DNA from: Methanothermococcus okinawensis IH1 | GTDB taxonomy: Archaea; AGJL01; Methanococci; Methanococcales; Methanococcaceae | DNA: 64,000 bases | Assembly (NCBI RefSeq): GCF_000179575.2 | Contig: NC_015636.1 | Span: 907,495-971,494, forward strand | Direction: 5' to 3' | Part shown: positions 1 through 64,000 of the stretch, in pieces | Layout of the letters: every line of letters starts with the position of its first letter | Numbering within the stretch: the first letter of the stretch is position 1 | Notes under the pieces: model-generated | What the model was told of the DNA's origin: nothing | What the model saw: the letters and a program-made list of their open reading frames with translations, nothing else | Database searches by the model: none | Translations under genes and position numbers: made by a program

Positions 1-582
1 CATGATTACAATACCACTTATTAATGGAAGTTTATTTATGTTTTTACTTTGAATATATTTTTCTATAAACTGTTTTCCCTTTACAAACAATACCGATAGC
101 AAAGATATACTTAGTGAAAGTCCCAAACTAAATATAAACACATAAATAAGTCCATCGTATAGATTGCCACTTGATATGCTGAATAACAATACCGCAAGAG
201 CCGCAGGGCATGGAACAAGTCCCGCAGAAAGACCTATTGCCAAAACTCCTTTTTTTATATTTAGTTTATGCTCATGAGGATGGAAATAATTATTTTTTAA
301 AATCCAAAATCCTATGGTTATCAATATCCCACCACCAATTACACTCATTATATCGTGGGTCATCTCTGAGCTCATGCTTTCAATTAAGTATATCGAAAAA
401 ATACCCAATAAAAAAACAGTTGAAGTGTGAGAAATAACCACTGTGAGACCAAGAAGCAATGCATCTTTTAAACTTGCCTCAGTTCCCAGAACATAGGCTG
501 CCATAACTGATTTGCCATGCCCTGGTTCAAGGGCATGTATAAAGCCAAGTGTGAATGCAGTTAATATCCATAGGAGCTCCAT
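1..582 (-). CDS. NicO/RcnA-family nickel/cobalt transporter, partial
   Basis: Integral membrane protein, probably a nickel or cobalt permease. The first 194 codons are in the window and the C-terminus lies beyond base 1. The start ATG at 582 follows a GGTGAT ribosome site. The N-terminal membrane helix carries the family motif HALEPGHGKS (about residues 16-25), and a second block LVPCPAALAV lies near residue 140. A short His-rich loop (FHPHEH, about residue 107) is typical of metal handling in this family. Nickel supply would serve the Ni-Fe hydrogenase encoded at 10.8-14.4 kb. The metal specificity (Ni or Co) cannot be decided from sequence. Confidence 0.85.
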   Translation of the reverse strand, partial: MELLWILTAFTLGFIHALEPGHGKSVMAAYVLGTEASLKDALLLGLTVVISHTSTVFLLGIFSIYLIESMSSEMTHDIMSVIGGGILITIGFWILKNNYFHPHEHKLNIKKGVLAIGLSAGLVPCPAALAVLLFSISSGNLYDGLIYVFIFSLGLSLSISLLSVLFVKGKQFIEKYIQSKNINKLPLISGIVIM

Positions 583-791
583 AAATATCACCATCGTAAT
601 ATTTAATATTTAAATAACTTAAATATATTATTACCTAATAATACTAAATTGTAATTAATATATAAATAAGTTATTACTAAAAAAAGTAAATTGTTAAATA
701 TTAAAAATGTCTTTAATTGAAAATTTTAATAAATAATATGAAAAATAAAAAAATGGTATTACTCAATAACTTTAAAATTGGAAAATAGAAA

Positions 792-1733
792 TTAAATATC
801 TTTAACTTCATTCCAACAATTTTTTACAACTTCAACAGAGTGTTTAAATGCTTTAAATTCATCATCGCTTATTTTTATAGGGACTACTTCCTCTATTCCA
901 TTTTTTCCTACTACAACAGGAGCTCCGATACATACATCTTTTATTCCATCTATCTCCCCATCTAAATAGGCAGAAAGTGTTAATAGTCGTTTATCGTTAT
1001 GGATTATGCACTTAACAACATTTACTATGGCAGAGGCTGGTCCATATTCAGAACCTCCTTTTAACTCTATTATTCTTTTCCCCCCATTTTTTACAAAATC
1101 AACTATTTTTTGATATGGCAAGTTTTCAAAACCGGGTAATCGATTTATAGGAATGCCTCCAATTGCCGTGGCACTTAGTAATGGAACCATGGTATCCCCA
1201 TGTTCTCCAATTATCCTTGTTCTAACATCATCGATATGCACTCCGAAATATTTTGCAATTGCCACTTTAAACCTCATAGAATCTAAATGAGTTCCAAGTC
1301 CAAAAACCTGATTTTTTTCATATCCACTTTCAACCAATGCCTTTTGGGTCATTACATCTACGGGATTTGTTATCATAAACAATTTTGTATCGCAGGTTTT
1401 AGATAAATTTCTTACATAATTTTTAACAATTTTTGCATTTTCTTTTGCTAAATCAAGTCTTGACATTTTATCATTTCTTGGAACACCTGCTGGAATAATG
1501 GTAATTTCACTCCCATCCACCACTGAAAGGTCTTTTTCACTATGAACTTCAATTTCAGCATCCCTACCCTCAGCTGCAAGGGCATCATATATATCCATTT
1601 TTATTCCTTTTAACTTGTTTAGTGATTTTTCTCTTGATATTAAATTTATATGGTTTATATACGGTTCCTTTGCAAGTAGAAATGATACCATTGACCCAAT
1701 TCTTCCAGAAGCCCCAATTACAGACACCTTCAT
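792..1733 (-). CDS. mdh: Malate dehydrogenase (archaeal NAD(P)-dependent LDH/MDH family)
   Basis: Cytosolic 313-residue dehydrogenase interconverting oxaloacetate and malate in the partial reductive TCA branch used by methanogens. The Rossmann nucleotide loop GASGRIGS is at residues 7-14. The substrate loop has VPRNDKMSRLDL (about 84-95), ITNPVDVM follows near 121-128, and the catalytic His178 lies in GEHGD. Sequence and length match the Methanocaldococcus jannaschii MJ0490 type (from memory). A GGTGAGA ribosome site precedes the ATG. NAD versus NADP preference cannot be read with certainty. The gene stands alone between AT-rich spacers. Confidence 0.9.
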   Translation of the reverse strand: MKVSVIGASGRIGSMVSFLLAKEPYINHINLISREKSLNKLKGIKMDIYDALAAEGRDAEIEVHSEKDLSVVDGSEITIIPAGVPRNDKMSRLDLAKENAKIVKNYVRNLSKTCDTKLFMITNPVDVMTQKALVESGYEKNQVFGLGTHLDSMRFKVAIAKYFGVHIDDVRTRIIGEHGDTMVPLLSATAIGGIPINRLPGFENLPYQKIVDFVKNGGKRIIELKGGSEYGPASAIVNVVKCIIHNDKRLLTLSAYLDGEIDGIKDVCIGAPVVVGKNGIEEVVPIKISDDEFKAFKHSVEVVKNCWNEVKDI

Positions 1734-1969
1734 AATCTCACCTTATAATTAAAAATTTTTGATTAAATATTAAACCATAATCTATATATATGTTAAGATT
1801 GTTAATATTTATAACAAAGTTATTATTAATAAATGTTATAAAATATATTATATTATTACTAAATTTAAAATAAAAAATTATAAATATGAATTATACTCTA
1901 TTAAGATTTATTTTAATAAATATAAAATTTATTTTAATTAATAATTAAGAATTTATTGAGGTCATTGCT

Positions 1970-2188
1970 ATGGTTAAATTCATGGAAGATATTGATGAAA
2001 TGGATGAAACAGATAAAATGGCAATAGATATATTAATAAATGCCCCTTTGATGTCAGAACATGAAATGAAATATGCAGTAAATAAATTAAAAATAATAGC
2101 AAAGAAAAAAAAGAATAATAAACGAAAAATAAATGATATATTGGATTATTGGGCAAATAAAGCTTACACAATTTCGATGAAATCTTAA
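1970..2188 (+). CDS. Small hypothetical protein, 72 aa
   Basis: A short charged protein with an acidic N-terminus (MEDIDEMDETDK) and a basic middle (KKKKNNKRK near residues 45-53). A GAGGTC ribosome site lies about 8 bases before the ATG, and the codon use looks like the neighbours. There is no recognised domain and no membrane segment. It is preceded by about 230 bases of AT-rich promoter DNA shared with the divergent malate dehydrogenase gene. I judge it a real gene mainly from the ribosome site and composition; the function is unknown. Confidence 0.5.
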   Translation: MVKFMEDIDEMDETDKMAIDILINAPLMSEHEMKYAVNKLKIIAKKKKNNKRKINDILDYWANKAYTISMKS

Positions 2189-2233
2189 ATTTTTTTATTT
2201 TATATTTATAATACAATATTTTGGATTATTGGA

Positions 2234-2245
2234 GTCGGAGCTCCG
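2234..2245. repeat. Intergenic 12-bp palindrome with GGAGCTCC core
   Basis: The bases TCGGAGCTCCGA form a perfect 12-bp palindrome between the small hypothetical gene and the molbindin gene. It is one of the few copies of the window-wide GAGCTC motif that lie outside genes, so protein coding does not explain it. Confidence 0.6.
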
Positions 2246-2386
2246 AAAATATTTAAATTTGCTTTATCTCATAATATCCAATTTCATCGATAATTATATA
2301 TATAACTTAGGCATATATCAGTAATTAGCATTTTATGTTAAATATTTAAAATAAAATATTGTAAAAATATAATATGAGGTGGGAAT

Positions 2387-2590
2387 GTGAAAGTGAGTGT
2401 TAGAAATAAATTAAAAGGAACTGTGGAAGATATTAAAGTGGGTCAGGTTATGGCGGAAGTTTTTGTTAAAGTAGGGGACCAAAGGATAGTTTCAGTAATT
2501 ACAAAAGATGCTTTGGATGATTTGGATATTAAAGTAGGGGATGAAGTAGTGGCTTTAATCAAATCAACATCTGTTGCAATTGGAAAATAA
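2387..2590 (+). CDS. Molbindin-like TOBE/Mop domain protein, 67 aa
   Basis: A single TOBE (Mop) domain spanning almost the whole protein. The pattern RNKLKGTVEDIKVGQVMAEV near the N-terminus and DLDIKVGDEVVALIKSTSV at the C-terminus are the usual molybdate/tungstate-binding oligomer signatures. Family members store or buffer molybdate or tungstate in the cytoplasm. The start is GTG at 2387, eight or so bases after GAGGTGGG; a second GTG two codons later is an alternative. The tungstate transporter WtpABC is encoded about 42 kb away in this window. The oxyanion specificity is inferred. Confidence 0.85.
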   Translation: MKVSVRNKLKGTVEDIKVGQVMAEVFVKVGDQRIVSVITKDALDDLDIKVGDEVVALIKSTSVAIGK

Positions 2591-2758
2591 ATAAATATTA
2601 TATTTATATATTTATTTTCTATTTATTTTAACTACAAAATAATTTTTTATTATATTTATTTTTTAATAATTTTTAATAATTTTTTAACAATAATTATGTT
2701 TCTATTTTTTATTAAAATTTTGAGCTTTTTAATTTAAATTTATTATTAATGTGATGTT

Positions 2759-4333
2759 ATGATATTAGGAATCCACGATGGACATAATGCAAGTGCCTGT
2801 TTAATAGATAATAACAATAATATAAGGTATGCCATAAGTGAGGAGAGATTTACAAGAAAGAAAAATCAGAGAGGATTTCCAAAATATTCTGTAAATTATA
2901 TATTGAATGAGATAAAAAAATTAGATAAAGAAAGCACAATAGATATAATAACCGTAGGAGGCATTTTTAGAAAAGGAAATCGGTTAAAAGCATTAAAAAA
3001 TTTTCAAAAAGAAGTAAATGTTCCTATGGTATATTTTAACCATCATTTGTGCCATGCTTCATTGTATAAATTATCCAATTTTAAGGAATGTTTGATAATT
3101 ACAATGGATGGTGGAGGAGATGCTCTCTCTTCAACCGTATCAATTGGAAATAAAAAAGGTTTGGAGCTATTGGCACAGAATGATTTAATAGATTCTGTTG
3201 GTGATTTCTACGCCTCCATTACAGAGGTTTTAGGATTTAAACCTATGGAAGATGAAGGAAAAGTTATGAGTTTATCCAGTTATGACTGCGTAGATGAATC
3301 ACCTATCAATTTAAAAGTTATTGATTACGATAGTAAAAGAAAATCCTTTGAGAATTACCTTGGTATTGTTGGATATGAAGCTACAAAGGCATTAAAGAGG
3401 ATTTTTAATTTAAATAAAAATGTAGATTTCAAAAATAAGGTGTTGATTTCAAAATATGCTCAAAAAACCCTTGAAGATGTTGTTTTAAAAATGATAAATG
3501 ATTTTTCAAAAGAAACTGGAATAAATAATATAGTTTTCAGCGGCGGAGTGGCACAAAATGTTAAATTAAATAAAAAAATAGCCGAAAATTATAACCTATA
3601 TGTCCCGCCGTTTATGGGGGATGAGGGACTTTCTGTTGGTTCTGCATTACTATTTAATAATAAAAAAAATAAAAAAACCAAAAATAAGGAGATAACCTTA
3701 AAAAATACCTATTTGGGATATGAAATTAAAAATGAAGATATGGAGCTCCTATACAATAATGATAGTAATATCCACAAAAATTATAAAATAACCTATGTGG
3801 AAGAAGAGGAGCTCCCAGAAACTATTGGAAATCTTATAGTAAATAATAAAATTGTATGTCTTTGTAGAGGTAAAATGGAATTTGGACCTAGGGCGTTGGG
3901 AAATAGAAGCATAATATCACTACCTACTAAGGAAAACTCAGAAAAGATTAATAAAATGCTTAATAGGGATAATTTTATGCCTTTTGCACCTACCATACTT
4001 TATGAGCATATTGACGATTATATTATTAATCCTTCATACAGTCCATTTATGACCTTATTATTCGATATAAAACATGAGAATAAAAATAAAATAGATGGCG
4101 TTGTTCATGTGGATAATACTACCAGAGCTCAGACATTAAAAAGAGAATTTAATAAAACCTATTACGATATAATAAATCATGTTTATGAAAATACGAATAT
4201 TCCAATGGTTTTAAATACAAGTTTCAATCTACACGGCGAGCCTATCGTTTGCAATGAACAAGATGCTTTAAAATCCTTTAAATCTGTTGGTAATGCCTTA
4301 TTATTAGGAAATTGGTTAATCGAGAAGATTTAA
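2759..4333 (+). CDS. Carbamoyltransferase, NodU/HypF-C family
   Basis: A 524-residue ATP-dependent carbamoyltransferase of the NodU/CmcH/TobZ family, which adds a carbamoyl group from carbamoyl phosphate to a hydroxyl or similar acceptor. Visible motifs are the N-terminal GIHDGHNASA, the metal-binding histidines in NHHLCHAS (about residue 100), the Kae1-like VFSGGVAQNVKLN (about 260), and the YrdC-like C-terminal domain with GKMEFGPRALGNRS (about 378-391) and VLNTSFNLHGEPIV near the end. The acceptor is unknown; a sugar, nucleoside or cofactor are all possible. There is no glycosyltransferase next door to suggest one. A short GTGAT ribosome site precedes the ATG. It is convergent with the next gene, one base apart. 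Confidence 0.85.
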   Translation: MILGIHDGHNASACLIDNNNNIRYAISEERFTRKKNQRGFPKYSVNYILNEIKKLDKESTIDIITVGGIFRKGNRLKALKNFQKEVNVPMVYFNHHLCHASLYKLSNFKECLIITMDGGGDALSSTVSIGNKKGLELLAQNDLIDSVGDFYASITEVLGFKPMEDEGKVMSLSSYDCVDESPINLKVIDYDSKRKSFENYLGIVGYEATKALKRIFNLNKNVDFKNKVLISKYAQKTLEDVVLKMINDFSKETGINNIVFSGGVAQNVKLNKKIAENYNLYVPPFMGDEGLSVGSALLFNNKKNKKTKNKEITLKNTYLGYEIKNEDMELLYNNDSNIHKNYKITYVEEEELPETIGNLIVNNKIVCLCRGKMEFGPRALGNRSIISLPTKENSEKINKMLNRDNFMPFAPTILYEHIDDYIINPSYSPFMTLLFDIKHENKNKIDGVVHVDNTTRAQTLKREFNKTYYDIINHVYENTNIPMVLNTSFNLHGEPIVCNEQDALKSFKSVGNALLLGNWLIEKI

Positions 4334-4334
4334 T

Positions 4335-5399
4335 TTATTTTCTGCTTAATCTTCTCCTAAGTGCGATATAGAGATTACCTATTACAATCATTGAAGCTAT
4401 GCTGTATAGACAATATATTAATGTATCCAATAAAGATTTACCATTTCCTATGTAAAACTTGTCTCCCAATACTGATTTTAAGTATCCCGCGTATATTATT
4501 AAGTAATCTGGAAATTTAATATTTTCAATAACTGGATTTATATAATAAACAGCTGTTAAAATAAGTGGTGTTATAAATATTAAAATAATTAATCCAATTA
4601 TCGGCTTTTTTATGGATTCTCCATAGTCAGATATTAATCCATATAAAAAAATAACAATATATTCAAAAATCCCAGACTTTTCTTTTATCAACTCCATTTC
4701 TTTTTTAAATAATTCTGATGCTTCAATATATGTTCTATTATTCTCAATAGATAGCCTTAAATTCCTATATTCTGCAAGAACTGATTTATAATTTAAATCT
4801 TCAGAAATAACACCATATGCTGAATAATATATATCCATATTATCTTTTAACTTTTTTAGGGCATTATAAATTTTTAAATAAGGATATAAAAACACAAAAA
4901 AAATTAATTCTATTGATATTAATATAATATCATCATAAATCATCTTAAAGCCTATCGTAATCAATAATGGTGTTATGATGAATAACACTAACAAAATAGA
5001 TATTATGACAGATATGGTCGTTTTCAGTGGCATTTTTAGTTTAGGTAATATCCAAGTTACAATTTTTATTGTAAAATCATGAGGTTTGTCATTTCCAATT
5101 TCTAACAATAATTTTTGAATTTTAAAATTAAGATTGGAATCATCGTTATATTTTCCAGAGTATATATTGCTCAATTCTTCATCAACATCTTTAAGTAATA
5201 AATATTCCTTAAATTTCAGCAATTTATGGCTTAAAATCTCTTCTTTTTTTATACCGCATAGTAGCATTACTTCTCTAACATCTGTTTTTAAAAATGATGT
5301 TTTTGATAGTGAAAAGTTTTCTATTTTTGTATTTTTGTTTAAAAATTGAGCATTGTTAAATATTGCTAAGTAGTTATCATTAATTATATTATTAATCAC
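4335..5399 (-). CDS. Membrane protein, partner of the pentapeptide-repeat protein
   Basis: About 354 residues with a soluble N-terminal third, then four or so hydrophobic segments: two near residues 130-175, one near 265-285 and one near 330-348. It ends in a basic tail, LYIALRRRLSRK. In bacteria this type of C-terminal membrane region is often fused to pentapeptide repeats; here the repeats are a separate protein encoded 26 bases upstream on the same strand, so the two are probably co-transcribed and interact. The start is uncertain: the GTG at 5399 is part of a GAGGTGA sequence that looks like the ribosome site itself, and the nearest downstream ATG is out of frame. The function is unknown; a channel or sensor is possible. 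Confidence 0.65.
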   Translation of the reverse strand: MINNIINDNYLAIFNNAQFLNKNTKIENFSLSKTSFLKTDVREVMLLCGIKKEEILSHKLLKFKEYLLLKDVDEELSNIYSGKYNDDSNLNFKIQKLLLEIGNDKPHDFTIKIVTWILPKLKMPLKTTISVIISILLVLFIITPLLITIGFKMIYDDIILISIELIFFVFLYPYLKIYNALKKLKDNMDIYYSAYGVISEDLNYKSVLAEYRNLRLSIENNRTYIEASELFKKEMELIKEKSGIFEYIVIFLYGLISDYGESIKKPIIGLIILIFITPLILTAVYYINPVIENIKFPDYLIIYAGYLKSVLGDKFYIGNGKSLLDTLIYCLYSIASMIVIGNLYIALRRRLSRK

Positions 5400-5425
5400 C
5401 TCAAATATATTGGTTATATTATATA

Positions 5426-7003
5426 TTAATCGTTTATCTGGTTTTTTAAACTAATATTATTATTTTTTTGAAATTTTTTGAATCCAATTTTATTATTTAT
5501 AAATTCAATTTTATCTTTTTTTGATTTAAATTTACCTTTTCTGAATAATGCTAAATCCTCAAATACGCAATCAATAACGGCTAATAATACAAAATAAATA
5601 TCTCTAAAATCTGCACAAGATTTAAAAGTTAATCCATAACAATTCAATTCATTAAACATGACTTCCTTAAAATCAACATACCCATTAAAAGTAGTATCTA
5701 AAAAATTAGCTTTTCCTTTAAAAATGGAGCCAATAAAATAAACTTCTTTTTCAAAAGTGCAAGTTGAAAAATTAACATCTTCATAGAATATATTCTTTGG
5801 CGTTTCATTGTTACTTATATATAAAGATTTGTTTTCACATATTATGATGCCCTTAAATTTACAATGTTCAAAATACATTTTACCATGAAATTTAGAGTTA
5901 AAAATTCCTACGCCCTCCTGAAATTTTACATTATCAAACTTGGTACCTTTTCTAAATTCAACACTATCAAATACCACATTTTTAAATTTTGTATTTTCAA
6001 AAATAACATCGTTAAACTCTATACTCGTAAAATTAACACCATCATTAAACTCTGTTTCTTTAAAAGATGCTAATTCTCTAAATTCTAATTTTGTAAAACC
6101 ATATTCAACATGTTCATTAAAATGTGTTTTATCAAAACTAACGATACTTTTAAATTCCATATTTTGAAAATATGTTTCTCCATTGAAGTTACATTCTTCA
6201 AAAAATACCCTTATGTTAAATTCTGAATAATTAAAAGAAGTTTTATTATGAAATTCTGCATCTTTAAAATTAACATTTTTAAAAGTACCCCCATCTTCTT
6301 TTTTTCCAAACACTGCATTGAATTCAACTTCTCCAAAAAATTTAACTTTACTAAAAGAAGCTTCTTGTTGAAATTTAGTTTGTTTTAGGTTATCGTTTAT
6401 ATGTGTGCTGCATGAAAAATCAGTGCTTCCGTAAAAAATTGCATTGTTAAAATTGCATGAATTTTTAAATACTACTCCTGAAAAATCAGTATAATAAGAA
6501 CCCACATATCCACTGTTTGATTCTAAATATTTATTGAATAAAGTATTTTCAAAATCTGCTTCTCCATTAAACTCGGAGCTCCTAAAATCAACACTTCCAT
6601 CAAATATTGCATCTTTAAAGTTGGCTTCTTTTTTAAATAAAACATTATAAAATTCAACATTCCCATTAAACACTATTCTAATGTATTTAAATAATGCAAC
6701 GTAATTTTTATAAATATAATTGGTTAAAAAAGCCCCTTTCATTATAAATTTATCATTAAATTCAATATTTTTAATAGTTATGATAAAATTAATTTTAACA
6801 TAAATACCATCTTCTTTTTCCTCAATTAAATCTTTTAATTTCTCATCATCTTTTATTTTATCATAAATATCAGCAATAGAAACTACTCCTTCAACTGTGG
6901 CATTTTCTAATTTAAATTCTTTATTTTCTTTTAAGCATTCTATAAATTTATCATAAAAATCTTCCGTAGTTCCATCTTTATAATGTATCGTAGGAGCTCC
7001 CAT
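5426..7003 (-). CDS. Pentapeptide-repeat protein, 525 aa
   Basis: After an N-terminal region of about 90 residues, nearly all the rest is a right-handed beta-helix of five-residue repeats with phenylalanine at the central position, for example FNDVIFENTKFKNVVF and FKEVMF. The aromatic i position and frequent Asn/Asp/Lys neighbours are typical of the family. No signal peptide or membrane helix is seen, so it is probably cytosolic or membrane-associated through its downstream partner. The ATG at 7003 follows a GGGGGT ribosome site. It lies between thymidylate synthase and the membrane gene on the same strand, with short gaps that suggest one transcript. The biochemical role is unknown. Confidence 0.8.
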   Translation of the reverse strand: MGAPTIHYKDGTTEDFYDKFIECLKENKEFKLENATVEGVVSIADIYDKIKDDEKLKDLIEEKEDGIYVKINFIITIKNIEFNDKFIMKGAFLTNYIYKNYVALFKYIRIVFNGNVEFYNVLFKKEANFKDAIFDGSVDFRSSEFNGEADFENTLFNKYLESNSGYVGSYYTDFSGVVFKNSCNFNNAIFYGSTDFSCSTHINDNLKQTKFQQEASFSKVKFFGEVEFNAVFGKKEDGGTFKNVNFKDAEFHNKTSFNYSEFNIRVFFEECNFNGETYFQNMEFKSIVSFDKTHFNEHVEYGFTKLEFRELASFKETEFNDGVNFTSIEFNDVIFENTKFKNVVFDSVEFRKGTKFDNVKFQEGVGIFNSKFHGKMYFEHCKFKGIIICENKSLYISNNETPKNIFYEDVNFSTCTFEKEVYFIGSIFKGKANFLDTTFNGYVDFKEVMFNELNCYGLTFKSCADFRDIYFVLLAVIDCVFEDLALFRKGKFKSKKDKIEFINNKIGFKKFQKNNNISLKNQIND

Positions 7004-7026
7004 AATTACCCCCTAAAAATAAAAAA

Positions 7027-7698
7027 TTATTCTAAATATTTTAAACAATCTGGAAAATACTTTTTAATATAATCTTTATCCCTATCTATGTAAATATGCA
7101 TTGAAACGCTGTGGTGTGTATATGTCCCATAATCAACTCCAACTTCTTCTGCTACTTTTTCGCCCAATGCAATTAATCCTAATGCGTTACTTACAAAAGC
7201 CACCATTAAATCGTTGCTTCTGAATAATACCGTTTGATGCAATTTGTTATCTCTAATAAGAAACTGGACAAACTGCAAGCAGGGAACAGAACCATAATCT
7301 TTTTTACTAACTTCGATATCTATATCGGGTTGCCAAGTAATTGCCACACAACGCCTTGAATTTGGTTGTTCCTTTAATTTATCAATAATATATTCTATTT
7401 GATTTATTTCATTATTATTTACAGGATATTTGAATAAACGCTCATGATAATCGTAAGAAAATATATTTTTACTACCATATAATAAATTATTTGTATATTG
7501 TTCTACTGCTTTTTTTCCAAGCGGATATTTGGGGCTTATACTTTTTAATTTTGGATTTGTAATTTCTATTACTGTATTTCTAAGTTCTCTACATCGTTGC
7601 CCGTCCTCTGTTATCATGTCCTCTCCATCTTTTAATATCTTCTCAACTAAATATTCATAAGCTACTCTCACTGATGGTTTTTTAATATAAATTGCCAT
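7027..7698 (-). CDS. thyA: Thymidylate synthase, archaeal type
   Basis: Makes dTMP from dUMP, presumably with a methylene-tetrahydromethanopterin-type carbon donor in this methanogen. It has 223 residues, shorter than the bacterial enzyme of about 264, as is usual for methanogen orthologues. The catalytic cysteine is Cys140 in VPCLQF. NSRRCVAITWQP (about 113-124) precedes it, and LFRSNDLMVAFVSNALGL (about 158-175) and HHSVSMHIY follow, corresponding to the dUMP-binding regions. It is the first gene of a likely minus-strand run with the pentapeptide-repeat and membrane genes; the link is positional only. Confidence 0.85.
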   Translation of the reverse strand: MAIYIKKPSVRVAYEYLVEKILKDGEDMITEDGQRCRELRNTVIEITNPKLKSISPKYPLGKKAVEQYTNNLLYGSKNIFSYDYHERLFKYPVNNNEINQIEYIIDKLKEQPNSRRCVAITWQPDIDIEVSKKDYGSVPCLQFVQFLIRDNKLHQTVLFRSNDLMVAFVSNALGLIALGEKVAEEVGVDYGTYTHHSVSMHIYIDRDKDYIKKYFPDCLKYLE

Positions 7699-7938
7699 TG
7701 TATCACTTTAAATTTTTTAATAAATTTATTATAATTTTTAATAATTTTAATTTTTAATTTAATTTTTTAACTTATCTCAATTTACGTTTTATTTTTATAT
7801 CTTTTTTATTATCTATTATATATCAACATAAAAAAATTATTATCATATATTTTTAGCTTTATCTTCTAATTCTATTATTTATCATCTTATTTTTTATTTT
7901 ATTATTTTATTTATTATATTATATTTTGAGGTGAACTC

Positions 7939-9150
7939 ATGGACAAACCAAATATATATTTAAAATCACATTTTCTATATGGTAGTGAATTTGAATATAA
8001 AAAAGGTATTTTAGTAATTGAAGATGGTATAATAAAAGGATTTACAAACGAAGACATTAAAAATTATATAAAATATGATGGAGTAATAATGCCCCCCTTA
8101 ATAAATGCTCACACCCATATTGGCGATAATATCATAAAAGACATCGGTATAAACAAAACCCTTGATGAGCTTGTGAAACCACCAAATGGATTGAAGCATA
8201 AATTTTTAAATACCTGTGATGATAAACATTTAATACATGGGATGTTGGATGGATTGCATGAACTCCGTAACAATGGAATAAAATATTTCTGTGATTTTAG
8301 GGAGAATGGATTAAGAGGCATAAATATTTTTAAAGAATCTTATGAATTATTTAAAAAATCAATTGCCCAAGATATTGGAAATACTGAACATATTGGAGAT
8401 ACTAAGAATATTAAAAAAAATATTAAAAATATTAAAAATAGCGATATTACCCCAAAACCTATAATCTTGGGAAGACCTAAATCCAACGATAAGGAATTAA
8501 AAAAAGAGATAAGGGATATTTTAAAAAATTCTGATGGGATAGGATTAAGTGGATGTAATGAATACAGCGACAAAGACTTAAAATTTATTAGAAATAATGA
8601 TTATAAGATTTTTTCAATACATGCAAATGAGCATAAAGGTTCTGTTGAGTATTCAAAGGAAACCTACGGAAAAACCGAAATAGAAAGAATAATTGACTTA
8701 AAGCTTAATCCAAATTTTATAATACATGCAACCCATGCAACATCCCATGAGGCAGAGCTCCTATATGAATATAACATACCTGTTGTAGTCTGTCCAAGGG
8801 CAAATGCATCATTTAATGTGGGATTGCCTAATATACCCATGCTTTTAAAAAATAAAGTGCTTGCTGGTCTTGGAACAGATAATTTTATGGCTAACTCCCC
8901 ATCTTTATTTAAGGAAATGGATTTTATCTATAAATTATATCACATAGACCCAAAAGAGATATTAAAATTTGCTACAATAAACAATGCTAAGATTTTAGGA
9001 CTTAAAGATATTGGATTGATTGATGAGGGCTATAAAGCCACATTTACATTTATTAAAAAATCACATTCAATAAAATACTCTAAAAATATCGTAGCATCAA
9101 TTATAACTCGATGTGAAAATGGAGATATTAAAATCATAAAAATGACATAA
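7939..9150 (+). CDS. Amidohydrolase-superfamily metal-dependent hydrolase
   Basis: A 403-residue TIM-barrel hydrolase of the chlorohydrolase/cytosine-deaminase type. The metal-binding HxH is His58 and His60 in NAHTHIGD. Further ligands are likely the histidines of SIHANEH (about 230) and IHATHATSHE (about 260), and the Asp of GLGTDNF (about 312). The substrate is unknown. A run of Lys/Asn/Ile repeats (about residues 145-170) is low-complexity and probably a loop. The start ATG follows GAGGTGA. A paralogue of the same superfamily, DadD, is encoded at 50.9-52.1 kb. Confidence 0.8.
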   Translation: MDKPNIYLKSHFLYGSEFEYKKGILVIEDGIIKGFTNEDIKNYIKYDGVIMPPLINAHTHIGDNIIKDIGINKTLDELVKPPNGLKHKFLNTCDDKHLIHGMLDGLHELRNNGIKYFCDFRENGLRGINIFKESYELFKKSIAQDIGNTEHIGDTKNIKKNIKNIKNSDITPKPIILGRPKSNDKELKKEIRDILKNSDGIGLSGCNEYSDKDLKFIRNNDYKIFSIHANEHKGSVEYSKETYGKTEIERIIDLKLNPNFIIHATHATSHEAELLYEYNIPVVVCPRANASFNVGLPNIPMLLKNKVLAGLGTDNFMANSPSLFKEMDFIYKLYHIDPKEILKFATINNAKILGLKDIGLIDEGYKATFTFIKKSHSIKYSKNIVASIITRCENGDIKIIKMT

Positions 9151-9245
9151 TATAGCATAATAAATAGCCGTAATAGTTAAAAAATTAAAATAAAATAAAA
9201 ACATAAACAAAAACATTAAAAAATTAAAATATTTAAGATGATAAT

Positions 9246-10514
9246 ATGACAATAATTAGATTTCACGGAGGATGTCATCAAATAGGAATGTCCTGTGTAG
9301 AGATAGATACAAAAAAATCAAAAATATTGCTTGATTGTGGAATGAATCCATCGGATAACAGATTGCCAAGTATAAATCCGTCTGACATGGATGCAGTGGT
9401 GGTGTCGCATGCCCATTTAGACCATTGTGGAGCAGTTCCCTATTTTAATTTTAAAAAGATATACTGCACAGTGCCTACTGTTGATTTGATGTATATCGTT
9501 TGGAAGGATATATCAAAACTTTCAAAAACCTATGGTGAAAAAGATATAAAACAAGCTATGGAATCTATCGAGACATTAAATTATCGAGAAGAGAAAAAAA
9601 TAACAAAGGATATATCTATGAAGTTATATGATGCAGGTCATATTCTTGGGAGCTCCTCCATATATTTGGATGTGGATGGAAAAAAAGTGTTATACACAGG
9701 AGATATTAATGAGATAGAAACTAAAACACTTCGTCCTGCTGATACTGACATTGATGAAATAGATACATTAATTATAGAATCGACTTATGGTTCTCCAATG
9801 GATATAAAGCCTGCAAGGAAGGTTTTAGAAAAACAGCTTGTAGATGAGATTTCAAAAACTATCGAGAAAGGGGGGAAGGTAATTATTCCCGTATTTGCAG
9901 TTGGAAGAGCTCAGGAGATTATGGCTATAATAAGCAATTACATGAGAAGTGGGCTATTAAAAAATGTGCCTGTTTATGTGGATGGTTCATTGATTCACGC
10001 CACAGGAGTATATCTAAGTTATTCAGAGTGGTTAAATCCAAAGATAAGGAATGGACTTGAAAATAGAATAAACCCTTTTGGTGATGTAAAAAAGGCAAAT
10101 AGACAGATAATTGATAAAGAAGATTCCTGTATAGTCATATCTACATCAGGAATGGTTCAGGGAGGTCCTGTTCTTCAATATTTAAAACTTTTAAAAGACC
10201 CAAAAAATAAAATTATATTAACGGGATATCAAGCAGAGGACACATTGGGACGGCAACTTGAAGAGGGAGCGAAGGAAATAACCCCATTTAAAAATAAATT
10301 GCCTATAAATGGAGAAGTAGTTAAAATAGAGTTTTCTGCTCATGGAGATTACAATTCATTGATAAGATATTTAAAAAAGATACCAAAACCAAAAAAAGTC
10401 TTTGTAATGCACGGTGAAAGATATCAAGCATTATCCCTTGCTATGACTATATGGAAGAACTTTAAAATTCCTTCAACAGCCCCAACAGTGGGTAGTGTAT
10501 TGCCGTTGTTTTAA
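9246..10514 (+). CDS. Beta-CASP metallo-beta-lactamase ribonuclease
   Basis: A 422-residue protein of the archaeal CPSF73/aCPSF2-like group without an N-terminal KH domain. The zinc motif SHAHLDHCG (His55, His57, Asp59, His60) is intact, followed by DAGHILGSSS (about 129-138), the Asp of YTGDIN (about 157), the beta-CASP segment with VPVFAVGRAQE and STSGMVQGGP, and the C-terminal SAHGDY and VMHGERY histidines. Such enzymes are 5'-3' exonucleases or endonucleases in RNA processing or decay. No strong ribosome site is visible before the ATG. It is probably monocistronic. Confidence 0.85.
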   Translation: MTIIRFHGGCHQIGMSCVEIDTKKSKILLDCGMNPSDNRLPSINPSDMDAVVVSHAHLDHCGAVPYFNFKKIYCTVPTVDLMYIVWKDISKLSKTYGEKDIKQAMESIETLNYREEKKITKDISMKLYDAGHILGSSSIYLDVDGKKVLYTGDINEIETKTLRPADTDIDEIDTLIIESTYGSPMDIKPARKVLEKQLVDEISKTIEKGGKVIIPVFAVGRAQEIMAIISNYMRSGLLKNVPVYVDGSLIHATGVYLSYSEWLNPKIRNGLENRINPFGDVKKANRQIIDKEDSCIVISTSGMVQGGPVLQYLKLLKDPKNKIILTGYQAEDTLGRQLEEGAKEITPFKNKLPINGEVVKIEFSAHGDYNSLIRYLKKIPKPKKVFVMHGERYQALSLAMTIWKNFKIPSTAPTVGSVLPLF

Positions 10515-10741
10515 TATATTATATATCTCCAACTTTAAATATGTCTTTTATATTTTTTTTAAATCATATTTTATTTTTAAATTATATTTTAATTATTCAA
10601 ATTTTAAAGTTATTTTTTTATATATTATTTTAACATGTTATCACTATTTTTCTTATTGTTATTAATTAAATAATACTTAACCAATTTTTTTTAGGATTTA
10701 AAAATCTAAAACCCCTTATTTGGATATTTAAAAAGATATTT

Positions 10742-10751
10742 CTTTATATAA
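10742..10751 (+). promoter_or_regulatory. TATA box of the fru operon
   Basis: CTTTATATAA lies about 50 bases upstream of the chosen fruA GTG start. It fits the methanococcal TATA consensus and would place transcription start near 10775. An upstream ATG at 10751 overlaps this box, which argues against that ATG as the start of fruA. Confidence 0.6.
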
Positions 10752-10801
10752 TGCCATTAAAAGAATATATTATAACTATTTTATTTTTGGAGGTGACTCA
10801 T

Positions 10802-12031
10802 GTGGCAGAAACAGTAAGAATTACCCCGACCACAAGACATGAAGGACATGCTAAATTGATATTGGAAGTAAATGATGAAGGAATTGTAAGTAAAGCATAT
10901 TATCCAAATACAACCCCAGTAAGGGGATTTGAAACAATGTTGAAAGGAAGACCTGCAAGTTTTGCACCTATTGCAGTTATGAGGATTTGCGGTATTTGTC
11001 AGGCAACACATGGTATAGCATCATGTGAGGCAATTGAAAATGCCATTGACTGTGAAATACCTGATGATGGTAAGTTATTAAGGGAGCTCGTAGGTTTAGG
11101 AAATAGAATGCATTCTCATGTATTACATCACCTATTAACCGTAGATGATTTTTTAAAACCTGATGAGTCAGATTTAAGAGTTGAATTTATTAAGTTAGTT
11201 CAAAGAATGAGAAAGGCAGGCCAGCTAATAGTAGATGTTGTTGGAGGGGAAGGGATACACCCACCAAATATCGTAATAGGTGGTATGAAAACGAATATTA
11301 CCGAAAGGGCTAAATCAAAATTATACTATGCATGCAGGCAATTTGAGAAGGATGCCCACACAATGTATGAAACCTACACAGGATTAATCGAAAGATATCT
11401 TGAAGAAATAGGAATACCTGATTTAGGAGCTCACGAGTATCCATACATAGCATCCCATACAACATTTGGAAATAGGGATGCCATAAATTGGAATGATGTT
11501 ACAGAGATACCTGCTCAAAGATACTATGAAAATTCAGAAATAGCTCAAACTGCTACAAACCAGATACCATTTTATGCAGGCGTTCCAACCGAGGGGGGTC
11601 CAAGAGCTAGAATGGTTAGATTTGGAGATTTTAGAGAAGGCGGAAGTGCCATGGATATAAATATTGCAAGGGCTCAGGAAAACTTTGGAGCAGTATACAG
11701 GGCATTGGAAATACTTGATGAATTAAATATCAACGGAAAATCAAGAGTAATTCCTGAATATAAAGATGGATATGGAATTGGAGTTCATGAAGCACCAAGG
11801 GCAATGAATACTCATATGGCAGAAGTTGGAAAAGACGGAAAAATTAAATCTTATAATATCATAGCGGCATCAACATGGAACTTCCCAATAGTTGAAAAGG
11901 CGATTGAAAAATACCCTCATCAATATGCGGAAGTTATAATGCGTGCCTATGATATATGAGCTTCATGTGCAACACATGTCATCGTAAAAGATGACGAAAC
12001 AAAAGAATTAATCGAAGTAAGAAGAATTTAA
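10802..12031 (+). CDS. fruA: F420-reducing hydrogenase large subunit, selenocysteine-containing
   Basis: Catalytic Ni-Fe subunit of the F420-reducing hydrogenase. It has 409 residues, reading the in-frame TGA at 11957-11959 as selenocysteine 386. The N-terminal metal motif is RICGICQATH. The C-terminal motif is Asp-Ile-Sec-Ala-Ser-Cys-Ala-Thr-His, the normal DPCxxCxxH with the first Cys replaced by Sec, followed by 22 residues to TAA. An archaeal SECIS hairpin lies just downstream. I chose GTG at 10802, after GGAGGTGA at 10789-10796; the protein then begins MAETVRITPTTRHEGH, as in the family. Automatic annotation would wrongly end it at 11959. First gene of fruADGB. Confidence 0.93.
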
Positions 12032-12048
12032 ATAAATAAAAAAGAAAA

Positions 12049-12079
12049 GCTCAAAGGGAACCCATAGGGACCTGAGAGC
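12049..12079 (+). promoter_or_regulatory. Archaeal SECIS element of fruA (3' UTR)
   Basis: A hairpin starting 18 bases after the fruA stop. The lower stem is GCTC with GAGC, then two mismatches, then AGG with CCT. Above it is the conserved internal loop of GAA on the 5' side and a single A on the 3' side, capped by a CCC/GGG stem with an ATA loop. This matches the archaeal SECIS consensus, which sits in the 3' UTR, and supports UGA decoding as selenocysteine. Confidence 0.9.
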
Positions 12080-12168
12080 AAATTACAATATTAAAATAAA
12101 AGTGAAATAATAAATAAAGCATAATAAACGAAATATATAATAAAATATATTATATCGAAGTTATCTTT

Positions 12169-12759
12169 ATGGTTGGTTATATGGAGGATTTAGATATTAA
12201 AAACATGGAAAATAATAGTATTGATAATAATAAGGACATACCAGAATGTGATTTAACCCTTTCCTACTTTAAGGAGATAATGGTTTTGGCATGCGGAAAT
12301 ATCCTATTTGCAGACGATGGATTTAGTGTTCATGTTATTGAAAGACTTAATGAACTATTAACTGATGAGGAAAAGGAAAAAGTATCTCTTGTAGATGCTG
12401 GTGCAGGAGCTCCCCAACAAGTTCTGTCATTAATGGATGAAAATTCAAAAACAAGAAAAATTATCGTTGTAGATATAATTGATTACGGTTTAAAACCCGG
12501 AGAAATAAAGATACTTGAAAAGGATTACTTACCAGACCCTGACCATAGTAGATTGGATATTCATGACTGGCCATTATCCAGAGCTCTGAGGGAGGTATGC
12601 GATAATTACGATATTGAATTAAAAGTCGTAGGATGTCAGGCAAAGTATGTTTCTGAACCTGATGTAGTGCTTGAATTAAGTAAAGAAGTTGAGGAAGCGG
12701 TGGATAAGGCAGTAAATATCATATTGGATGAAATAAGAGGAGATATTGAAAAGAAATAA
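12169..12759 (+). CDS. fruD: Hydrogenase maturation protease of the fru operon
   Basis: A 196-residue endopeptidase of the HyaD/HycI family, which removes the C-terminal tail of the Ni-Fe hydrogenase large subunit after nickel insertion. The core [21 protein letters not shown] (about residues 41-61) contains the Asp that binds nickel, and [12 protein letters not shown] and VVDIIDYG follow. The first 35 residues are an extension rich in Asn and Asp. The start at 12169 has only a weak ribosome site, and ATG at 12181 is an alternative. It lies between fruA and fruG as in other methanogens; here it should act on the Sec-containing FruA. Confidence 0.87.
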
Positions 12760-12821
12760 AATATGTACAACAATAAAAAATAATAAAAATAAATGTCTTA
12801 AAAAATAGAGGAGGAGAAATC

Positions 12822-13508
12822 ATGGTAACTGTGGCACATGTGCAGTTAAGTAGTTGCTGTGGGTGTTTAATTTCATTATCCGACACCTACGAAAAGCTTT
12901 TGGATGTTTTAGGAGCTATTGATTTAGTATATTGTCAAACATTGGCTGATGTAAGGGAAATCCCTGAGGCAGATATTGTTTTATTGGAAGGTTCTGTATG
13001 TTTAGATGACCACCATGCTATGGAGGTAGCTCAGGAGGCTAGAAAAAAAGGGAAAATTTTGGTAGCATTGGGAGCATGTGCAGCAACTGGTGGAGTTACA
13101 AGGTTTTCCAGAGGAGGACAGATGTCAAAACCTGTTCATGGTTCATTCTCTCCGCTGACCGAAGTAGTAAAATGTGATTTGGCAATTCCTGGATGCCCAC
13201 CATCACCAGAAATAATAGTTAATGTAGTTTTAGCTGCATTAAATGGGGATATGGAGTATTTACAACCATTTGCAGAGTTTGCTCAGAATAGCACAGAAGC
13301 CTGTGGATGTGATTTAATTACAAATGTAGTAAATAAATCCCTCTGCATGGGATGTGGTTCCTGTGCCTCTGCATGTCCAACAAGAGCTATTGAAATGGTT
13401 GAAGGAAGACCTAATATTTTAAATGAAGTATGTATAAAATGTGGAGCATGTTCATTCCAATGCCCAAGAATAAGAATTCCAGAACAGGTTAAAGAGATAG
13501 AACAATAA
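12822..13508 (+). CDS. fruG: F420-reducing hydrogenase small (iron-sulfur) subunit
   Basis: A 228-residue subunit that carries electrons from the Ni-Fe site to FruB. The N-terminal [10 protein letters not shown] holds the proximal cluster cysteines, with [16 protein letters not shown] and PGCPPSPE completing the Ni-Fe small-subunit pattern. The C-terminal third is a two-cluster ferredoxin module with [12 protein letters not shown] and [13 protein letters not shown] strong GAGGAGGAG ribosome site precedes the ATG. It is 62 bases after fruD and 20 bases before fruB. Confidence 0.92.
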
Positions 13509-13528
13509 AAATCCTTAGGGGTGATTAA

Positions 13529-14377
13529 ATGGATGCTTTTGGAAATTATAAGACAATAATATCCGCAAGAGCTACGGATAAAAAGATATTAAAAAAATCC
13601 CAAGATGGTGGGATAGTATCTAGCGCATTTATATATGGGTTGGAAAATAACCTTTTAGATGGTGTAATAGTAGCAGATAAAGGTGAAGGTTGTAAGCCAG
13701 TTCCCAAGGTTGCCACAACACCAGAAGAGGTTTTAAAAGCAGGAGGAACAAAATATACAGTATGTCCAAATATAAGCGTTTTAAAAAGTGCTATTAGAGA
13801 ATACGGCTGTGAAAAACTTGGAGTTGTAGGAACTCCATGTCAGGTAATAGCTACAAGAAAAGCCATGAAATATCCAGTAGGATTCAGACACATGCCAGAT
13901 AAAATTGCATTGATTATGGGTATATTCTGTATGGAAAACTTCCCATATAATGGTATGAAAACCATAATTGAAGAACACTGCGGTGTAAAAATAGACGATG
14001 TTGCTAAATTGGATATAGGAAAAGGTAAATTCTGGGTATATACAAAATGGGGAGAGGCAAAATCTATAAAGTTAAAAGAAACCCATCCCTACGAACAAAA
14101 AGCATGCCATGTATGCACAGACTATACAGCAGAATTGGCAGATATCTCAACAGGTTCAGTAGGCAGTCCTGATGGTTGGAGCTCGGTATTTATAAGAACA
14201 TCAAAAGGTGAAGAATTCTTCAACAAGATGGTTGATGAAGGATACTTAGAAACCAAACCAATAGATGAAGGTAAATTTGGTTTAGGAATCCTTGAAAAAC
14301 TTGCATTAACTAAGAAAACTAATAATTCCAAAGAAATTGAACATAGAAAAGAGATAGGATTACCTGTTCCTTATTAA
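13529..14377 (+). CDS. fruB: F420-reducing hydrogenase FAD subunit
   Basis: The 282-residue subunit that binds FAD and an iron-sulfur cluster and passes a hydride to coenzyme F420. Family blocks seen are [11 protein letters not shown] (about 22-32), [11 protein letters not shown] (about 71-81), GVVGTPCQV (about 98-106), GIFCMENF (about 131-138) and [17 protein letters not shown] (about 191-207). Paralogous FrhB/FdhB/FqoF-like proteins exist, but position as the last gene of fruADGB assigns it to this complex. A GGGGTGAT ribosome site precedes the ATG, and a T-rich terminator follows. Confidence 0.92.
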
Positions 14378-14475
14378 TTATTATTTTAGTTTTATTTTTT
14401 TAATTATTTTATATTTTTTTATTTTTACTTTATTTATTTTTATTTAGTTTTTAATTATATTTTTAAAATTATATT
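14378..14475 (+). terminator. T-rich terminator region after fruB
   Basis: About 95 bases made almost wholly of T and A, with repeated runs of five to seven T on the plus strand, directly after the fruB stop. Runs of T are the usual archaeal termination signal. The stretch separates fruB from the convergent universal stress protein gene. Confidence 0.5.
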
Positions 14476-14509
14476 TATAAAAAATATATGGGGATAAAAA
14501 GTTTTATTA

Positions 14510-14962
14510 CTATTCCTCTTCATTTTTTTCTATCTTTTTTACAAGAAGCACTGGACAGTGAGCTCTCTTACTTACTTTCTCAGCAACACTACCCAACAAC
14601 AATTTATCAAGACCAGTTTTTCCAGTAGTCCCCATCACTATTAAATCCACATCTTTTCTTTTGGCATAATCTACGATTTCCTTTGCAGGAGTGCCTTCAA
14701 GAATTTCAGTTTTTATTTCCACACCCCTTTCTTTTGCCATATCTTCTATTTTTTTTAGGGCTTCTTTACCCTCTTCCTCTAAAATTACCTTCATACTTTC
14801 CCACAAGCCTTCTGTTGGAAGTCCAATAAATGGAACAATATCTACAACATATACGGCATATACTCGGGAATTCATAGCCTTTGCTATTTCAAGAGCATGT
14901 CTTGCAGCTTCCAATGACACTTCTGAACTATCTGTTGGTATTAAGATTTTTCTATAAACCAT
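14510..14962 (-). CDS. Universal stress protein (UspA family)
   Basis: A single 150-residue Usp domain. KILIPTDSSEVSLEAARHAL opens it, and the ATP-binding signature GTTGKTGLDKLLLGSVAEKV (about residues 115-134) followed by CPVLLVKK closes it. The intact G-2x-G-9x-G(S/T) pattern suggests an ATP-binding member of the MJ0577 type. Cytosolic stress-related role; client unknown. A GGTGTGATAT ribosome site precedes the ATG at 14962. Confidence 0.9.
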   Translation of the reverse strand: MVYRKILIPTDSSEVSLEAARHALEIAKAMNSRVYAVYVVDIVPFIGLPTEGLWESMKVILEEEGKEALKKIEDMAKERGVEIKTEILEGTPAKEIVDYAKRKDVDLIVMGTTGKTGLDKLLLGSVAEKVSKRAHCPVLLVKKIEKNEEE

Positions 14963-15040
14963 ATATCACACCTTTTTATTTTAACTAAATATTTACATAG
15001 CATATATTTATTTTTATCTATATGTTATATTATTTCCGAT

Positions 15041-15106
15041 TTTTATAATTTAGTTATATTTTATATTTTTAGTTATTTTATAATTTAGTTATATTTTATA
15101 TTTTTA
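15041..15106. repeat. Two 31-bp direct repeats in an intergenic spacer
   Basis: Bases 15041-15071 and 15076-15106 are identical AT-only-rich copies separated by four bases, between the universal stress protein gene and bpsA. This looks like a simple tandem duplication; it may lengthen the terminator/promoter spacer. Confidence 0.6.
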
Positions 15107-15124
15107 TTGTATATTTTATATATT

Positions 15125-16345
15125 TTATCTTATTTTTCTCCTTTTAATCATTTTGAATTTTTTTCCACCACATTCACAGGTTAAATTCTCTATTCTAACT
15201 GTTTTACCGTCAATTTCATAAATTTTACCACAATTTAAGCATTTGTAGTGTCTGACTATTGGTTTTACCTCGCCAGTGTATAACTTATTGAGGTCTATTT
15301 CACCCTCTTCAAATTTTTTTAAGTTCTTTCCGATTAATCTGGCTAAAAATGTAGTATTGCCTATTATCTCAGAACCTTCATATATATTAAATCCTGGTAT
15401 GAGCTCATATATTACAAACCCCATGCTGTTTATAATCCTTTGAAGTTCCAAATATTCATCTATTGGTTTGTGGGAGTATGCAAGATATAGAGCTCCTTCC
15501 CCACCTTCCCCTAATCCTTCAACACCACGAGATAGGAATAATTTTAATCCTTCTATGGTATATGGCGGGTCTGTAAAAATTGTATCAAAGGTTCCCATAT
15601 ATTCATTTTTTATAGGATTTCTAAAATCTTGTTTAACTGTTTTGATGTTTAAATCCTCCTTTTTTGAGATTTCATCTATTAAATTTAACAGCCTATCGTC
15701 TATGTCCATAACAACAACTTCATCGCATAAACCACTTATTGCCGTAGGTATTGATGTTAAATCGTCATCCCCAACAAATAATATTCTTTTTCCTTCTAAA
15801 TCCCCCCTATCTGCCATAAACGCTGCTCTATATGTGGCAGTTTCAGGAGTTGCAAAGGATTGGTCTATCGATGTATTAACTGTAGGTCTCTTTTTTGCAT
15901 ATTTTTTATGCTTTTTAAGTATGTTTTCAAAATATTCATCGAGAACTATACCTCTTCCATTACATACGGGACATTTTAAATCATGATTTAATTTGAATTT
16001 TAAATTTTTTTCAATAATATTTAACCCATTTTCTGAATACAGGGCTCCCCTTTTATCTCTTGTTAATATTCTATTTCTCTCTAAAATTGTTCTTACCTTT
16101 GCAATTATTGGTAAAGGTAATTTTGTATATTGAGCTATTTTTTTTGTGGATATTGGCTGATTTCTATATATGCATCTTAATATATCTTCAACAGCTTTTT
16201 CTCCCTCTGCTATTTTTGTATCATTAGCTACTTTTGTTAAAAATGATTTAAATTCAATTTTATCCAATGGTTCTGTTTCTTTTTCTGTTCCTTTTGTTTC
16301 TTCTGTTTCCCTTGCATTTTTTCCTATTTTTCCAATTATTTTCAT
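15125..16345 (-). CDS. bpsA: N4-bis(aminopropyl)spermidine synthase (branched-chain polyamine synthase)
   Basis: A 406-residue aminopropyltransferase adding aminopropyl groups from decarboxylated S-adenosylmethionine to the internal nitrogen of spermidine. Domain order: an N-terminal winged-helix region (about 35-110) followed by a CPVCNGRG zinc knuckle, then a Rossmann methyltransferase-like core with KRILFVGDDDLTSIP (about 185-199) and the catalytic-region motif FTDPPYTIEG, and a C-terminal zinc ribbon with CLNCG and CECGG. GDDDLTS and DPPY are diagnostic of the former DUF43 family. Branched polyamines stabilise nucleic acids in thermophiles, which supports a thermophilic source. The ATG at 16345 follows AGGTAAT. 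Confidence 0.87.
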   Translation of the reverse strand: MKIIGKIGKNARETEETKGTEKETEPLDKIEFKSFLTKVANDTKIAEGEKAVEDILRCIYRNQPISTKKIAQYTKLPLPIIAKVRTILERNRILTRDKRGALYSENGLNIIEKNLKFKLNHDLKCPVCNGRGIVLDEYFENILKKHKKYAKKRPTVNTSIDQSFATPETATYRAAFMADRGDLEGKRILFVGDDDLTSIPTAISGLCDEVVVMDIDDRLLNLIDEISKKEDLNIKTVKQDFRNPIKNEYMGTFDTIFTDPPYTIEGLKLFLSRGVEGLGEGGEGALYLAYSHKPIDEYLELQRIINSMGFVIYELIPGFNIYEGSEIIGNTTFLARLIGKNLKKFEEGEIDLNKLYTGEVKPIVRHYKCLNCGKIYEIDGKTVRIENLTCECGGKKFKMIKRRKIR

Positions 16346-16499
16346 GATATTACCTAATTTAATTTTTTATTTTTATTTTATTTTTTAGTGTTTAGTTTAA
16401 TTTTTCATTATTATTTATTTTACTATCCTTTTAATTCATATCTCTTTAACAATAAATATCCATTTTTTAAATTTTTTCACTTTAACGGCATAATTCATA

Positions 16500-17018
16500 C
16501 TAATCCCCTAACAAAATCATTTTAATTTTTTTTGAGGATTCTGTCATAACAGTTTTAAGTTCTTTTTTCTGTTTTTCACTTAGATTAGGAATTTCCTTAA
16601 TAACTATTGTCATGGCTTCCTTTAATGATTTTCCACCTAAATCATAAAACTCGTTTATGTTGTTGATGTGCTCAAAAATTCTTTTTAATTTCTTGTCATT
16701 TTCTTTTAAATATTCCCTCCCCTTATCTGTAATTCGGTATAATTTTTTAGAATGATTATTTTTTTTATTTTCATTTTCATTTTCGTTATTTTTATTTTCA
16801 TTTCTGCTTTTTTCATCTGCTTCGAACTTGACATATTCAATATATCCACTTCTTTTTAAACCTTGAAGTGTTGGATATATTACACCTGAGCTCGGTTTAT
16901 AATTTATAAATAATTCACTTAATTTTTGCATCAAAGCATAACCATGTAAATCCTCTTTATCCAAAAGATAGAGTATTAAAAGCTTTAATGAACCCCTAAA
17001 TTTTTCAAGATGTTTCAT
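16500..17018 (-). CDS. PadR-family transcriptional regulator
   Basis: A 172-residue repressor-like protein with an N-terminal winged helix (LLILYLLDKEDLHGYALMQKL, then SSGVIYPTLQGLKRSGYIEY, about residues 12-60). An Asn/Glu/Lys-rich insertion of about 20 residues lies in the wing, before KKLYRITDKGREYL. A C-terminal helical dimerisation region follows. A GGTGAT ribosome site precedes the ATG. It is divergent from the gate-domain membrane gene at 17249, and the spacer holds repeated AT-rich words that may be its operator, so self-regulation and control of the neighbour are plausible. Confidence 0.85.
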   Translation of the reverse strand: MKHLEKFRGSLKLLILYLLDKEDLHGYALMQKLSELFINYKPSSGVIYPTLQGLKRSGYIEYVKFEADEKSRNENKNNENENENKKNNHSKKLYRITDKGREYLKENDKKLKRIFEHINNINEFYDLGGKSLKEAMTIVIKEIPNLSEKQKKELKTVMTESSKKIKMILLGD

Positions 17019-17077
17019 AATATCACCATAAATATTATATAAAAAATTATATATTTGGTAAAACTATATATTTACTA

Positions 17078-17180
17078 ATATGTTTTATGATATGTCTAAT
17101 TATATATTTAGCTATTATATCTATACGTTATATCTATAAACATATTATATAACATATCATATAACATATTGATATATCTT
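17078..17180. promoter_or_regulatory. Candidate PadR operator: repeated AACATAT/ATATGTT words
   Basis: The spacer between the divergent PadR and membrane-protein genes contains ATATGTT near 17079, then two direct copies of ATAACATAT at about 17149 and 17161, the latter forming an imperfect dyad with the bases between them. Clustered inverted and direct copies of one word between divergent genes suggest a regulator binding site. AT-rich chance similarity cannot be excluded. Confidence 0.3.
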
Positions 17181-17248
17181 ATATTATGCAATTTTAAATG
17201 TTTTAAATATTTTTTTTATAGGTTTTAATGTTAAATATTGGTGAGAGC

Positions 17249-18199
17249 ATGATATTTACTGATATTGATATTATATGGAGCTCCGCTAAAATAGCTCTAA
17301 CATATACCATAAAAATATCCATTATTGTGTTAATTTCAATGTTTGCAATGAATTATACTATAAACACAGGTATAATGAAAAGATTTTCGGAGCTCATGGA
17401 GCCTATTACAAAGCATTTAAATGTAAATCCCCTTTCGATATCTTCGATTTTAGTATGTTTTTTTAGCCCAACGGTTGGATATTCTATACTTGCAGAAGGA
17501 TTAAGGGATAAAAAATTAAATGAAAAGGAAATAATTGGAACATCACTTGCAAATTCATTTCCATCTGTTTTGTCCCATACCTTTACTTTTTTTATACCTG
17601 TTGTTATTCCAATATTAGGATTGACTGGATTATTATTTGTATTGATTAGATTGGGAGCATCACTTGTAAAAAGTTTAATTGGTGCTATATATTTGAGCAT
17701 TATTTCAAAAAAGGTTGATTTTGAAGTGCCAGAGATTAATAAAATGGATAAAAAGGAAAATTTAGAAAAATCATTAAAAAGCACTTTAAGATTTTCAAAA
17801 CGATTAATTCCTATTATGCTTATTACCATGTTTTTGGTTGTTTACTTATCTAAAATTGGAGTTTTTGATTATTTAAATAATTTAGTCAGTCCAATAACTA
17901 ATATTCTTGGTTTAAATCCAAATGTTGGGTTATTATCTTTAACTGAAATAGTCAATGTTCAGGCTGCTATTGTAATGGCAGGTGGATTTCTAAACGAAAA
18001 TATGCTGAGTTCAAAGGAGGTATTAATAGGTCTTATTATTGGAAATGTATTGACATTTTCAACAAGGTATGTTAAGCATTCCTTACCTTTACATGTTTCC
18101 CTATTTGGAACAAAACTTGGAACAAAAATTGTAATGATTAACGCTGCAATTACATTATTACTTGATATTATTATAATAATAGGGTTGCTGATATTATAA
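17249..18199 (+). CDS. Gate-domain (nucleoside-recognition type) membrane protein
   Basis: An integral membrane protein of about 316 residues with roughly eight hydrophobic helices in two similar halves, each with a gate-domain pattern: FFSPTVGYSILAEGLRDK and NSFPSVLSHT in the first half, and EIVNVQAAIVMAGGFL and STRYVKHSLPLHVS in the second. Related proteins are spore maturation A/B and nucleoside transporter gate proteins; the substrate is unknown. I chose the ATG at 17249, after GGTGAG at 17240, rather than an in-frame ATG at 17228 that lacks a ribosome site. It is divergent from PadR, which may regulate it. Confidence 0.75.
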   Translation: MIFTDIDIIWSSAKIALTYTIKISIIVLISMFAMNYTINTGIMKRFSELMEPITKHLNVNPLSISSILVCFFSPTVGYSILAEGLRDKKLNEKEIIGTSLANSFPSVLSHTFTFFIPVVIPILGLTGLLFVLIRLGASLVKSLIGAIYLSIISKKVDFEVPEINKMDKKENLEKSLKSTLRFSKRLIPIMLITMFLVVYLSKIGVFDYLNNLVSPITNILGLNPNVGLLSLTEIVNVQAAIVMAGGFLNENMLSSKEVLIGLIIGNVLTFSTRYVKHSLPLHVSLFGTKLGTKIVMINAAITLLLDIIIIIGLLIL

Positions 18200-18321
18200 C
18201 TATGTTATATTATAATTACTAAATATCTATTAAACTGTAATTATTATTATATTATATTTAATTATTAAATTTATATTTACTACATATTTATTTATAATTT
18301 TTACTGATTTTATGTGATAGT

Positions 18322-19230
18322 ATGAAGTATTTGATATTAAAAATAACAAATAGATGCAATTTAAACTGCATTTATTGCTATGCAAATAATTATAATATTA
18401 ATCGCAATATTAAAGATAATATACATAAAAATAAAAAAAATAAAGATATGGCATTTAAAACTGCAAAAAAAGCTATCGATTATATTTTAGAAATTGATGA
18501 TAATCTAAAAATCCAATTTACAGGGGGAGAACCACTATTAAACTTTAAATTGATTGAGGATACAGTAAATTACTGCAATAAATCATATAGTGGTAAAAAT
18601 ATATCTTTTGCAATTCAAACAAATGGAACTTTGACTGATGAAAATATTATTAAAAAACTTAAAAAATTAAATGTGGCTATTGGCATAAGTCTCGATACAA
18701 TAGACATACATGATAACATATTGAGACCTTATAAAGATGGGAACTCATCTACATTGGATACTTTAAGAGGGATATATTTATTAAAAAATAACAACATTCC
18801 ATTTGGTATAACCTCAGTTATAACCAATAAAAATTTACCATATATTAAGGATTTTGTTGAATATCTTATGGCATTGGGTGTTAATAGTATAAGTTTCGAT
18901 TTATTAAAACCAAAGAAAAAAGAACATTTACAATTACTCCCCAATGAAGATGAATTTAACAGAATATTGATGGAATTAAAAAATTATCCTATATATATAA
19001 AAAATCTGCAAAAAAGACCTAATGATAGATACTGTTATCTAAATAGTGGGGATTTGTTATTTGTTAATGAGTTGGGGGATATTTATCCATGTCCAACATT
19101 GGAAGGTCATCTTTATATGGGAAATATACATAGTATCAATAAAGAAAAATTAAAATTATTTAAAATTAAATGTAATTACTGTTTTGCAAGAAGGTTTCTT
19201 ATCAATAAATTGATTAATTTGGTGAAATAA
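18322..19230 (+). CDS. Radical SAM protein with SPASM-like C-terminus
   Basis: A 302-residue radical SAM enzyme. The cluster motif is CNLNCIYC (Cys12, Cys16, Cys19), with the SAM-binding GGEP block FTGGEPLLNF (about residues 68-77). The C-terminal part has cysteines in RYCYLNSGDLLFV, IYPCPTLEG and CNYCFARR, resembling a short SPASM or auxiliary iron-sulfur domain as found in peptide-modifying and cofactor enzymes. Its stop overlaps the start of the next gene by one base, so the two are translationally coupled. No obvious precursor peptide gene is seen beside it. The substrate is unknown. Confidence 0.8.
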   Translation: MKYLILKITNRCNLNCIYCYANNYNINRNIKDNIHKNKKNKDMAFKTAKKAIDYILEIDDNLKIQFTGGEPLLNFKLIEDTVNYCNKSYSGKNISFAIQTNGTLTDENIIKKLKKLNVAIGISLDTIDIHDNILRPYKDGNSSTLDTLRGIYLLKNNNIPFGITSVITNKNLPYIKDFVEYLMALGVNSISFDLLKPKKKEHLQLLPNEDEFNRILMELKNYPIYIKNLQKRPNDRYCYLNSGDLLFVNELGDIYPCPTLEGHLYMGNIHSINKEKLKLFKIKCNYCFARRFLINKLINLVK

Positions 19231-19994
19231 TGAGAATTGGCATATCGAGCAGTATTTTTTTAGATAGCGACAAGGATTTAAAATATGCTTTGGAATATTT
19301 GGAGAAAAAGGTTAGGTATGTTGAATTAAATTGTGATGGTAATATCAATGTTATGGAAAAAGAAAATATGGATATTCCTAACTCTTATGATTTAAACTAT
19401 ACATTACACTGTCCATTAACCGACTTAAATCTTTCATCTTTTAGAGATAAAATAAGGAAAGTCAGTTTAGATTTTGTTGAAGATATTTTAAAAACTGCTG
19501 ATAAAGTTAATGCAAATTTGGTTGTTCTGCATCCTGGTTATTGTGTTTTTAAATATGATTATAAAAAGTCATTAAATGCATTGATACAATCTTTAAAGGA
19601 TTTAAATAATATTCAAAAGGAATATTCTATAAAAATAACCATTGAAAATATGCCGTCATATAGTATGTTTATGTTTAGAGAACCTACGGATGAAATTATA
19701 AATAATTTAGGAGATTTGGGCATCACTTTTGATATAGGTCATTCTTTTTTAAACAAAAATATGGGTAAATTTTTAGATAATGATGAATTAATTAAAAAAA
19801 TATCTCATATTCATATTCACGATAATAACGGCGAGTTTGATGAGCATTTAGCTATCGGAAAAGGAAGAATTGATTTTGAAAAATATAAAGGTAATATTAA
19901 AAAAATAAAAGGAATAAAACTTGTTGAAATGCAGAATAAGAGTATTAATGATTTGGATTTATGCATTACACGATTAAAAAATTTATTAGTTTAA
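19230..19994 (+). CDS. Xylose isomerase/endonuclease IV-like TIM barrel protein
   Basis: A 254-residue barrel of the AP endonuclease family 2 fold. Likely metal ligands are in YTLHCPLTD (about 51-59), VVLHPGYCVF (about 90-99), TIENMPSYSMF (about 139-149), TFDIGHSF (about 170-177) and ISHIHIHDNNGEFDEHLAIGKG (about 192-213), which together form the three-metal-site pattern of sugar isomerase/epimerase or AP endonuclease proteins. Coupling by a one-base overlap to the upstream radical SAM gene suggests a shared pathway, with this enzyme perhaps acting on a sugar-like or nucleoside product. The function is not known. Confidence 0.7.
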   Translation: MRIGISSSIFLDSDKDLKYALEYLEKKVRYVELNCDGNINVMEKENMDIPNSYDLNYTLHCPLTDLNLSSFRDKIRKVSLDFVEDILKTADKVNANLVVLHPGYCVFKYDYKKSLNALIQSLKDLNNIQKEYSIKITIENMPSYSMFMFREPTDEIINNLGDLGITFDIGHSFLNKNMGKFLDNDELIKKISHIHIHDNNGEFDEHLAIGKGRIDFEKYKGNIKKIKGIKLVEMQNKSINDLDLCITRLKNLLV

Positions 19995-20320
19995 TATCCA
20001 TCTCTTTAAATATATTATATTCCATTATTCAAATTTAAATTAAATTATATATTGGATTAAATAAAGTAAAAAATGATAAAAACTATTAGCTATAACTTTC
20101 TACTAAGCATAATATTTAAGGTTATAATTATTGCATTAATAACATGTAGTAATAACATATCGTTACTTTACGAGATTCGCACCTTTTATAATAAAAAATT
20201 GCGAAAATTAAACCATAATCGTTATATGTCAGTTTTAATAGGTATTATATGTTAGGTTTAATAGTTATAATTTTATCTTTTATTTTTTATTTTATTTTAA
20301 ATATATTAGTTGGTGGTTGA
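19995..20320. other. 326-bp AT-rich intergenic region
   Basis: I see no convincing gene. A 60-codon open frame starting at 20073 lacks a ribosome site and family likeness. The last 60 bases are a T/A-rich stretch followed by the GGTGGTTGA ribosome site of nrdD, so the nrdD promoter probably lies here. Confidence 0.5.
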
Positions 20321-22627
20321 ATGATAAGCAGTAAAAAACATGGCAATTTTAAAATAGAAGTCGTTAAAAAAGACGGGGCTAGGGAAAATTTTAATATCAA
20401 CAAACTTGTTAAATCCCTTTTGAATTCTGAGGTAGATTATGAATATATAGATTCAATTGTTAGTGTAGTTTGTAGTAAGATTTACGATAAAATCTCTACG
20501 GATGGAATAAAGCGTATTGTGTGTGAAGTCCTTAAAGAAATAGATAATCAAAAAGGAACAAAATATGCAAAAAACTATCAGTTCAAAAATGTCTTAAAGG
20601 TAAGAACCTCAAAAAATGAATTTCAACCATTTGATAAATACAAAATAATGAATACACTTGTGGATGAAACAGGTTTGGATATAAAAACCGCTGAAAAAAT
20701 AAGCAATGAAATTGAAAAGGAGATAAAAAAATTAAATTTGAAATATTTAACTGCACCGATGATAAGGGAGCTCGTAAATGCAAAATTAATTGAGCATGGA
20801 TTGGAGGAATTCAGGCAAAAACATACGAGATTGGGCATTCCTATATACGATATTAAAAAACTTATAAATAGCGGAAGTAGAGAAAATGCAAATTTAATGC
20901 ATAATCCAGAATCGATTCATAAATGGGTAGCAGACGAAACAATGAAGCAATATGCATTATTGGAGGTATTTCCAAAGCATATAGCCGATGCGCACATGAA
21001 AGGGGACATTCATTTGCATGATTTAGAATATGCTGCAATAAGACCCGTTTGCTGTCAGCATGATTTAAGAAATTTCTTTATGTATGGTTTAAAGGTTGAT
21101 GGAACTGGAAGACATACGAGTGTTTCAAAACCTGCAAAACATGCCGAGGTAGCAATACAGCATGCTGCTAAGGTTTTAAGTGCGGCACAGTGCGAAATGA
21201 GTGGTGGTCAATCCATAGATGAATTTAATATCTGGCTTGCACCATATATGAGAGGATTGCCATACGATAGAATAAAACAGCTTATGCAAATGTTTATTTA
21301 TGAAATGAACCAAATTTACGCTGCCAGGGGAGGACAAGTTGTATTTAGTAGTATAAACTTAGAATTGGAAGTTCCAGATTTCTTAAAAGATAAACCAGCA
21401 GTAATTGCGGGAACAACAAGAGGAACTTATGGAGAATACGAAGAAGAAGTTAAGATGATATTGGAGGCATTGGTCGATGTAACGATGGAAGGGGATGCAT
21501 TTGGAAAACCATTTTTATTCCCAAACTTTATTGTAAAATTAAGAGAAAAAGCATTTAGCGATGAAAATAAAGAATTAATGATAAAACTTCATAAATTAAG
21601 CAGTAAATGGGGATTGCCTTACTTTATAAATATGCTTCCAGAGTGGCAGGCAAATAACACAAATGCCATGGGATGCAGGACTCGATTAAGTGGTGATTGG
21701 ACAGGCAACACTGAAAATGATACACTAAGAACTGGAAATATGCAGTGGTATACACTTAACCTTCCAAGGATAGCCTATGAGGCAGGAGGGGATGACGATA
21801 GGTTGTTTGAAATAATGGATGAAAAATTGGCAATACTTACCGAAGCTCTGAATATAAAACATAATGTTACCTTGAAAATACTAAGTAATAGAATAATGCC
21901 TTTTATGACTCAGAAATTCGGCGATGAGCAATATTATAGATACGACAACACCACGAAAACCTTTGGATTTGTCGGTTTAAATGAATTGTTAAAATACCAT
22001 TTGGGAGAGGAGCTCCACACATCAAAAGAAGCACTTGCATTTGGAGAAAAGGTTATACAGCATATTAGAGATTATGCCGATAATCTCAAAAAAGAAACTG
22101 GTTTAAGATGGACAGTTACCCAAACTCCAGCTGAAAGCACAGCAGGTCGCTTTGCAAGATTGGATTATAAATACTACAAGGATGAAACAAAATCTGTGGT
22201 AAATGGTGATTTAACAGATGCGAGCTCATTATACTATACAAATTCATCACATGTTAGAGTTAATTCACCAACCACATTAGGTGAAAAAATAAGAATTGAA
22301 GAAAAATTCCATCCTTTATGTAATGGTGGTCATATAGGGCATTTCTGGAATGCCGAGGCTTATGCAGACCCCGAGGTTTTGATGGATATAACAAAGAAAA
22401 TAGCTGAAAAATCTAATATTGGATTCTGGACTTATACAAAAAATCTCAGTATCTGTGAAAAATGCGGTAAAGGTATGCCTGGATTGAGAGATAGTTGTGA
22501 TTGTTGTGGGAGCTCGGAGATTCAAAAATTCAGTAGAATCACAGGATATTTACAAAATGTTTCAAATTGGAATAATGCAAAAAGGCAGGAGTTAATAGAT
22601 AGGAAGAGCAATATTCCTAGAATTTAA
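20321..22627 (+). CDS. nrdD: Anaerobic ribonucleoside-triphosphate reductase, class III
   Basis: A 768-residue glycyl radical enzyme reducing ribonucleotides to deoxyribonucleotides. An N-terminal ATP-cone (about 8-95) and perhaps a second cone-like stretch (about 95-170) give allosteric control. The catalytic barrel has HDLEYAAIRPVCCQHDLRNFF and MGCRTRLSGDW. Near the C-terminus a zinc site has CEKCGK and CDCCGS, and the glycyl radical is Gly742 in RITGYL. No intein is present, unlike some related methanogen nrdD genes. The activating enzyme NrdG is not adjacent; the radical SAM protein at 18322 does not look like it. GGTGGTTGA precedes the ATG. Confidence 0.92.
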   Translation: MISSKKHGNFKIEVVKKDGARENFNINKLVKSLLNSEVDYEYIDSIVSVVCSKIYDKISTDGIKRIVCEVLKEIDNQKGTKYAKNYQFKNVLKVRTSKNEFQPFDKYKIMNTLVDETGLDIKTAEKISNEIEKEIKKLNLKYLTAPMIRELVNAKLIEHGLEEFRQKHTRLGIPIYDIKKLINSGSRENANLMHNPESIHKWVADETMKQYALLEVFPKHIADAHMKGDIHLHDLEYAAIRPVCCQHDLRNFFMYGLKVDGTGRHTSVSKPAKHAEVAIQHAAKVLSAAQCEMSGGQSIDEFNIWLAPYMRGLPYDRIKQLMQMFIYEMNQIYAARGGQVVFSSINLELEVPDFLKDKPAVIAGTTRGTYGEYEEEVKMILEALVDVTMEGDAFGKPFLFPNFIVKLREKAFSDENKELMIKLHKLSSKWGLPYFINMLPEWQANNTNAMGCRTRLSGDWTGNTENDTLRTGNMQWYTLNLPRIAYEAGGDDDRLFEIMDEKLAILTEALNIKHNVTLKILSNRIMPFMTQKFGDEQYYRYDNTTKTFGFVGLNELLKYHLGEELHTSKEALAFGEKVIQHIRDYADNLKKETGLRWTVTQTPAESTAGRFARLDYKYYKDETKSVVNGDLTDASSLYYTNSSHVRVNSPTTLGEKIRIEEKFHPLCNGGHIGHFWNAEAYADPEVLMDITKKIAEKSNIGFWTYTKNLSICEKCGKGMPGLRDSCDCCGSSEIQKFSRITGYLQNVSNWNNAKRQELIDRKSNIPRI

Positions 22628-22730
22628 GTTTTTATACTTATTTTTTGATTATATCTATTTTTTATACTTATTTTTTATATTTAAGTTAAAACTATTTTAT
22701 TTTAACATATAATCAATATAAGGAAAAAAT

Positions 22731-23030
22731 ATGAAAAAACCACCCCATATAAAACTTGTAAGAGATAAAATTTCAGAAATTATTAAAAAAAGCAGATATA
22801 TGTCGATAGTGTATATTGCAGATGATAAAGAATATATAAACAGATTATACGATAAATTAATAGAAGAAATTGAAGGGTTCAAAGAAAATCCATCTCCTGA
22901 GGATAGCAAATGTTTTAGAAGTTTAATATTTTGTATTTTTTTTCTTATCTCTCAATATATCATCAATAAGAGATTTTATCATAATTTCATGGGACAATTT
23001 ATACACTTCCATCTCATTTTTGTTATATGA
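22731..23030 (+). pseudogene. Truncated MazG-like NTP pyrophosphohydrolase remnant
   Basis: The first 63 or so residues match the archaeal phosphoribosyl-ATP-pyrophosphohydrolase-like/MazG-type family: HIKLVRDKISEIIKK, then YIADDKEYINRLYDKLIEEIEGFKENPSPED. The remaining helices of the fold, which should begin with an ELAD-type metal-binding segment, are missing. Instead the frame runs antisense into the end of the HEAT-repeat gene and gives a hydrophobic, unrelated tail. There is no clear ribosome site. I read this as a gene cut by a deletion or rearrangement near 22915; expression of a short product cannot be excluded. Confidence 0.55.
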
Positions 23031-24578
23031 CTCAACAATATGTAATAGCTCATTGGATAATGGAGTTTCCATGCAGCAGTTCTTAGGCAGGATATATACT
23101 TTTTTACCATCTTCCAGTTCAACTTCAACACATTCTGATTTCAAAGCTACAATCACTGGGGGTTCAGTATAGCCTTCTATTTTTATATCAGGTCTTTTAA
23201 TTCCATTTACATTAATATTTTGGATAACTTCCTTCTTTTTTTCATTGATTAAATTCAATAGGTCAAGCATATTTTTTTTATTAATATCGTTGAATGAATT
23301 TAATTTTTTGATTTCGAGGTATAATCCATCTAATAGTTCGGGTGGATAATATTCTATAACTTCTTTTAGAAAATTCATATTATTTGCATCATTTAGATTT
23401 TTCACTGCGTTTAAAACTACATTTAATACTTTTTTATCTATGTATCTACCTTTTATTAAGGCTAATGCAGCTTCACGGCATAGTTCATAGTTGTTTAATT
23501 TTTCGTTGATTAGACCTAAACATTTTGTAATATATTTTTGGTTATACCGCCCCATATTTCCAATAATATTTATTGCATTTTTAACGACCCAATTATCGTT
23601 TTCATTAAGTAAGTTGTAGATTTTATCTATAAAAGGAACAATAGCAAATGGATTAACTATTGATAAATTGCAAAATAAATATATTGCTGATTTTTTGGTA
23701 TTTTCATTGTTTAGGAGCTCATCCATTTTTAAACCTTCAAACTTTTTAGGCTCTAAATAACATAGTCTTCCCAATGCCAGTAGTGAATATGATTTTAATA
23801 CAGCGTCCTTTGAATTTAGATTTTTTATCAAATAGTCTATTGAGTCTTTAAAATGCTCAGTATTTTTTTTGCCCAATTTCCATATAGCATATGCACAATA
23901 TTTTCTGAGCTCTAAACTTCCATTTAGATTTTTAATAATTTTATATGCAATTTCTTTATTGAGTTTTATATCTTCAATATTTCCCAATATTTTAAGAACA
24001 TTAATTTTTATAACATCACTGTCATCACCAAGGAATTTTAATATCTCATCTAAATAGTTTTTCACGATATTTGGCTGTATTTCACTCATATTTTTAATAA
24101 TTTCTACTAATAGGTATTTGTTTGTTATTTTTTTTATGATATAATCCATTAATTTTAATTTGTTTTTACATTGCGGATTTAATGTAATTTTTGTAATTGA
24201 ATACGCTGCTGAGCATACCACCATAGGATTGGAATCTTCTAATTTGTGCAATATATCGTCAATATGGTTTTCAATCATGCCGAAACTTATTAATCCAATA
24301 TTTCCAAGGATATCTAAAACACTTTTTCTAATTCTCCAGTCTTTATCCTCCAACAATACAATTATATCGGGCATAATGTCTTTAAGGATTTGTGGATTTG
24401 ATATTGAAATTGAGGATAATGAATCAAGTAACAATAATTTCACTTTAAAATCCTCATTATTAACTGTTTTTTTAAATTTTGATATTAATTGATAAGTATT
24501 TGGGTCATTAAAAAAATTGGAATTTTGTTTGCTTAGATATTCAAACCTTTCCTGCCCATTAATTAATTTTTTCGCCAT
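22923..24578 (-). CDS. HEAT-repeat protein, 551 aa
   Basis: Almost entirely alpha-alpha hairpins of the HEAT type from residue 30 to about 420, for example IVLLEDKDWRIRKSVLDILG, LEDSNPMVVCSAAYSI and LNENDNWVVKNAINIIG. The last 120 residues differ, with a short beta-rich segment VEVELEDGKKVYILPKNC and a helical tail. There is no membrane or signal segment. HEAT arrays act as scaffolds, and the partner is unknown. It is divergent from the archaellum operon, sharing a 345-base spacer, so a role related to motility or signalling is possible but only positional. Confidence 0.8.
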   Translation of the reverse strand: MAKKLINGQERFEYLSKQNSNFFNDPNTYQLISKFKKTVNNEDFKVKLLLLDSLSSISISNPQILKDIMPDIIVLLEDKDWRIRKSVLDILGNIGLISFGMIENHIDDILHKLEDSNPMVVCSAAYSITKITLNPQCKNKLKLMDYIIKKITNKYLLVEIIKNMSEIQPNIVKNYLDEILKFLGDDSDVIKINVLKILGNIEDIKLNKEIAYKIIKNLNGSLELRKYCAYAIWKLGKKNTEHFKDSIDYLIKNLNSKDAVLKSYSLLALGRLCYLEPKKFEGLKMDELLNNENTKKSAIYLFCNLSIVNPFAIVPFIDKIYNLLNENDNWVVKNAINIIGNMGRYNQKYITKCLGLINEKLNNYELCREAALALIKGRYIDKKVLNVVLNAVKNLNDANNMNFLKEVIEYYPPELLDGLYLEIKKLNSFNDINKKNMLDLLNLINEKKKEVIQNINVNGIKRPDIKIEGYTEPPVIVALKSECVEVELEDGKKVYILPKNCCMETPLSNELLHIVESYNKNEMEVYKLSHEIMIKSLIDDILRDKKKNTKY

Positions 24579-24923
24579 AATGTCGCCTATTTAACTTTTA
24601 GATTAGGTTTTACCTTATCCATTCTTTAAAATAATTACCGTGGCAATGGTATATTAATCTTAGAGGGTATGTCAATTTGCCGATTGTTATGTAGGTTCTA
24701 TGTGATTTAAAATGACATATTACATTTTATTTACCTACACAAAGAGATGCAAAACCGTATGCAGTAAAGGATACAAAAAAAGCTTTTATTTAATGAAATA
24801 AACATAATACATTGAAATAATTAAGACGAGGTGAGAGCAAAATAGTCCTATTAGCATAGACCTATTGAATTATAATTATTGCCAAGACTTGCGATAATGA
24901 AATACTTATAGGAGGTAGATATT
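24579..24923 (+). promoter_or_regulatory. Promoter and long leader region of the archaellum operon
   Basis: This 345-base spacer lies between the divergent HEAT gene and flaB1. An AT-rich stretch at about 24774-24800 (A-run, then TTTTATTTAATG) could hold the TATA box, which would give a leader of roughly 110 bases. A GAGGTGA sequence at 24829-24836 is followed by no start codon at proper spacing. The flaB1 ribosome site AGGAGGT lies at 24910-24916. Two similar words, TAGTCCTATT and TAGACCTATT, occur at about 24843 and 24858. No gene is seen. Confidence 0.45.
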
Positions 24924-25072
24924 ATGAAAATAAAAATACTTGAATTTTTAAAGAATAAAAAAGGTGCTTCGGGAATTGGAACCTTAATTGTATTTATTGC
25001 TATGGTATTAGTTGCAGCAGTTGCAGCAAGTGTATTAATCAATACAAGTGGATTCCTGCAACAAAAGGCATC
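24909..25072 (+). repeat. Near-identical 5' repeat of flaB1 and flaB2 (copy 1)
   Basis: The ribosome site, start codon and first 49 or so codons of flaB1 match those of flaB2 at 26250-26413 with one mismatch that I could find, at 25055. The identity includes the non-coding ribosome-site bases, so it points to recent duplication or gene conversion, not only protein conservation. Confidence 0.85.
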
Positions 25073-26237
25073 ATCCACAGGTAAAGAAAGCACAGAACAA
25101 GTTGCAAGTGGATTGTTGTGCAATGGAGTAAGCGGACATATCTACAAATATGGGGATACATTCTACGATTTAGATAAGATGGTGATGTATGTCTCACCAA
25201 ATGCTGGAAGTGCTCCAATAGACTTAAAACAAGCTAAATTATTTTTAACATACGATGGTAAAAGCGTAGTATTGAAATATGGCGGTACCATAGGAGCTGT
25301 TGCTGGAAGTCAAGATGTATTCAGTTTAACACATGCATTTTCTATAAACTATTCAAATGAAAGTAATCCTGTAACAAATACATACCTTGAGAATGATAAG
25401 TCGTCTGCTTTTGAAATAAACTATACTGGTGCAACTTACTCAACAACAACTACAAAACTCATAAACGGCACTACTGATCAGATTAACATAACATCAAATA
25501 ATGCCAATTTAATAAATATATTTAAAGGTCTAAGGGTAGGAGATACAGTAACTGTGGATACAAACAATACCGCATTAACAACACATCCTGCCAGTGCTAC
25601 CGTAGATAGCGTAACAAAACTTAATTCAGGAGATTATGAAGTTATTATGAATTTCTCAAGTAACGTGGTAAGTGATACAACCACTACAACAACATTGGGA
25701 GATAATGATTGGGTAAAACTCAATGGATCAGTATATGTGGATAAAATTAAAATTTCTACAACCAATTCAAAGTTAATAGCAGTATTGAAAGGATTATCAG
25801 TTGGTAATACTGTAACTGTATTGTCCAATAATACAATAACTTCAGAAAATACAACTACTGTGAACAGTACTTCATACGATGGCACTACATTTACAATTAC
25901 TATGAATTTCGCAAATTATAGTATAATATCTGCTGATAAAACATTAGGCACATCAGACTGGGTATATCTTAACGGAACAGCAGTATGGGGAGGAGCAAAC
26001 GATAAACAGTTCTTAATAGCTCCATTACAAGACAACGACGGTTCAGTAGTAAATACAGGAGTTATCAATAAAGGGGATTTAGTAGCTGTTCTGGTGAACT
26101 CACAGGCAGCATTTGATTCAGAAATTAGTGAAAGAACAGACATTTCAGGCAAATTACAGCCAGAGTTCGGAGCTCCAGCTGTTGTAGATTTCACAACACC
26201 TGTTGCATACACCAAAGAAGTTATGGAATTACAATAA
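24924..26237 (+). CDS. flaB1: Archaellin B1, enlarged
   Basis: Major filament subunit type, 437 residues, about twice the usual 200-220. The class III signal peptide ends KNKKG, cleaved by the prepilin-like peptidase before [14 protein letters not shown]. The hydrophobic helix (about 15-45) builds the filament core, and the C-terminal [16 protein letters not shown] block is shared with FlaB2. The extra length is a variable outer domain containing two tandem copies of a module of about 80 residues (about 185-271 and 273-353). I count about 14 N-X-S/T sequons, so heavy N-glycosylation is likely. First gene of the archaellum operon, with ribosome site AGGAGGT. Confidence 0.9.
25476..25736 (+). 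repeat. FlaB1 internal domain repeat, copy 1
   Basis: Encodes the first module in the FlaB1 outer domain, running from [12 protein letters not shown] through [12 protein letters not shown] and ending [14 protein letters not shown]. It aligns with the module at 25740-25982 by these three blocks. The relation is clear in protein and weaker in DNA. Confidence 0.7.
25740..25982 (+). repeat. FlaB1 internal domain repeat, copy 2
   Basis: Encodes the second module, from [12 protein letters not shown] through [12 protein letters not shown] and ending [14 protein letters not shown]. Both copies carry several N-X-S/T sequons. Confidence 0.7.
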
Positions 26238-26249
26238 TTACCTTAATAT

Positions 26250-26413
26250 TAGGAGGTAGATATTATGAAAATAAAAATACTTGAATTTTTAAAGAATAAA
26301 AAAGGTGCTTCGGGAATTGGAACCTTAATTGTATTTATTGCTATGGTATTAGTTGCAGCAGTTGCAGCAAGTGTATTAATCAATACAAGTGGATTCTTGC
26401 AACAAAAGGCATC
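26250..26413 (+). repeat. Near-identical 5' repeat of flaB1 and flaB2 (copy 2)
   Basis: Second copy of the archaellin 5' repeat, offset 1341 bases from the first copy. Identity ends where the codons after the signal-peptide and helix region begin to differ (ATCATCCACAGG versus ATCAACTACTGG). Confidence 0.85.
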
Positions 26414-26921
26414 AACTACTGGTAAGCAAAGCACAGAACAAGTTGCAAGTGGCTTACAGGTATTGGAAGTCATGGGTATGCATAATACCACAAATATCAA
26501 CAAAACAGCAATATATATTTCACCAAACGCCGGAAGTGCTCCAATTGATTTGAGCCAGGCCGTTGTTATGGTAAGCGATGGTTCTACTAAATTAGTAGCA
26601 AAATATAATTCAAGTTCTCCTGACCATGTTAGTTTAACAGATGGTGGTTCAATATTTAACAATAACATATGGAGTAACATATCTGAAACAGAATTTGGTA
26701 TTATAGTAATTCAAGATGCAGATGGTTCATGTAAAAGTACTACCCCTGTTATCAACAAGGGAGATATAGTAGCAATTGCATTGAATACTACCGGATTAAA
26801 TATGGGTCCAAGGTCAGATATCTCAGGTACAGTACAGCCAGAGTTCGGAGCTCCTGGTGTGATTTCATTCACAACCCCAGCAACATATTTGAATAATTCA
26901 AAGGTAGTACAACTTCAATAA
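26265..26921 (+). CDS. flaB2: Archaellin B2
   Basis: A 218-residue archaellin of normal length. The signal peptide and N-terminal helix are identical to FlaB1 through about residue 49 (KNKKG cleavage site, then [14 protein letters not shown]). The shorter outer domain has a few sequons (NTT, NKT, NSS, NIS), and the C-terminal VQPEFGAPGVISFTTP matches FlaB1. AGGAGGT precedes the ATG. It is 27 bases after flaB1 and probably is a major filament subunit. Confidence 0.92.
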   Translation: MKIKILEFLKNKKGASGIGTLIVFIAMVLVAAVAASVLINTSGFLQQKASTTGKQSTEQVASGLQVLEVMGMHNTTNINKTAIYISPNAGSAPIDLSQAVVMVSDGSTKLVAKYNSSSPDHVSLTDGGSIFNNNIWSNISETEFGIIVIQDADGSCKSTTPVINKGDIVAIALNTTGLNMGPRSDISGTVQPEFGAPGVISFTTPATYLNNSKVVQLQ

Positions 26922-26962
26922 ATACATATTAATTTTTTAATTCTCTTTTTTGAGGTGAATTT

Positions 26963-27820
26963 ATGTTAAAATTCCTTAAAAATAAAAGGGGAGCTATCGG
27001 TATTGGGACTTTGATTATATTCATTGCATTAGTATTAGTTGCAGCTGTTGCAGCTGCTGTAATTATAAACACAGCTGGGAAATTGCAACATAAAGCATCC
27101 ACTGTTGGTCAGGAAAGTACTAAACAGGTGGCAAGTGGTATTCAGGTTCTAAAAGTTGCAGGGTATGCAGATGTTAATTCTACGGATTCATTCATAATTA
27201 TAAACACGACATCCAATAAAACAATAATAAATAATTCTGCATATCGAAGTATATCGGATAGTTCTCAATACGACCATATAAAAGGCATTGCTATATTTGT
27301 AGAACCAAATATTGGTGATGATATAGATTTATCCTCCACCATAATTACAATATCGGATGAAGATAAAAAAGTGTCATTGGTATATTCAGGAATCATTGAA
27401 CATGTGGATACAAATGGTACTGAAAATATATTTAAAGGATTAGTCCTTGAAGGTGCTAACGATTCAGTTAATACTACTGAGGTTAATACTACCGATGGGA
27501 AACATATCAATGGAAGTTATGTAGTAATAAGAAATTCAGATGGTATTGTAGTAGGAAAAGATGGATGGGTATTAAACAATATGCCTAAATTTGGAATAAT
27601 TGTTTTACAAGATGCTGACCAATCCACATACGGAGCTCACCCTACCATAAATTATGGTGACAAGGTAGTACTTACGGTAAATACTGGTGAGATATTTAAA
27701 CCCGGTGTTGGAATAAGAGAAAAAATATCTGGTGAGGTAATTCCAGAATATGGTGCATCAGGAATAATCGAGTTTAGAACGCCATCAGTATATGGTGGTA
27801 AAGTGGTAGCTCTTCAATAA
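26963..27820 (+). CDS. flaB3: Archaellin B3 (hook-like archaellin)
   Basis: A 285-residue archaellin more divergent than B1 and B2. The signal peptide ends KNKRG before [14 protein letters not shown], and the C-terminal [15 protein letters not shown] is the archaellin end block. In other methanococci the third archaellin forms the cell-proximal hook-like segment, and position makes this the likely counterpart. GAGGTGA precedes the ATG. Its stop overlaps an ATG for flaC by one base. Confidence 0.9.
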
Positions 27821-27831
27821 TGGGTGAAAAA

Positions 27832-28385
27832 ATGCCAAATATATCTGAAATAATTGATGAAATAAAAAAAAAATAGCATTTGGTAAGAAGAAAGATGATA
27901 ATGAAGGAAATCTGGAAGATGAATTTATACTTGATGAAGAGGAGGAGATTGAATCGGGGGATGAATTAGCGGCTGCAAATGAGGAGCTTCTTGCTAAAAT
28001 TGGAGAGCTTGAATCAAGATTTCCAAAAATAGAAATGATGATTACAAATTTAAGAAAGGAAAATGAGACTTTAAGGGAAAATATAAACAAAATAAATGAA
28101 AATTTTCAGGACATAATGGCACTTTATGAAGTAGTCTCAAATCAAGTAAATCCATTTATAGGGATTTCTAAAATTACTGCAACCAGCATAGAAAAAATGG
28201 AAAGGTTAGAATATGAAGCAAATACTCTTAGAAAAAAAGTTGATGAATTACAAAAAGATGTTGTAATTCTTGCAGATATATATCTAAGACAGCAATATGA
28301 TATCGATTTAGATGATGTTATCAATGATGTACTTGCAGAAGAAGAAGTCTCCAAAGTAATATTGGGAGAGGATTCAAATGGTTAG
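27832..28385 (+). CDS. flaC: Archaellum motor-associated protein FlaC, frame broken at an A10 run
   Basis: Cytosolic subunit of the archaellum motor ring. From the ATG at 27832 (ribosome site GGTGA at 27824) the frame reads MPNISEIIDEIKKK and hits TAG at 27874-27876, directly after ten A at 27864-27873. One extra A, or a -1 slip on the A run, continues as IAFGKKKDDNEGN and joins without stops to the conserved coiled coil and FlaC core (DIMALYEVVSNQVNPFIGIS, then KVDELQKDVVILADIYL). The 54 codons between the A run and the next ATG (28035) are clearly FlaC-like, so 28035 is not the true start. It overlaps flaD by eight bases. Alternatives are phase variation, programmed slippage or a sequencing error. 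Confidence 0.85.
27864..27873 (+). repeat. A10 homopolymer tract in flaC
   Basis: Ten consecutive A near codon 14 of flaC. The upstream frame meets TAG immediately after it. Eight or eleven A would keep the whole gene in frame. This is a candidate slipped-strand or transcriptional-slippage site. Confidence 0.7.
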
Positions 28386-29400
28386 TGAAACAGAATTATA
28401 TTCATCTTCCACATTGGAAGATTACTTAACTGAGGATGAGTTGGAGGAATATTTGGAGAATTTAAAAACCAAAATTCCTTCATTTATTGTTGAATTATTA
28501 AAAAATAATTTGAAAAACAGAAGATTGACTAAGAATCAACTGGATAGGATAGTACATAGAGTTACTGATCTTTACTTGGGTAAAAAACCAGAAGATAAAA
28601 AAGCAGAGGAATTAACTGCTAAAATCAATGATTTGAGTAATAAATTGGATGCACTTATGAAAGTTGCGGCAATATCTTCTGCAACAAAAGTGTCTGAGGA
28701 TATCAAAAAAGAACTTACTGACATAGAAGGAGACGAAGAGGTGAAGACGGAGAACTTGGAGGATATGGTAGAAGATAATGAAAAAACTGATAATGTTAAT
28801 GAAAAAACTGATGTGATGGAAAAAGATGATGAATGCAAATTAATTACAGAAGATTTAGATGAGGAAGAACAGGCCCATGGAGAATTAGAAACCTCTGAAA
28901 CTGAAAAAAAAGAGGAAAAAAAATTTGAAGAGAAAGAGCACATCGAAGAGGAAAAAACTGAAAATTCAAAAAATGTTCCTATTATTGAAGAGGAGGTCAT
29001 TAATATGCCAACAGATTTAACGGGCATGCATGATAAAAAATATAATCTCGAAGAATTACCTGAGGACACCATATCTACAATGTTGGTCTTTAAATGGCTT
29101 GAATTTTTAATAAGTAGAGTTGGATTAAGCAATTTAATAGATATTTTAGATTATTATAATAGCTTAGGGTGGATATCTGAAAAAGTTGCCAATAGGTTGA
29201 TAAAAATCTCAAAAAACATGAAATACCTCAATGAAGAATTTAGAAAACCTATGGATAAGATGATATCGGAAGATCATATAGTTTCATTACTTTATATTGA
29301 AAAATTAGCTGGTAGGCCAATACCCATAGATGAGTTAGAAAGTATGGATCGGGAGATAAATAGAATAAGAAAATGGGCGGAAGAATTGCAAAGTATATAA
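28378..29400 (+). CDS. flaD: Archaellum motor protein FlaD
   Basis: 340 residues in three parts: a helical N-terminal region (about 1-110, including LTEDELEEYLENLKTKIPSF), a long acidic Glu/Lys-rich linker (about 115-205), and a C-terminal FlaD/E domain (about 220-340) with LPEDTISTMLVFKWLEFLISR and DHIVSLLYIEKLAGRPIP. FlaD with FlaC and FlaE links the motor to chemotaxis input in Euryarchaeota. The ATG overlaps the end of flaC. Confidence 0.9.
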   Translation: MVSETELYSSSTLEDYLTEDELEEYLENLKTKIPSFIVELLKNNLKNRRLTKNQLDRIVHRVTDLYLGKKPEDKKAEELTAKINDLSNKLDALMKVAAISSATKVSEDIKKELTDIEGDEEVKTENLEDMVEDNEKTDNVNEKTDVMEKDDECKLITEDLDEEEQAHGELETSETEKKEEKKFEEKEHIEEEKTENSKNVPIIEEEVINMPTDLTGMHDKKYNLEELPEDTISTMLVFKWLEFLISRVGLSNLIDILDYYNSLGWISEKVANRLIKISKNMKYLNEEFRKPMDKMISEDHIVSLLYIEKLAGRPIPIDELESMDREINRIRKWAEELQSI

Positions 29401-29431
29401 TTACTAAGAGATATTGCAAGGAGGGATTATT

Positions 29432-29839
29432 ATGGATACATCAACATTATCTTCAATATTATTTGAAGCACATAAACCAGCTAAATTAGAGGAAATTCCA
29501 GAGGACCCAATATCAATAATATTTACTTTTAAATGGTTGGAATATTTATCTGAAAGAGTAGGTTATTCAAATATTGCCGATACGATGGAATTTTACTATA
29601 ATTTAGGATGGTTATCAGATAAAGCAGTATTGAGTTTGTTAAAATATTTAAAAGGTATTAAACCAGGAAATGAAGATATAGATGAAGCTTCTGGCAATCT
29701 TACGATTGCGGACCATTTAGTTTCACTGTTATTTATAGAAAGATTAAATGGTAAAAAAATTTCTAGCGAATTGCTTGATAAGATAGAATGGGAAATAAGG
29801 AGAATAAAAAAGGGGGTTGAACAATACTATGGGATTTAG
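29432..29839 (+). CDS. flaE: Archaellum motor protein FlaE
   Basis: A 135-residue stand-alone FlaD/E domain similar to the C-terminus of FlaD: IPEDPISIIFTFKWLEYLSER and DHLVSLLFIERLNGKKIS. I chose ATG at 29432, after AAGGAGGGA, rather than an in-frame TTG at 29414 that lies within the ribosome site region. Its end overlaps flaF by 11 bases, suggesting coupled translation. Confidence 0.9.
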   Translation: MDTSTLSSILFEAHKPAKLEEIPEDPISIIFTFKWLEYLSERVGYSNIADTMEFYYNLGWLSDKAVLSLLKYLKGIKPGNEDIDEASGNLTIADHLVSLLFIERLNGKKISSELLDKIEWEIRRIKKGVEQYYGI

Positions 29840-30236
29840 TTCAACTGCTGGTTTAATAGTTATACTATCAACAGTATTGGTTTGTTCCATATATCTATAT
29901 AGTTCAGTAGATTTAAACATTGTTAAGATGGATAATGCATATTCTGACTACATAAATTGTTTGAATAATAAAGCACATGAAAAATTGATAATATTATCTG
30001 CGGTAAATTCAAGCGATACTATAAATATCACACTTTTAAATAATGGTTCATTAACTCATGAACCCGATAAATGGACGGTACTGTATAATGGCACACCAAA
30101 GAACTTTGAAATTAGCCCAAATATAGTGTATTTAACGCCATTGAATAATATTACAATTATCATAAATGCCACCGCTCCTGCAAGAATATGTGTAGTTTCA
30201 GAATATGGAAATAAATATTATTATAATCTAAATTAG
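29829..30236 (+). CDS. flaF: Archaellum stator-like protein FlaF
   Basis: 135 residues, one N-terminal membrane helix (about 6-28, TAGLIVILSTVLVCSIYLY), then a beta-sandwich ectodomain with several sequons (NSS, NIT, NGS, NNIT, NAT). FlaF and FlaG form the pseudoperiplasmic stator element that contacts the S-layer. The ATG at 29829 follows GGGGGTTGA within flaE. Confidence 0.87.
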   Translation: MGFSSTAGLIVILSTVLVCSIYLYSSVDLNIVKMDNAYSDYINCLNNKAHEKLIILSAVNSSDTINITLLNNGSLTHEPDKWTVLYNGTPKNFEISPNIVYLTPLNNITIIINATAPARICVVSEYGNKYYYNLN

Positions 30237-30306
30237 ATTAAATTAAGTTAAAATATAAGAATATTTTTAATTTTTTATGTTTTTAGTGTTGATTTTAGGT
30301 GATTTA

Positions 30307-30765
30307 ATGGCATCCAACGTATTCTCAGAAATAATTATATTCGTCAGTGTTTTGATAATTGCTGCGTCTGTTTCTGGGATTTTAGCAACTAGCACCCATA
30401 AATTATCTATCGGAATAAATAATAAAGGAGACATACTTTCGTCAAAATTATCCCAGGATTTTGAAATTATCAATGACCCTGCGGATATTCCAAGGAATCA
30501 ATCAACGGGTATTATTTCGGTATATATAAAAAATACTGGAAAAACGCCAATAACATTTAATAAAGGGGTTTTGACAGTTTTAATTGATGGAGATATTAAA
30601 TCTATAAATTCTACAACAGTGGTAGATGATAGTTCATCAAATGAATTGTTAAATCCATCGAAAGTTGGTAAAATTGATGTTAACTACAACACAACAGGAT
30701 ACCACCGAATAAAAGTGGTTTCTGAGAATGGGGTGGCTAGGACATTGAAGGTAGACATTCAATGA
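30307..30765 (+). CDS. flaG: Archaellum stator-like protein FlaG
   Basis: 152 residues, an N-terminal membrane helix (about 5-27, FSEIIIFVSVLIIAASVSGIL), then a soluble beta-rich domain (TGIISVYIKNTGKTPITFNK). It is the partner of FlaF in the stator. I chose ATG at 30307, after AGGTGAT at 30297, because the upstream in-frame ATG at 30277 lacks a ribosome site and would add a second hydrophobic stretch. Confidence 0.87.
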   Translation: MASNVFSEIIIFVSVLIIAASVSGILATSTHKLSIGINNKGDILSSKLSQDFEIINDPADIPRNQSTGIISVYIKNTGKTPITFNKGVLTVLIDGDIKSINSTTVVDDSSSNELLNPSKVGKIDVNYNTTGYHRIKVVSENGVARTLKVDIQ

Positions 30766-30786
30766 CGGCATATGTCTGGTGATTTT

Positions 30787-31479
30787 ATGAAGTTGGCAAA
30801 AATCGAACTTAGTAGGGATGATGTTCATAAAAGATTGGGTGGAGGTATTCCATATGGGAGTATAATTCTTATAGAAGGTGAAGAATCAACTGGAAAATCA
30901 ATAATTGCTCAAAGATTAGCCTACGGCTTCTTACAAAATGCTCATTCAGTTACCTATGTTTCAACACAACTAACAACGTTGGAGTTTGTAAAGCAGATGA
31001 TGTCATTAAAATATAATATAAATAAAAAACTTTTGAGTGGAGTTTTATTGTATATCCCGGTATATCCATTAATATCTGATAATCTTCAAAAGGAAGATTT
31101 TATAAAAAAACTTATGGAAACAAGGATATTTTATGAAAAAGATATCATAATATATGATACCATATCCTCCCTCATAATAAATGATGCAAGCGATGTTAAA
31201 GTTAATGATTTAATAGCTTTTTTTAAAAGGATAGCAGCCATGAATAAGATTGTAATTTACACCATCAATCCAAAAGAACTACCAGAATCTGTTTTAACAT
31301 TATTTAGAACAGCTGCTACAATGGTATTAAAAACTGAAATTTACACATTTGGAGGGAGTGTTAAGAACCTTGTAAGGATTGAAAAATATAATTTAGCAAG
31401 GGGCCCATATCAAAAAACCATGGTATTTAGAGTAGAGCCTAATTTAGGTATTGCAGTGGAAATATCATCCGTAGCATAA
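30787..31479 (+). CDS. flaH: Archaellum ATP-binding regulator FlaH
   Basis: A 230-residue RecA/KaiC-like protein with Walker A GEESTGKS (about residues 32-39) and a degenerate Walker B near IIYDTISSL (about 121-129). FlaH binds ATP but hydrolyses it poorly, and sits inside the FlaX/FlaCDE ring to regulate FlaI. ATG at 30787 follows GGTGAT; an in-frame ATG at 30772 is an alternative. Confidence 0.9.
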   Translation: MKLAKIELSRDDVHKRLGGGIPYGSIILIEGEESTGKSIIAQRLAYGFLQNAHSVTYVSTQLTTLEFVKQMMSLKYNINKKLLSGVLLYIPVYPLISDNLQKEDFIKKLMETRIFYEKDIIIYDTISSLIINDASDVKVNDLIAFFKRIAAMNKIVIYTINPKELPESVLTLFRTAATMVLKTEIYTFGGSVKNLVRIEKYNLARGPYQKTMVFRVEPNLGIAVEISSVA

Positions 31480-31544
31480 AATATGAATTAGATATACAAC
31501 AACACAGCAGCACAGAGAATTTTATAAAATATAAGGTGATAGAA

Positions 31545-33179
31545 ATGGCAGATGAGTTTAAAACCGCTATGGAAAGAAACCCTCATTTGCGTAAGTATGT
31601 GGACAAGTTCAAAAAAACCTATTTAAAAATGCCAGAATTCATGACTGGTTTATCGAGAGATTTAAAAGAACTTAAATATCCAAATATTCTTTATCCGATT
31701 GGTGATCCCTTATTTGTCCATATATTTGGAACTCAGGATGTTAATACAAAGTATATAGTTATAGAACCCAGGTTGGAAACTTCTGATGAAAGATTAACTT
31801 ATAAAATGATAATGGATAAACTTTTGGAATATGCTCCTTATGCCGATTCTCCTGAAAATGATGAAGAATTTGGAAAAATACTAACCGACTTATTTAACAA
31901 AATTACCAAGGTTGTCGATAATAAAAAAAGTAGAAAAAAACTCTTTAATTTTTTAAATCCTGGAAAAGTTGAAATTACAAAATATGAAAGGGACAAATAC
32001 CTATATTTGTTAAAAAGGGATTTAGTAGGATTGGGTGTGCTTGAACCTATTAAACGAGACCCTTATATAGAGGATATACACGTAATAGGTTCAAATGGTT
32101 GTCAGCTCGTTCATAAAATATTTGATATGCTTCCTACAAATATTAGATGGGAGAATGACATTGAACTTTCAAATTATTTAAAAAATATGTGTGAAAGGAT
32201 AGGCAGGCCAGTTTCTGATGCAAATCCTGTGGTTGATGGTTCTCTTCCTGATGGTTCCAGGATAAATATTATTTATTCAACTGATGTTTCATTAAAGGGT
32301 CCTTCATTTACCATTAGGAAATTTACAGATGTTCCGATAAGTATTACTCAACTTATTAGTTGGGGGACAATGTCAGCTCAAACTGCGGCATATTTGTGGC
32401 TTTGTTTAGAGTATGGTATGAGTATATTTATTTGTGGAGAAACGGCATCAGGAAAAACCACAACTTTAAATGCCATATTGCCATTTATTAAACCAAAATC
32501 TAAGGTGTTTTCTTGTGAGGATACTTCTGAGGTAAAACCTCCTCAGCCAGTATGGCAACAGTTATTAACAAGGGAGAGAGGACCTGAGGAAAGTAGGGTT
32601 ACACTTTTTGATTTATTAAGGGCTGCACTGAGGTCTAGACCTAATTATATTATTGTTGGAGAAATAAGGAGTGTTGAAGGTGCAGTGGCATTTCAAGCAA
32701 TGCAGACAGGACACCCTGTGTTATCTACATTCCACGCTGCAAATGTTAAAAAAATGATTCAAAGATTAAATGGTGAGCCAATTAACATTCCCCTAACTTT
32801 CATGGATAACCTCAATGTGGCATTATTTCAGCTTGCGGTGTATAGCAGGGGCAAGTTTTTAAGGAGGGTTGTAGGTGTTGAAGAAATTGAGGGGTATTAT
32901 AAAGAAGTAGATGGAGTAATTACAAGAGGAGTGTTTGAATGGGACCCTCAAAAGGATAAACATAATTTTACAGGGCTTAACAACAGTTATATTCTTGAAG
33001 ATAAAATTGCAAATGTGGCAGGTTATGATGATCCCAGGGAGATATATAATGAATTAAATTTAAGGACTAGAATACTTGAAGAAATGATAGCAAGAGGGAT
33101 GTTTGGATATTATGAGGTTTTAGATGTAATATGGAGTTTTTATGAAAAAGGATTGGAAGGTCTTCCATTCCCTATCTGA
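31545..33179 (+). CDS. flaI: Archaellum assembly and rotation ATPase FlaI
   Basis: A 544-residue secretion-type hexameric ATPase driving both filament assembly and rotation. Walker A is FICGETASGKTTT (about 296-308), the Asp box region is KVFSCEDTSEVKPP, Walker B is NYIIVGEIRSVEG, and the His box is HPVLSTFHAANVKKM. The N-terminal domain (1-210) contacts FlaJ and FlaH. I chose ATG at 31545, after AAGGTGATAGAA, over a GTG at 31536 inside the ribosome site. Confidence 0.93.
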   Translation: MADEFKTAMERNPHLRKYVDKFKKTYLKMPEFMTGLSRDLKELKYPNILYPIGDPLFVHIFGTQDVNTKYIVIEPRLETSDERLTYKMIMDKLLEYAPYADSPENDEEFGKILTDLFNKITKVVDNKKSRKKLFNFLNPGKVEITKYERDKYLYLLKRDLVGLGVLEPIKRDPYIEDIHVIGSNGCQLVHKIFDMLPTNIRWENDIELSNYLKNMCERIGRPVSDANPVVDGSLPDGSRINIIYSTDVSLKGPSFTIRKFTDVPISITQLISWGTMSAQTAAYLWLCLEYGMSIFICGETASGKTTTLNAILPFIKPKSKVFSCEDTSEVKPPQPVWQQLLTRERGPEESRVTLFDLLRAALRSRPNYIIVGEIRSVEGAVAFQAMQTGHPVLSTFHAANVKKMIQRLNGEPINIPLTFMDNLNVALFQLAVYSRGKFLRRVVGVEEIEGYYKEVDGVITRGVFEWDPQKDKHNFTGLNNSYILEDKIANVAGYDDPREIYNELNLRTRILEEMIARGMFGYYEVLDVIWSFYEKGLEGLPFPI

Positions 33180-33197
33180 GGTAATTGAGGTGATTTT

Positions 33198-34877
33198 ATG
33201 TTCTTAAATATTTTATCCCGTGTTGGATTAAAACCCAGAGATTATTTATTAAAATATATACTACCTTCAATTATTCTTTCAATTGGTTTAGTGATTATGG
33301 GGATGACTTATTTTTCAGGATATATAAAATTATTAATGTTGGTTATTTCAATATTGATTTTAGGTAGTGCCATAGGTTATCCATACATAGAATTAGATAG
33401 TCAAAAAAATCAGATAAACGAAAAACTACACATATTTATAACAAAATTTGGTGTTTTGTCAATAACCGATTTAGATAGAAAAGAACTCATGAAAATTCTT
33501 GCACAGGAAAAGGAGGAGCTCGGACAATTAGCCAATGAATCCAAAAAAATATATGTATTGATAAAAAGGTGGAATCAATCACTTGCTGAAGCTTGCAGAT
33601 TTTTAGCACAGAGAACTCCAAGCAGTGAATTTGCAGATTTTTTAGATAGAATGGCATATTCAATAGATAGTGGTGAAGAACTCAAAGATTTCTTAGCTAA
33701 GGAGCAATCAATAGTTATGAATGATTATGCTGCATTTTATAAGCGAGCGTTGTATTCATTGGATATGTTTAAAGAGATGTATATTAGTGCAGTCACATCT
33801 CTTGCATTTTTTGTAACTTTTGCAGTTATAGCTCCATTCATAGCACACTATAATTTTGTAACCACAGTTACTGTGGCATTAATCGGATTTGTTTTGGTGG
33901 AGATATGTTTGGTATATGTTATCAAAAGTAAAATGCCCACAGATAGGCTATGGCATACTGGTGAAAAACCTACTCGTGTAGATTTAAAACTTAGGAGATA
34001 TTTGATAGCCTCAATAATTTTAACTATAATTACCACAGGCTTTCTTATTTGGGGAAAATATGTCGCAGAAATTCCCAAAGTGTCTGAAATTCCATATCAA
34101 ATATTATTTGCTACTGGATTTACGCCTCTCTTAATCGGAGGATATGTTGCCAAAAGAGAGGAGAGTTTAGTTATAAGAAAAGAATATAATTTTCCAGATT
34201 TTTTAAGGTCCTTGGGAGATTCGGTTAGTGCAAAAGGAGGAGGTATGGAAGATTCCTTAAAATATTTATCGTCTCATGATTTTGGTCCATTGACAAAAGA
34301 TTTAGAACAACTTTATAAGAGAGTATCAATAAGAATCGATAATAATAAAGCATGGAGACTTTTTGGTTTTGAAACATGTAGTTATCTGATACAGTTATTT
34401 TCAGAAATGTTTGAAAGATGTACATTTTTGGGGGGTGACCCTGGAAAAGCTTCTGAAATCATAGGCAATAATTTTCGTAAAATAATTAATTTAAGGAAAT
34501 CAAAGTATCAAAGCGTAGAACAATTTGCAGGTATAATGTATGGATTGGGAGGAGGTCTTGCCCTTGCATTATATACATCTTATGGTGTAGCCCACATGGT
34601 AAATAATTTATACACATCCCTTGAAATCCCAGAGGCAATGATTACTGTTATAAATGTTATAGCCCCCGGAGATTTATCAATAATATCCTATTTAATGTAT
34701 GCATGCATGGCAATATATGCTTTAATTTCAGGATACATGATAAAAATAATGGATGGCGGACATCCGCAGGTTTTATTAATGCATTTTATAATAATACTTT
34801 GGATAATTTCTATTGTATCCTATATCACCGAGCTCATAATAAATAAAATATTGGGGGTAGGTATTCCATTGTTTTAA
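33198..34877 (+). CDS. flaJ: Archaellum membrane platform protein FlaJ
   Basis: 559 residues of the TadC/T2SS-F platform family with about nine membrane helices: a pair near 18-60, a group near 200-245, a group near 272-312, and the last helices near 445-470 and 485-550. Two cytoplasmic helical domains lie between them; conserved stretches include AQRTPSSEFADFLDRMAYSI and FPDFLRSLGDSVSAKGGGME. It anchors the motor ATPase FlaI. GAGGTGATTTT precedes the ATG. It is the last gene of the archaellum operon; an AT-rich spacer of 75 bases separates it from a convergent gene. Confidence 0.93.
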   Translation: MFLNILSRVGLKPRDYLLKYILPSIILSIGLVIMGMTYFSGYIKLLMLVISILILGSAIGYPYIELDSQKNQINEKLHIFITKFGVLSITDLDRKELMKILAQEKEELGQLANESKKIYVLIKRWNQSLAEACRFLAQRTPSSEFADFLDRMAYSIDSGEELKDFLAKEQSIVMNDYAAFYKRALYSLDMFKEMYISAVTSLAFFVTFAVIAPFIAHYNFVTTVTVALIGFVLVEICLVYVIKSKMPTDRLWHTGEKPTRVDLKLRRYLIASIILTIITTGFLIWGKYVAEIPKVSEIPYQILFATGFTPLLIGGYVAKREESLVIRKEYNFPDFLRSLGDSVSAKGGGMEDSLKYLSSHDFGPLTKDLEQLYKRVSIRIDNNKAWRLFGFETCSYLIQLFSEMFERCTFLGGDPGKASEIIGNNFRKIINLRKSKYQSVEQFAGIMYGLGGGLALALYTSYGVAHMVNNLYTSLEIPEAMITVINVIAPGDLSIISYLMYACMAIYALISGYMIKIMDGGHPQVLLMHFIIILWIISIVSYITELIINKILGVGIPLF

Positions 34878-34952
34878 ATATTTTATTAATTATTATATAC
34901 TTAAAATTATTTCAATCATTATATCACTATATTATAGATTATAGGATATAAT

Positions 34953-35927
34953 TTATAACCTACTTTTTAATTTCCTCATATAAAATGTATTGTTGCCATA
35001 TTTTAGTTTTATCAATTTATTTTCTTTTATCAATTTATCTACAATATCCCAGTTAGCATTGGCTTTTTTTAGCAATTCTTCAACGCCTTCCTTTCTCATA
35101 GGATGAACCGATGTGATTGATAACAAATCCTCTTCAATATTTCCCGAATATGCGAATTCATTACCTTCATAACCTATCAAATATTCGACTTTATCAAGTC
35201 CTATGACATTTGAAAATATCTGAAATACTTTGTTTATGATTTCTTCACTGGCAGGTTTGATTTTTTCAGCAGGTGGTCTTATAGGAATACTTATATAACA
35301 TTTATTTGGAGATAATCTCTTTAAAAATTTTGCAGTATCTTCTATTACTTCATCTGTGTAGTTAATTCCATCCAACAGCATGGTTTCAGTTATTATTTTT
35401 CCCTTAAAACTTTCTTTAAATGTTAAAATTCCTTCCAATATATCCTTTAAGTTTAACTCATCATGTGGTCTATCAATGATTTTCCAGAACTCCTCCTCAA
35501 CAGTATTTACTTTTAGAGAAACAAGGTTAAAATCCATTAAATCGTTTCTTACATCCTCCCTATACATTAAAGAAGTATTTGTAATTATGGCGATAGGAAT
35601 ATCCAACTTCTTTAATTCTTCAACTTCCTTTTTTAAGTTAATATCAAGAGTAGGTTCTCCATCTGGAACATAGGTAATATAATCAATTTTTTCATTATTA
35701 TTTTTTAAATTATGCACCTTCTTTTTAACGGATGAAACAATATCTTCCACTTTATAAAATTCCTGTCTTTTAATGGTTTTATTTATTGTTCTTCCTACCT
35801 GACAATATATACAATCATAGCTACAATATTTGTTTGGTATGTTGTTTATTCCCAAACTTTTTCCAAGTCTTCTTGATGGAACAGGTCCAAATGCTATTTT
35901 ATCCTTATCTGCTTTGAAATATCCCAT
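34953..35927 (-). CDS. Radical SAM protein of the GPVPSRRLG family
   Basis: A 324-residue radical SAM enzyme. The N-terminal GPVPSRRLGKSLGINNIP (about 14-31) precedes the cluster motif CSYDCIYC (about 35-42) and QVGRT. YVPDGEPTLD stands in for the usual GGEP. The C-terminal part (about 240-324) is a winged-helix-like domain with SITSVHPMRKEGVEELLKKA. The family is widespread in methanogens and other anaerobes and has no firm function that I can name. GGAAG precedes the ATG. It produces 5'-deoxyadenosine if active, which DadD in this window could recycle. Confidence 0.8.
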   Translation of the reverse strand: MGYFKADKDKIAFGPVPSRRLGKSLGINNIPNKYCSYDCIYCQVGRTINKTIKRQEFYKVEDIVSSVKKKVHNLKNNNEKIDYITYVPDGEPTLDINLKKEVEELKKLDIPIAIITNTSLMYREDVRNDLMDFNLVSLKVNTVEEEFWKIIDRPHDELNLKDILEGILTFKESFKGKIITETMLLDGINYTDEVIEDTAKFLKRLSPNKCYISIPIRPPAEKIKPASEEIINKVFQIFSNVIGLDKVEYLIGYEGNEFAYSGNIEEDLLSITSVHPMRKEGVEELLKKANANWDIVDKLIKENKLIKLKYGNNTFYMRKLKSRL

Positions 35928-36064
35928 GGTTCTTCCTTTTTTAATATTTTATATTTTATTTTCATATCTTTTATTTTCATATAAATTTTATATTTCAAAT
36001 ATTTTTATTTTTTATATTTAATTTACTTATCTTATATTTCATATATTTAGTTATATAATTATAT

Positions 36065-37279
36065 TTAGTTATATCTTTTATTAATATATTCAATAGCATT
36101 TAATACGCTTAAAGCAACACCTTCAACCTCAATTCCACCTTTTCCCTTAACTCCATCGCCAACAAGATAAAATCTATTATTAACAACAGGATTTAAATCT
36201 GTGCCATTTGAAGCATGATTTACAGGTATTTCATCCCTATATGACTGTATGTGTAGAATTTCATAATCTTTAATGTTATTTTCACCAAATAAATTATCAA
36301 TATCGCTTAAAACCCTATCTATCTCATTTTTAACATTATCTTTAATCTGGGTAGCATGAACCATTATTAAATTATATCCTTCTTTTGCAAGGTTTTTATC
36401 AACATTTGAAGGACAGTTTAAACCATTTATTCTCTCACTCTCTGGCGTAAATAAAACTCCGTTATGTTCTATAAGTTTTTCTCTGCATCCTATGGATACC
36501 TTTATACCTTTTGATGGAATAGGTACCTTTTCTTTTATTATTTTCATATTAGATAGGTTTTCAGTTAATTTTGGAGATAAATTACTTATTATTATATCGA
36601 ATTCTTCTTCATTTTCTTCTGGATTTATATATCCTTTATTATCATCAATTTCTATCCTCTTAACATTGTAATTTGTAATTATTTTTCCATTGTTATTTTT
36701 TATTACCCTGACGAGCTCATCTATTACTCCTTTACAGCCTCCAATTGGTATGCCTGGACCTCCAAATTTATAGTAATTTTGAGCTATTTTAAGTATCTCT
36801 TCCATTGGAGTGTCATAGGCATTTAAACTTAAAGCCCAGCCTGTAAATGAGTTCCCAATATCCAATGCCAAAGGTATATCTTCCAAAAATTCTCCAAAAG
36901 ATATATTTTTATCCACATTTCCAATTTTTAAATTGGCTGCCATTTTTAGACCTTTTATTTTATCCTTCAATCCAACAAGATTAAATATATTTTTATAGGT
37001 ATGATTTTTTTTATTTATCCTAAAAAGCCCATCAGGATTGGAATTTTCAATATATATGTTACATCCAGCTTTTTTGAGTAATTGTGCCAAATATCCATTA
37101 GCCCCATGTGGTATCATGTGTAGAGCTCCGGTGGTAAGTTGATATCCTTTATATCCAATATTTGTGAATCTCCCACCAACAATGGGTAATTTTTCATAAA
37201 TAACTACTTCATTTTCTTTTGAGAGTAGAGCTCCTGCTAATAAACCGCCTAATCCTGCTCCTACTATTCCTATTTTCAT
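36065..37279 (-). CDS. FAD-dependent oxidoreductase, phytoene desaturase/prenyl reductase-like
   Basis: A 404-residue flavoprotein with the dinucleotide fold MKIGIVGAGLGGLLAGALLS at the N-terminus, followed by EVVIYEKLPIVGGRF (about 27-41), the second FAD-contact pattern of the amine oxidase/phytoene desaturase superfamily. The C-terminal FAD contact is NRFYLVGDGVKGKGGIEVEGVALS. I chose ATG at 37279, after TAGGCGATAAT; the longer frame adds an unlikely hydrophobic leader. The substrate is unknown; polyprenyl or carotenoid-like chains are possible. Confidence 0.75.
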   Translation of the reverse strand: MKIGIVGAGLGGLLAGALLSKENEVVIYEKLPIVGGRFTNIGYKGYQLTTGALHMIPHGANGYLAQLLKKAGCNIYIENSNPDGLFRINKKNHTYKNIFNLVGLKDKIKGLKMAANLKIGNVDKNISFGEFLEDIPLALDIGNSFTGWALSLNAYDTPMEEILKIAQNYYKFGGPGIPIGGCKGVIDELVRVIKNNNGKIITNYNVKRIEIDDNKGYINPEENEEEFDIIISNLSPKLTENLSNMKIIKEKVPIPSKGIKVSIGCREKLIEHNGVLFTPESERINGLNCPSNVDKNLAKEGYNLIMVHATQIKDNVKNEIDRVLSDIDNLFGENNIKDYEILHIQSYRDEIPVNHASNGTDLNPVVNNRFYLVGDGVKGKGGIEVEGVALSVLNAIEYINKRYN

Positions 37280-37383
37280 ATTATCGCCTAATTTAAAAAT
37301 AATATAAATAAAATTAAAAATAATAAAAAGCAAAATAAAAAGTAAAAAATAGAAAATATATTATATACACATTATACCTTCAT

Positions 37384-38610
37384 TTAACCATACATAACAT
37401 GTAATGTTGGCCTGTCTGTTTTATTATCTCTCTTTTTAGCCCATACTTTTTCAATAGCAGCTAAAAAGTCATCCATTGTTACATATTCCCTTCCGTCCCT
37501 TATGGCAAACATACCTGCTTCTGTGCATATAGCTTTTAAATCTGCACCAACACAGCCTTCTGTCATTTTTGCTATCTTTTTTAAATCCACATGCTTTAAA
37601 TTCATGTTTTTTGTATGGATTTTTAATATCTCCAATCTTCCCTCTTCGCTTGGTGCAGGAACCTCGATGATTCTATCGAATCTACCTGGTCTCAATATAG
37701 CCGGGTCTAATATATCAGGTCTGTTTGTGGCAGCTATAATCTTTACATCTCCTTTTGATTCAAACCCATCCATTTCAGCAAGCAACTGCATGAGTGTCCT
37801 CTGAACTTCCCTATCTCCACCAGTTAATGATTCAGTTCTTCTGCTTGCCACGGCATCAATTTCATCAATAAATATAATACAAGGTGCCTTTTCCTTAGCC
37901 AATTTAAATACATCCTTTACAAGTTTTGCCCCTTCCCCTATGAATTTTTTGACGAGCTCTGAACCAACAATTTTTATAAAGGATGCATTAGTTTCATGTG
38001 CAACTGCCTTTGCAAGAAGTGTTTTACCTGTTCCTGGGGGTCCATACAATAAAACCCCTTTCGGTGGTTCAATGCCTACTTTTTCGAACAATTCAGGGTG
38101 TGTTAATGGGAGCTCTACAACTTCCTTAACTTCTTTTATTTGTTCCTCCAATCCCCCAATATCACTAAATGATATATTTGGTCTTTCATCAACTTCCATA
38201 GCCATTGCTCTATAATCTTTTTCCTTAGGCAAAATATCCACAATAGCCAGAGTTTGCTGATTTAAACATACCCTAGCACCTGGAACAATCTCATCTTTAT
38301 TTACAAAGTTTGAGATAGTTACCAAAAAACTAGGTCCAGTAGAGCTCTTTACAACTACTTTTCTGTCCTCTACTCTGTCAATTACCGTTCCAAGTATTAA
38401 CGGTGGAATTCTAAGTTTATCCAATTCTCTTTTGAGAATTTCATTTTCTTTTTTTAACTGTGCATTTTCCCTATTTAAGTCTCTATTTTCTAATTCCATC
38501 CTCAATACTTTACTTTCTAACTCTGCAACATAGGTTTTTTCCTTAAATTCTTCGATATTTACTTTATTTTTCTCTTCAACATCGTCGTTCTCATAGCTTG
38601 GAAATACCAT
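37384..38610 (-). CDS. pan: Proteasome-activating nucleotidase
   Basis: A 408-residue AAA ATPase that unfolds substrates and opens the 20S proteasome gate. An N-terminal coiled coil (about 25-70) is followed by an OB domain (about 72-130), then the AAA core with Walker A GPPGTGKT, Walker [10 protein letters not shown] and the second region of homology [20 protein letters not shown]. The C-terminal VMYG fits the hydrophobic-Tyr-X docking motif. A GGAGGT ribosome site precedes the ATG at 38610. The proteasome subunits are not in this window. Confidence 0.95.
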
Positions 38611-38972
38611 AAATATACCTCCATGTAAATTAATCGTAATGTAATAATTTAAATTAATGATGATAGATAAATTATAATTATAGTTATTAATAAATCAATA
38701 AAGATATATATATGTAATGGTAAAGTTCATGGAATGTTTTTATTTTAGTTTTATTATTTTTTTAAGTTTTATCTTTATGATTATCCTATTTTAATAAATT
38801 GATAAAAAAATTGATAAATAAGTATTTATAATTAAATATCTATAACATTTAACTTATATAATTATTATTACCACATTATATTAATTATTATAATTTTTTA
38901 TTTTATTTATTACAATATTTCTATATATCCTATATTATTATTTTATTTTATCATATTTATTAGGTGAATATT
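38611..38972. other. 362-bp AT-rich divergent promoter region
   Basis: Lies between the divergent pan and MBF1 genes. It is nearly all A and T, with several TATA-like words, and the GGTGA ribosome site of MBF1 at 38963. No open frame or structured RNA is convincing. Confidence 0.5.
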
Positions 38973-39452
38973 ATGCAGTGTGAATTATGTGGAAAAGAAG
39001 TTAATAAACTTATAACGGTAAGAATAGAAGGCGTAGAAATGCAAGTATGCGAAGAATGTGCTAAATTTGGCGTATCCCCAAAGAGTTATTCAAGAAAACC
39101 CAAGAGAGTTCTTGGAAGGGGAGCTCCCCAAAAAAAGATTATCAAAAAACCCAGAAGAGATTTATTTGATAATTTAAAAGAATTAGTGGAAGATTATGGA
39201 ACTATTATAAAAGAAGCTAGGATGAAAAAAGGAATGGATTTAAAGGAGCTCGCAAAAAGGGTAGGTATTAAAGAATCAACACTACACAAAATTGAAAGAA
39301 ATGAGCTAGAACCCGAAGAAAAGTATGTAAAAAGATTAGAAAAAGAGTTAAATATATCATTATATGAAGAGGGTGACGAGGAATATAAGGATAATACTTC
39401 AAGAGATGAATTTACCTTAGGAGATTTCATAAAAGTTAAAAGAAGGAAGTAA
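38973..39452 (+). CDS. Multiprotein bridging factor 1-like regulator
   Basis: A 159-residue archaeal MBF1-type protein. An N-terminal zinc ribbon has CELCGKEV and CEECAKFG (about 3-34), a basic linker follows ([16 protein letters not shown]), and a helix-turn-helix of the XRE/Cro type has [21 protein letters not shown] and [13 protein letters not shown] (about 72-110). Family members bind the transcription or translation machinery. I chose ATG at 38973, after TAGGTGA; an in-frame GTG at 38964 is within the ribosome site. Confidence 0.88.
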
Positions 39453-39570
39453 TAACTATTTAATTAATTTTTATTCCCTTTATTATATTAATTATTTTTA
39501 GGTTTTTTATTTTATTATTTATTTTTTATGTTATTTTATATTTTAATATAATAATGATTAAGAAAATTTT

Positions 39571-40380
39571 TTAATTAATTTCTGTGCCTTTTACATTGCC
39601 AAGTAAAGCATTGTAAATATTCCCTTTTATATTTCCGTTAAATATTAATGTTTTGATACCTAATTTATAAGATTCCATGACTTTTAGATACATTCCACCT
39701 GTAATGTCATTTTTATCAGATGGTTTTAAATATTTTAAGACTTCTTTAATATTTTCTGAGTTGATTTTCTCAATTACATTTTTGTCTGAATCAAGGACTC
39801 CATCTACATCAGAGGCATGCAGGCTTAAATTTGGTTTTAATTTTTTTGTTAAATAAGGTAAGGCATGGTCTCCTGAAAATATTCTATAATTTCTTTCACC
39901 ATCCAATACTATATCACCATGAATTACAGGAACTAATCCTCGTTTAAGCATTCCTTCAATTACATAAGTATCAAAATGGATTTTCTCTTTGTTAAATGCT
40001 ATAAATGAAGAGGGTTGTATTGAAACTGCTGGAATATCGTAATTATGTAATTCATCGATAACTATATTGTTGAACCTTCTCATAGCTTTTTGGATATCCC
40101 AAAACCCCTTCTTCATATTGTAGAATTGATTTGAATCTTTTTTATCGTTTAGATACTTTTTAGCTACTGGATGTCCAAAAGAGCCTCCGCCATGTATGAT
40201 AATTAAACTTAATTCGCTATTATCGTTATTATTATACTCGCCATGTTCATTGTTATTGTTATATTTATCAATAGCATTTCTTATTTCCATTGAAATTCTA
40301 TCCAAATTATCCCATTTAATAGAAAAAGGAATATTTTTATTACATAAAATACTTCCACCAAGTTTAAGAATCGCAAGCAT
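39571..40380 (-). CDS. Isopentenyl phosphate kinase
   Basis: A 269-residue amino acid kinase-fold enzyme phosphorylating isopentenyl phosphate to isopentenyl diphosphate in the archaeal mevalonate pathway for ether lipids. LKLGGSIL opens the fold, IIIHGGGSFGHPVAKKY (about 59-75) carries the glycine loop and the catalytic His that marks IPK, and DVDGVLDSD and NDITGGMYLKV close the nucleotide site. A short Asn-rich stretch (about 40-55) is low complexity. GTGATAAC precedes the ATG. Confidence 0.88.
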   Translation of the reverse strand: MLAILKLGGSILCNKNIPFSIKWDNLDRISMEIRNAIDKYNNNNEHGEYNNNDNSELSLIIIHGGGSFGHPVAKKYLNDKKDSNQFYNMKKGFWDIQKAMRRFNNIVIDELHNYDIPAVSIQPSSFIAFNKEKIHFDTYVIEGMLKRGLVPVIHGDIVLDGERNYRIFSGDHALPYLTKKLKPNLSLHASDVDGVLDSDKNVIEKINSENIKEVLKYLKPSDKNDITGGMYLKVMESYKLGIKTLIFNGNIKGNIYNALLGNVKGTEIN

Positions 40381-40639
40381 GTTATCACTTTTTTATGATA
40401 ATAATTATAATTTTGATAATACTTATAATGAGATATGATAGACATGATTATTGATAATGTGTATATTATAATACGATACTAATAACATATATGTAAATAA
40501 TATATGTTAATTGTATTTTTTGGTAAAATTGTTATTTATAATGTGATGTATAATATAGTTATAGTAAAATTGCAAGTAAGACACTATATAGCAGATAGTA
40601 AAAATAATAAGATAGCAAAGTGGCAAAAATGGTGAAAAC

Positions 40640-42037
40640 ATGTTTATAAACGGAGAGTGGATTTTGAGGGATGATTTAAAAGTAGTGAATCCATATTCTC
40701 TTGAAACCATTGGATATATTACTTCACTAAGCAGAGAAGAAACAAGAGAAGCTATTAAGATAGCAGAGGAGCATAAATCAGTTATGAAGAATTTATCTCC
40801 TTCAACTAAATACGGTATTCTTATGAAAATAGCATCTGAAATACAGAAAAATAAGGAAAAAATGGCTAAAATCATCTCAATAGATGCTGGAAAACCTATA
40901 AGGCAATCTATAATTGAAGTGGATAGAACTATTGGCACATTTAAACTTGCAGCATTTTATGCAAAGGAGCTCAAGGGAGAAACAATACCATTGGAAAATG
41001 GCATCATATTAACAAAAAGGGAACCTGTGGGACTTGTCGGAGCAATTGCACCATTTAATTACCCACTAAGCACAGTAGCTCATAAAATAGCTCCAGCAAT
41101 AGCTACGGGCAATAGCTTGGTTCTTCATCCATCTGCAAAAGCTCCTATGGCGTCAATTGAATTAACAAAAATTATAGAAAAGGTTTTAAAGAATAAAAAT
41201 ATTCCATTGGGGGTATTTAACTTACTAACTGGAATGGGGGATGTTGTAGGTGATGAAATAGTAAAAAACGATAGAATAAATATGGTTTCATTTACTGGAA
41301 GTGTAGAGGTGGGGGAATCCATTACAAAAAATGCAGGATTTAAAAGGATATTGTTGGAGCTTGGAGGAAATAATCCCATGATAATTTTAAAGGATGGAGA
41401 TATAAAAAAAGCAGTTAAATCATGCGTCAAAGGAAAATTTTTAAATTCTGGGCAGGTTTGTATATCTGTTGGGCGAGTGCTTGTTGAAGAAGATGTTGCA
41501 GATGAGTTTATTAGTGAAGTTATTAATGAAACAGCAAAATTAAAGGTTGGTAATCCACTTGATAATGATACGGATATCGGAGCTCTGATAACTCCAGAAA
41601 GTGCTGAGAGGGTAGAAAATTTAATAAAGCAATCTGTTGAAGAAGGGGGAAGGATACTATATGGTGGAAAAAAAGAAAAATCTGTCATTTATCCAACAGT
41701 TATGGAGGTAAATCCAGATAACATACTATCAAAAATAGAGATTTTCGCACCAGTTTTACCCATAATTAGAGTAAAAAACATGGATGAAGCATTATATCAT
41801 GCAAATAATACAAAATATGGTCTTCAAGCTGGGGTATTTACCAACGATATAAATAAAGCATTTAAAATCGCAGATAGTCTTGAATATGGAGGGGTTCTTA
41901 TAAATAACAGCCCAACATTCAGAAGGGACAATATACCATTCGGTGGAACTAAAAGGAGTGGAATTGGTAGGGAGGGTATAAAATATGCCGTTGAAGAGAT
42001 GAGTGAGATAAAAACAATTGTTATAAACAATAGGTAA
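40640..42037 (+). CDS. cofA: Lactaldehyde dehydrogenase (F420 biosynthesis)
   Basis: A 465-residue aldehyde dehydrogenase with the catalytic Cys in NSGQVCISVGRV (about 268-279), the Glu in LLELGGNNPMI (about 238-248) and the NAD-binding FTGSVEVGE (about 216-224). It matches the methanogen CofA type (MJ1411-like), proposed to make lactate for coenzyme F420. CofC is encoded 1.7 kb downstream on the same strand, which supports the assignment. A related NADP-dependent aldehyde dehydrogenase of other function is the main alternative. GGTGA precedes the ATG. Confidence 0.82.
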   Translation: MFINGEWILRDDLKVVNPYSLETIGYITSLSREETREAIKIAEEHKSVMKNLSPSTKYGILMKIASEIQKNKEKMAKIISIDAGKPIRQSIIEVDRTIGTFKLAAFYAKELKGETIPLENGIILTKREPVGLVGAIAPFNYPLSTVAHKIAPAIATGNSLVLHPSAKAPMASIELTKIIEKVLKNKNIPLGVFNLLTGMGDVVGDEIVKNDRINMVSFTGSVEVGESITKNAGFKRILLELGGNNPMIILKDGDIKKAVKSCVKGKFLNSGQVCISVGRVLVEEDVADEFISEVINETAKLKVGNPLDNDTDIGALITPESAERVENLIKQSVEEGGRILYGGKKEKSVIYPTVMEVNPDNILSKIEIFAPVLPIIRVKNMDEALYHANNTKYGLQAGVFTNDINKAFKIADSLEYGGVLINNSPTFRRDNIPFGGTKRSGIGREGIKYAVEEMSEIKTIVINNR

Positions 42038-42124
42038 AATGTAGATGACCTAATAAGCTATAAAAAACTATAAAAAAAACCATTAAACTAATAATTTTAT
42101 AATTACATATTTTACAGGGGTATT

Positions 42125-42931
42125 ATGGAATTTGATATAATTAAATTGAAAGAAATTGATTCTACAAATAAATACTGTTATAAACTTGGAAAGAAAGGAA
42201 AAAGAAACTTAATTGTAGTTTCAGATATTCAAACAGGAGGAGTAGGAAGACTTGAAAGAAAATGGTATTCTAATTTTGGAGGACTTTATTTTTCTATGCT
42301 TTTAGATTTAGAAGAATTTAAAAAAAGATGCAGTAATAACAATATTGGTAAATTAAACTTTTTAGGTTCATTATCGGTTGTTGAAACATTAAAATGTTAT
42401 TTGAAAAATGGTAATAATACTTATAATGATATTGATAATAATATTAATGATAACAATAAGGTTAATAGTGCAAAATATAATAACAATAATAATTTAGGCA
42501 TAAAATTTCCAAATGATGTAATTGTAAGGATAAATAATAACGACAAAAAATTGTCTGGGATATTGAGTGAAGTAAATATGAATTATGGATTTTTAGTTTT
42601 GGGTGTAGGTGTAAATATCAATAATAGCATACCTAACGAAATAAAAGATATTGCCATATCATTAAAAGAATTAGGGGGAAAAGAGTTTGATAGGTTTAAT
42701 ATCCTTGATAAGTATATTTGTAATTTTGAAAATAACTATTTTTTAGATGACGATAAAATTTTAAAAAAATATAAAAGATATTCCCTAACTATTGGTAAAT
42801 ATGTTAAGATAATCACACCAAATAAAGAGATTAAAGGAAAAGTCCTTAATATAGACTATAACGGTATTTATTTAGAAAATCACAATGAAATTGAACATAT
42901 ATCTGTTGGAGACTGTATTCATTTGAGATAA
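42125..42931 (+). CDS. birA: Biotin-[acetyl-CoA-carboxylase/pyruvate carboxylase] ligase
   Basis: A 268-residue biotin protein ligase without an N-terminal DNA-binding domain. LKEIDSTNKYCYKLG and DIQTGGVGRLERKWYSNFGGLYFS (biotin and ATP loop) and IKFPNDVIV, KKLSGILSEV are conserved. An Asn-rich insertion (about 95-122) is low-complexity. The C-terminal SH3-like domain is present (GKVLNIDYNGIYLENHN). In methanococci the substrate is the biotin-carrying subunit of pyruvate carboxylase, not encoded here. The ribosome site is a moderate AGGGGT. Confidence 0.88.
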   Translation: MEFDIIKLKEIDSTNKYCYKLGKKGKRNLIVVSDIQTGGVGRLERKWYSNFGGLYFSMLLDLEEFKKRCSNNNIGKLNFLGSLSVVETLKCYLKNGNNTYNDIDNNINDNNKVNSAKYNNNNNLGIKFPNDVIVRINNNDKKLSGILSEVNMNYGFLVLGVGVNINNSIPNEIKDIAISLKELGGKEFDRFNILDKYICNFENNYFLDDDKILKKYKRYSLTIGKYVKIITPNKEIKGKVLNIDYNGIYLENHNEIEHISVGDCIHLR

Positions 42932-43031
42932 AGTAAGAAATAAAGAAATATTGGATATAATACTATAATAAAAATAAATGCTAATAAATGCCATATATAA
43001 AATTATGTGTATTTAAGTTAGGTGAGCTCCT

Positions 43032-43649
43032 ATGATTTATAAACTAAATGGTATAGGCTATGATTCAAATACCTATTTAATGGTTGGAAAAAAGAACATA
43101 TTGATAGACCCGGGAACTCCAAATACCTTTAAGCTGTTAAAGGATAAAATTAGTAATATTGCAAAGGATATAGATTATGTAATAAACACGCACTGTCATT
43201 ATGACCACACTGGAAGCGATTATCTTTATGAGGAATATTTTAATGCACCCGTGATAATTCATAATTTAGAGGTTGATGATTTAAAGAATAATACTAATAC
43301 CACAGTATCAGGTTTGTTTGGTAAAGAATTAATATCTCCAAAGGAAATAATCCCTATTAATGAAATATCTGAGGAATTAAAAAAATGGGATATTGAAATA
43401 ATAGAAACCCCGGGGCATACGAGGGGAAGTATAAGCATAATATATAAGGATAATCTTATTACAGGAGATACATTATTTGCCTACGGTGTAGGGAGATGGG
43501 ATTTTCCAACTGGAAGTTTGGTAGATTTGCGGAGCTCTATATCAAAACTTGAAAGAATAGCTTATGAAAGAAATATTGTAAATATATTGCCTGGACATGG
43601 AGAAAATGGAAATTTAAGTGCATTTTCAAACGCAAAATTGTTCTTATAG
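43032..43649 (+). CDS. Metallo-beta-lactamase-fold hydrolase
   Basis: A 205-residue glyoxalase II-like hydrolase. The metal motif THCHYDHTGS (about 54-63) is complete, with ETPGHTRGSISI (about 132-143), ITGDTLFAYGVGRWDFP and LPGHGENG supplying the remaining ligands. The substrate is unknown; thioester hydrolysis and other roles fit the fold. The GGTGA ribosome site runs directly into a GAGCTC motif just before the ATG. Confidence 0.82.
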   Translation: MIYKLNGIGYDSNTYLMVGKKNILIDPGTPNTFKLLKDKISNIAKDIDYVINTHCHYDHTGSDYLYEEYFNAPVIIHNLEVDDLKNNTNTTVSGLFGKELISPKEIIPINEISEELKKWDIEIIETPGHTRGSISIIYKDNLITGDTLFAYGVGRWDFPTGSLVDLRSSISKLERIAYERNIVNILPGHGENGNLSAFSNAKLFL

Positions 43650-43725
43650 TTAAAAAATAATAAATTAAAAAAATAAAATTAATAAAAAATGAATAAATAA
43701 ACCAATAACCATTTAAAGTGATATA

Positions 43726-44397
43726 ATGTTTTCAGTGCTAATACCAGTTTCACCTTTAAATACCGTAAAATCACGACTAAAAAACTTTTTAACACCAGAA
43801 GAAAGGGTAGAATTAATAAAAAATATGCTTTTGGATGTTTATAGTAGTGTTAAAACAATATGTGATTCTATATATGTTGTAAGCAGGGATGAGGAAATAC
43901 TAAAATTCTCAAAAGAACATGGAATGATAACCATACCTGAAAAAAAAGACATTAAGGGACTTAATGAGGCAATAGCTTATGCATTTGAACACATAAAAGA
44001 AAATGCTGTAATGATAGTTCCTGCTGATGTTCCATTGATTAAAGAGAGTGATTTAAAGGAAATAATAAATAACAATAAATTGGATAGGAGCTCCGTGGTA
44101 ATATGTCCATCGAGGGGAGGTGGAACGAACTTACTTTTTTTAAATCCAAAAGATATTATTAAAACACGATATGAGGGATTCAGTTTTTTAAAGCATATTG
44201 AGGAATGCAAAAAACATAATTTAGAGGCTATAATATATCCATCCTTTTATATTTCAATAGATATAAATACTATTGAAGATTTGGGGGAAATTTTTATTCA
44301 CGGAAAAGATACCCACACCTATAAGTATTTAAAGAGTTTGGGAATATCTGTTTTTCCAAAACATTCATCTGCTGGAAGATTTGAGATTATACGATAA
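43726..44397 (+). CDS. cofC: 2-phospho-L-lactate guanylyltransferase
   Basis: A 223-residue nucleotidyltransferase activating 2-phospholactate (or phosphoenolpyruvate) with GTP for coenzyme F420 synthesis. [19 protein letters not shown] (about 9-27) is the nucleotide-binding start, VPADVPLI (about 103-110) the metal site, and [12 protein letters not shown] (about 128-139) the substrate region. GTGATATA precedes the ATG. It is 17 bases before the next gene and close to cofA. Confidence 0.9.
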
Positions 44398-44414
44398 CTT
44401 GAAGAGGTGGCAAT

Positions 44415-44699
44415 ATGGTAGTTGCAGAAATAACAATAATACCATTAGGTGAAGGACCTAGTGTATCCAAATATGTTAAAAAAGCATTGGAGGTTTTTAA
44501 AAAGTATAACTTAAAAATAGAACCTTGTGCAATGGGAACAGTACTGGAAGGAGATTTAGATGAGATATTAAAAGCATTTAAAGAAGCTCATAAGGAAGTT
44601 TTAAATGACACCACAAGAGTGGTGAGCTCCTTAAAAATTGATGAAAGAAAAGATAAAGAAAATACAATAGAAAGAAAGTTAAATGCCATTAAAATTTAA
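44415..44699 (+). CDS. MTH1187/YkoF-family small protein
   Basis: 94 residues, a ferredoxin-like fold of the thiamine-binding/MTH1187 group: EITIIPLGEGPSVSKYVKKAL, then CAMGTVLEGDLDEILKAFKEAH and TRVVSSLKIDERKD. Members bind small ligands such as thiamine; the ligand here is not known. A GAGGTGG ribosome site sits between it and cofC, and the two are probably co-transcribed. Confidence 0.85.
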   Translation: MVVAEITIIPLGEGPSVSKYVKKALEVFKKYNLKIEPCAMGTVLEGDLDEILKAFKEAHKEVLNDTTRVVSSLKIDERKDKENTIERKLNAIKI

Positions 44700-44760
44700 A
44701 TTTTTTTATTTCTTTATTTTAATTTTTTATTTTAGTTATTTTTGAGCATGTAGTTTATAT
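44700..44760 (+). terminator. T-rich terminator after the cofC operon
   Basis: Several runs of four to seven T directly after the stop codon of the MTH1187-family gene, in a 60-base stretch before the wtpA promoter region. Confidence 0.4.
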
Positions 44761-44828
44761 TTTTATTTATCTACCCATAATCTATTAATCTAATTATTTA
44801 ATTAAAAAATATTAGTAATTGTATATAA

Positions 44829-45974
<1,146 letters not shown>

Positions 45975-46031
45975 TAATATACTCAATAAATTAAATATGT
46001 GTTCTTTTATTTTTATTATTTTATTTTTATT

Positions 46032-46973
46032 TTATTTTAATATCACATATTTTTTAAAAGAAATCAAAACTTTATCTCCAATGTTCAAATCATCCTTATA
46101 ATAAATAGATTTAATGGTAAAATCATCCAACAAAATAGTTAATGTTTTGTAATGTCCAAAATCATACATTCCAACAATTTCACCACGGAGCTCATCCTCA
46201 TATTTATCGTTGGAATTATATTTTTTAACAATTATATTATGGGGTTCTACTCCGTATAATCTACCATTGTATTTTATTATATTATATCCAAAGAATTTTG
46301 CAACTTTTTCATTTTTTGGATTGTTAAATATATAATTTTTATCCCCATAATCTATAATCTCCCCATTACTTATAAATACAATATTTTTCCCAAGCATCTT
46401 AGCCTCTAAAAAATCATGGGTTATATGGATTATTGGTAGGAGCTCCCCTATCTTTTTTAATTCATTGATAATATTTTCTTTATTATGTATATCAAGGGCA
46501 GAGGTAGGTTCATCTAAAAGCAGTATTTTGGGATTTAATATCAAAGCCCGAGCAATGGCTACCCTCTGTTGCTCCCCACCACTTAATGTTGTAGGATTGC
46601 GGGATAATAATTTATCGATATTTAAAAATTCAGATATCTCATTAATCCTTTTTTCACGCTCCAATTTTCCAAGTTTTTTTAATTTTAATCCATACTCTAT
46701 ATTTTTATAAACTGTCATGTGAGGAAATAATCCATAATTTTGAGGAACATATCCGAAATTCCTTTTTTCAGGAGGTATATCAGTAATATCTTCTTCATTG
46801 TAATATATCCTTCCAGAATTTGGCTTTAAAATTCCTGCAATACATTTAAGAATTATGGATTTTCCTGCACCACTTGGACCAAGTAATATGGTGTATTCAT
46901 TATTTAATTTAAGATTTATATTTTTTAATTGGAATTCCTTCCAAATTTTGCTTATATTTTTTAATTCAATCAT
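46032..46973 (-). CDS. wtpC: Tungstate ABC transporter ATPase
   Basis: About 313 residues. Walker A is GPSGAGKS (about 33-40), the Q-loop region YVPQNYGLFPHMTVY, the ABC signature LSGGEQQRVAIARAL, Walker B ILLLDEPTSALD and switch ITHDF follow in order. The last 70 residues are a small regulatory TOBE-like domain. I chose ATG at 46973; a GTG three codons upstream is possible. It is 31 bases downstream of wtpB. Confidence 0.88.
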   Translation of the reverse strand: MIELKNISKIWKEFQLKNINLKLNNEYTILLGPSGAGKSIILKCIAGILKPNSGRIYYNEEDITDIPPEKRNFGYVPQNYGLFPHMTVYKNIEYGLKLKKLGKLEREKRINEISEFLNIDKLLSRNPTTLSGGEQQRVAIARALILNPKILLLDEPTSALDIHNKENIINELKKIGELLPIIHITHDFLEAKMLGKNIVFISNGEIIDYGDKNYIFNNPKNEKVAKFFGYNIIKYNGRLYGVEPHNIIVKKYNSNDKYEDELRGEIVGMYDFGHYKTLTILLDDFTIKSIYYKDDLNIGDKVLISFKKYVILK

Positions 46974-47004
46974 GCAAACCACAATACGCCAGATTAATAG
47001 TTTT

Positions 47005-47805
47005 TTACGACTCTCTCTTATTTTTAGATTGAAATATCCTTAATGTAGCAAATAATAATATACTTATAATTATCATAATTGCAGCAATAGGTTTTGATTC
47101 ATTAAGTCCATATTCATTGAATCTATCCAATATAAGCACAGGAGCAGTTTTTGGAAAATATGCCATGATTAAAATTGCCCCAACTTCACTTATTCCCCGG
47201 GCAAATGCAAGGATACTGCCAGAAATCAGATTATTTTTTATTAAGGGTAAGGATATACTAAAAAATGTTCTTATTTGCGAAGCTCCCAAAGTTCGGGAAA
47301 CATTTTCAAGCTCCTCATCAATCATGAAAAAACCATTTTTAGCAGAATTTATCATAAATGGAATACCAACATATAACATTACAATAACTATCCCCCAAAA
47401 ATTATCTACAAGCACAACCCCATAGTTTTTTAATAATTCTCCAATAGGCGTTCCACAAATTACAGTTAATAGCATAATACCTATTACAGAGTGAGGTATT
47501 GCCATAGGCATGTCTATTATGGCTTCAATTATATTTTTACCTTTAAATTCATATCTTGAAAAAATGTAAGATAGAGGTACCCCAAATATTAAGGCCATCA
47601 GTGTTGCTGTAAAAGCTGCCTTTAAACTAACCATTATAGCGCCTATAACTTCTTTATCTCTAATGGCTGTTGAAATATCCCCGGGGTTTAATAACATGGT
47701 AATTATTGGTATAAATACGAATAAAAATATCATTGCGGATATTATTAAAAAAGATGATATAAACCAATAATTTGCCGTATTTTTATTTAATATATTTTTA
47801 AACAT
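47005..47805 (-). CDS. wtpB: Tungstate ABC transporter permease
   Basis: About 266 residues, six hydrophobic helices with the binding-protein-dependent transport EAA-type loop ENVSRTLGASQIRTFFSISLP (about 182-202). I prefer ATG at 47805, since the longer frame to 47850 adds 15 residues without a ribosome site; both lack a strong one. Position next to wtpC and facing wtpA supports assignment to tungstate or molybdate uptake. Confidence 0.85.
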   Translation of the reverse strand: MFKNILNKNTANYWFISSFLIISAMIFLFVFIPIITMLLNPGDISTAIRDKEVIGAIMVSLKAAFTATLMALIFGVPLSYIFSRYEFKGKNIIEAIIDMPMAIPHSVIGIMLLTVICGTPIGELLKNYGVVLVDNFWGIVIVMLYVGIPFMINSAKNGFFMIDEELENVSRTLGASQIRTFFSISLPLIKNNLISGSILAFARGISEVGAILIMAYFPKTAPVLILDRFNEYGLNESKPIAAIMIIISILLFATLRIFQSKNKRES

Positions 47806-48140
47806 GTTATCAATATATAAAATATTATGAATATAACTTTTTATAGGCATAAATACAAATTATGTTTATTTTATGTAATATATTACTATATAAATATTAT
47901 GTTAATTACAATAGATTAATACGAATATAACATGCAGGAATAAAAATAGAATAATGAAAATTTAAAATATAATTTATATTATCTTTTTTGATTTTAATTT
48001 TTAATGTTTTTTAAGTTTTCTTAATTTATATTTTATTTAATTTTAATAATTTTATGAAATAAGATTTAATGGTAAAATTTATATAATTAAAAATATATTT
48101 AAAATATATAAAGTAATTTTAAGTAATTTAAGGTGATAAT
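47806..48140. other. 335-bp AT-rich divergent promoter region
   Basis: Between wtpB and the first dockerin-bearing gene. TATA-like words occur near 48078-48110 (ATTTATATAATT and AAAATATATAAAG). The AGGTGAT ribosome site of the plus-strand gene is at 48131. No gene or clear RNA structure is seen. Confidence 0.5.
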
Positions 48141-48410
48141 ATGAAAAAAATCTTTATATTTCCTATTTTGGCATTATTATCACTTGTTCCATCAGTAATG
48201 GGAGCAGAAATAGGCGATATAAATAATGATGGTTCCGTAGATATTGCAGATGTTGTATATCTATTTAAACATAGAAATGTTCCATTGGATGATGGAGATT
48301 TAAACTGTGATAATTCCGTAGATATTGCAGATGTTGTATATCTATTCAAAAACTACGATAAATTTAGAGAACCGGTTATATTTGCTAAAAACCTAAAATT
48401 AGAACCTCAC
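48133..48410 (+). repeat. 278-bp perfect repeat: signal peptide plus dockerin cassette, copy 1
   Basis: Bases 48133-48410 are identical to 49483-49760 by eye. The block covers part of the ribosome site and codons 1-90 of both tandem genes. It ends at a TGG/AGG difference, after which the genes diverge. Confidence 0.9.
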
Positions 48411-49409
48411 TGGGATGAAGGATACTGTTATATAGTAGATTCAAAAGGGCACAAATTTGTTTTATTAGACAAAAATGCAACAGTACCAAATATACCAGAT
48501 GCTAAGATAATTAATGTTCCTGTTAAGAGAATTGTTTCAGGATGGTATTATCCAATCGTTTCAACAGCCGATATATTAAATGATTCCTCATGTTATGATA
48601 GTATAAAAGGAGTTACTAAATATACTTTGAAATATTCACCTGAGCTCTCAAAAAGATATGATGAAGGCAAAGTTGCAGATATTGGTTCGTCATCTAATGT
48701 TGATTACGATGTAATAATTAATATAAGTCCAGATATTGTATTCTTAGCAGAATGGCCTCAGCATGATAAAATAGAAGCTAAATTAAATGAATTAGGGATT
48801 ACTGTGTCAAGGGCATTTAGCTACAAAGAGCCAACATATATGGGAAGGATAGAGTGGGTAAAATATGCAGCAGCTTTCTGGGGGGAAGATAAATATAATA
48901 AAGCAAATAATTTCTTCCAAAATGCATGGAAAAAGAGAAATGATTTATTAAGAATTACAAGAAATGCAAAAACCTATCCAAAAGTTGTTAATTTCTGGAA
49001 ATCTAGTGACATCGGCTCTATTTACATCCCAGAGTCTCAGAATTATTATATTAAATTAATAAATGGATTTAGAGGAGATTATGTATTTAGTGATCTACCT
49101 GGAACGGGCAATGAAAAGATAGATACTGAGACATTTATGGAAAGGGCGAGGAATGCAGATGTAGTAATACTAAGACAGAGCAGCAAAACTATTAAAACAA
49201 AAGACGATTTATTAAAAGTATATCCAAATTCAGGATTTGAAAACCTTAAAGCATTTAAGGAAGGAAGATTCTATATCTCAAAATCTGATTATTATACTTG
49301 GGAGGCAAGAGACCCTATCGGAACTATGGAAGACTACGCGAAGATGATTCATCCAGAATTATTTCCTAATGGCGATAATGATTTGAAACATTTTGTAAAA
49401 CTTCAATAA
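48141..49409 (+). CDS. Dockerin-bearing Fe/cobalamin-type substrate-binding protein
   Basis: 422 residues. A signal peptide (about 1-21, cleaved near VMGAE) is followed by two dockerin type I calcium-binding repeats, GDINNDGSVDIADVV (about 25-39) and GDLNCDNSVDIADVV (about 52-66), then a class III periplasmic binding domain (about 80-422) with YDVIINISPDIVFLAEW and DVVILRQSSK, like those for iron-siderophore, cobalamin or metal chelates. Dockerins normally dock to cohesins, so this protein is probably fixed to a cell-surface cohesin and not lipid-anchored. The ligand is unknown. AGGTGAT precedes the ATG. Transporter subunits are not adjacent, as wtpBC belongs to another family. Confidence 0.85.
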   Translation: MKKIFIFPILALLSLVPSVMGAEIGDINNDGSVDIADVVYLFKHRNVPLDDGDLNCDNSVDIADVVYLFKNYDKFREPVIFAKNLKLEPHWDEGYCYIVDSKGHKFVLLDKNATVPNIPDAKIINVPVKRIVSGWYYPIVSTADILNDSSCYDSIKGVTKYTLKYSPELSKRYDEGKVADIGSSSNVDYDVIINISPDIVFLAEWPQHDKIEAKLNELGITVSRAFSYKEPTYMGRIEWVKYAAAFWGEDKYNKANNFFQNAWKKRNDLLRITRNAKTYPKVVNFWKSSDIGSIYIPESQNYYIKLINGFRGDYVFSDLPGTGNEKIDTETFMERARNADVVILRQSSKTIKTKDDLLKVYPNSGFENLKAFKEGRFYISKSDYYTWEARDPIGTMEDYAKMIHPELFPNGDNDLKHFVKLQ

Positions 49410-49482
49410 ACCTATCTTTTTCATTTTTTCATCCTCTATGAAATATCTTATTTAGTCATGGAAATGATAACAATTAATATAA

Positions 49483-49760
49483 GTGATAATATGAAAAAAA
49501 TCTTTATATTTCCTATTTTGGCATTATTATCACTTGTTCCATCAGTAATGGGAGCAGAAATAGGCGATATAAATAATGATGGTTCCGTAGATATTGCAGA
49601 TGTTGTATATCTATTTAAACATAGAAATGTTCCATTGGATGATGGAGATTTAAACTGTGATAATTCCGTAGATATTGCAGATGTTGTATATCTATTCAAA
49701 AACTACGATAAATTTAGAGAACCGGTTATATTTGCTAAAAACCTAAAATTAGAACCTCAC
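49483..49760 (+). repeat. 278-bp perfect repeat: signal peptide plus dockerin cassette, copy 2
   Basis: Second copy, offset 1350 bases. Total third-position identity inside the block contrasts with clear protein divergence after it, which indicates recent gene conversion or cassette duplication. Confidence 0.9.
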
Positions 49761-50762
49761 AGGGATGAAGGATACTGTTATATAGAAGATGCCGATGGAA
49801 ATAAATTTATAGCATTAAAAGAAGGAATAACAGCCCCTAATATTCCAGATGCTAAAATAATTAAAATTCCTCTAAAAAGTGTTGTATGTGGAGACCAAAT
49901 ATTATTGGGAACAGCATACATAACAAAGGATGAGAATATTACAAATAGTGTAAATACCATGCAATATTTAAGATACACAGCACCAAAATGGAAAAATGAG
50001 CTACCTACACTTTATAAAAGGTATCAGAATGGAGAAATTTTAGACGCAGGCACCTGGGGAAACCCTAAATATGATAATATTATAAATGCAAGTCCAGATA
50101 TGGTATTTATTCATAAAATTAAACGAACTGAGCCGATGGTAGCAAAACTTGATGAATTGGGCATTACCTATTCAAGAACAGGAGCATATACGGAAGATAG
50201 TTTTCTGGGAAAAATCGAATGGATTAAATTCTTTGCAGTGTTTTATGGTGTAAATGATTATAAAAAAGTAAATAATTACTTCCAAGAAACTTGGAAATCA
50301 AGGAATAATGTCATTAGAAAAGTTAGGAATATCAATACATATCCAAAAGTGGCATGTTTTTATTGGTCATCATCAAAAGGTCCTTATGTATGGGGAGCTT
50401 AGAATTTTAGGAACAAATGGATAAATGATGTTAAAGGTGAGTATGTATTTAACGATATGCCCGGAACTGGTGGGGAATATATGGATAAAGAGACTTTTTA
50501 TGGAAGGGCAATGAATGCAGATATTGTTATATTGCATACTATGGGTAAGAATATAACTACAAAAGAACAATTACTTAATTTAAATCCTGACTTTGCCAAC
50601 TTCAAAGCATTTAAAAATAATAGGTTTTATGCCATCTCCTATGATAATTCAAAAAAAGAGGTAATTGACCCAAAGAATATCATGTTTGATTATGCCAAGA
50701 CTATTCATCCAGAGGTATTTGGTGAGAATTTGAAATATTTGATAAAAATAAATACTCAGTAG
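49491..50762 (+). pseudogene. Second dockerin-bearing substrate-binding protein, interrupted by TAG
   Basis: A tandem paralogue of the preceding gene, 423 codons plus the stop, with an in-frame TAG at 50400-50402 (codon 304). Without it the frame is open to 50762, and residues after it match copy 1 (GEYVFNDMPGTGG, then MNADIVILHTMGK, FDYAKTIHPEVFG). In the gapless alignment TAG stands where copy 1 has CAG (Gln300), so a single C-to-T change explains it. The signal and dockerin cassette is identical to copy 1, while the binding domain differs, so the ligand may differ. Without the last third of the binding domain the product is probably inactive unless read through. Confidence 0.8.
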
Positions 50763-50859
50763 TATAATAAAATAAAAACAATAAAAAATAATTATGGATA
50801 AAAATGATAAAAATAATAATATATATTATAAAATAATAAAATATACTAAAAAAATAAAA

Positions 50860-52134
50860 TCAGCAGATTAATTTAAAATATGCCTTTTCTGCCATTTCAT
50901 AAACTTTTTTCTCATCAATATTTACCATTTTTCCATCATTTAAAACAATATTACCGTCAATTATAACAATATCTACATTCCCATTAAATGAATAAACTAA
51001 ATGGGAGCTCATATTTTCCTTAGGTATTAGGTAAGGTTTATCCAAATCTATCAATACAATATCAGCCAGAGCTCCTTCTAATAGCTCACCAGCATTTAAA
51101 CCAAGGGTATGAGCTCCGTTTTTTGTGGCAAAATTAAATGAGTCTTCGGCATTAACTACTGTTGGATTTAACGATACACCTTTATGAATAAGAGAAGCCG
51201 CTTTTATTTCTTCAAAAAGGTTTAAATTGTTGTTGCTTCCACATCCATCTGTTCCAAGGGTAATTAAAATATTATTATCCATAAGTTTTGGAATTGGAGC
51301 TATTCCTGAGGCTAACTTTAAATTGCTTATTGGATTGTGGGATACTGCTATGTTTTTATTTTTTATAATATTTATCTCATTTTCTGAAAGATGAACGCAG
51401 TGGGCTGATATTACCCTTACATCGTCAAAGAACCCAAAGGAATTTAAATATTCAAAAGGTCGCATGCTGGTTTTTTCCTTTATATTTTTTATCTCGTCAA
51501 GAGTTTCATTCATATGTATATGTATGGGAACATTATATTCCTTAGCCATATTATGGGTTTCCATTAGGAGCTCCTTTGAACAGGTATATGGTGCATGAGG
51601 TCCCAATACAGGATTTATTTTTGAATCATTTAATTTTTTTATTTGTTTAATGGTTTTTTCACTGGTTTTAAGCTCTTTTTCTCTCTTTTCCTCATCAAAT
51701 AAATCAATCATCCCATAGGATAAAAAGCCTCTAATACCAGTTTCTTTTACCGCTTTAATTATGCCATCCAAATAAAAATACATATCATTGAATGTCGTTG
51801 TTCCACTTTTAATCATCTCAACGCATCCAAGTAGGGCTCCGGCATAAACAATATCTTTATTTAATTTTGCTTCCATTTTCCAGATATAATCGTTTAACCA
51901 TTCCATAAGTGGTAAATCATCGGCAACCCCTCTAAAAAGAGTCATTGGTATATGGGTATGGGTATTTATAAGTCCTGGAATTGCTATTTTATTTTTACCA
52001 TCTATTATCTTTAAGTCTTTTTTATTTAGGTGTTCTTTATCAATTAAATTTTTTCCTATTCTTTTTATCTTATTTCCTTCAATTAATAAGTCCTGTATGT
52101 TGTTATTTATCAGAGCTCCTTCTATCAAAATCAT
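50860..52134 (-). CDS. dadD: 5'-deoxyadenosine deaminase
   Basis: A 424-residue amidohydrolase of the methanogen DadD type (MJ1541-like), deaminating 5'-deoxyadenosine, S-adenosylhomocysteine and methylthioadenosine to the inosine forms. Metal ligands are NTHTHIPMT (about 58-66), IHIHMNETLDE (about 205), SAHCVHLSE (about 244) and TLGTDGCGSN (about 290). 5'-deoxyadenosine is the by-product of radical SAM enzymes, which are abundant in methanogens and encoded twice in this window. A GAGGC ribosome site precedes the ATG. Confidence 0.87.
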   Translation of the reverse strand: MILIEGALINNNIQDLLIEGNKIKRIGKNLIDKEHLNKKDLKIIDGKNKIAIPGLINTHTHIPMTLFRGVADDLPLMEWLNDYIWKMEAKLNKDIVYAGALLGCVEMIKSGTTTFNDMYFYLDGIIKAVKETGIRGFLSYGMIDLFDEEKREKELKTSEKTIKQIKKLNDSKINPVLGPHAPYTCSKELLMETHNMAKEYNVPIHIHMNETLDEIKNIKEKTSMRPFEYLNSFGFFDDVRVISAHCVHLSENEINIIKNKNIAVSHNPISNLKLASGIAPIPKLMDNNILITLGTDGCGSNNNLNLFEEIKAASLIHKGVSLNPTVVNAEDSFNFATKNGAHTLGLNAGELLEGALADIVLIDLDKPYLIPKENMSSHLVYSFNGNVDIVIIDGNIVLNDGKMVNIDEKKVYEMAEKAYFKLIC

Positions 52135-52291
52135 GACTATGCCTCATTTTTAATTTTGGTTTTTTTTAGATTTAGTTCTTTAATTTTTAATTTTTAGATT
52201 TAGTTATTTATTTTTTATTTTTAATTAGTTTTAGTTTTTTAACTTATCTAAGTAATTTATAAATTTTTAAAATATATTTATTCATATTAAT

Positions 52292-53683
52292 TTAACTCAA
52301 TACCGTTTTAGTTCTTACGCTTCCTCCGCCATCTCCAACTGGAACACTTTGACCATTTTTACCGCAATATCCAACGCTTAATTTAAATTCATCGGATACT
52401 GCATCTATATTATGGAGAATATTTAATATTTCCCCACTGAGCCCCGCGTCCCTTAGAGGTGTAGTTAATTCACCATTTTCAATTAAAAATGCCTCAACTG
52501 CATTAAATTGGAATAGCCCTTTTCCAGTATCGACCTGTCCCCCTCTTGAACCTTTTAAGAATATGCCATTTTTTGTATCTTGTAGGAGCTCGTCAAATTT
52601 CCAATCTCCTGGTTTTATATAAGTGTTGCTCATTCTAACAAGAGGTTTGTTTAATCCCTGAGCTCTTGCATTTCCAGTTATTTCCATATTTAGTCTTCCC
52701 GCAGTTTCTCGTGTATGTAGGTAATTTTTTAAAACTCCATCTTCAATTATTTTGGTTTCTCTTCCTTTTACTCCTTCATCATCATATTTGTAATATCCAA
52801 ATGAATCTTCTATCAATGGATTGTCAATTACAGATACATACTGGCTTCCAACAACTTCTCCAATTTTATCCTTAAATACGCTATCATTCTGCAAAACTAA
52901 ATCAGCCTCTGAGGCATGACCAACAGCCTCATGAATAAATACCCCTGCGAGCTCTGGGTCAAGTATTACATTGAACTCTCCCTTTGGACATGGTTTAGCA
53001 CCAAGTAATCTTAATGCTCTATCTTTTGCATATTTTGCTTTTTGAGTAACATTTCCTTCTTTTATAACCTCAAAACCGTCCCCACCAAGCCTTTCAGATG
53101 CATACTGTAATGTGGAATCCTTGGCAACTGCTGTCATATACATCAAAACGCGTATATTCTCTTTTTCAATCCTTGTTCCTTCACTATTAATAAACAAAGA
53201 ATGTCCAACAGCATCAGAATATGCCACCGAGGTGCTAACTATTTTATTTTTATTGTTGGGATTGTTATTATCATCAGTCATATACTTATGAGCAAGCATT
53301 AAATATTCCTTTTTTTCTTCTATTTCAACATTTTTAGGATTTATTTTTGCATTGGATATTACATAGTCCTCATAAGTTTTTACATCCTTTAAAATCACTG
53401 TTTTTTTGGAGTTTTCATTGGAAATTTTTGCAATTTTATATGCTTTTTGTATTAATTCTTTTATTTCATCTAAATCTATTTTGTTTGAGGTAGCATACCC
53501 CCATCCATTTTTATAAAGCACCCTAACAGATACCCCAGCACCCATACCAGACGAAATTTCGTCGATATTGCCATCTTTTAGAACTATATTGTTAGATTCT
53601 CCAAAACCTGCCCTAATATCACAATAGGTTCCTATAAACATTTTTTCTAGCTTTTCTAAATCAATATATCGTAAATCTTCCAT
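52292..53683 (-). CDS. TldD-like zinc metalloprotease
   Basis: A 463-residue member of the TldD/PmbA family. The active site HEAVGHASEAD (HExxxH, about residue 240) is intact, followed by KGRETKIIEDGVLKNYLHTRETAGRL and the C-terminal MSNTYIKPGDW and GYCGKNGQSVPVGDGG. With its partner TldE it forms a protease cleaving unfolded or modified small peptides. The partner is not adjacent here. I chose ATG at 53683, after GGTGAAATA; the longer frame to 53719 has no ribosome site. Confidence 0.87.
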   Translation of the reverse strand: MEDLRYIDLEKLEKMFIGTYCDIRAGFGESNNIVLKDGNIDEISSGMGAGVSVRVLYKNGWGYATSNKIDLDEIKELIQKAYKIAKISNENSKKTVILKDVKTYEDYVISNAKINPKNVEIEEKKEYLMLAHKYMTDDNNNPNNKNKIVSTSVAYSDAVGHSLFINSEGTRIEKENIRVLMYMTAVAKDSTLQYASERLGGDGFEVIKEGNVTQKAKYAKDRALRLLGAKPCPKGEFNVILDPELAGVFIHEAVGHASEADLVLQNDSVFKDKIGEVVGSQYVSVIDNPLIEDSFGYYKYDDEGVKGRETKIIEDGVLKNYLHTRETAGRLNMEITGNARAQGLNKPLVRMSNTYIKPGDWKFDELLQDTKNGIFLKGSRGGQVDTGKGLFQFNAVEAFLIENGELTTPLRDAGLSGEILNILHNIDAVSDEFKLSVGYCGKNGQSVPVGDGGGSVRTKTVLS

Positions 53684-53941
53684 TATTTCACCATTTTTAT
53701 GTGTGTTATATATGTGCATATTATTTACATATTTTGCTATTATTGTCTATTTATCACATTTTACTTTATTACAGTTAATTACATTTACTACATTTATTAT
53801 ATTATAATAAATAAATGATATATTCATAAATATTATTATTACTTAAAAAAATATGATGAGTGTAAAATAAAATTAAGATAATAAAAATAGTATATAAAAA
53901 AATAAAGTATATTATTGGTTTAAAGAATAAATTAATTTAAA

Positions 53942-54358
53942 TTAAATATAAGAGTATATTTTTTTAAGCTTTGATACAAGTTCTTTCTGTTTATTTTCCA
54001 CTGTTTTTTCACTATAATCAAGAGCTCCTGTTGGACATACCAATTTGCATAACTCCACATCTTTCTTTGCACATCCATTGCATTTGGATATTTTTCCAGA
54101 GCTATAATCCATCCTAATAGCACCAAATGGACAGGCTTCAATACACAAACCACAGCCTACACATTTCTTTTTATCTACTACAACTTTACCGTTTAATCTA
54201 ATCAATGCATTTTCTGGACAGGCATTCATACATGGTGCATCTTCACAGTGCATACATTTTATAGGAATGCCTTCAACAACGAATATTCCATTATTGGGGC
54301 AAATCCTCTCGCACCTTTTGCAATCTATACAGAGCTTGACATTAGGCATTAATTTCAT
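53942..54358 (-). CDS. porF: Pyruvate oxidoreductase-associated polyferredoxin PorF
   Basis: About 138 residues with at least four clusters of cysteines: CIDCKRCERICP, CMHCEDAPCMNACP, CVGCGLCIEACP and CNGCAKKDVELCKLVCP. This gives up to four [4Fe-4S] clusters for electron transfer to or from the Por complex. Last gene of porCDABEF, as in other methanococci. I chose ATG at 54358, since the ATG at 54370 lies inside the GGTGAG ribosome site. Confidence 0.87.
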   Translation of the reverse strand: MKLMPNVKLCIDCKRCERICPNNGIFVVEGIPIKCMHCEDAPCMNACPENALIRLNGKVVVDKKKCVGCGLCIEACPFGAIRMDYSSGKISKCNGCAKKDVELCKLVCPTGALDYSEKTVENKQKELVSKLKKIYSYI

Positions 54359-54410
54359 ACAACTCACCATTAGAATTAAAAACTAAATTAAAATAAGTAT
54401 TAAAATAAAA

Positions 54411-54923
54411 TTATTTTAATGGATTACCTACTTTTGCAGAACTGGTAATTTTTGATAAAAGTGTGCCACTTGCTTTTTTATCGGAGCTTCCATATAATTT
54501 ATATATATTTTCAAGGTTCTTATCTCTTTTATCAAATATAATATCAGATATACCTACTACATCCAAACATCTCTTTGAACATGCTTTAACACAGGCACAG
54601 TCACCTTCTGATTCTATACATAATGAACATTTATGTGCAACCTCGGTCATAGTAATGGCACCAAATGGACAAGCCATAGCACACAATCCACAGCCAATAC
54701 ATTTGGATTCATCTAAGTAGATAACTCCATCTTTATTTTCAATGGCTTCAACAGGGCATACCTCTTTACAGGGTGCCGATGCACAATGTTGGCACACCAC
54801 GGGTAAATACCTACCCTTGTGTTCCAATATGCCAATTCTACTTACTTCATGAACTTCCATGCATGCTTTAACACAATCTCCACAATTATCGCACTTATCA
54901 TTAACCATTATTATTTTTTTCAT
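54411..54923 (-). CDS. porE: Pyruvate oxidoreductase-associated polyferredoxin PorE
   Basis: 170 residues, polyferredoxin with CDNCGDCVKACM, CQHCASAPCKEVCP, CIGCGLCAMACP and CSLCIESEGDCACVKAC (all within residues 10-120) and a 50-residue helical tail. Together with PorF it is needed for pyruvate synthesis electron supply in Methanococcus (established for M. maripaludis). GGTGGTATC precedes the ATG. Confidence 0.87.
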   Translation of the reverse strand: MKKIIMVNDKCDNCGDCVKACMEVHEVSRIGILEHKGRYLPVVCQHCASAPCKEVCPVEAIENKDGVIYLDESKCIGCGLCAMACPFGAITMTEVAHKCSLCIESEGDCACVKACSKRCLDVVGISDIIFDKRDKNLENIYKLYGSSDKKASGTLLSKITSSAKVGNPLK

Positions 54924-55035
54924 GATACCACCAAACGGTATGAATATAGCTCTATGGTATGAATTTTAATAAAAATTTACAATTTTAAATATATTTAATT
55001 TATAAAATTTATGGTAACATATGTATAAATATAAT

Positions 55036-55932
55036 TTACAATCCAAGCAATTTACATTTTTCATCTATATATTTTTGCAATATTTCAATATCCTCATCCG
55101 TTAAATGTCTGTATCTTTTTTGTAATTGGGTATATTCTTTAATTGGTTTTCTTTTTATTGGTTTGTATGTTATTCTAAATTCTCCATTCTCGATTTCATA
55201 AAGAGGAAATACACCAGTCTCTACTGCTAATCTACCCATTTTTACAGTATTTTTTGGATTATATCCCCATCCTGTGGTGCATGGTTGCAATACATGAATA
55301 AATGCCGGACCCTCTATTTCACATGCTTTTTTAACCTTTTTCATGAAATCCTCGGGATAACTTAAACATGCAGTAGCAACATAAGGAACACCATGTGCTG
55401 CTATAATCATAGCCATATCTTTTTTAGGCCTGTCTTCTCCTTTTATAACACTTCCCGCAGGAGATGTTGTTGTTGATGCAAGTAATGGTGTGGAGCTACT
55501 TCTTTGAATACCTGTGTTCATATATGCCTCGTTGTCATACATAATATATAGCATATTGTGCCCTCTTTCCATGGCACCGCTCAAAGACTGAAAACCAATA
55601 TCTGAAGTTCCACCATCTCCACCAAATGCTATGATATTTATTTTTTTATCGGCATATTTTTTTCTCTTTCTTTGCAAAACCTTTACTGCGGATTCTACAC
55701 CACTTGCAGCGGCAGCAGCATTTTCAAAAGCAACATGTATCCATGGCACTCTCCAAGCTGTTTCAGGATATGGTGTAGTCATAACCTCTAAACATCCCGT
55801 GGCATTTGCTACTATTGTATCCTTTCCAGCAGCTTTTAATGCCTGCCTAACAACAATTGCCGCCCCACATCCAGCACAGCCTCTATGTCCAGAAGCAAGA
55901 TATTCTTCTCTTGGAAACTGTTTTTCAGCCAT
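55036..55932 (-). CDS. porB: Pyruvate:ferredoxin oxidoreductase beta subunit
   Basis: 298 residues, the thiamine diphosphate subunit. [18 protein letters not shown] (about 16-33) carries cluster cysteines, [10 protein letters not shown] follows, and the ThDP-magnesium motif is [11 protein letters not shown] (about 102-112) ending in [10 protein letters not shown]. The complex carboxylates acetyl-CoA to pyruvate. GGTGATAAA precedes the ATG. Confidence 0.93.
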
Positions 55933-56056
55933 TTTATCACCAATTAGCTCTTCTTTTTAATATTAATTTATACATTAATATATTTATTATTCTTATTATA
56001 TTTTTTAATTTATTATTTTTTTAATTTATTGGAATTTATTAATTTTATTTTATTAT

Positions 56057-57220
56057 TTACTGTTTGTTTAGACCTATCCATTTGGTTTCTCCATCCTCTG
56101 CTTTTTCAGCATGTTTTATAATTTCTTCAATATCTTCTGGTTTGATGTCTCTTCCACCTAAACCAACGATATAATTGGTAGTTTTTTTATCCTTTAAAAT
56201 GCCTGCTAAATCAGTGTATAATGCACCCTTATTTAATCCAATAGTTATGTTTTTATCAAGAATGGCAACATTTTTAGCATTCTTTAATGCCTCTCTTATG
56301 TGGTTTGTAGGTAATGGTCTGTATGTCCTTATTCTTAAAAGACCATATTCTTTTCCGTTCTGTTTTAAATTATCAATAACTTCTTTAATTGTTCCGCAAA
56401 TTGAACCCATGGCAACAATTACAGTTTCTGCATTTTCTATGTTGTATGTTTCTATTAACCCATTACCATATTTTCTTCCAAATTTCTTTGCAAATTCTTC
56501 ATTAACATCTATTATAACTTTTTCAGCATTATCCATAGCTAACTGAACATCATGTTTGGATTCCATATAACAACTTGGGACACCAACAGGTCCTTGGGTT
56601 ATTGGCTTATCTGGGTCTAAATATGCATGTTTTGGGTTATAAATCCCTACAAAATTCCTTACTTCTTCTTCATCTGGTAATTCCACAGGTTCAACGGTAT
56701 GAGTTAATATAAAACCATCCAAATTAACCATCACTGGCAATAATACATTTTCATTTTCGGCAATTTTGAATGCTTGAATTATTGAATCAAGTGTTTCTTG
56801 GTTATCCTCAACATATATTTGAATCCATCCTGTATCTCTCTGAGATATACTATCTTGCTGGTCATTCCAAATATTTATCGGAGCAGACAATGCCCTATTT
56901 GCATTCATCATGACTATTGGCAATCTCATGCCAGATGCTATAAACAACACCTCATGCATTAAAGCCAGCCCCTGTGATGAAGTTGCAGTGAAAGTCCTTG
57001 CACCTGTTGCACTTGCACCAACACATGCACTTATTGCCGAGTGCTCACTTTCTACTTTAATGAACTCTGCATCCAACTCCCCATTTGCAACAAAATCCGC
57101 TAATTTTTCTACACATGTTGTTTGGGGAGTTATTGGATAAGCTGAAACAACATCTACATCACATAACCTTGCAGCCTCCGCAGCAGCAGATGTTCCAGTA
57201 ATAATTTTAACTTTACTCAT
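56057..57220 (-). CDS. porA: Pyruvate:ferredoxin oxidoreductase alpha subunit
   Basis: 387 residues. The N-terminal pyrimidine-binding domain has GTSAAAEAARLCDVDVVSAYPITPQTTCVE with the YPITP motif (about 27-31), EHSAISACVGASATGARTFTATSSQG and RDTGWIQIYVEDNQE. The C-terminal domain has IVAMGSICGTIKEVID. It pairs with PorB to form the ThDP active site. AGGTGGATAAC precedes the ATG. The por genes contain no GAGCTC between 54.03 and 58.13 kb. Confidence 0.93.
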   Translation of the reverse strand: MSKVKIITGTSAAAEAARLCDVDVVSAYPITPQTTCVEKLADFVANGELDAEFIKVESEHSAISACVGASATGARTFTATSSQGLALMHEVLFIASGMRLPIVMMNANRALSAPINIWNDQQDSISQRDTGWIQIYVEDNQETLDSIIQAFKIAENENVLLPVMVNLDGFILTHTVEPVELPDEEEVRNFVGIYNPKHAYLDPDKPITQGPVGVPSCYMESKHDVQLAMDNAEKVIIDVNEEFAKKFGRKYGNGLIETYNIENAETVIVAMGSICGTIKEVIDNLKQNGKEYGLLRIRTYRPLPTNHIREALKNAKNVAILDKNITIGLNKGALYTDLAGILKDKKTTNYIVGLGGRDIKPEDIEEIIKHAEKAEDGETKWIGLNKQ

Positions 57221-57395
57221 GTGTTATCCACCTTTTTTATCTCTATTTTAATTAAAAAAGCAAAAGCAAATGTTTATTCCATATCTAATTATATGATTTA
57301 ATTACATTATATTCAATTTCCCTAAATTATTTAGATTATATATGTGTCCTATTTTCTTATTTATTCTCTAATTTCTTATTTACTCTCTAAGCTCA

Positions 57396-57653
57396 TTATT
57401 TTTCTTCCCTAATACTGGTTATTGCATTAACTGGACATTCTTCTACACATATAAGGCATCCTTTGCAGTAATCATAGTCTATTTCAAATTTTCCATCTTT
57501 TTCTTTGATACACCCTTCTGGACAAAATATAAAACAATTTTCACACATTACGCACTTATCTTTATCCATTATAGGCTTGAATACTCTCCAACTACCTGTT
57601 TTGTTATTAATGGAATTACCTGGTTCGTATATTATGGCTCCAATAGTAACCAT
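57396..57653 (-). CDS. porD: Pyruvate:ferredoxin oxidoreductase delta (ferredoxin) subunit
   Basis: About 85 residues, a two-cluster ferredoxin with CVMCENCFIFCPEGC and CKGCLICVEECP. The N-terminal TIGAIIYEPGNSINNKTGSW is typical of PorD. I chose ATG at 57653 over the GTG one codon upstream, which belongs to the GGTGATGTG ribosome site. Confidence 0.92.
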   Translation of the reverse strand: MVTIGAIIYEPGNSINNKTGSWRVFKPIMDKDKCVMCENCFIFCPEGCIKEKDGKFEIDYDYCKGCLICVEECPVNAITSIREEK

Positions 57654-57742
57654 CACATCACCTTAAATACTTTTAATTTTCTAATCGTTTTTATTTTTAT
57701 CAATTATTTGTTATATTTAAGCAATATATGGTGTAATAAGGG

Positions 57743-58273
57743 TTATTTTCCTTTAACCATATTATAGGCAACTTCTGCAACTTTTGCATTTTTTTCTCCA
57801 AGTTTTTTTGGAAATGTATCCATAATTGCCTTTTTAAGTGATTCAATGGTGACTTCGCCTGTAACTCCTGTAAATGCTCCTAACATAGCAGTATTTACAA
57901 TGGGAAGCCCCAATACTTCAAGAGCTATGCCTGTTGCATCGATTGTATATACCTCACAGTCAGAAAATTGTAAGTTATTATGGGTATTTACCACAATTTT
58001 TCCACCTTTTTTTAAACCTCCCTTAATATCGATAATATCTAAAAGGGTAGGGTCCTGAACTATAACATAATCGGGCTCATATATCTGACTCCTCAATCTT
58101 ATTTTTTTATCATCGATTCTTGTGAATGCCATTACCGGAGCTCCTCTTCTTTCAACACCAAAAAATGGAAAAGCTTGGGAGAACTTTCCATCATAAAAAG
58201 CAGCTTTTGCTAAAATCTGAGCAGCAGTAACAGCTCCTTGACCGCCTCTTCCATGAAATCTAATTTCAATCAT
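57743..58273 (-). CDS. porC: Pyruvate:ferredoxin oxidoreductase gamma subunit
   Basis: 176 residues, the domain that binds coenzyme A or mediates electron flow: [23 protein letters not shown] at the N-terminus, [20 protein letters not shown], then VVQDPTLL and [16 protein letters not shown]. First gene of the por operon; GAGGTGA precedes the ATG, and a TATA-like stretch (about 58290-58325) lies upstream. Confidence 0.92.
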
Positions 58274-58737
58274 TAATTCACCTCATTACGACAGAATATA
58301 TTATAAAATGTTTTTATATGCGTTAATTATTCAGTAAATCTAATCATCATTATTAATCGTTATAAATTATATTATATAAAGGTTTTTATTATACTACAAA
58401 TGTCGAAAAATATTTAACATTTAATTAATTATTTTAGTTTATTAATTATTTTATAGCATATGTCAATGTAGATATATAATTAACAATAATAAAAAATGTA
58501 AATAATTTAATGATATTACAGTGGGAAATAGTTTATAATTTATGATTACAATTATTTATATTATTATAATTTCTATTTTATTTTGATATTGATTAATAAT
58601 TATAATTAATATAAAATTTATAAAGTTAATTTATTAATAAAATAATATAATGCCTTATACAATGGCATAAAATGATATAATATAAATTGACATAAAATAT
58701 TATAATATCACAATGATATAATAAAAAAGGTGTATTT
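58274..58737. other. 464-bp AT-rich divergent promoter region
   Basis: Holds the promoters of porC (minus) and the RNA-binding protein gene (plus). It is nearly all A and T. A small inverted repeat, ATGCC with GGCAT over a 9-base loop, lies near 58652-58670. No open frame of note is seen and no convincing RNA gene. Confidence 0.45.
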
Positions 58738-59205
58738 ATGACGGATAATATTGAAATAAATAATATAACTATCTCTTCAATTTCTCACGCCACAGAGGAC
58801 GAAGATAAGGTTTTAGAGGCAATGATATATTTTTTACCAGAAAGTATTGATGAGGAAGACTTAGAGATTGAAACATTAAATTCAGAAGGATGTTTTGGGA
58901 ATCCTATCTTTATCCATAAAATTACAATCGATAAAAATAAAATAGCCAAAGAAGTATTTAACCATATTGTGAAACTTATAAAATCTGATGAGAGAAATAT
59001 AAATAAATTAAAGAAAGACATTGATTTAAGATTAGAAAAAAGCAAGATTTATTTAAGATTCGATAAGCAAAAGGCATATCTTGGAGAATGTAAATTAATA
59101 GATGGGGATGATGTTGTAAGAATTGTTATAAATTTTAAAATTTATATGCCAAAAAATAAAGAACAAAAGGTAAAGGAGCTCATATTGAATGAACTAAAAA
59201 AGTAA
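58738..59205 (+). CDS. Archaeal exosome-associated RNA-binding protein (COG1325 type)
   Basis: 155 residues. ISSISHATEDEDKVLEAMIYFLPE at the N-terminus and LDKQKAYLG-like LRFDKQKAYLGECKL with DDVVRIVINFKIY at the C-terminus match the archaeal RNA-binding family predicted to work with the exosome. No enzymatic motif is present. It probably starts a plus-strand run with the TatD-like gene and the two DUF genes. AGGTGT precedes the ATG. Confidence 0.78.
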   Translation: MTDNIEINNITISSISHATEDEDKVLEAMIYFLPESIDEEDLEIETLNSEGCFGNPIFIHKITIDKNKIAKEVFNHIVKLIKSDERNINKLKKDIDLRLEKSKIYLRFDKQKAYLGECKLIDGDDVVRIVINFKIYMPKNKEQKVKELILNELKK

Positions 59206-59247
59206 AATATAATAATAAAATAATAAAAATAATAGTTGGTGAAAAAT

Positions 59248-60006
59248 GTGAAATTCAAATATAAATATATCGATGCTCACTGCCATATTGAAGATAAAGG
59301 ATTTAACAAAAATAGAGGGGAAGTTGTAGAAACTGCAAAAAATAATAATGTAGAGATGATAACAAGTGGTGCAAATTTTGGAGGATGCATAAGGGCATTG
59401 AAATTTAAAAAAGAATATAATATTTATCTAACGCTAGGTTTTCATCCGGGTAATGTAAATGCAGAGGATAAAATAATAGATAAGGTATATAATCTTATAA
59501 AACAGCACGAAAAAGAAATTTTAGGGGTTGGTGAGGTAGGGCTTGATGCAAATGTTCATAATATCGGTCGTCAAAAGGAAATATTCAATAAATTCATAAA
59601 TTTAGCAGAGGAATTAAATAAACCTATCATAATCCATGGTAGAGGTCTTGAAAGGGAATGTTATAACTTAGTAAATAACAGGGTAATATCTATGTTTCAC
59701 TGTTATAGTGGCGATATAGAGCTCGCAAAGGAATTGATAGATAATAACCATTATATTTCTATATCTACGCTTATCTGTTTTTCAACTCATCATCAAGAAC
59801 TTGTTAAGCATTTGGATTTGGAAAATATCGTGGTTGAAACCGATAGCCCCTATTTATCCCCCATAAAAGGAGAAAAAAACCAGCCTGTAAATGTGATAAA
59901 AGTTGTAGAAAAGATATATGATATAAAAAAGGGTGATGGCACATACAGTTATGATGAAATTGTTAATATTATATATCATAACACAAAAAAATTATTTAAT
60001 ATTTAA
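59248..60006 (+). CDS. TatD-related metal-dependent hydrolase
   Basis: About 252 residues, TIM-barrel phosphoesterase/nuclease-like fold. Metal residues are in IDAHCHIEDKG (HxH, about 8-18), GVGEVGLDAN, PIIIHGRG (about 128), MFHCYSGDIE (about 147) and VVETDSPYL (about 191). Substrate could be DNA ends or a small molecule; archaeal members are little studied. I chose GTG at 59248, after GGTGA, over a TTG at 59236. Confidence 0.82.
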   Translation: MKFKYKYIDAHCHIEDKGFNKNRGEVVETAKNNNVEMITSGANFGGCIRALKFKKEYNIYLTLGFHPGNVNAEDKIIDKVYNLIKQHEKEILGVGEVGLDANVHNIGRQKEIFNKFINLAEELNKPIIIHGRGLERECYNLVNNRVISMFHCYSGDIELAKELIDNNHYISISTLICFSTHHQELVKHLDLENIVVETDSPYLSPIKGEKNQPVNVIKVVEKIYDIKKGDGTYSYDEIVNIIYHNTKKLFNI

Positions 60007-60065
60007 TTTATTTAATGTAAATCGGTGAAAAATATAATGTTATAATTATTTTTTTGGTGATATTT

Positions 60066-60362
60066 ATGGAATGTAATGAAAATACATTTACAGCAAAATT
60101 AATAAGTATAATAAGTGTCGAGGAAGGGCTAAAAAGTGAGTTAGCAGATTGTATAAAAATAAGAGCTCACTTAGATAAAAGAGAATTAAATAAAAATGAT
60201 AAAGTAGCAATACTTAATATTATAGGAACTACAAGTTATCAAGCTTTTTTTATGGATGGAAAGGAAAGTATATCTTACATTAAGTCAAAATTGGATGAGA
60301 TGGGAACTTTATTAAATCATGATTCGGAAGAAATATTAAAAAAATATGTTGAAAGACTTTAA
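60066..60362 (+). CDS. Methanogen conserved protein, DUF749-like
   Basis: 98 residues, mixed alpha/beta: NTFTAKLISIISVEEGLKSE, IRAHLDKRELNKNDKVAILNIIGTTSYQAFF and a helical C-terminus. It resembles the archaeal DUF749 family by memory; this is not verified. There is no catalytic motif. I chose ATG at 60066, after GGTGAT. It is 12 bases before the DUF2096-type gene, suggesting one operon. Confidence 0.65.
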   Translation: MECNENTFTAKLISIISVEEGLKSELADCIKIRAHLDKRELNKNDKVAILNIIGTTSYQAFFMDGKESISYIKSKLDEMGTLLNHDSEEILKKYVERL

Positions 60363-60374
60363 AAAAGTGATAAT

Positions 60375-60902
60375 ATGAAAGATGCACGAGGTATAGATAA
60401 ACAGTGGGTGGTCTTAGCAGAGCTCGCATCTGTATTGGCTAGTCAGGGGGAGATGGTTCCAGAAGAAGCTTTTTTTAGATTGAGATTGGCAAACAATATT
60501 ATTACATATTATCTTCTCGATGAACATTCATCTTTTGAGGTTTTAACAGATGCTGAAAAGGAGCTCTCAAAGGTGCAGATGATACTTTTTGGTTTATGTG
60601 ATGATGAGCTCGCAAAAGAATATTTAGATAAAATGGCTAAGGCTGTAAGAAATGAGTTAAATGTGGAATTTCCACTTAAAAAATCATCATTTAGTCCAGA
60701 AGTCAAAAAAAGAAAGAATATTGAATCCATACGAATAAAATTAAATAAAGAACTCCAAACAGAAATATTGGGGGATTTAAGTGAATGGTATGGGGTTATT
60801 TTTGAATTTAGTAATGAATTGGACGATACTGTTGTAATTGAGGGCAATAAAGACAAAATAAAAAATGCATTAAAGGATTTTTCTATAATTTGGAAATATT
60901 AA
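60375..60902 (+). CDS. Methanogen conserved protein, DUF2096-like
   Basis: 175 residues, helical N-terminal two thirds (QWVVLAELASVLASQGEMVPEEAFFRLRLANNIITYYL) and an alpha/beta C-terminus. It resembles the methanogen DUF2096 family, of unknown function. It contains three GAGCTC motifs within 190 bases. GTGATAAT precedes the ATG. It is convergent with mtrH. Confidence 0.7.
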   Translation: MKDARGIDKQWVVLAELASVLASQGEMVPEEAFFRLRLANNIITYYLLDEHSSFEVLTDAEKELSKVQMILFGLCDDELAKEYLDKMAKAVRNELNVEFPLKKSSFSPEVKKRKNIESIRIKLNKELQTEILGDLSEWYGVIFEFSNELDDTVVIEGNKDKIKNALKDFSIIWKY

Positions 60903-60919
60903 AAATTTTTAGATGTTAT

Positions 60920-60995
60920 ATTGTAATGTGTAGGTGGTGAGAGTATATGTGATAGGAGCTCCTACTTAAAATACTAAAAAGAGATGTATTACAAT
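60920..60995. other. Nested inverted repeats between convergent genes
   Basis: ATTGTAAT (60920-60927) pairs with ATTACAAT (60988-60995). Inside, GTAGG (60930-60934) pairs with CCTAC (60961-60965), next to the 12-bp palindrome TAGGAGCTCCTA (60953-60964). It lies downstream of both the DUF2096-like gene and mtrH, so it may form a terminator-like or 3' end structure on either strand. Confidence 0.35.
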
Positions 60996-61044
60996 TATTT
61001 AAATAAATATAAAATTAAAAAAGAATTTTATTTAATACTCTGGT

Positions 61045-62004
61045 TTATACTAATTTATTAATTGGGTGATTATCCACAGGAGTAACGCCCATTTCTTTTG
61101 CAGCTTCTGCAATAACTGCATCTGTCATTGCTACTGCTGGGAATGCCAGTCTTGCATTATCAATTGGTCCATAAAGAACAAAATCTGCTGAGGTCATTGT
61201 TTGAACAATGTTTGCTCCAATATCACAAACATGATGAACATCTTTTGAGAGTTGTGTTTCTCCTTTTTCTCTTAATCCTTTTCTAAATTCTCTTAACCAG
61301 TCCCATGCAGATGGGATATTATGGACCCCACTTCCAACAGGATATCCGTAGGTGGCTTTTTCAGCAAATGCTGCTCTAACTGCTGGACCTGCTCCATTAC
61401 CTAATGGAGTAACTGCAACATCTACTAATGGATATTTGATACCTGCTTTTTCTGCTAATTCAAGCATACCTGTATCGGCTGTTTTACCACCATTTTCTAA
61501 AACATTTAATTTACCTTGGACTGATGGGTCCATAGGGTCAAAACATAATACAATAGATGCTTCTAAATCACTATCTACTAAGTTTTGGAATTCTGCATCA
61601 TCCATGGAAACATTGATAGAGTTATATATACACTGGTCTGCATATCCTGCTTCTGTTGCTCTTCTTGCAGCAGCCATTCTAGCCTCTCCTGATGTAGAGT
61701 CCAACAACATTGGTCCATCCCATACTTCAGCAACAAAATCAATATATTTTGTTAATGCCTCGGGGTTTCCTCCAAATATCTGGACAAATGCTGCATTTCC
61801 AGTAATATCTTCCATCTCTGCCTGAATATTTATTAACTCTTCTGCTGCGGCTTTGTCAAATATTCCCTTTCTTTCATCCTCTACAATTTTATGTCTTGCA
61901 TAGAATATTGTTCCTGATAATCCTGTTGGGTATTCTCCTGGCTGTCCGCCTACTTTTCTGCCTGCAATTTCAAATACTGCCTGTTCTTTATCGTATGCCC
62001 ACAT
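61045..62004 (-). CDS. mtrH: Tetrahydromethanopterin S-methyltransferase subunit H
   Basis: 319 residues, the soluble methyltransferase that moves the methyl group from methyl-tetrahydromethanopterin to the corrinoid of MtrA. The family start FEIAGRKVGGQPGEYPTGLSGTIFYARH and the barrel motifs LLDSTSGEARMAA and DVAVTPLGNGAGPAVRAAF are seen. Last gene of the mtr operon, 11 bases after mtrG. GAGGTGA precedes the ATG. Confidence 0.95.
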   Translation of the reverse strand: MWAYDKEQAVFEIAGRKVGGQPGEYPTGLSGTIFYARHKIVEDERKGIFDKAAAEELINIQAEMEDITGNAAFVQIFGGNPEALTKYIDFVAEVWDGPMLLDSTSGEARMAAARRATEAGYADQCIYNSINVSMDDAEFQNLVDSDLEASIVLCFDPMDPSVQGKLNVLENGGKTADTGMLELAEKAGIKYPLVDVAVTPLGNGAGPAVRAAFAEKATYGYPVGSGVHNIPSAWDWLREFRKGLREKGETQLSKDVHHVCDIGANIVQTMTSADFVLYGPIDNARLAFPAVAMTDAVIAEAAKEMGVTPVDNHPINKLV

Positions 62005-62015
62005 GTATAATCACC

Positions 62016-62264
62016 TCATTTTAACATTGATAGATAATCGATTAATTTTATAATTAATGGGAATATGTTGTATAATATAAGACCTATCGTTAAACCATAT
62101 AATATACCAGTATCCCTTCCTACTTTTCTACCAGCTGTTTGATATACTTCTGCATTTGTATTTTCTACTTTTGTTTCGAGCTCATCCAACCGTTGCATCA
62201 ATGCCTCATAATCTTTGGGGTCCATTATCACCTGAGGAACAGGCGTTTTTTCATCTTCTCCCAT
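62016..62264 (-). CDS. mtrG: Tetrahydromethanopterin S-methyltransferase subunit G
   Basis: 82 residues: a soluble N-terminal helix (about 12-50, YEALMQRLDELETKVENTNAEV) and one C-terminal membrane helix (about 55-78). It is a small structural subunit of the sodium-pumping Mtr complex. GAGGTGAAATT precedes the ATG. Confidence 0.92.
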   Translation of the reverse strand: MGEDEKTPVPQVIMDPKDYEALMQRLDELETKVENTNAEVYQTAGRKVGRDTGILYGLTIGLILYNIFPLIIKLIDYLSMLK

Positions 62265-62284
62265 AATTTCACCTCAAAAACCAA

Positions 62285-62488
62285 TTATTGATATAGTCTA
62301 ATAATAATAGGTATTGCCAATAAGACAATTCCAAATATAACGCCTATTGCTAATCCTTTAACTGAAGAAGATTCTATACCTGACTCTAATCCTCTATTTC
62401 TTGTAATTAATCCTACTTTATACTCTAATTTATCCATAATAGATTCTATGGATTTAGTGTTTGGTTTATTTGATATTTCTAAACTCAT
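62285..62488 (-). CDS. mtrF: Tetrahydromethanopterin S-methyltransferase subunit F
   Basis: 67 residues with one C-terminal membrane helix ([22 protein letters not shown]). The N-terminal part [19 protein letters not shown] resembles the C-terminal stretch of MtrA, as is known for this family. GGTGAAAAC precedes the ATG. Confidence 0.9.
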
Positions 62489-62498
62489 GTTTTCACCA

Positions 62499-63224
62499 TT
62501 AGAACATTAATATGCCTAATACTAATATTGACATAAACAATCCAATAGATATACCTTGAATTTTTCCATTGTAATATCCAGATTGCCATTTTGCTAAGAG
62601 GGCATTGTAGTTAATAGCCTCTGAAATTATTCTTAACCTACTTTCAACAATTGCCATTTCAGGAGTTATGGGTTTTATTGCAGTTCCTTCTTCTTCTTCA
62701 CCGCCTGCTCCTCCTTCTAACTCTATGATGAAAGGGTCTTCATCTATTGCACCAGGGTCTTTTGAGATACACTCTTTAACTGCTGAACTTATTTTCCCTG
62801 TATCTTCACAATCTATCAAATCTACAATTTCAACTATTTGCCTTCTAAATCTATCTATTGCATCTTTTCCTGCGTTTTCAAGAAATGGAATTGCTCCTTT
62901 TGCCCCAATAATTCCTCCATCATCTCCAATTCCATTTTCATGAAGTGCTTTAAAACACTGTCCTGTAATATGTCCCTGCACCTCAGAACCACATAATACC
63001 ATAAATCGTATATTTGGATTGGAAATATAATTTGCTACAACCTTTTCAATTCCCAAGTTTTCAGTGTGGCATGGTCCTGATATGGCAGCTCCTGCTGAAA
63101 TAGCTGCATCATCCAATCCATGTGACCCAAGGGTAACAACCCCAACACAACTTTCAGGATTCCCTACCACATATTCACCACTTACTATTGGCCATCCTGC
63201 TGCTGGTTCTTTTTTATCTGCCAT
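62499..63224 (-). CDS. mtrA: Tetrahydromethanopterin S-methyltransferase subunit A
   Basis: 241 residues, the corrinoid-carrying subunit. The N-terminal domain has [30 protein letters not shown], the His region near [25 protein letters not shown] (the corrinoid cobalt ligand His lies around here), and [16 protein letters not shown]-terminal membrane helix (about 218-240) anchors it. AAGGTGATAAT precedes the ATG. Confidence 0.95.
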
Positions 63225-63235
63225 AAATTATCACC

Positions 63236-63544
63236 TTAAAATTTTATACCCATTAGTAATGCTAATATCGCACCAATACCTAATGTAATCCATACTCCAA
63301 AAAACATAGGTTTAAAATATCCTGCAATACAATAAACTCCTTCACGGTTATCATAAGATTTTAATGGTTTATATCTTGGGTCTAATGATTGTTCATAGGA
63401 TGATACATATTCTTCCAATCTATCTATTTGCTGGTTAATAGGGTCAGTATCTACAAATATTACATCTCCCAATCCTTTTGTAATCTTCCCATTTTCAATG
63501 TTATAAACCAGAGGAATTTCTTTATCGATATACAATATTGCCAT
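63236..63544 (-). CDS. mtrB: Tetrahydromethanopterin S-methyltransferase subunit B
   Basis: 102 residues: a soluble N-terminal part (VDTDPINQQIDRLEEYV) and a C-terminal membrane helix (about 78-100, MFFGVWITLGIGAILALL). Its GGTGAAATT ribosome site at 63546-63554 can pair with an upstream AATTTCACC, which suggests translational control. Confidence 0.92.
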   Translation of the reverse strand: MAILYIDKEIPLVYNIENGKITKGLGDVIFVDTDPINQQIDRLEEYVSSYEQSLDPRYKPLKSYDNREGVYCIAGYFKPMFFGVWITLGIGAILALLMGIKF

Positions 63545-63620
63545 AATTTCACCGATTTATGTTTTTTTAGGTGAAATTTAATGAAATTTTTTATTTCATC
63601 CGATAATTTCACCAATTATT
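63545..63620 (-). promoter_or_regulatory. Candidate RNA switch at the mtrC-mtrB junction
   Basis: In the minus-strand RNA the order is GGTGAAATT (63613-63605), ATGAAAT and ATTTCAT (63599-63581), AATTTCACC (63578-63570), then the mtrB ribosome site GGTGAAATT (63554-63546). The anti-sequence can pair 9 bp with either copy: with the first it forms a nested hairpin leaving mtrB open, with the second it hides the mtrB ribosome site. A two-codon ATG-AAA-TAA follows the first copy. Confidence 0.4.
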
Positions 63621-63650
63621 ATATTCTATTAATGATATACTACTACGGGA

Positions 63651-64000
63651 TTATTCCTCTTTTTTAGGTAATTCTGGGGTGTATAATACACAACATGCAT
63701 CGTTAAGTGATTGTTTTACGAATTTGTAGTATGCTATTGCAAACAATATTAATGATACCACAATAGATATTGCATCTAATTTTGCCATTGAAAATATAAA
63801 CCAGGTTAATAATCCACAGGCTATTGCATTAATAAATGTTCTTTTATGACTTTCGTTTGGACCTAAACAAGCGTTAAATGGATGTAATATAGCCATACCT
63901 GGTGCTATAAATGCCAAGGCTATAATTCCGTTTTTTATTGCTCCTGGTATAATTATGTCTGGGGAAAATCCACCAGCATATGCTGAACAGAAACCAAGTA
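63651..64000 (-). CDS. mtrC: Tetrahydromethanopterin S-methyltransferase subunit C, partial
   Basis: C-terminal 115 or so residues of a polytopic membrane subunit; the N-terminus lies beyond base 64000. The frame is open through the window edge ([23 protein letters not shown]), so the TTG that could be taken as a start near 63917 is internal. Three hydrophobic helices are visible, with [17 protein letters not shown] between them, a hallmark of MtrC. The order C-B-A-F-G-H matches other methanogens. Confidence 0.92.

Follow-up and report, generated by a model that had tools for sequence, protein, structure and literature searches.

The archaellum gene flaC of mostly thermophilic Methanococcales is almost certainly expressed by programmed frameshifting at 9-11 adenines near its start, as judged from the comparison of the 26 copies found in this order. 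The gene was found to be out of frame at a run of at least nine A (A9-A11) in 18 of them, which represent 17 genomes and as many species, and the same -1 relation was observed in 17 of the 18. When slippage of the polymerase and of the ribosome are taken together, the probability of recoding is estimated at about 0.92. Programmed transcriptional slippage at the A-run is the mechanism that we favour, by a judgement only somewhat better than even.

The flaC locus of M. okinawensis

The window is the whole stretch of 64,000 nucleotides that was analysed in Methanothermococcus okinawensis IH1 (contig NC_015636.1, positions 907,495 to 971,494), and the features of interest are collected in Table 1. 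A preliminary description had read flaC as a frame of 14 codons, opened by a proper ribosome site and ATG and closed by TAG after ten A, with FlaC-like sequence continuing in the -1 frame. The coordinates were confirmed. The -1 frame is open for 170 codons from the ATA at 27873 to the TAG at 28383-28385, and its residues 42-96 match the Pfam family FlaC_arch (PF05377) with 83.8 bits (cut-off 27.8). Its earliest ATG is found only at 28035, 53-54 codons 3' of A10. The identity as FlaC (ArlC) is given by this domain and by the place between the archaellins and flaD in the archaellum operon, whose other genes are intact. No second flaC was detected by protein search in the M. okinawensis genome.

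Table 1. Features of the flaC locus and A9 runs in split chelatase genes (window coordinates unless a genome and contig are given)
Feature	Position	Strand	Basis
Archaellin gene flaB3, upstream of flaC	26963..27820	+	PF01917
Shine-Dalgarno-like GGTGA of flaC	27823..27827	+	sequence
Zero-frame flaC start: ATG 27832, MPNISEIIDEIKKK, then TAG	27832..27876	+	translation, 14 codons
Proposed A10 slip site in flaC	27864..27873	+	sequence
Zero-frame TAG directly after A10	27874..27876	+	sequence
FlaC (ArlC) body, -1 frame	27873..28385	+	open reading frame and PF05377
flaD	28378..29400	+	PF04659
flaE, flaG, flaH, flaI, flaJ	within 29429..34877	+	PF04659, PF01917, PF06745, PF00437, PF00482, respectively
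flaF	within 29429..34877	+	position only, without Pfam match
A9 of split chelatase, L057	G000:C2:1189079-1189087		
A9 of split chelatase, L058	G019:C1:1234542-1234550		

FlaC had been taken for a motor protein; it is an accessory protein of the switch complex and not the motor ATPase. It belongs to ArlCDE, the complex that connects the motor with CheF (PMC8978795); cells of M. maripaludis from which flaC has been deleted are non-archaellated (PMC4187195). The ATG of flaD (28378) shares 8 bases with the end of flaC (28378-28385), and translation of flaD may be coupled to, or helped by, that of the FlaC body.

Rarity of the A-run in the genome

Homopolymers were counted by pattern searches on both strands of the genome (1,677,455 bases, two contigs). 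A10/T10 occurs once, and this is the flaC run; the numbers of maximal runs, derived from overlapping word counts, were 406 for A8, 14 for A9 and 1 for A10. A single A10/T10, likewise in flaC, was also found in G019, a complete genome of another genus in one contig of 1,706,496 bases. Compared with synonymous shuffling, the genes of the window contain A8 as expected (15 observed, 14.6 expected) and no run of at least nine (5.3 expected), which places the action of selection between eight and nine. Scaled to 1.5 Mb of coding DNA, an extrapolation from the shuffles of the window's genes, about 148 runs of at least nine and about 56 of at least ten would be expected. Set against the latter number, the single A10 is not a product of chance, and it has persisted although runs of at least nine have been strongly purged. 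In four genomes of a second family (f2, Methanocaldococcaceae-like) just 6 to 18 A9 words were counted in each, the flaC run included. In many bacterial genomes, too, nine is the length at which selection against slippage in transcription is reported to set in (PMC1088944). The purge could, however, also be explained by replication slippage, which weakens it as an argument for slippage of the polymerase.

Conservation of the layout among Methanococcales

A protein search retrieved flaC from 15 of the 22 genomes of the window's family. In the window's group A10 occupies codons 11-14, and A10 followed by TAG is found at identical codons in G015, G012, G008, G013 and G014, of the same genus, and in G019. 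With the window's genome this amounts to seven assemblies of two genera, and TAG adjoins the run in all seven A10 copies. A Shine-Dalgarno-like match before the ATG is present in the other shifted copies as well. flaC is in frame, with a broken lysine run, in seven Methanococcus-like genomes (genus g2) and in the divergent G009. The Methanococcus-like gene has the same place in the operon and encodes the same protein, including the N-terminal helix, but in a single reading frame and with AAACAGAAG and similar sequences in place of the lysine run. No flaC was found in G020 and G021 (genus g4), two near-complete genomes of the same family.

The A10 tract had been presented as a possible phase-variation switch, in which replication slippage toggles flaC between on (A11, A8) and off (A10). 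The location of a ten-base homopolymer so early in a motility gene speaks for this reading, since such a place is typical of contingency loci and bacterial phase-variable surface and motility tracts are similarly located. If the tract were phase-variable, about one third of the genomes should be on; yet all 18 copies with a tract are out of frame, the same A10 is shared by the seven genomes of two genera and the tracts of the other family are all off. The lack of an in-frame state and the conservation of length between species also set flaC apart from the bacterial tracts. Phase variation was ruled out by this comparison across species and is regarded as exceedingly improbable. The related claim that a change of one base would toggle the gene is correct for an inserted A (A11), which restores the frame, but not for A9, as two deletions are needed.

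Sequencing or assembly error, or decay of flaC into a pseudogene, was considered as well, given that such errors typically arise in homopolymers. An error had been anticipated to appear as a uniform A8 or A11, and an interrupted run in close relatives had been named as contrary evidence; instead, A10 recurs in the seven assemblies, and the ten flaC genes of the other family are likewise out of frame. The state is shared by 17 assemblies from two families, and several of these are complete. Together with purifying selection on N-terminus and body and the intact remainder of the operon, this makes the chance of error or decay next to nil, and both were ruled out by comparison across genomes.

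Contig C219 of G013 (L017 / L020) carries a second flaC copy, with A9 and in the other frame class. G013 is a fragmentary MAG. Because this genome is only 64% complete and has two flaC copies, and because the A9 copy is a near neighbour of the A10-bearing G014 in the FlaC tree, the A9 may be an assembly fault. If it is a real variant, it is serviceable only by a change in RNA length.

The in-frame FlaC of G009 (L016, G009:C1:287498-288034), a genome of the window's genus, has 57% identity and lies on a long branch. The archaellum operon of this genome has possibly been replaced.

A second proposed slip site in another family

The order-wide search retrieved ten flaC genes of family f2 (genus g5), and all ten are out of frame. 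In these genes the frame led by a Shine-Dalgarno-like element and ATG (e.g. MGIKDIIESIKNKLSNLKLKKN) enters nine A, or eleven in G030, with the body encoded thereafter in the -1 frame; a zero-frame stop lies 4-46 nt downstream of the run. The run is located at codons ~18-22, about 8 codons further on than in the window's group, and each group has other codons interrupting the position of the other's lysine cluster. The slip site would thus stand at two different places in one gene. Two label changes are required on the FlaC tree, in which the root and the placement of the divergent G009 are unsure. The best explanation of the two sites is that there were two origins or that the site has moved.

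Selection and the joined protein

Both sides of the run are under purifying selection. The dN/dS values, pooled simple estimates at high synonymous divergence, were 0.079 for the zero-frame N-terminus and 0.075 for the -1-frame core in the window's group, and 0.281 before and 0.083 after the run in family f2. When the joined FlaC of the window's group was aligned with the in-frame Methanococcus-like protein, no gap was observed at the junction. The lysine codons within the run are invariantly AAA in three of three columns, compared with three of nine all-lysine columns elsewhere; this signal is too weak to be used as evidence.

A structure model of the in-frame FlaC (mean pLDDT 76, pTM 0.28, shallow alignment) begins with a short helix (4-18) at the N-terminus, which is followed by a disordered linker (18-42) and then by long helices, probably forming a coiled coil. 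The N-terminal helix is amphipathic. Projected on the model, the frameshift site would fall at the end of this helix or at the start of the linker.

Alternatively, the body could have a start of its own, be it AUA/AUU at the junction, reinitiation after termination or an internal ATG, leaving the upstream frame as a leader peptide. The ATAG overlap of stop and body frame makes reinitiation imaginable in the window's group, but this overlap is missing in the Methanocaldococcaceae-like family. Nor is the first standard start in the body frame conserved, its distance from the run varying among the shifted copies from 13 to 53 codons. In addition, the upstream peptide aligns with the N-terminus of the in-frame Methanococcus-like FlaC and is under purifying selection. 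An independent start is therefore considered very improbable. Internal initiation in particular was set aside, as no start in the body frame is conserved.

Slippage of the polymerase or of the ribosome

That slippage on A10 could yield a fraction of full protein had already been suggested in the preliminary description, and the conserved out-of-frame layout, with the same -1 relation in all but one shifted copy, lends support to it. From the comparison as a whole we infer that full-length FlaC is made, with RNA polymerase as the slipping agent, and that its dose is set in the process. The polymerase would slip on the A-run and add one A to part of the transcripts, and ordinary translation of these would fuse the FlaC body with the N-terminal helix. 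From unslipped transcripts only a dead-end peptide of 14-37 residues would result, and the level of slippage would fix the FlaC dose. Since the unslipped product is such a stub, setting a dose is the simplest role for the recoding.

The same protein would be obtained if ribosomes slipped back one base on A_AAA_AAN, and since their product would not differ from that of an mRNA with one A more, the two mechanisms look alike in sequence. A ribosomal slippery heptamer requires 6-7 A only. All 18 flaC runs, however, have at least nine, in genomes that purge such runs, which favours transcriptional slippage. The A9 copy of the MAG, fixable by a change in RNA length only, points the same way, although this sole exception may be an assembly fault. 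In the window's group no consistent downstream RNA structure was found (0 to -8 kcal/mol), strong folds being isolated (only L032, L028, L027 and L004), and inspection by eye showed no Shine-Dalgarno-like element immediately upstream of the run. Stimulators of this kind are usual for -1 frameshifting, but not obligatory. The stop codon adjoins the run in one group only, which also speaks against the ribosome.

In favour of the ribosome, the run is always in phase for the heptamer, as A_AAA_AAA in the window's group and as A_AAA_AAC or A_AAA_AAG in the Methanocaldococcaceae-like family. The direction is constant in the 17 copies, although the copies stem from few independent events. In the GeneTack survey (PMC3711429), one constant direction among orthologues was taken by its authors as a sign of ribosomal frameshifting, while orthologues with transcriptional slippage need not keep one direction. 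There is also a precedent in one archaeal gene, fucA1, the only -1 frameshift in archaea experimentally shown according to a 2021 review (PMC8211752). On balance, -1 ribosomal frameshifting is a serious candidate, but one to which we give rather less than even odds.

Comparison with known recoding systems

Programmed transcriptional slippage on A-runs is known from Thermus thermophilus dnaX (A9), bacterial IS transposases and Shigella mxiE. Like these, flaC has a conserved A/T run of at least nine, avoided genome-wide, and frames that would be joined only after a one-base change in RNA length. Those systems are bacterial, however, and both dnaX products are functional, whereas in flaC the run lies within the first 11-22 codons, which makes the predicted unslipped product a stub. 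The fucA1 gene of Saccharolobus solfataricus is likewise an archaeal gene split by -1 at an A-rich slip heptamer. It differs in its short slip site, putative stem-loop and rare codons, in contrast to the A9-A11 of flaC, which lack consistent structure and are conserved across two families.

An internal control is provided by an A9 run that joins the halves of a chelatase (Cob-chelat-sub/ChlD type) in -1 relation, both in the window's genome (G000), where it is one of the 14 A9 runs, and in G019. The survey (PMC3711429) places this chelatase in a predicted recoding family that includes Methanocaldococcus, Methanococcus and bacteria, and reports 10-63% frameshifting for three members in E. coli, higher with longer A-runs. 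The chlD-type genes of that survey resemble flaC in the A9 run and the -1 relation, but they have a long first product that may work alone. In the searched text of the survey flaC is not named.

Significance

Slippery A-runs are a known form of recoding; as far as found, their use in the archaellum, their use in archaea and their repeated use in one gene are new. In the literature searched, no archaeal case of programmed transcriptional slippage was described, and recoding of archaellum genes was not mentioned. Seventeen genomes of two families appear to rely on recoding for a gene that M. maripaludis requires for its archaella, and in the annotations of these genomes flaC is likely to have been missed, truncated or called a pseudogene. 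The gene would also be a clean system in which to ask whether the archaeal RNA polymerase or the archaeal ribosome slips.

The lineages with a shifted flaC are thermophilic, and Methanococcus is a mesophile; G009 may be an exception. A link between the flaC frameshift and temperature can be put forward as a hypothesis. One of the fastest swimmers known is Methanocaldococcus villosus (PMC3709152), which means that members of this genus make working archaella. Whether slippage serves thermophilic methanogens as a regulated device for FlaC dosage, evolved twice in the same gene, is more doubtful, and we propose it tentatively, as an unlikely reading. Slippage would then set FlaC relative to its operon partners, and hence determine whether archaella are built and controlled; slippage of the polymerase could vary with temperature or nucleotide supply. 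To our knowledge, programmed transcriptional slippage would thereby be shown for the first time in archaea.

A further A9 run was observed in G019 (L064, G019:C1:1473472-1473480), where a frame with PEGA-like and membrane segments overlaps one that resembles a protein kinase. Since the second frame possesses an ATG of its own, the pair may represent coupled genes or a further recoding site.
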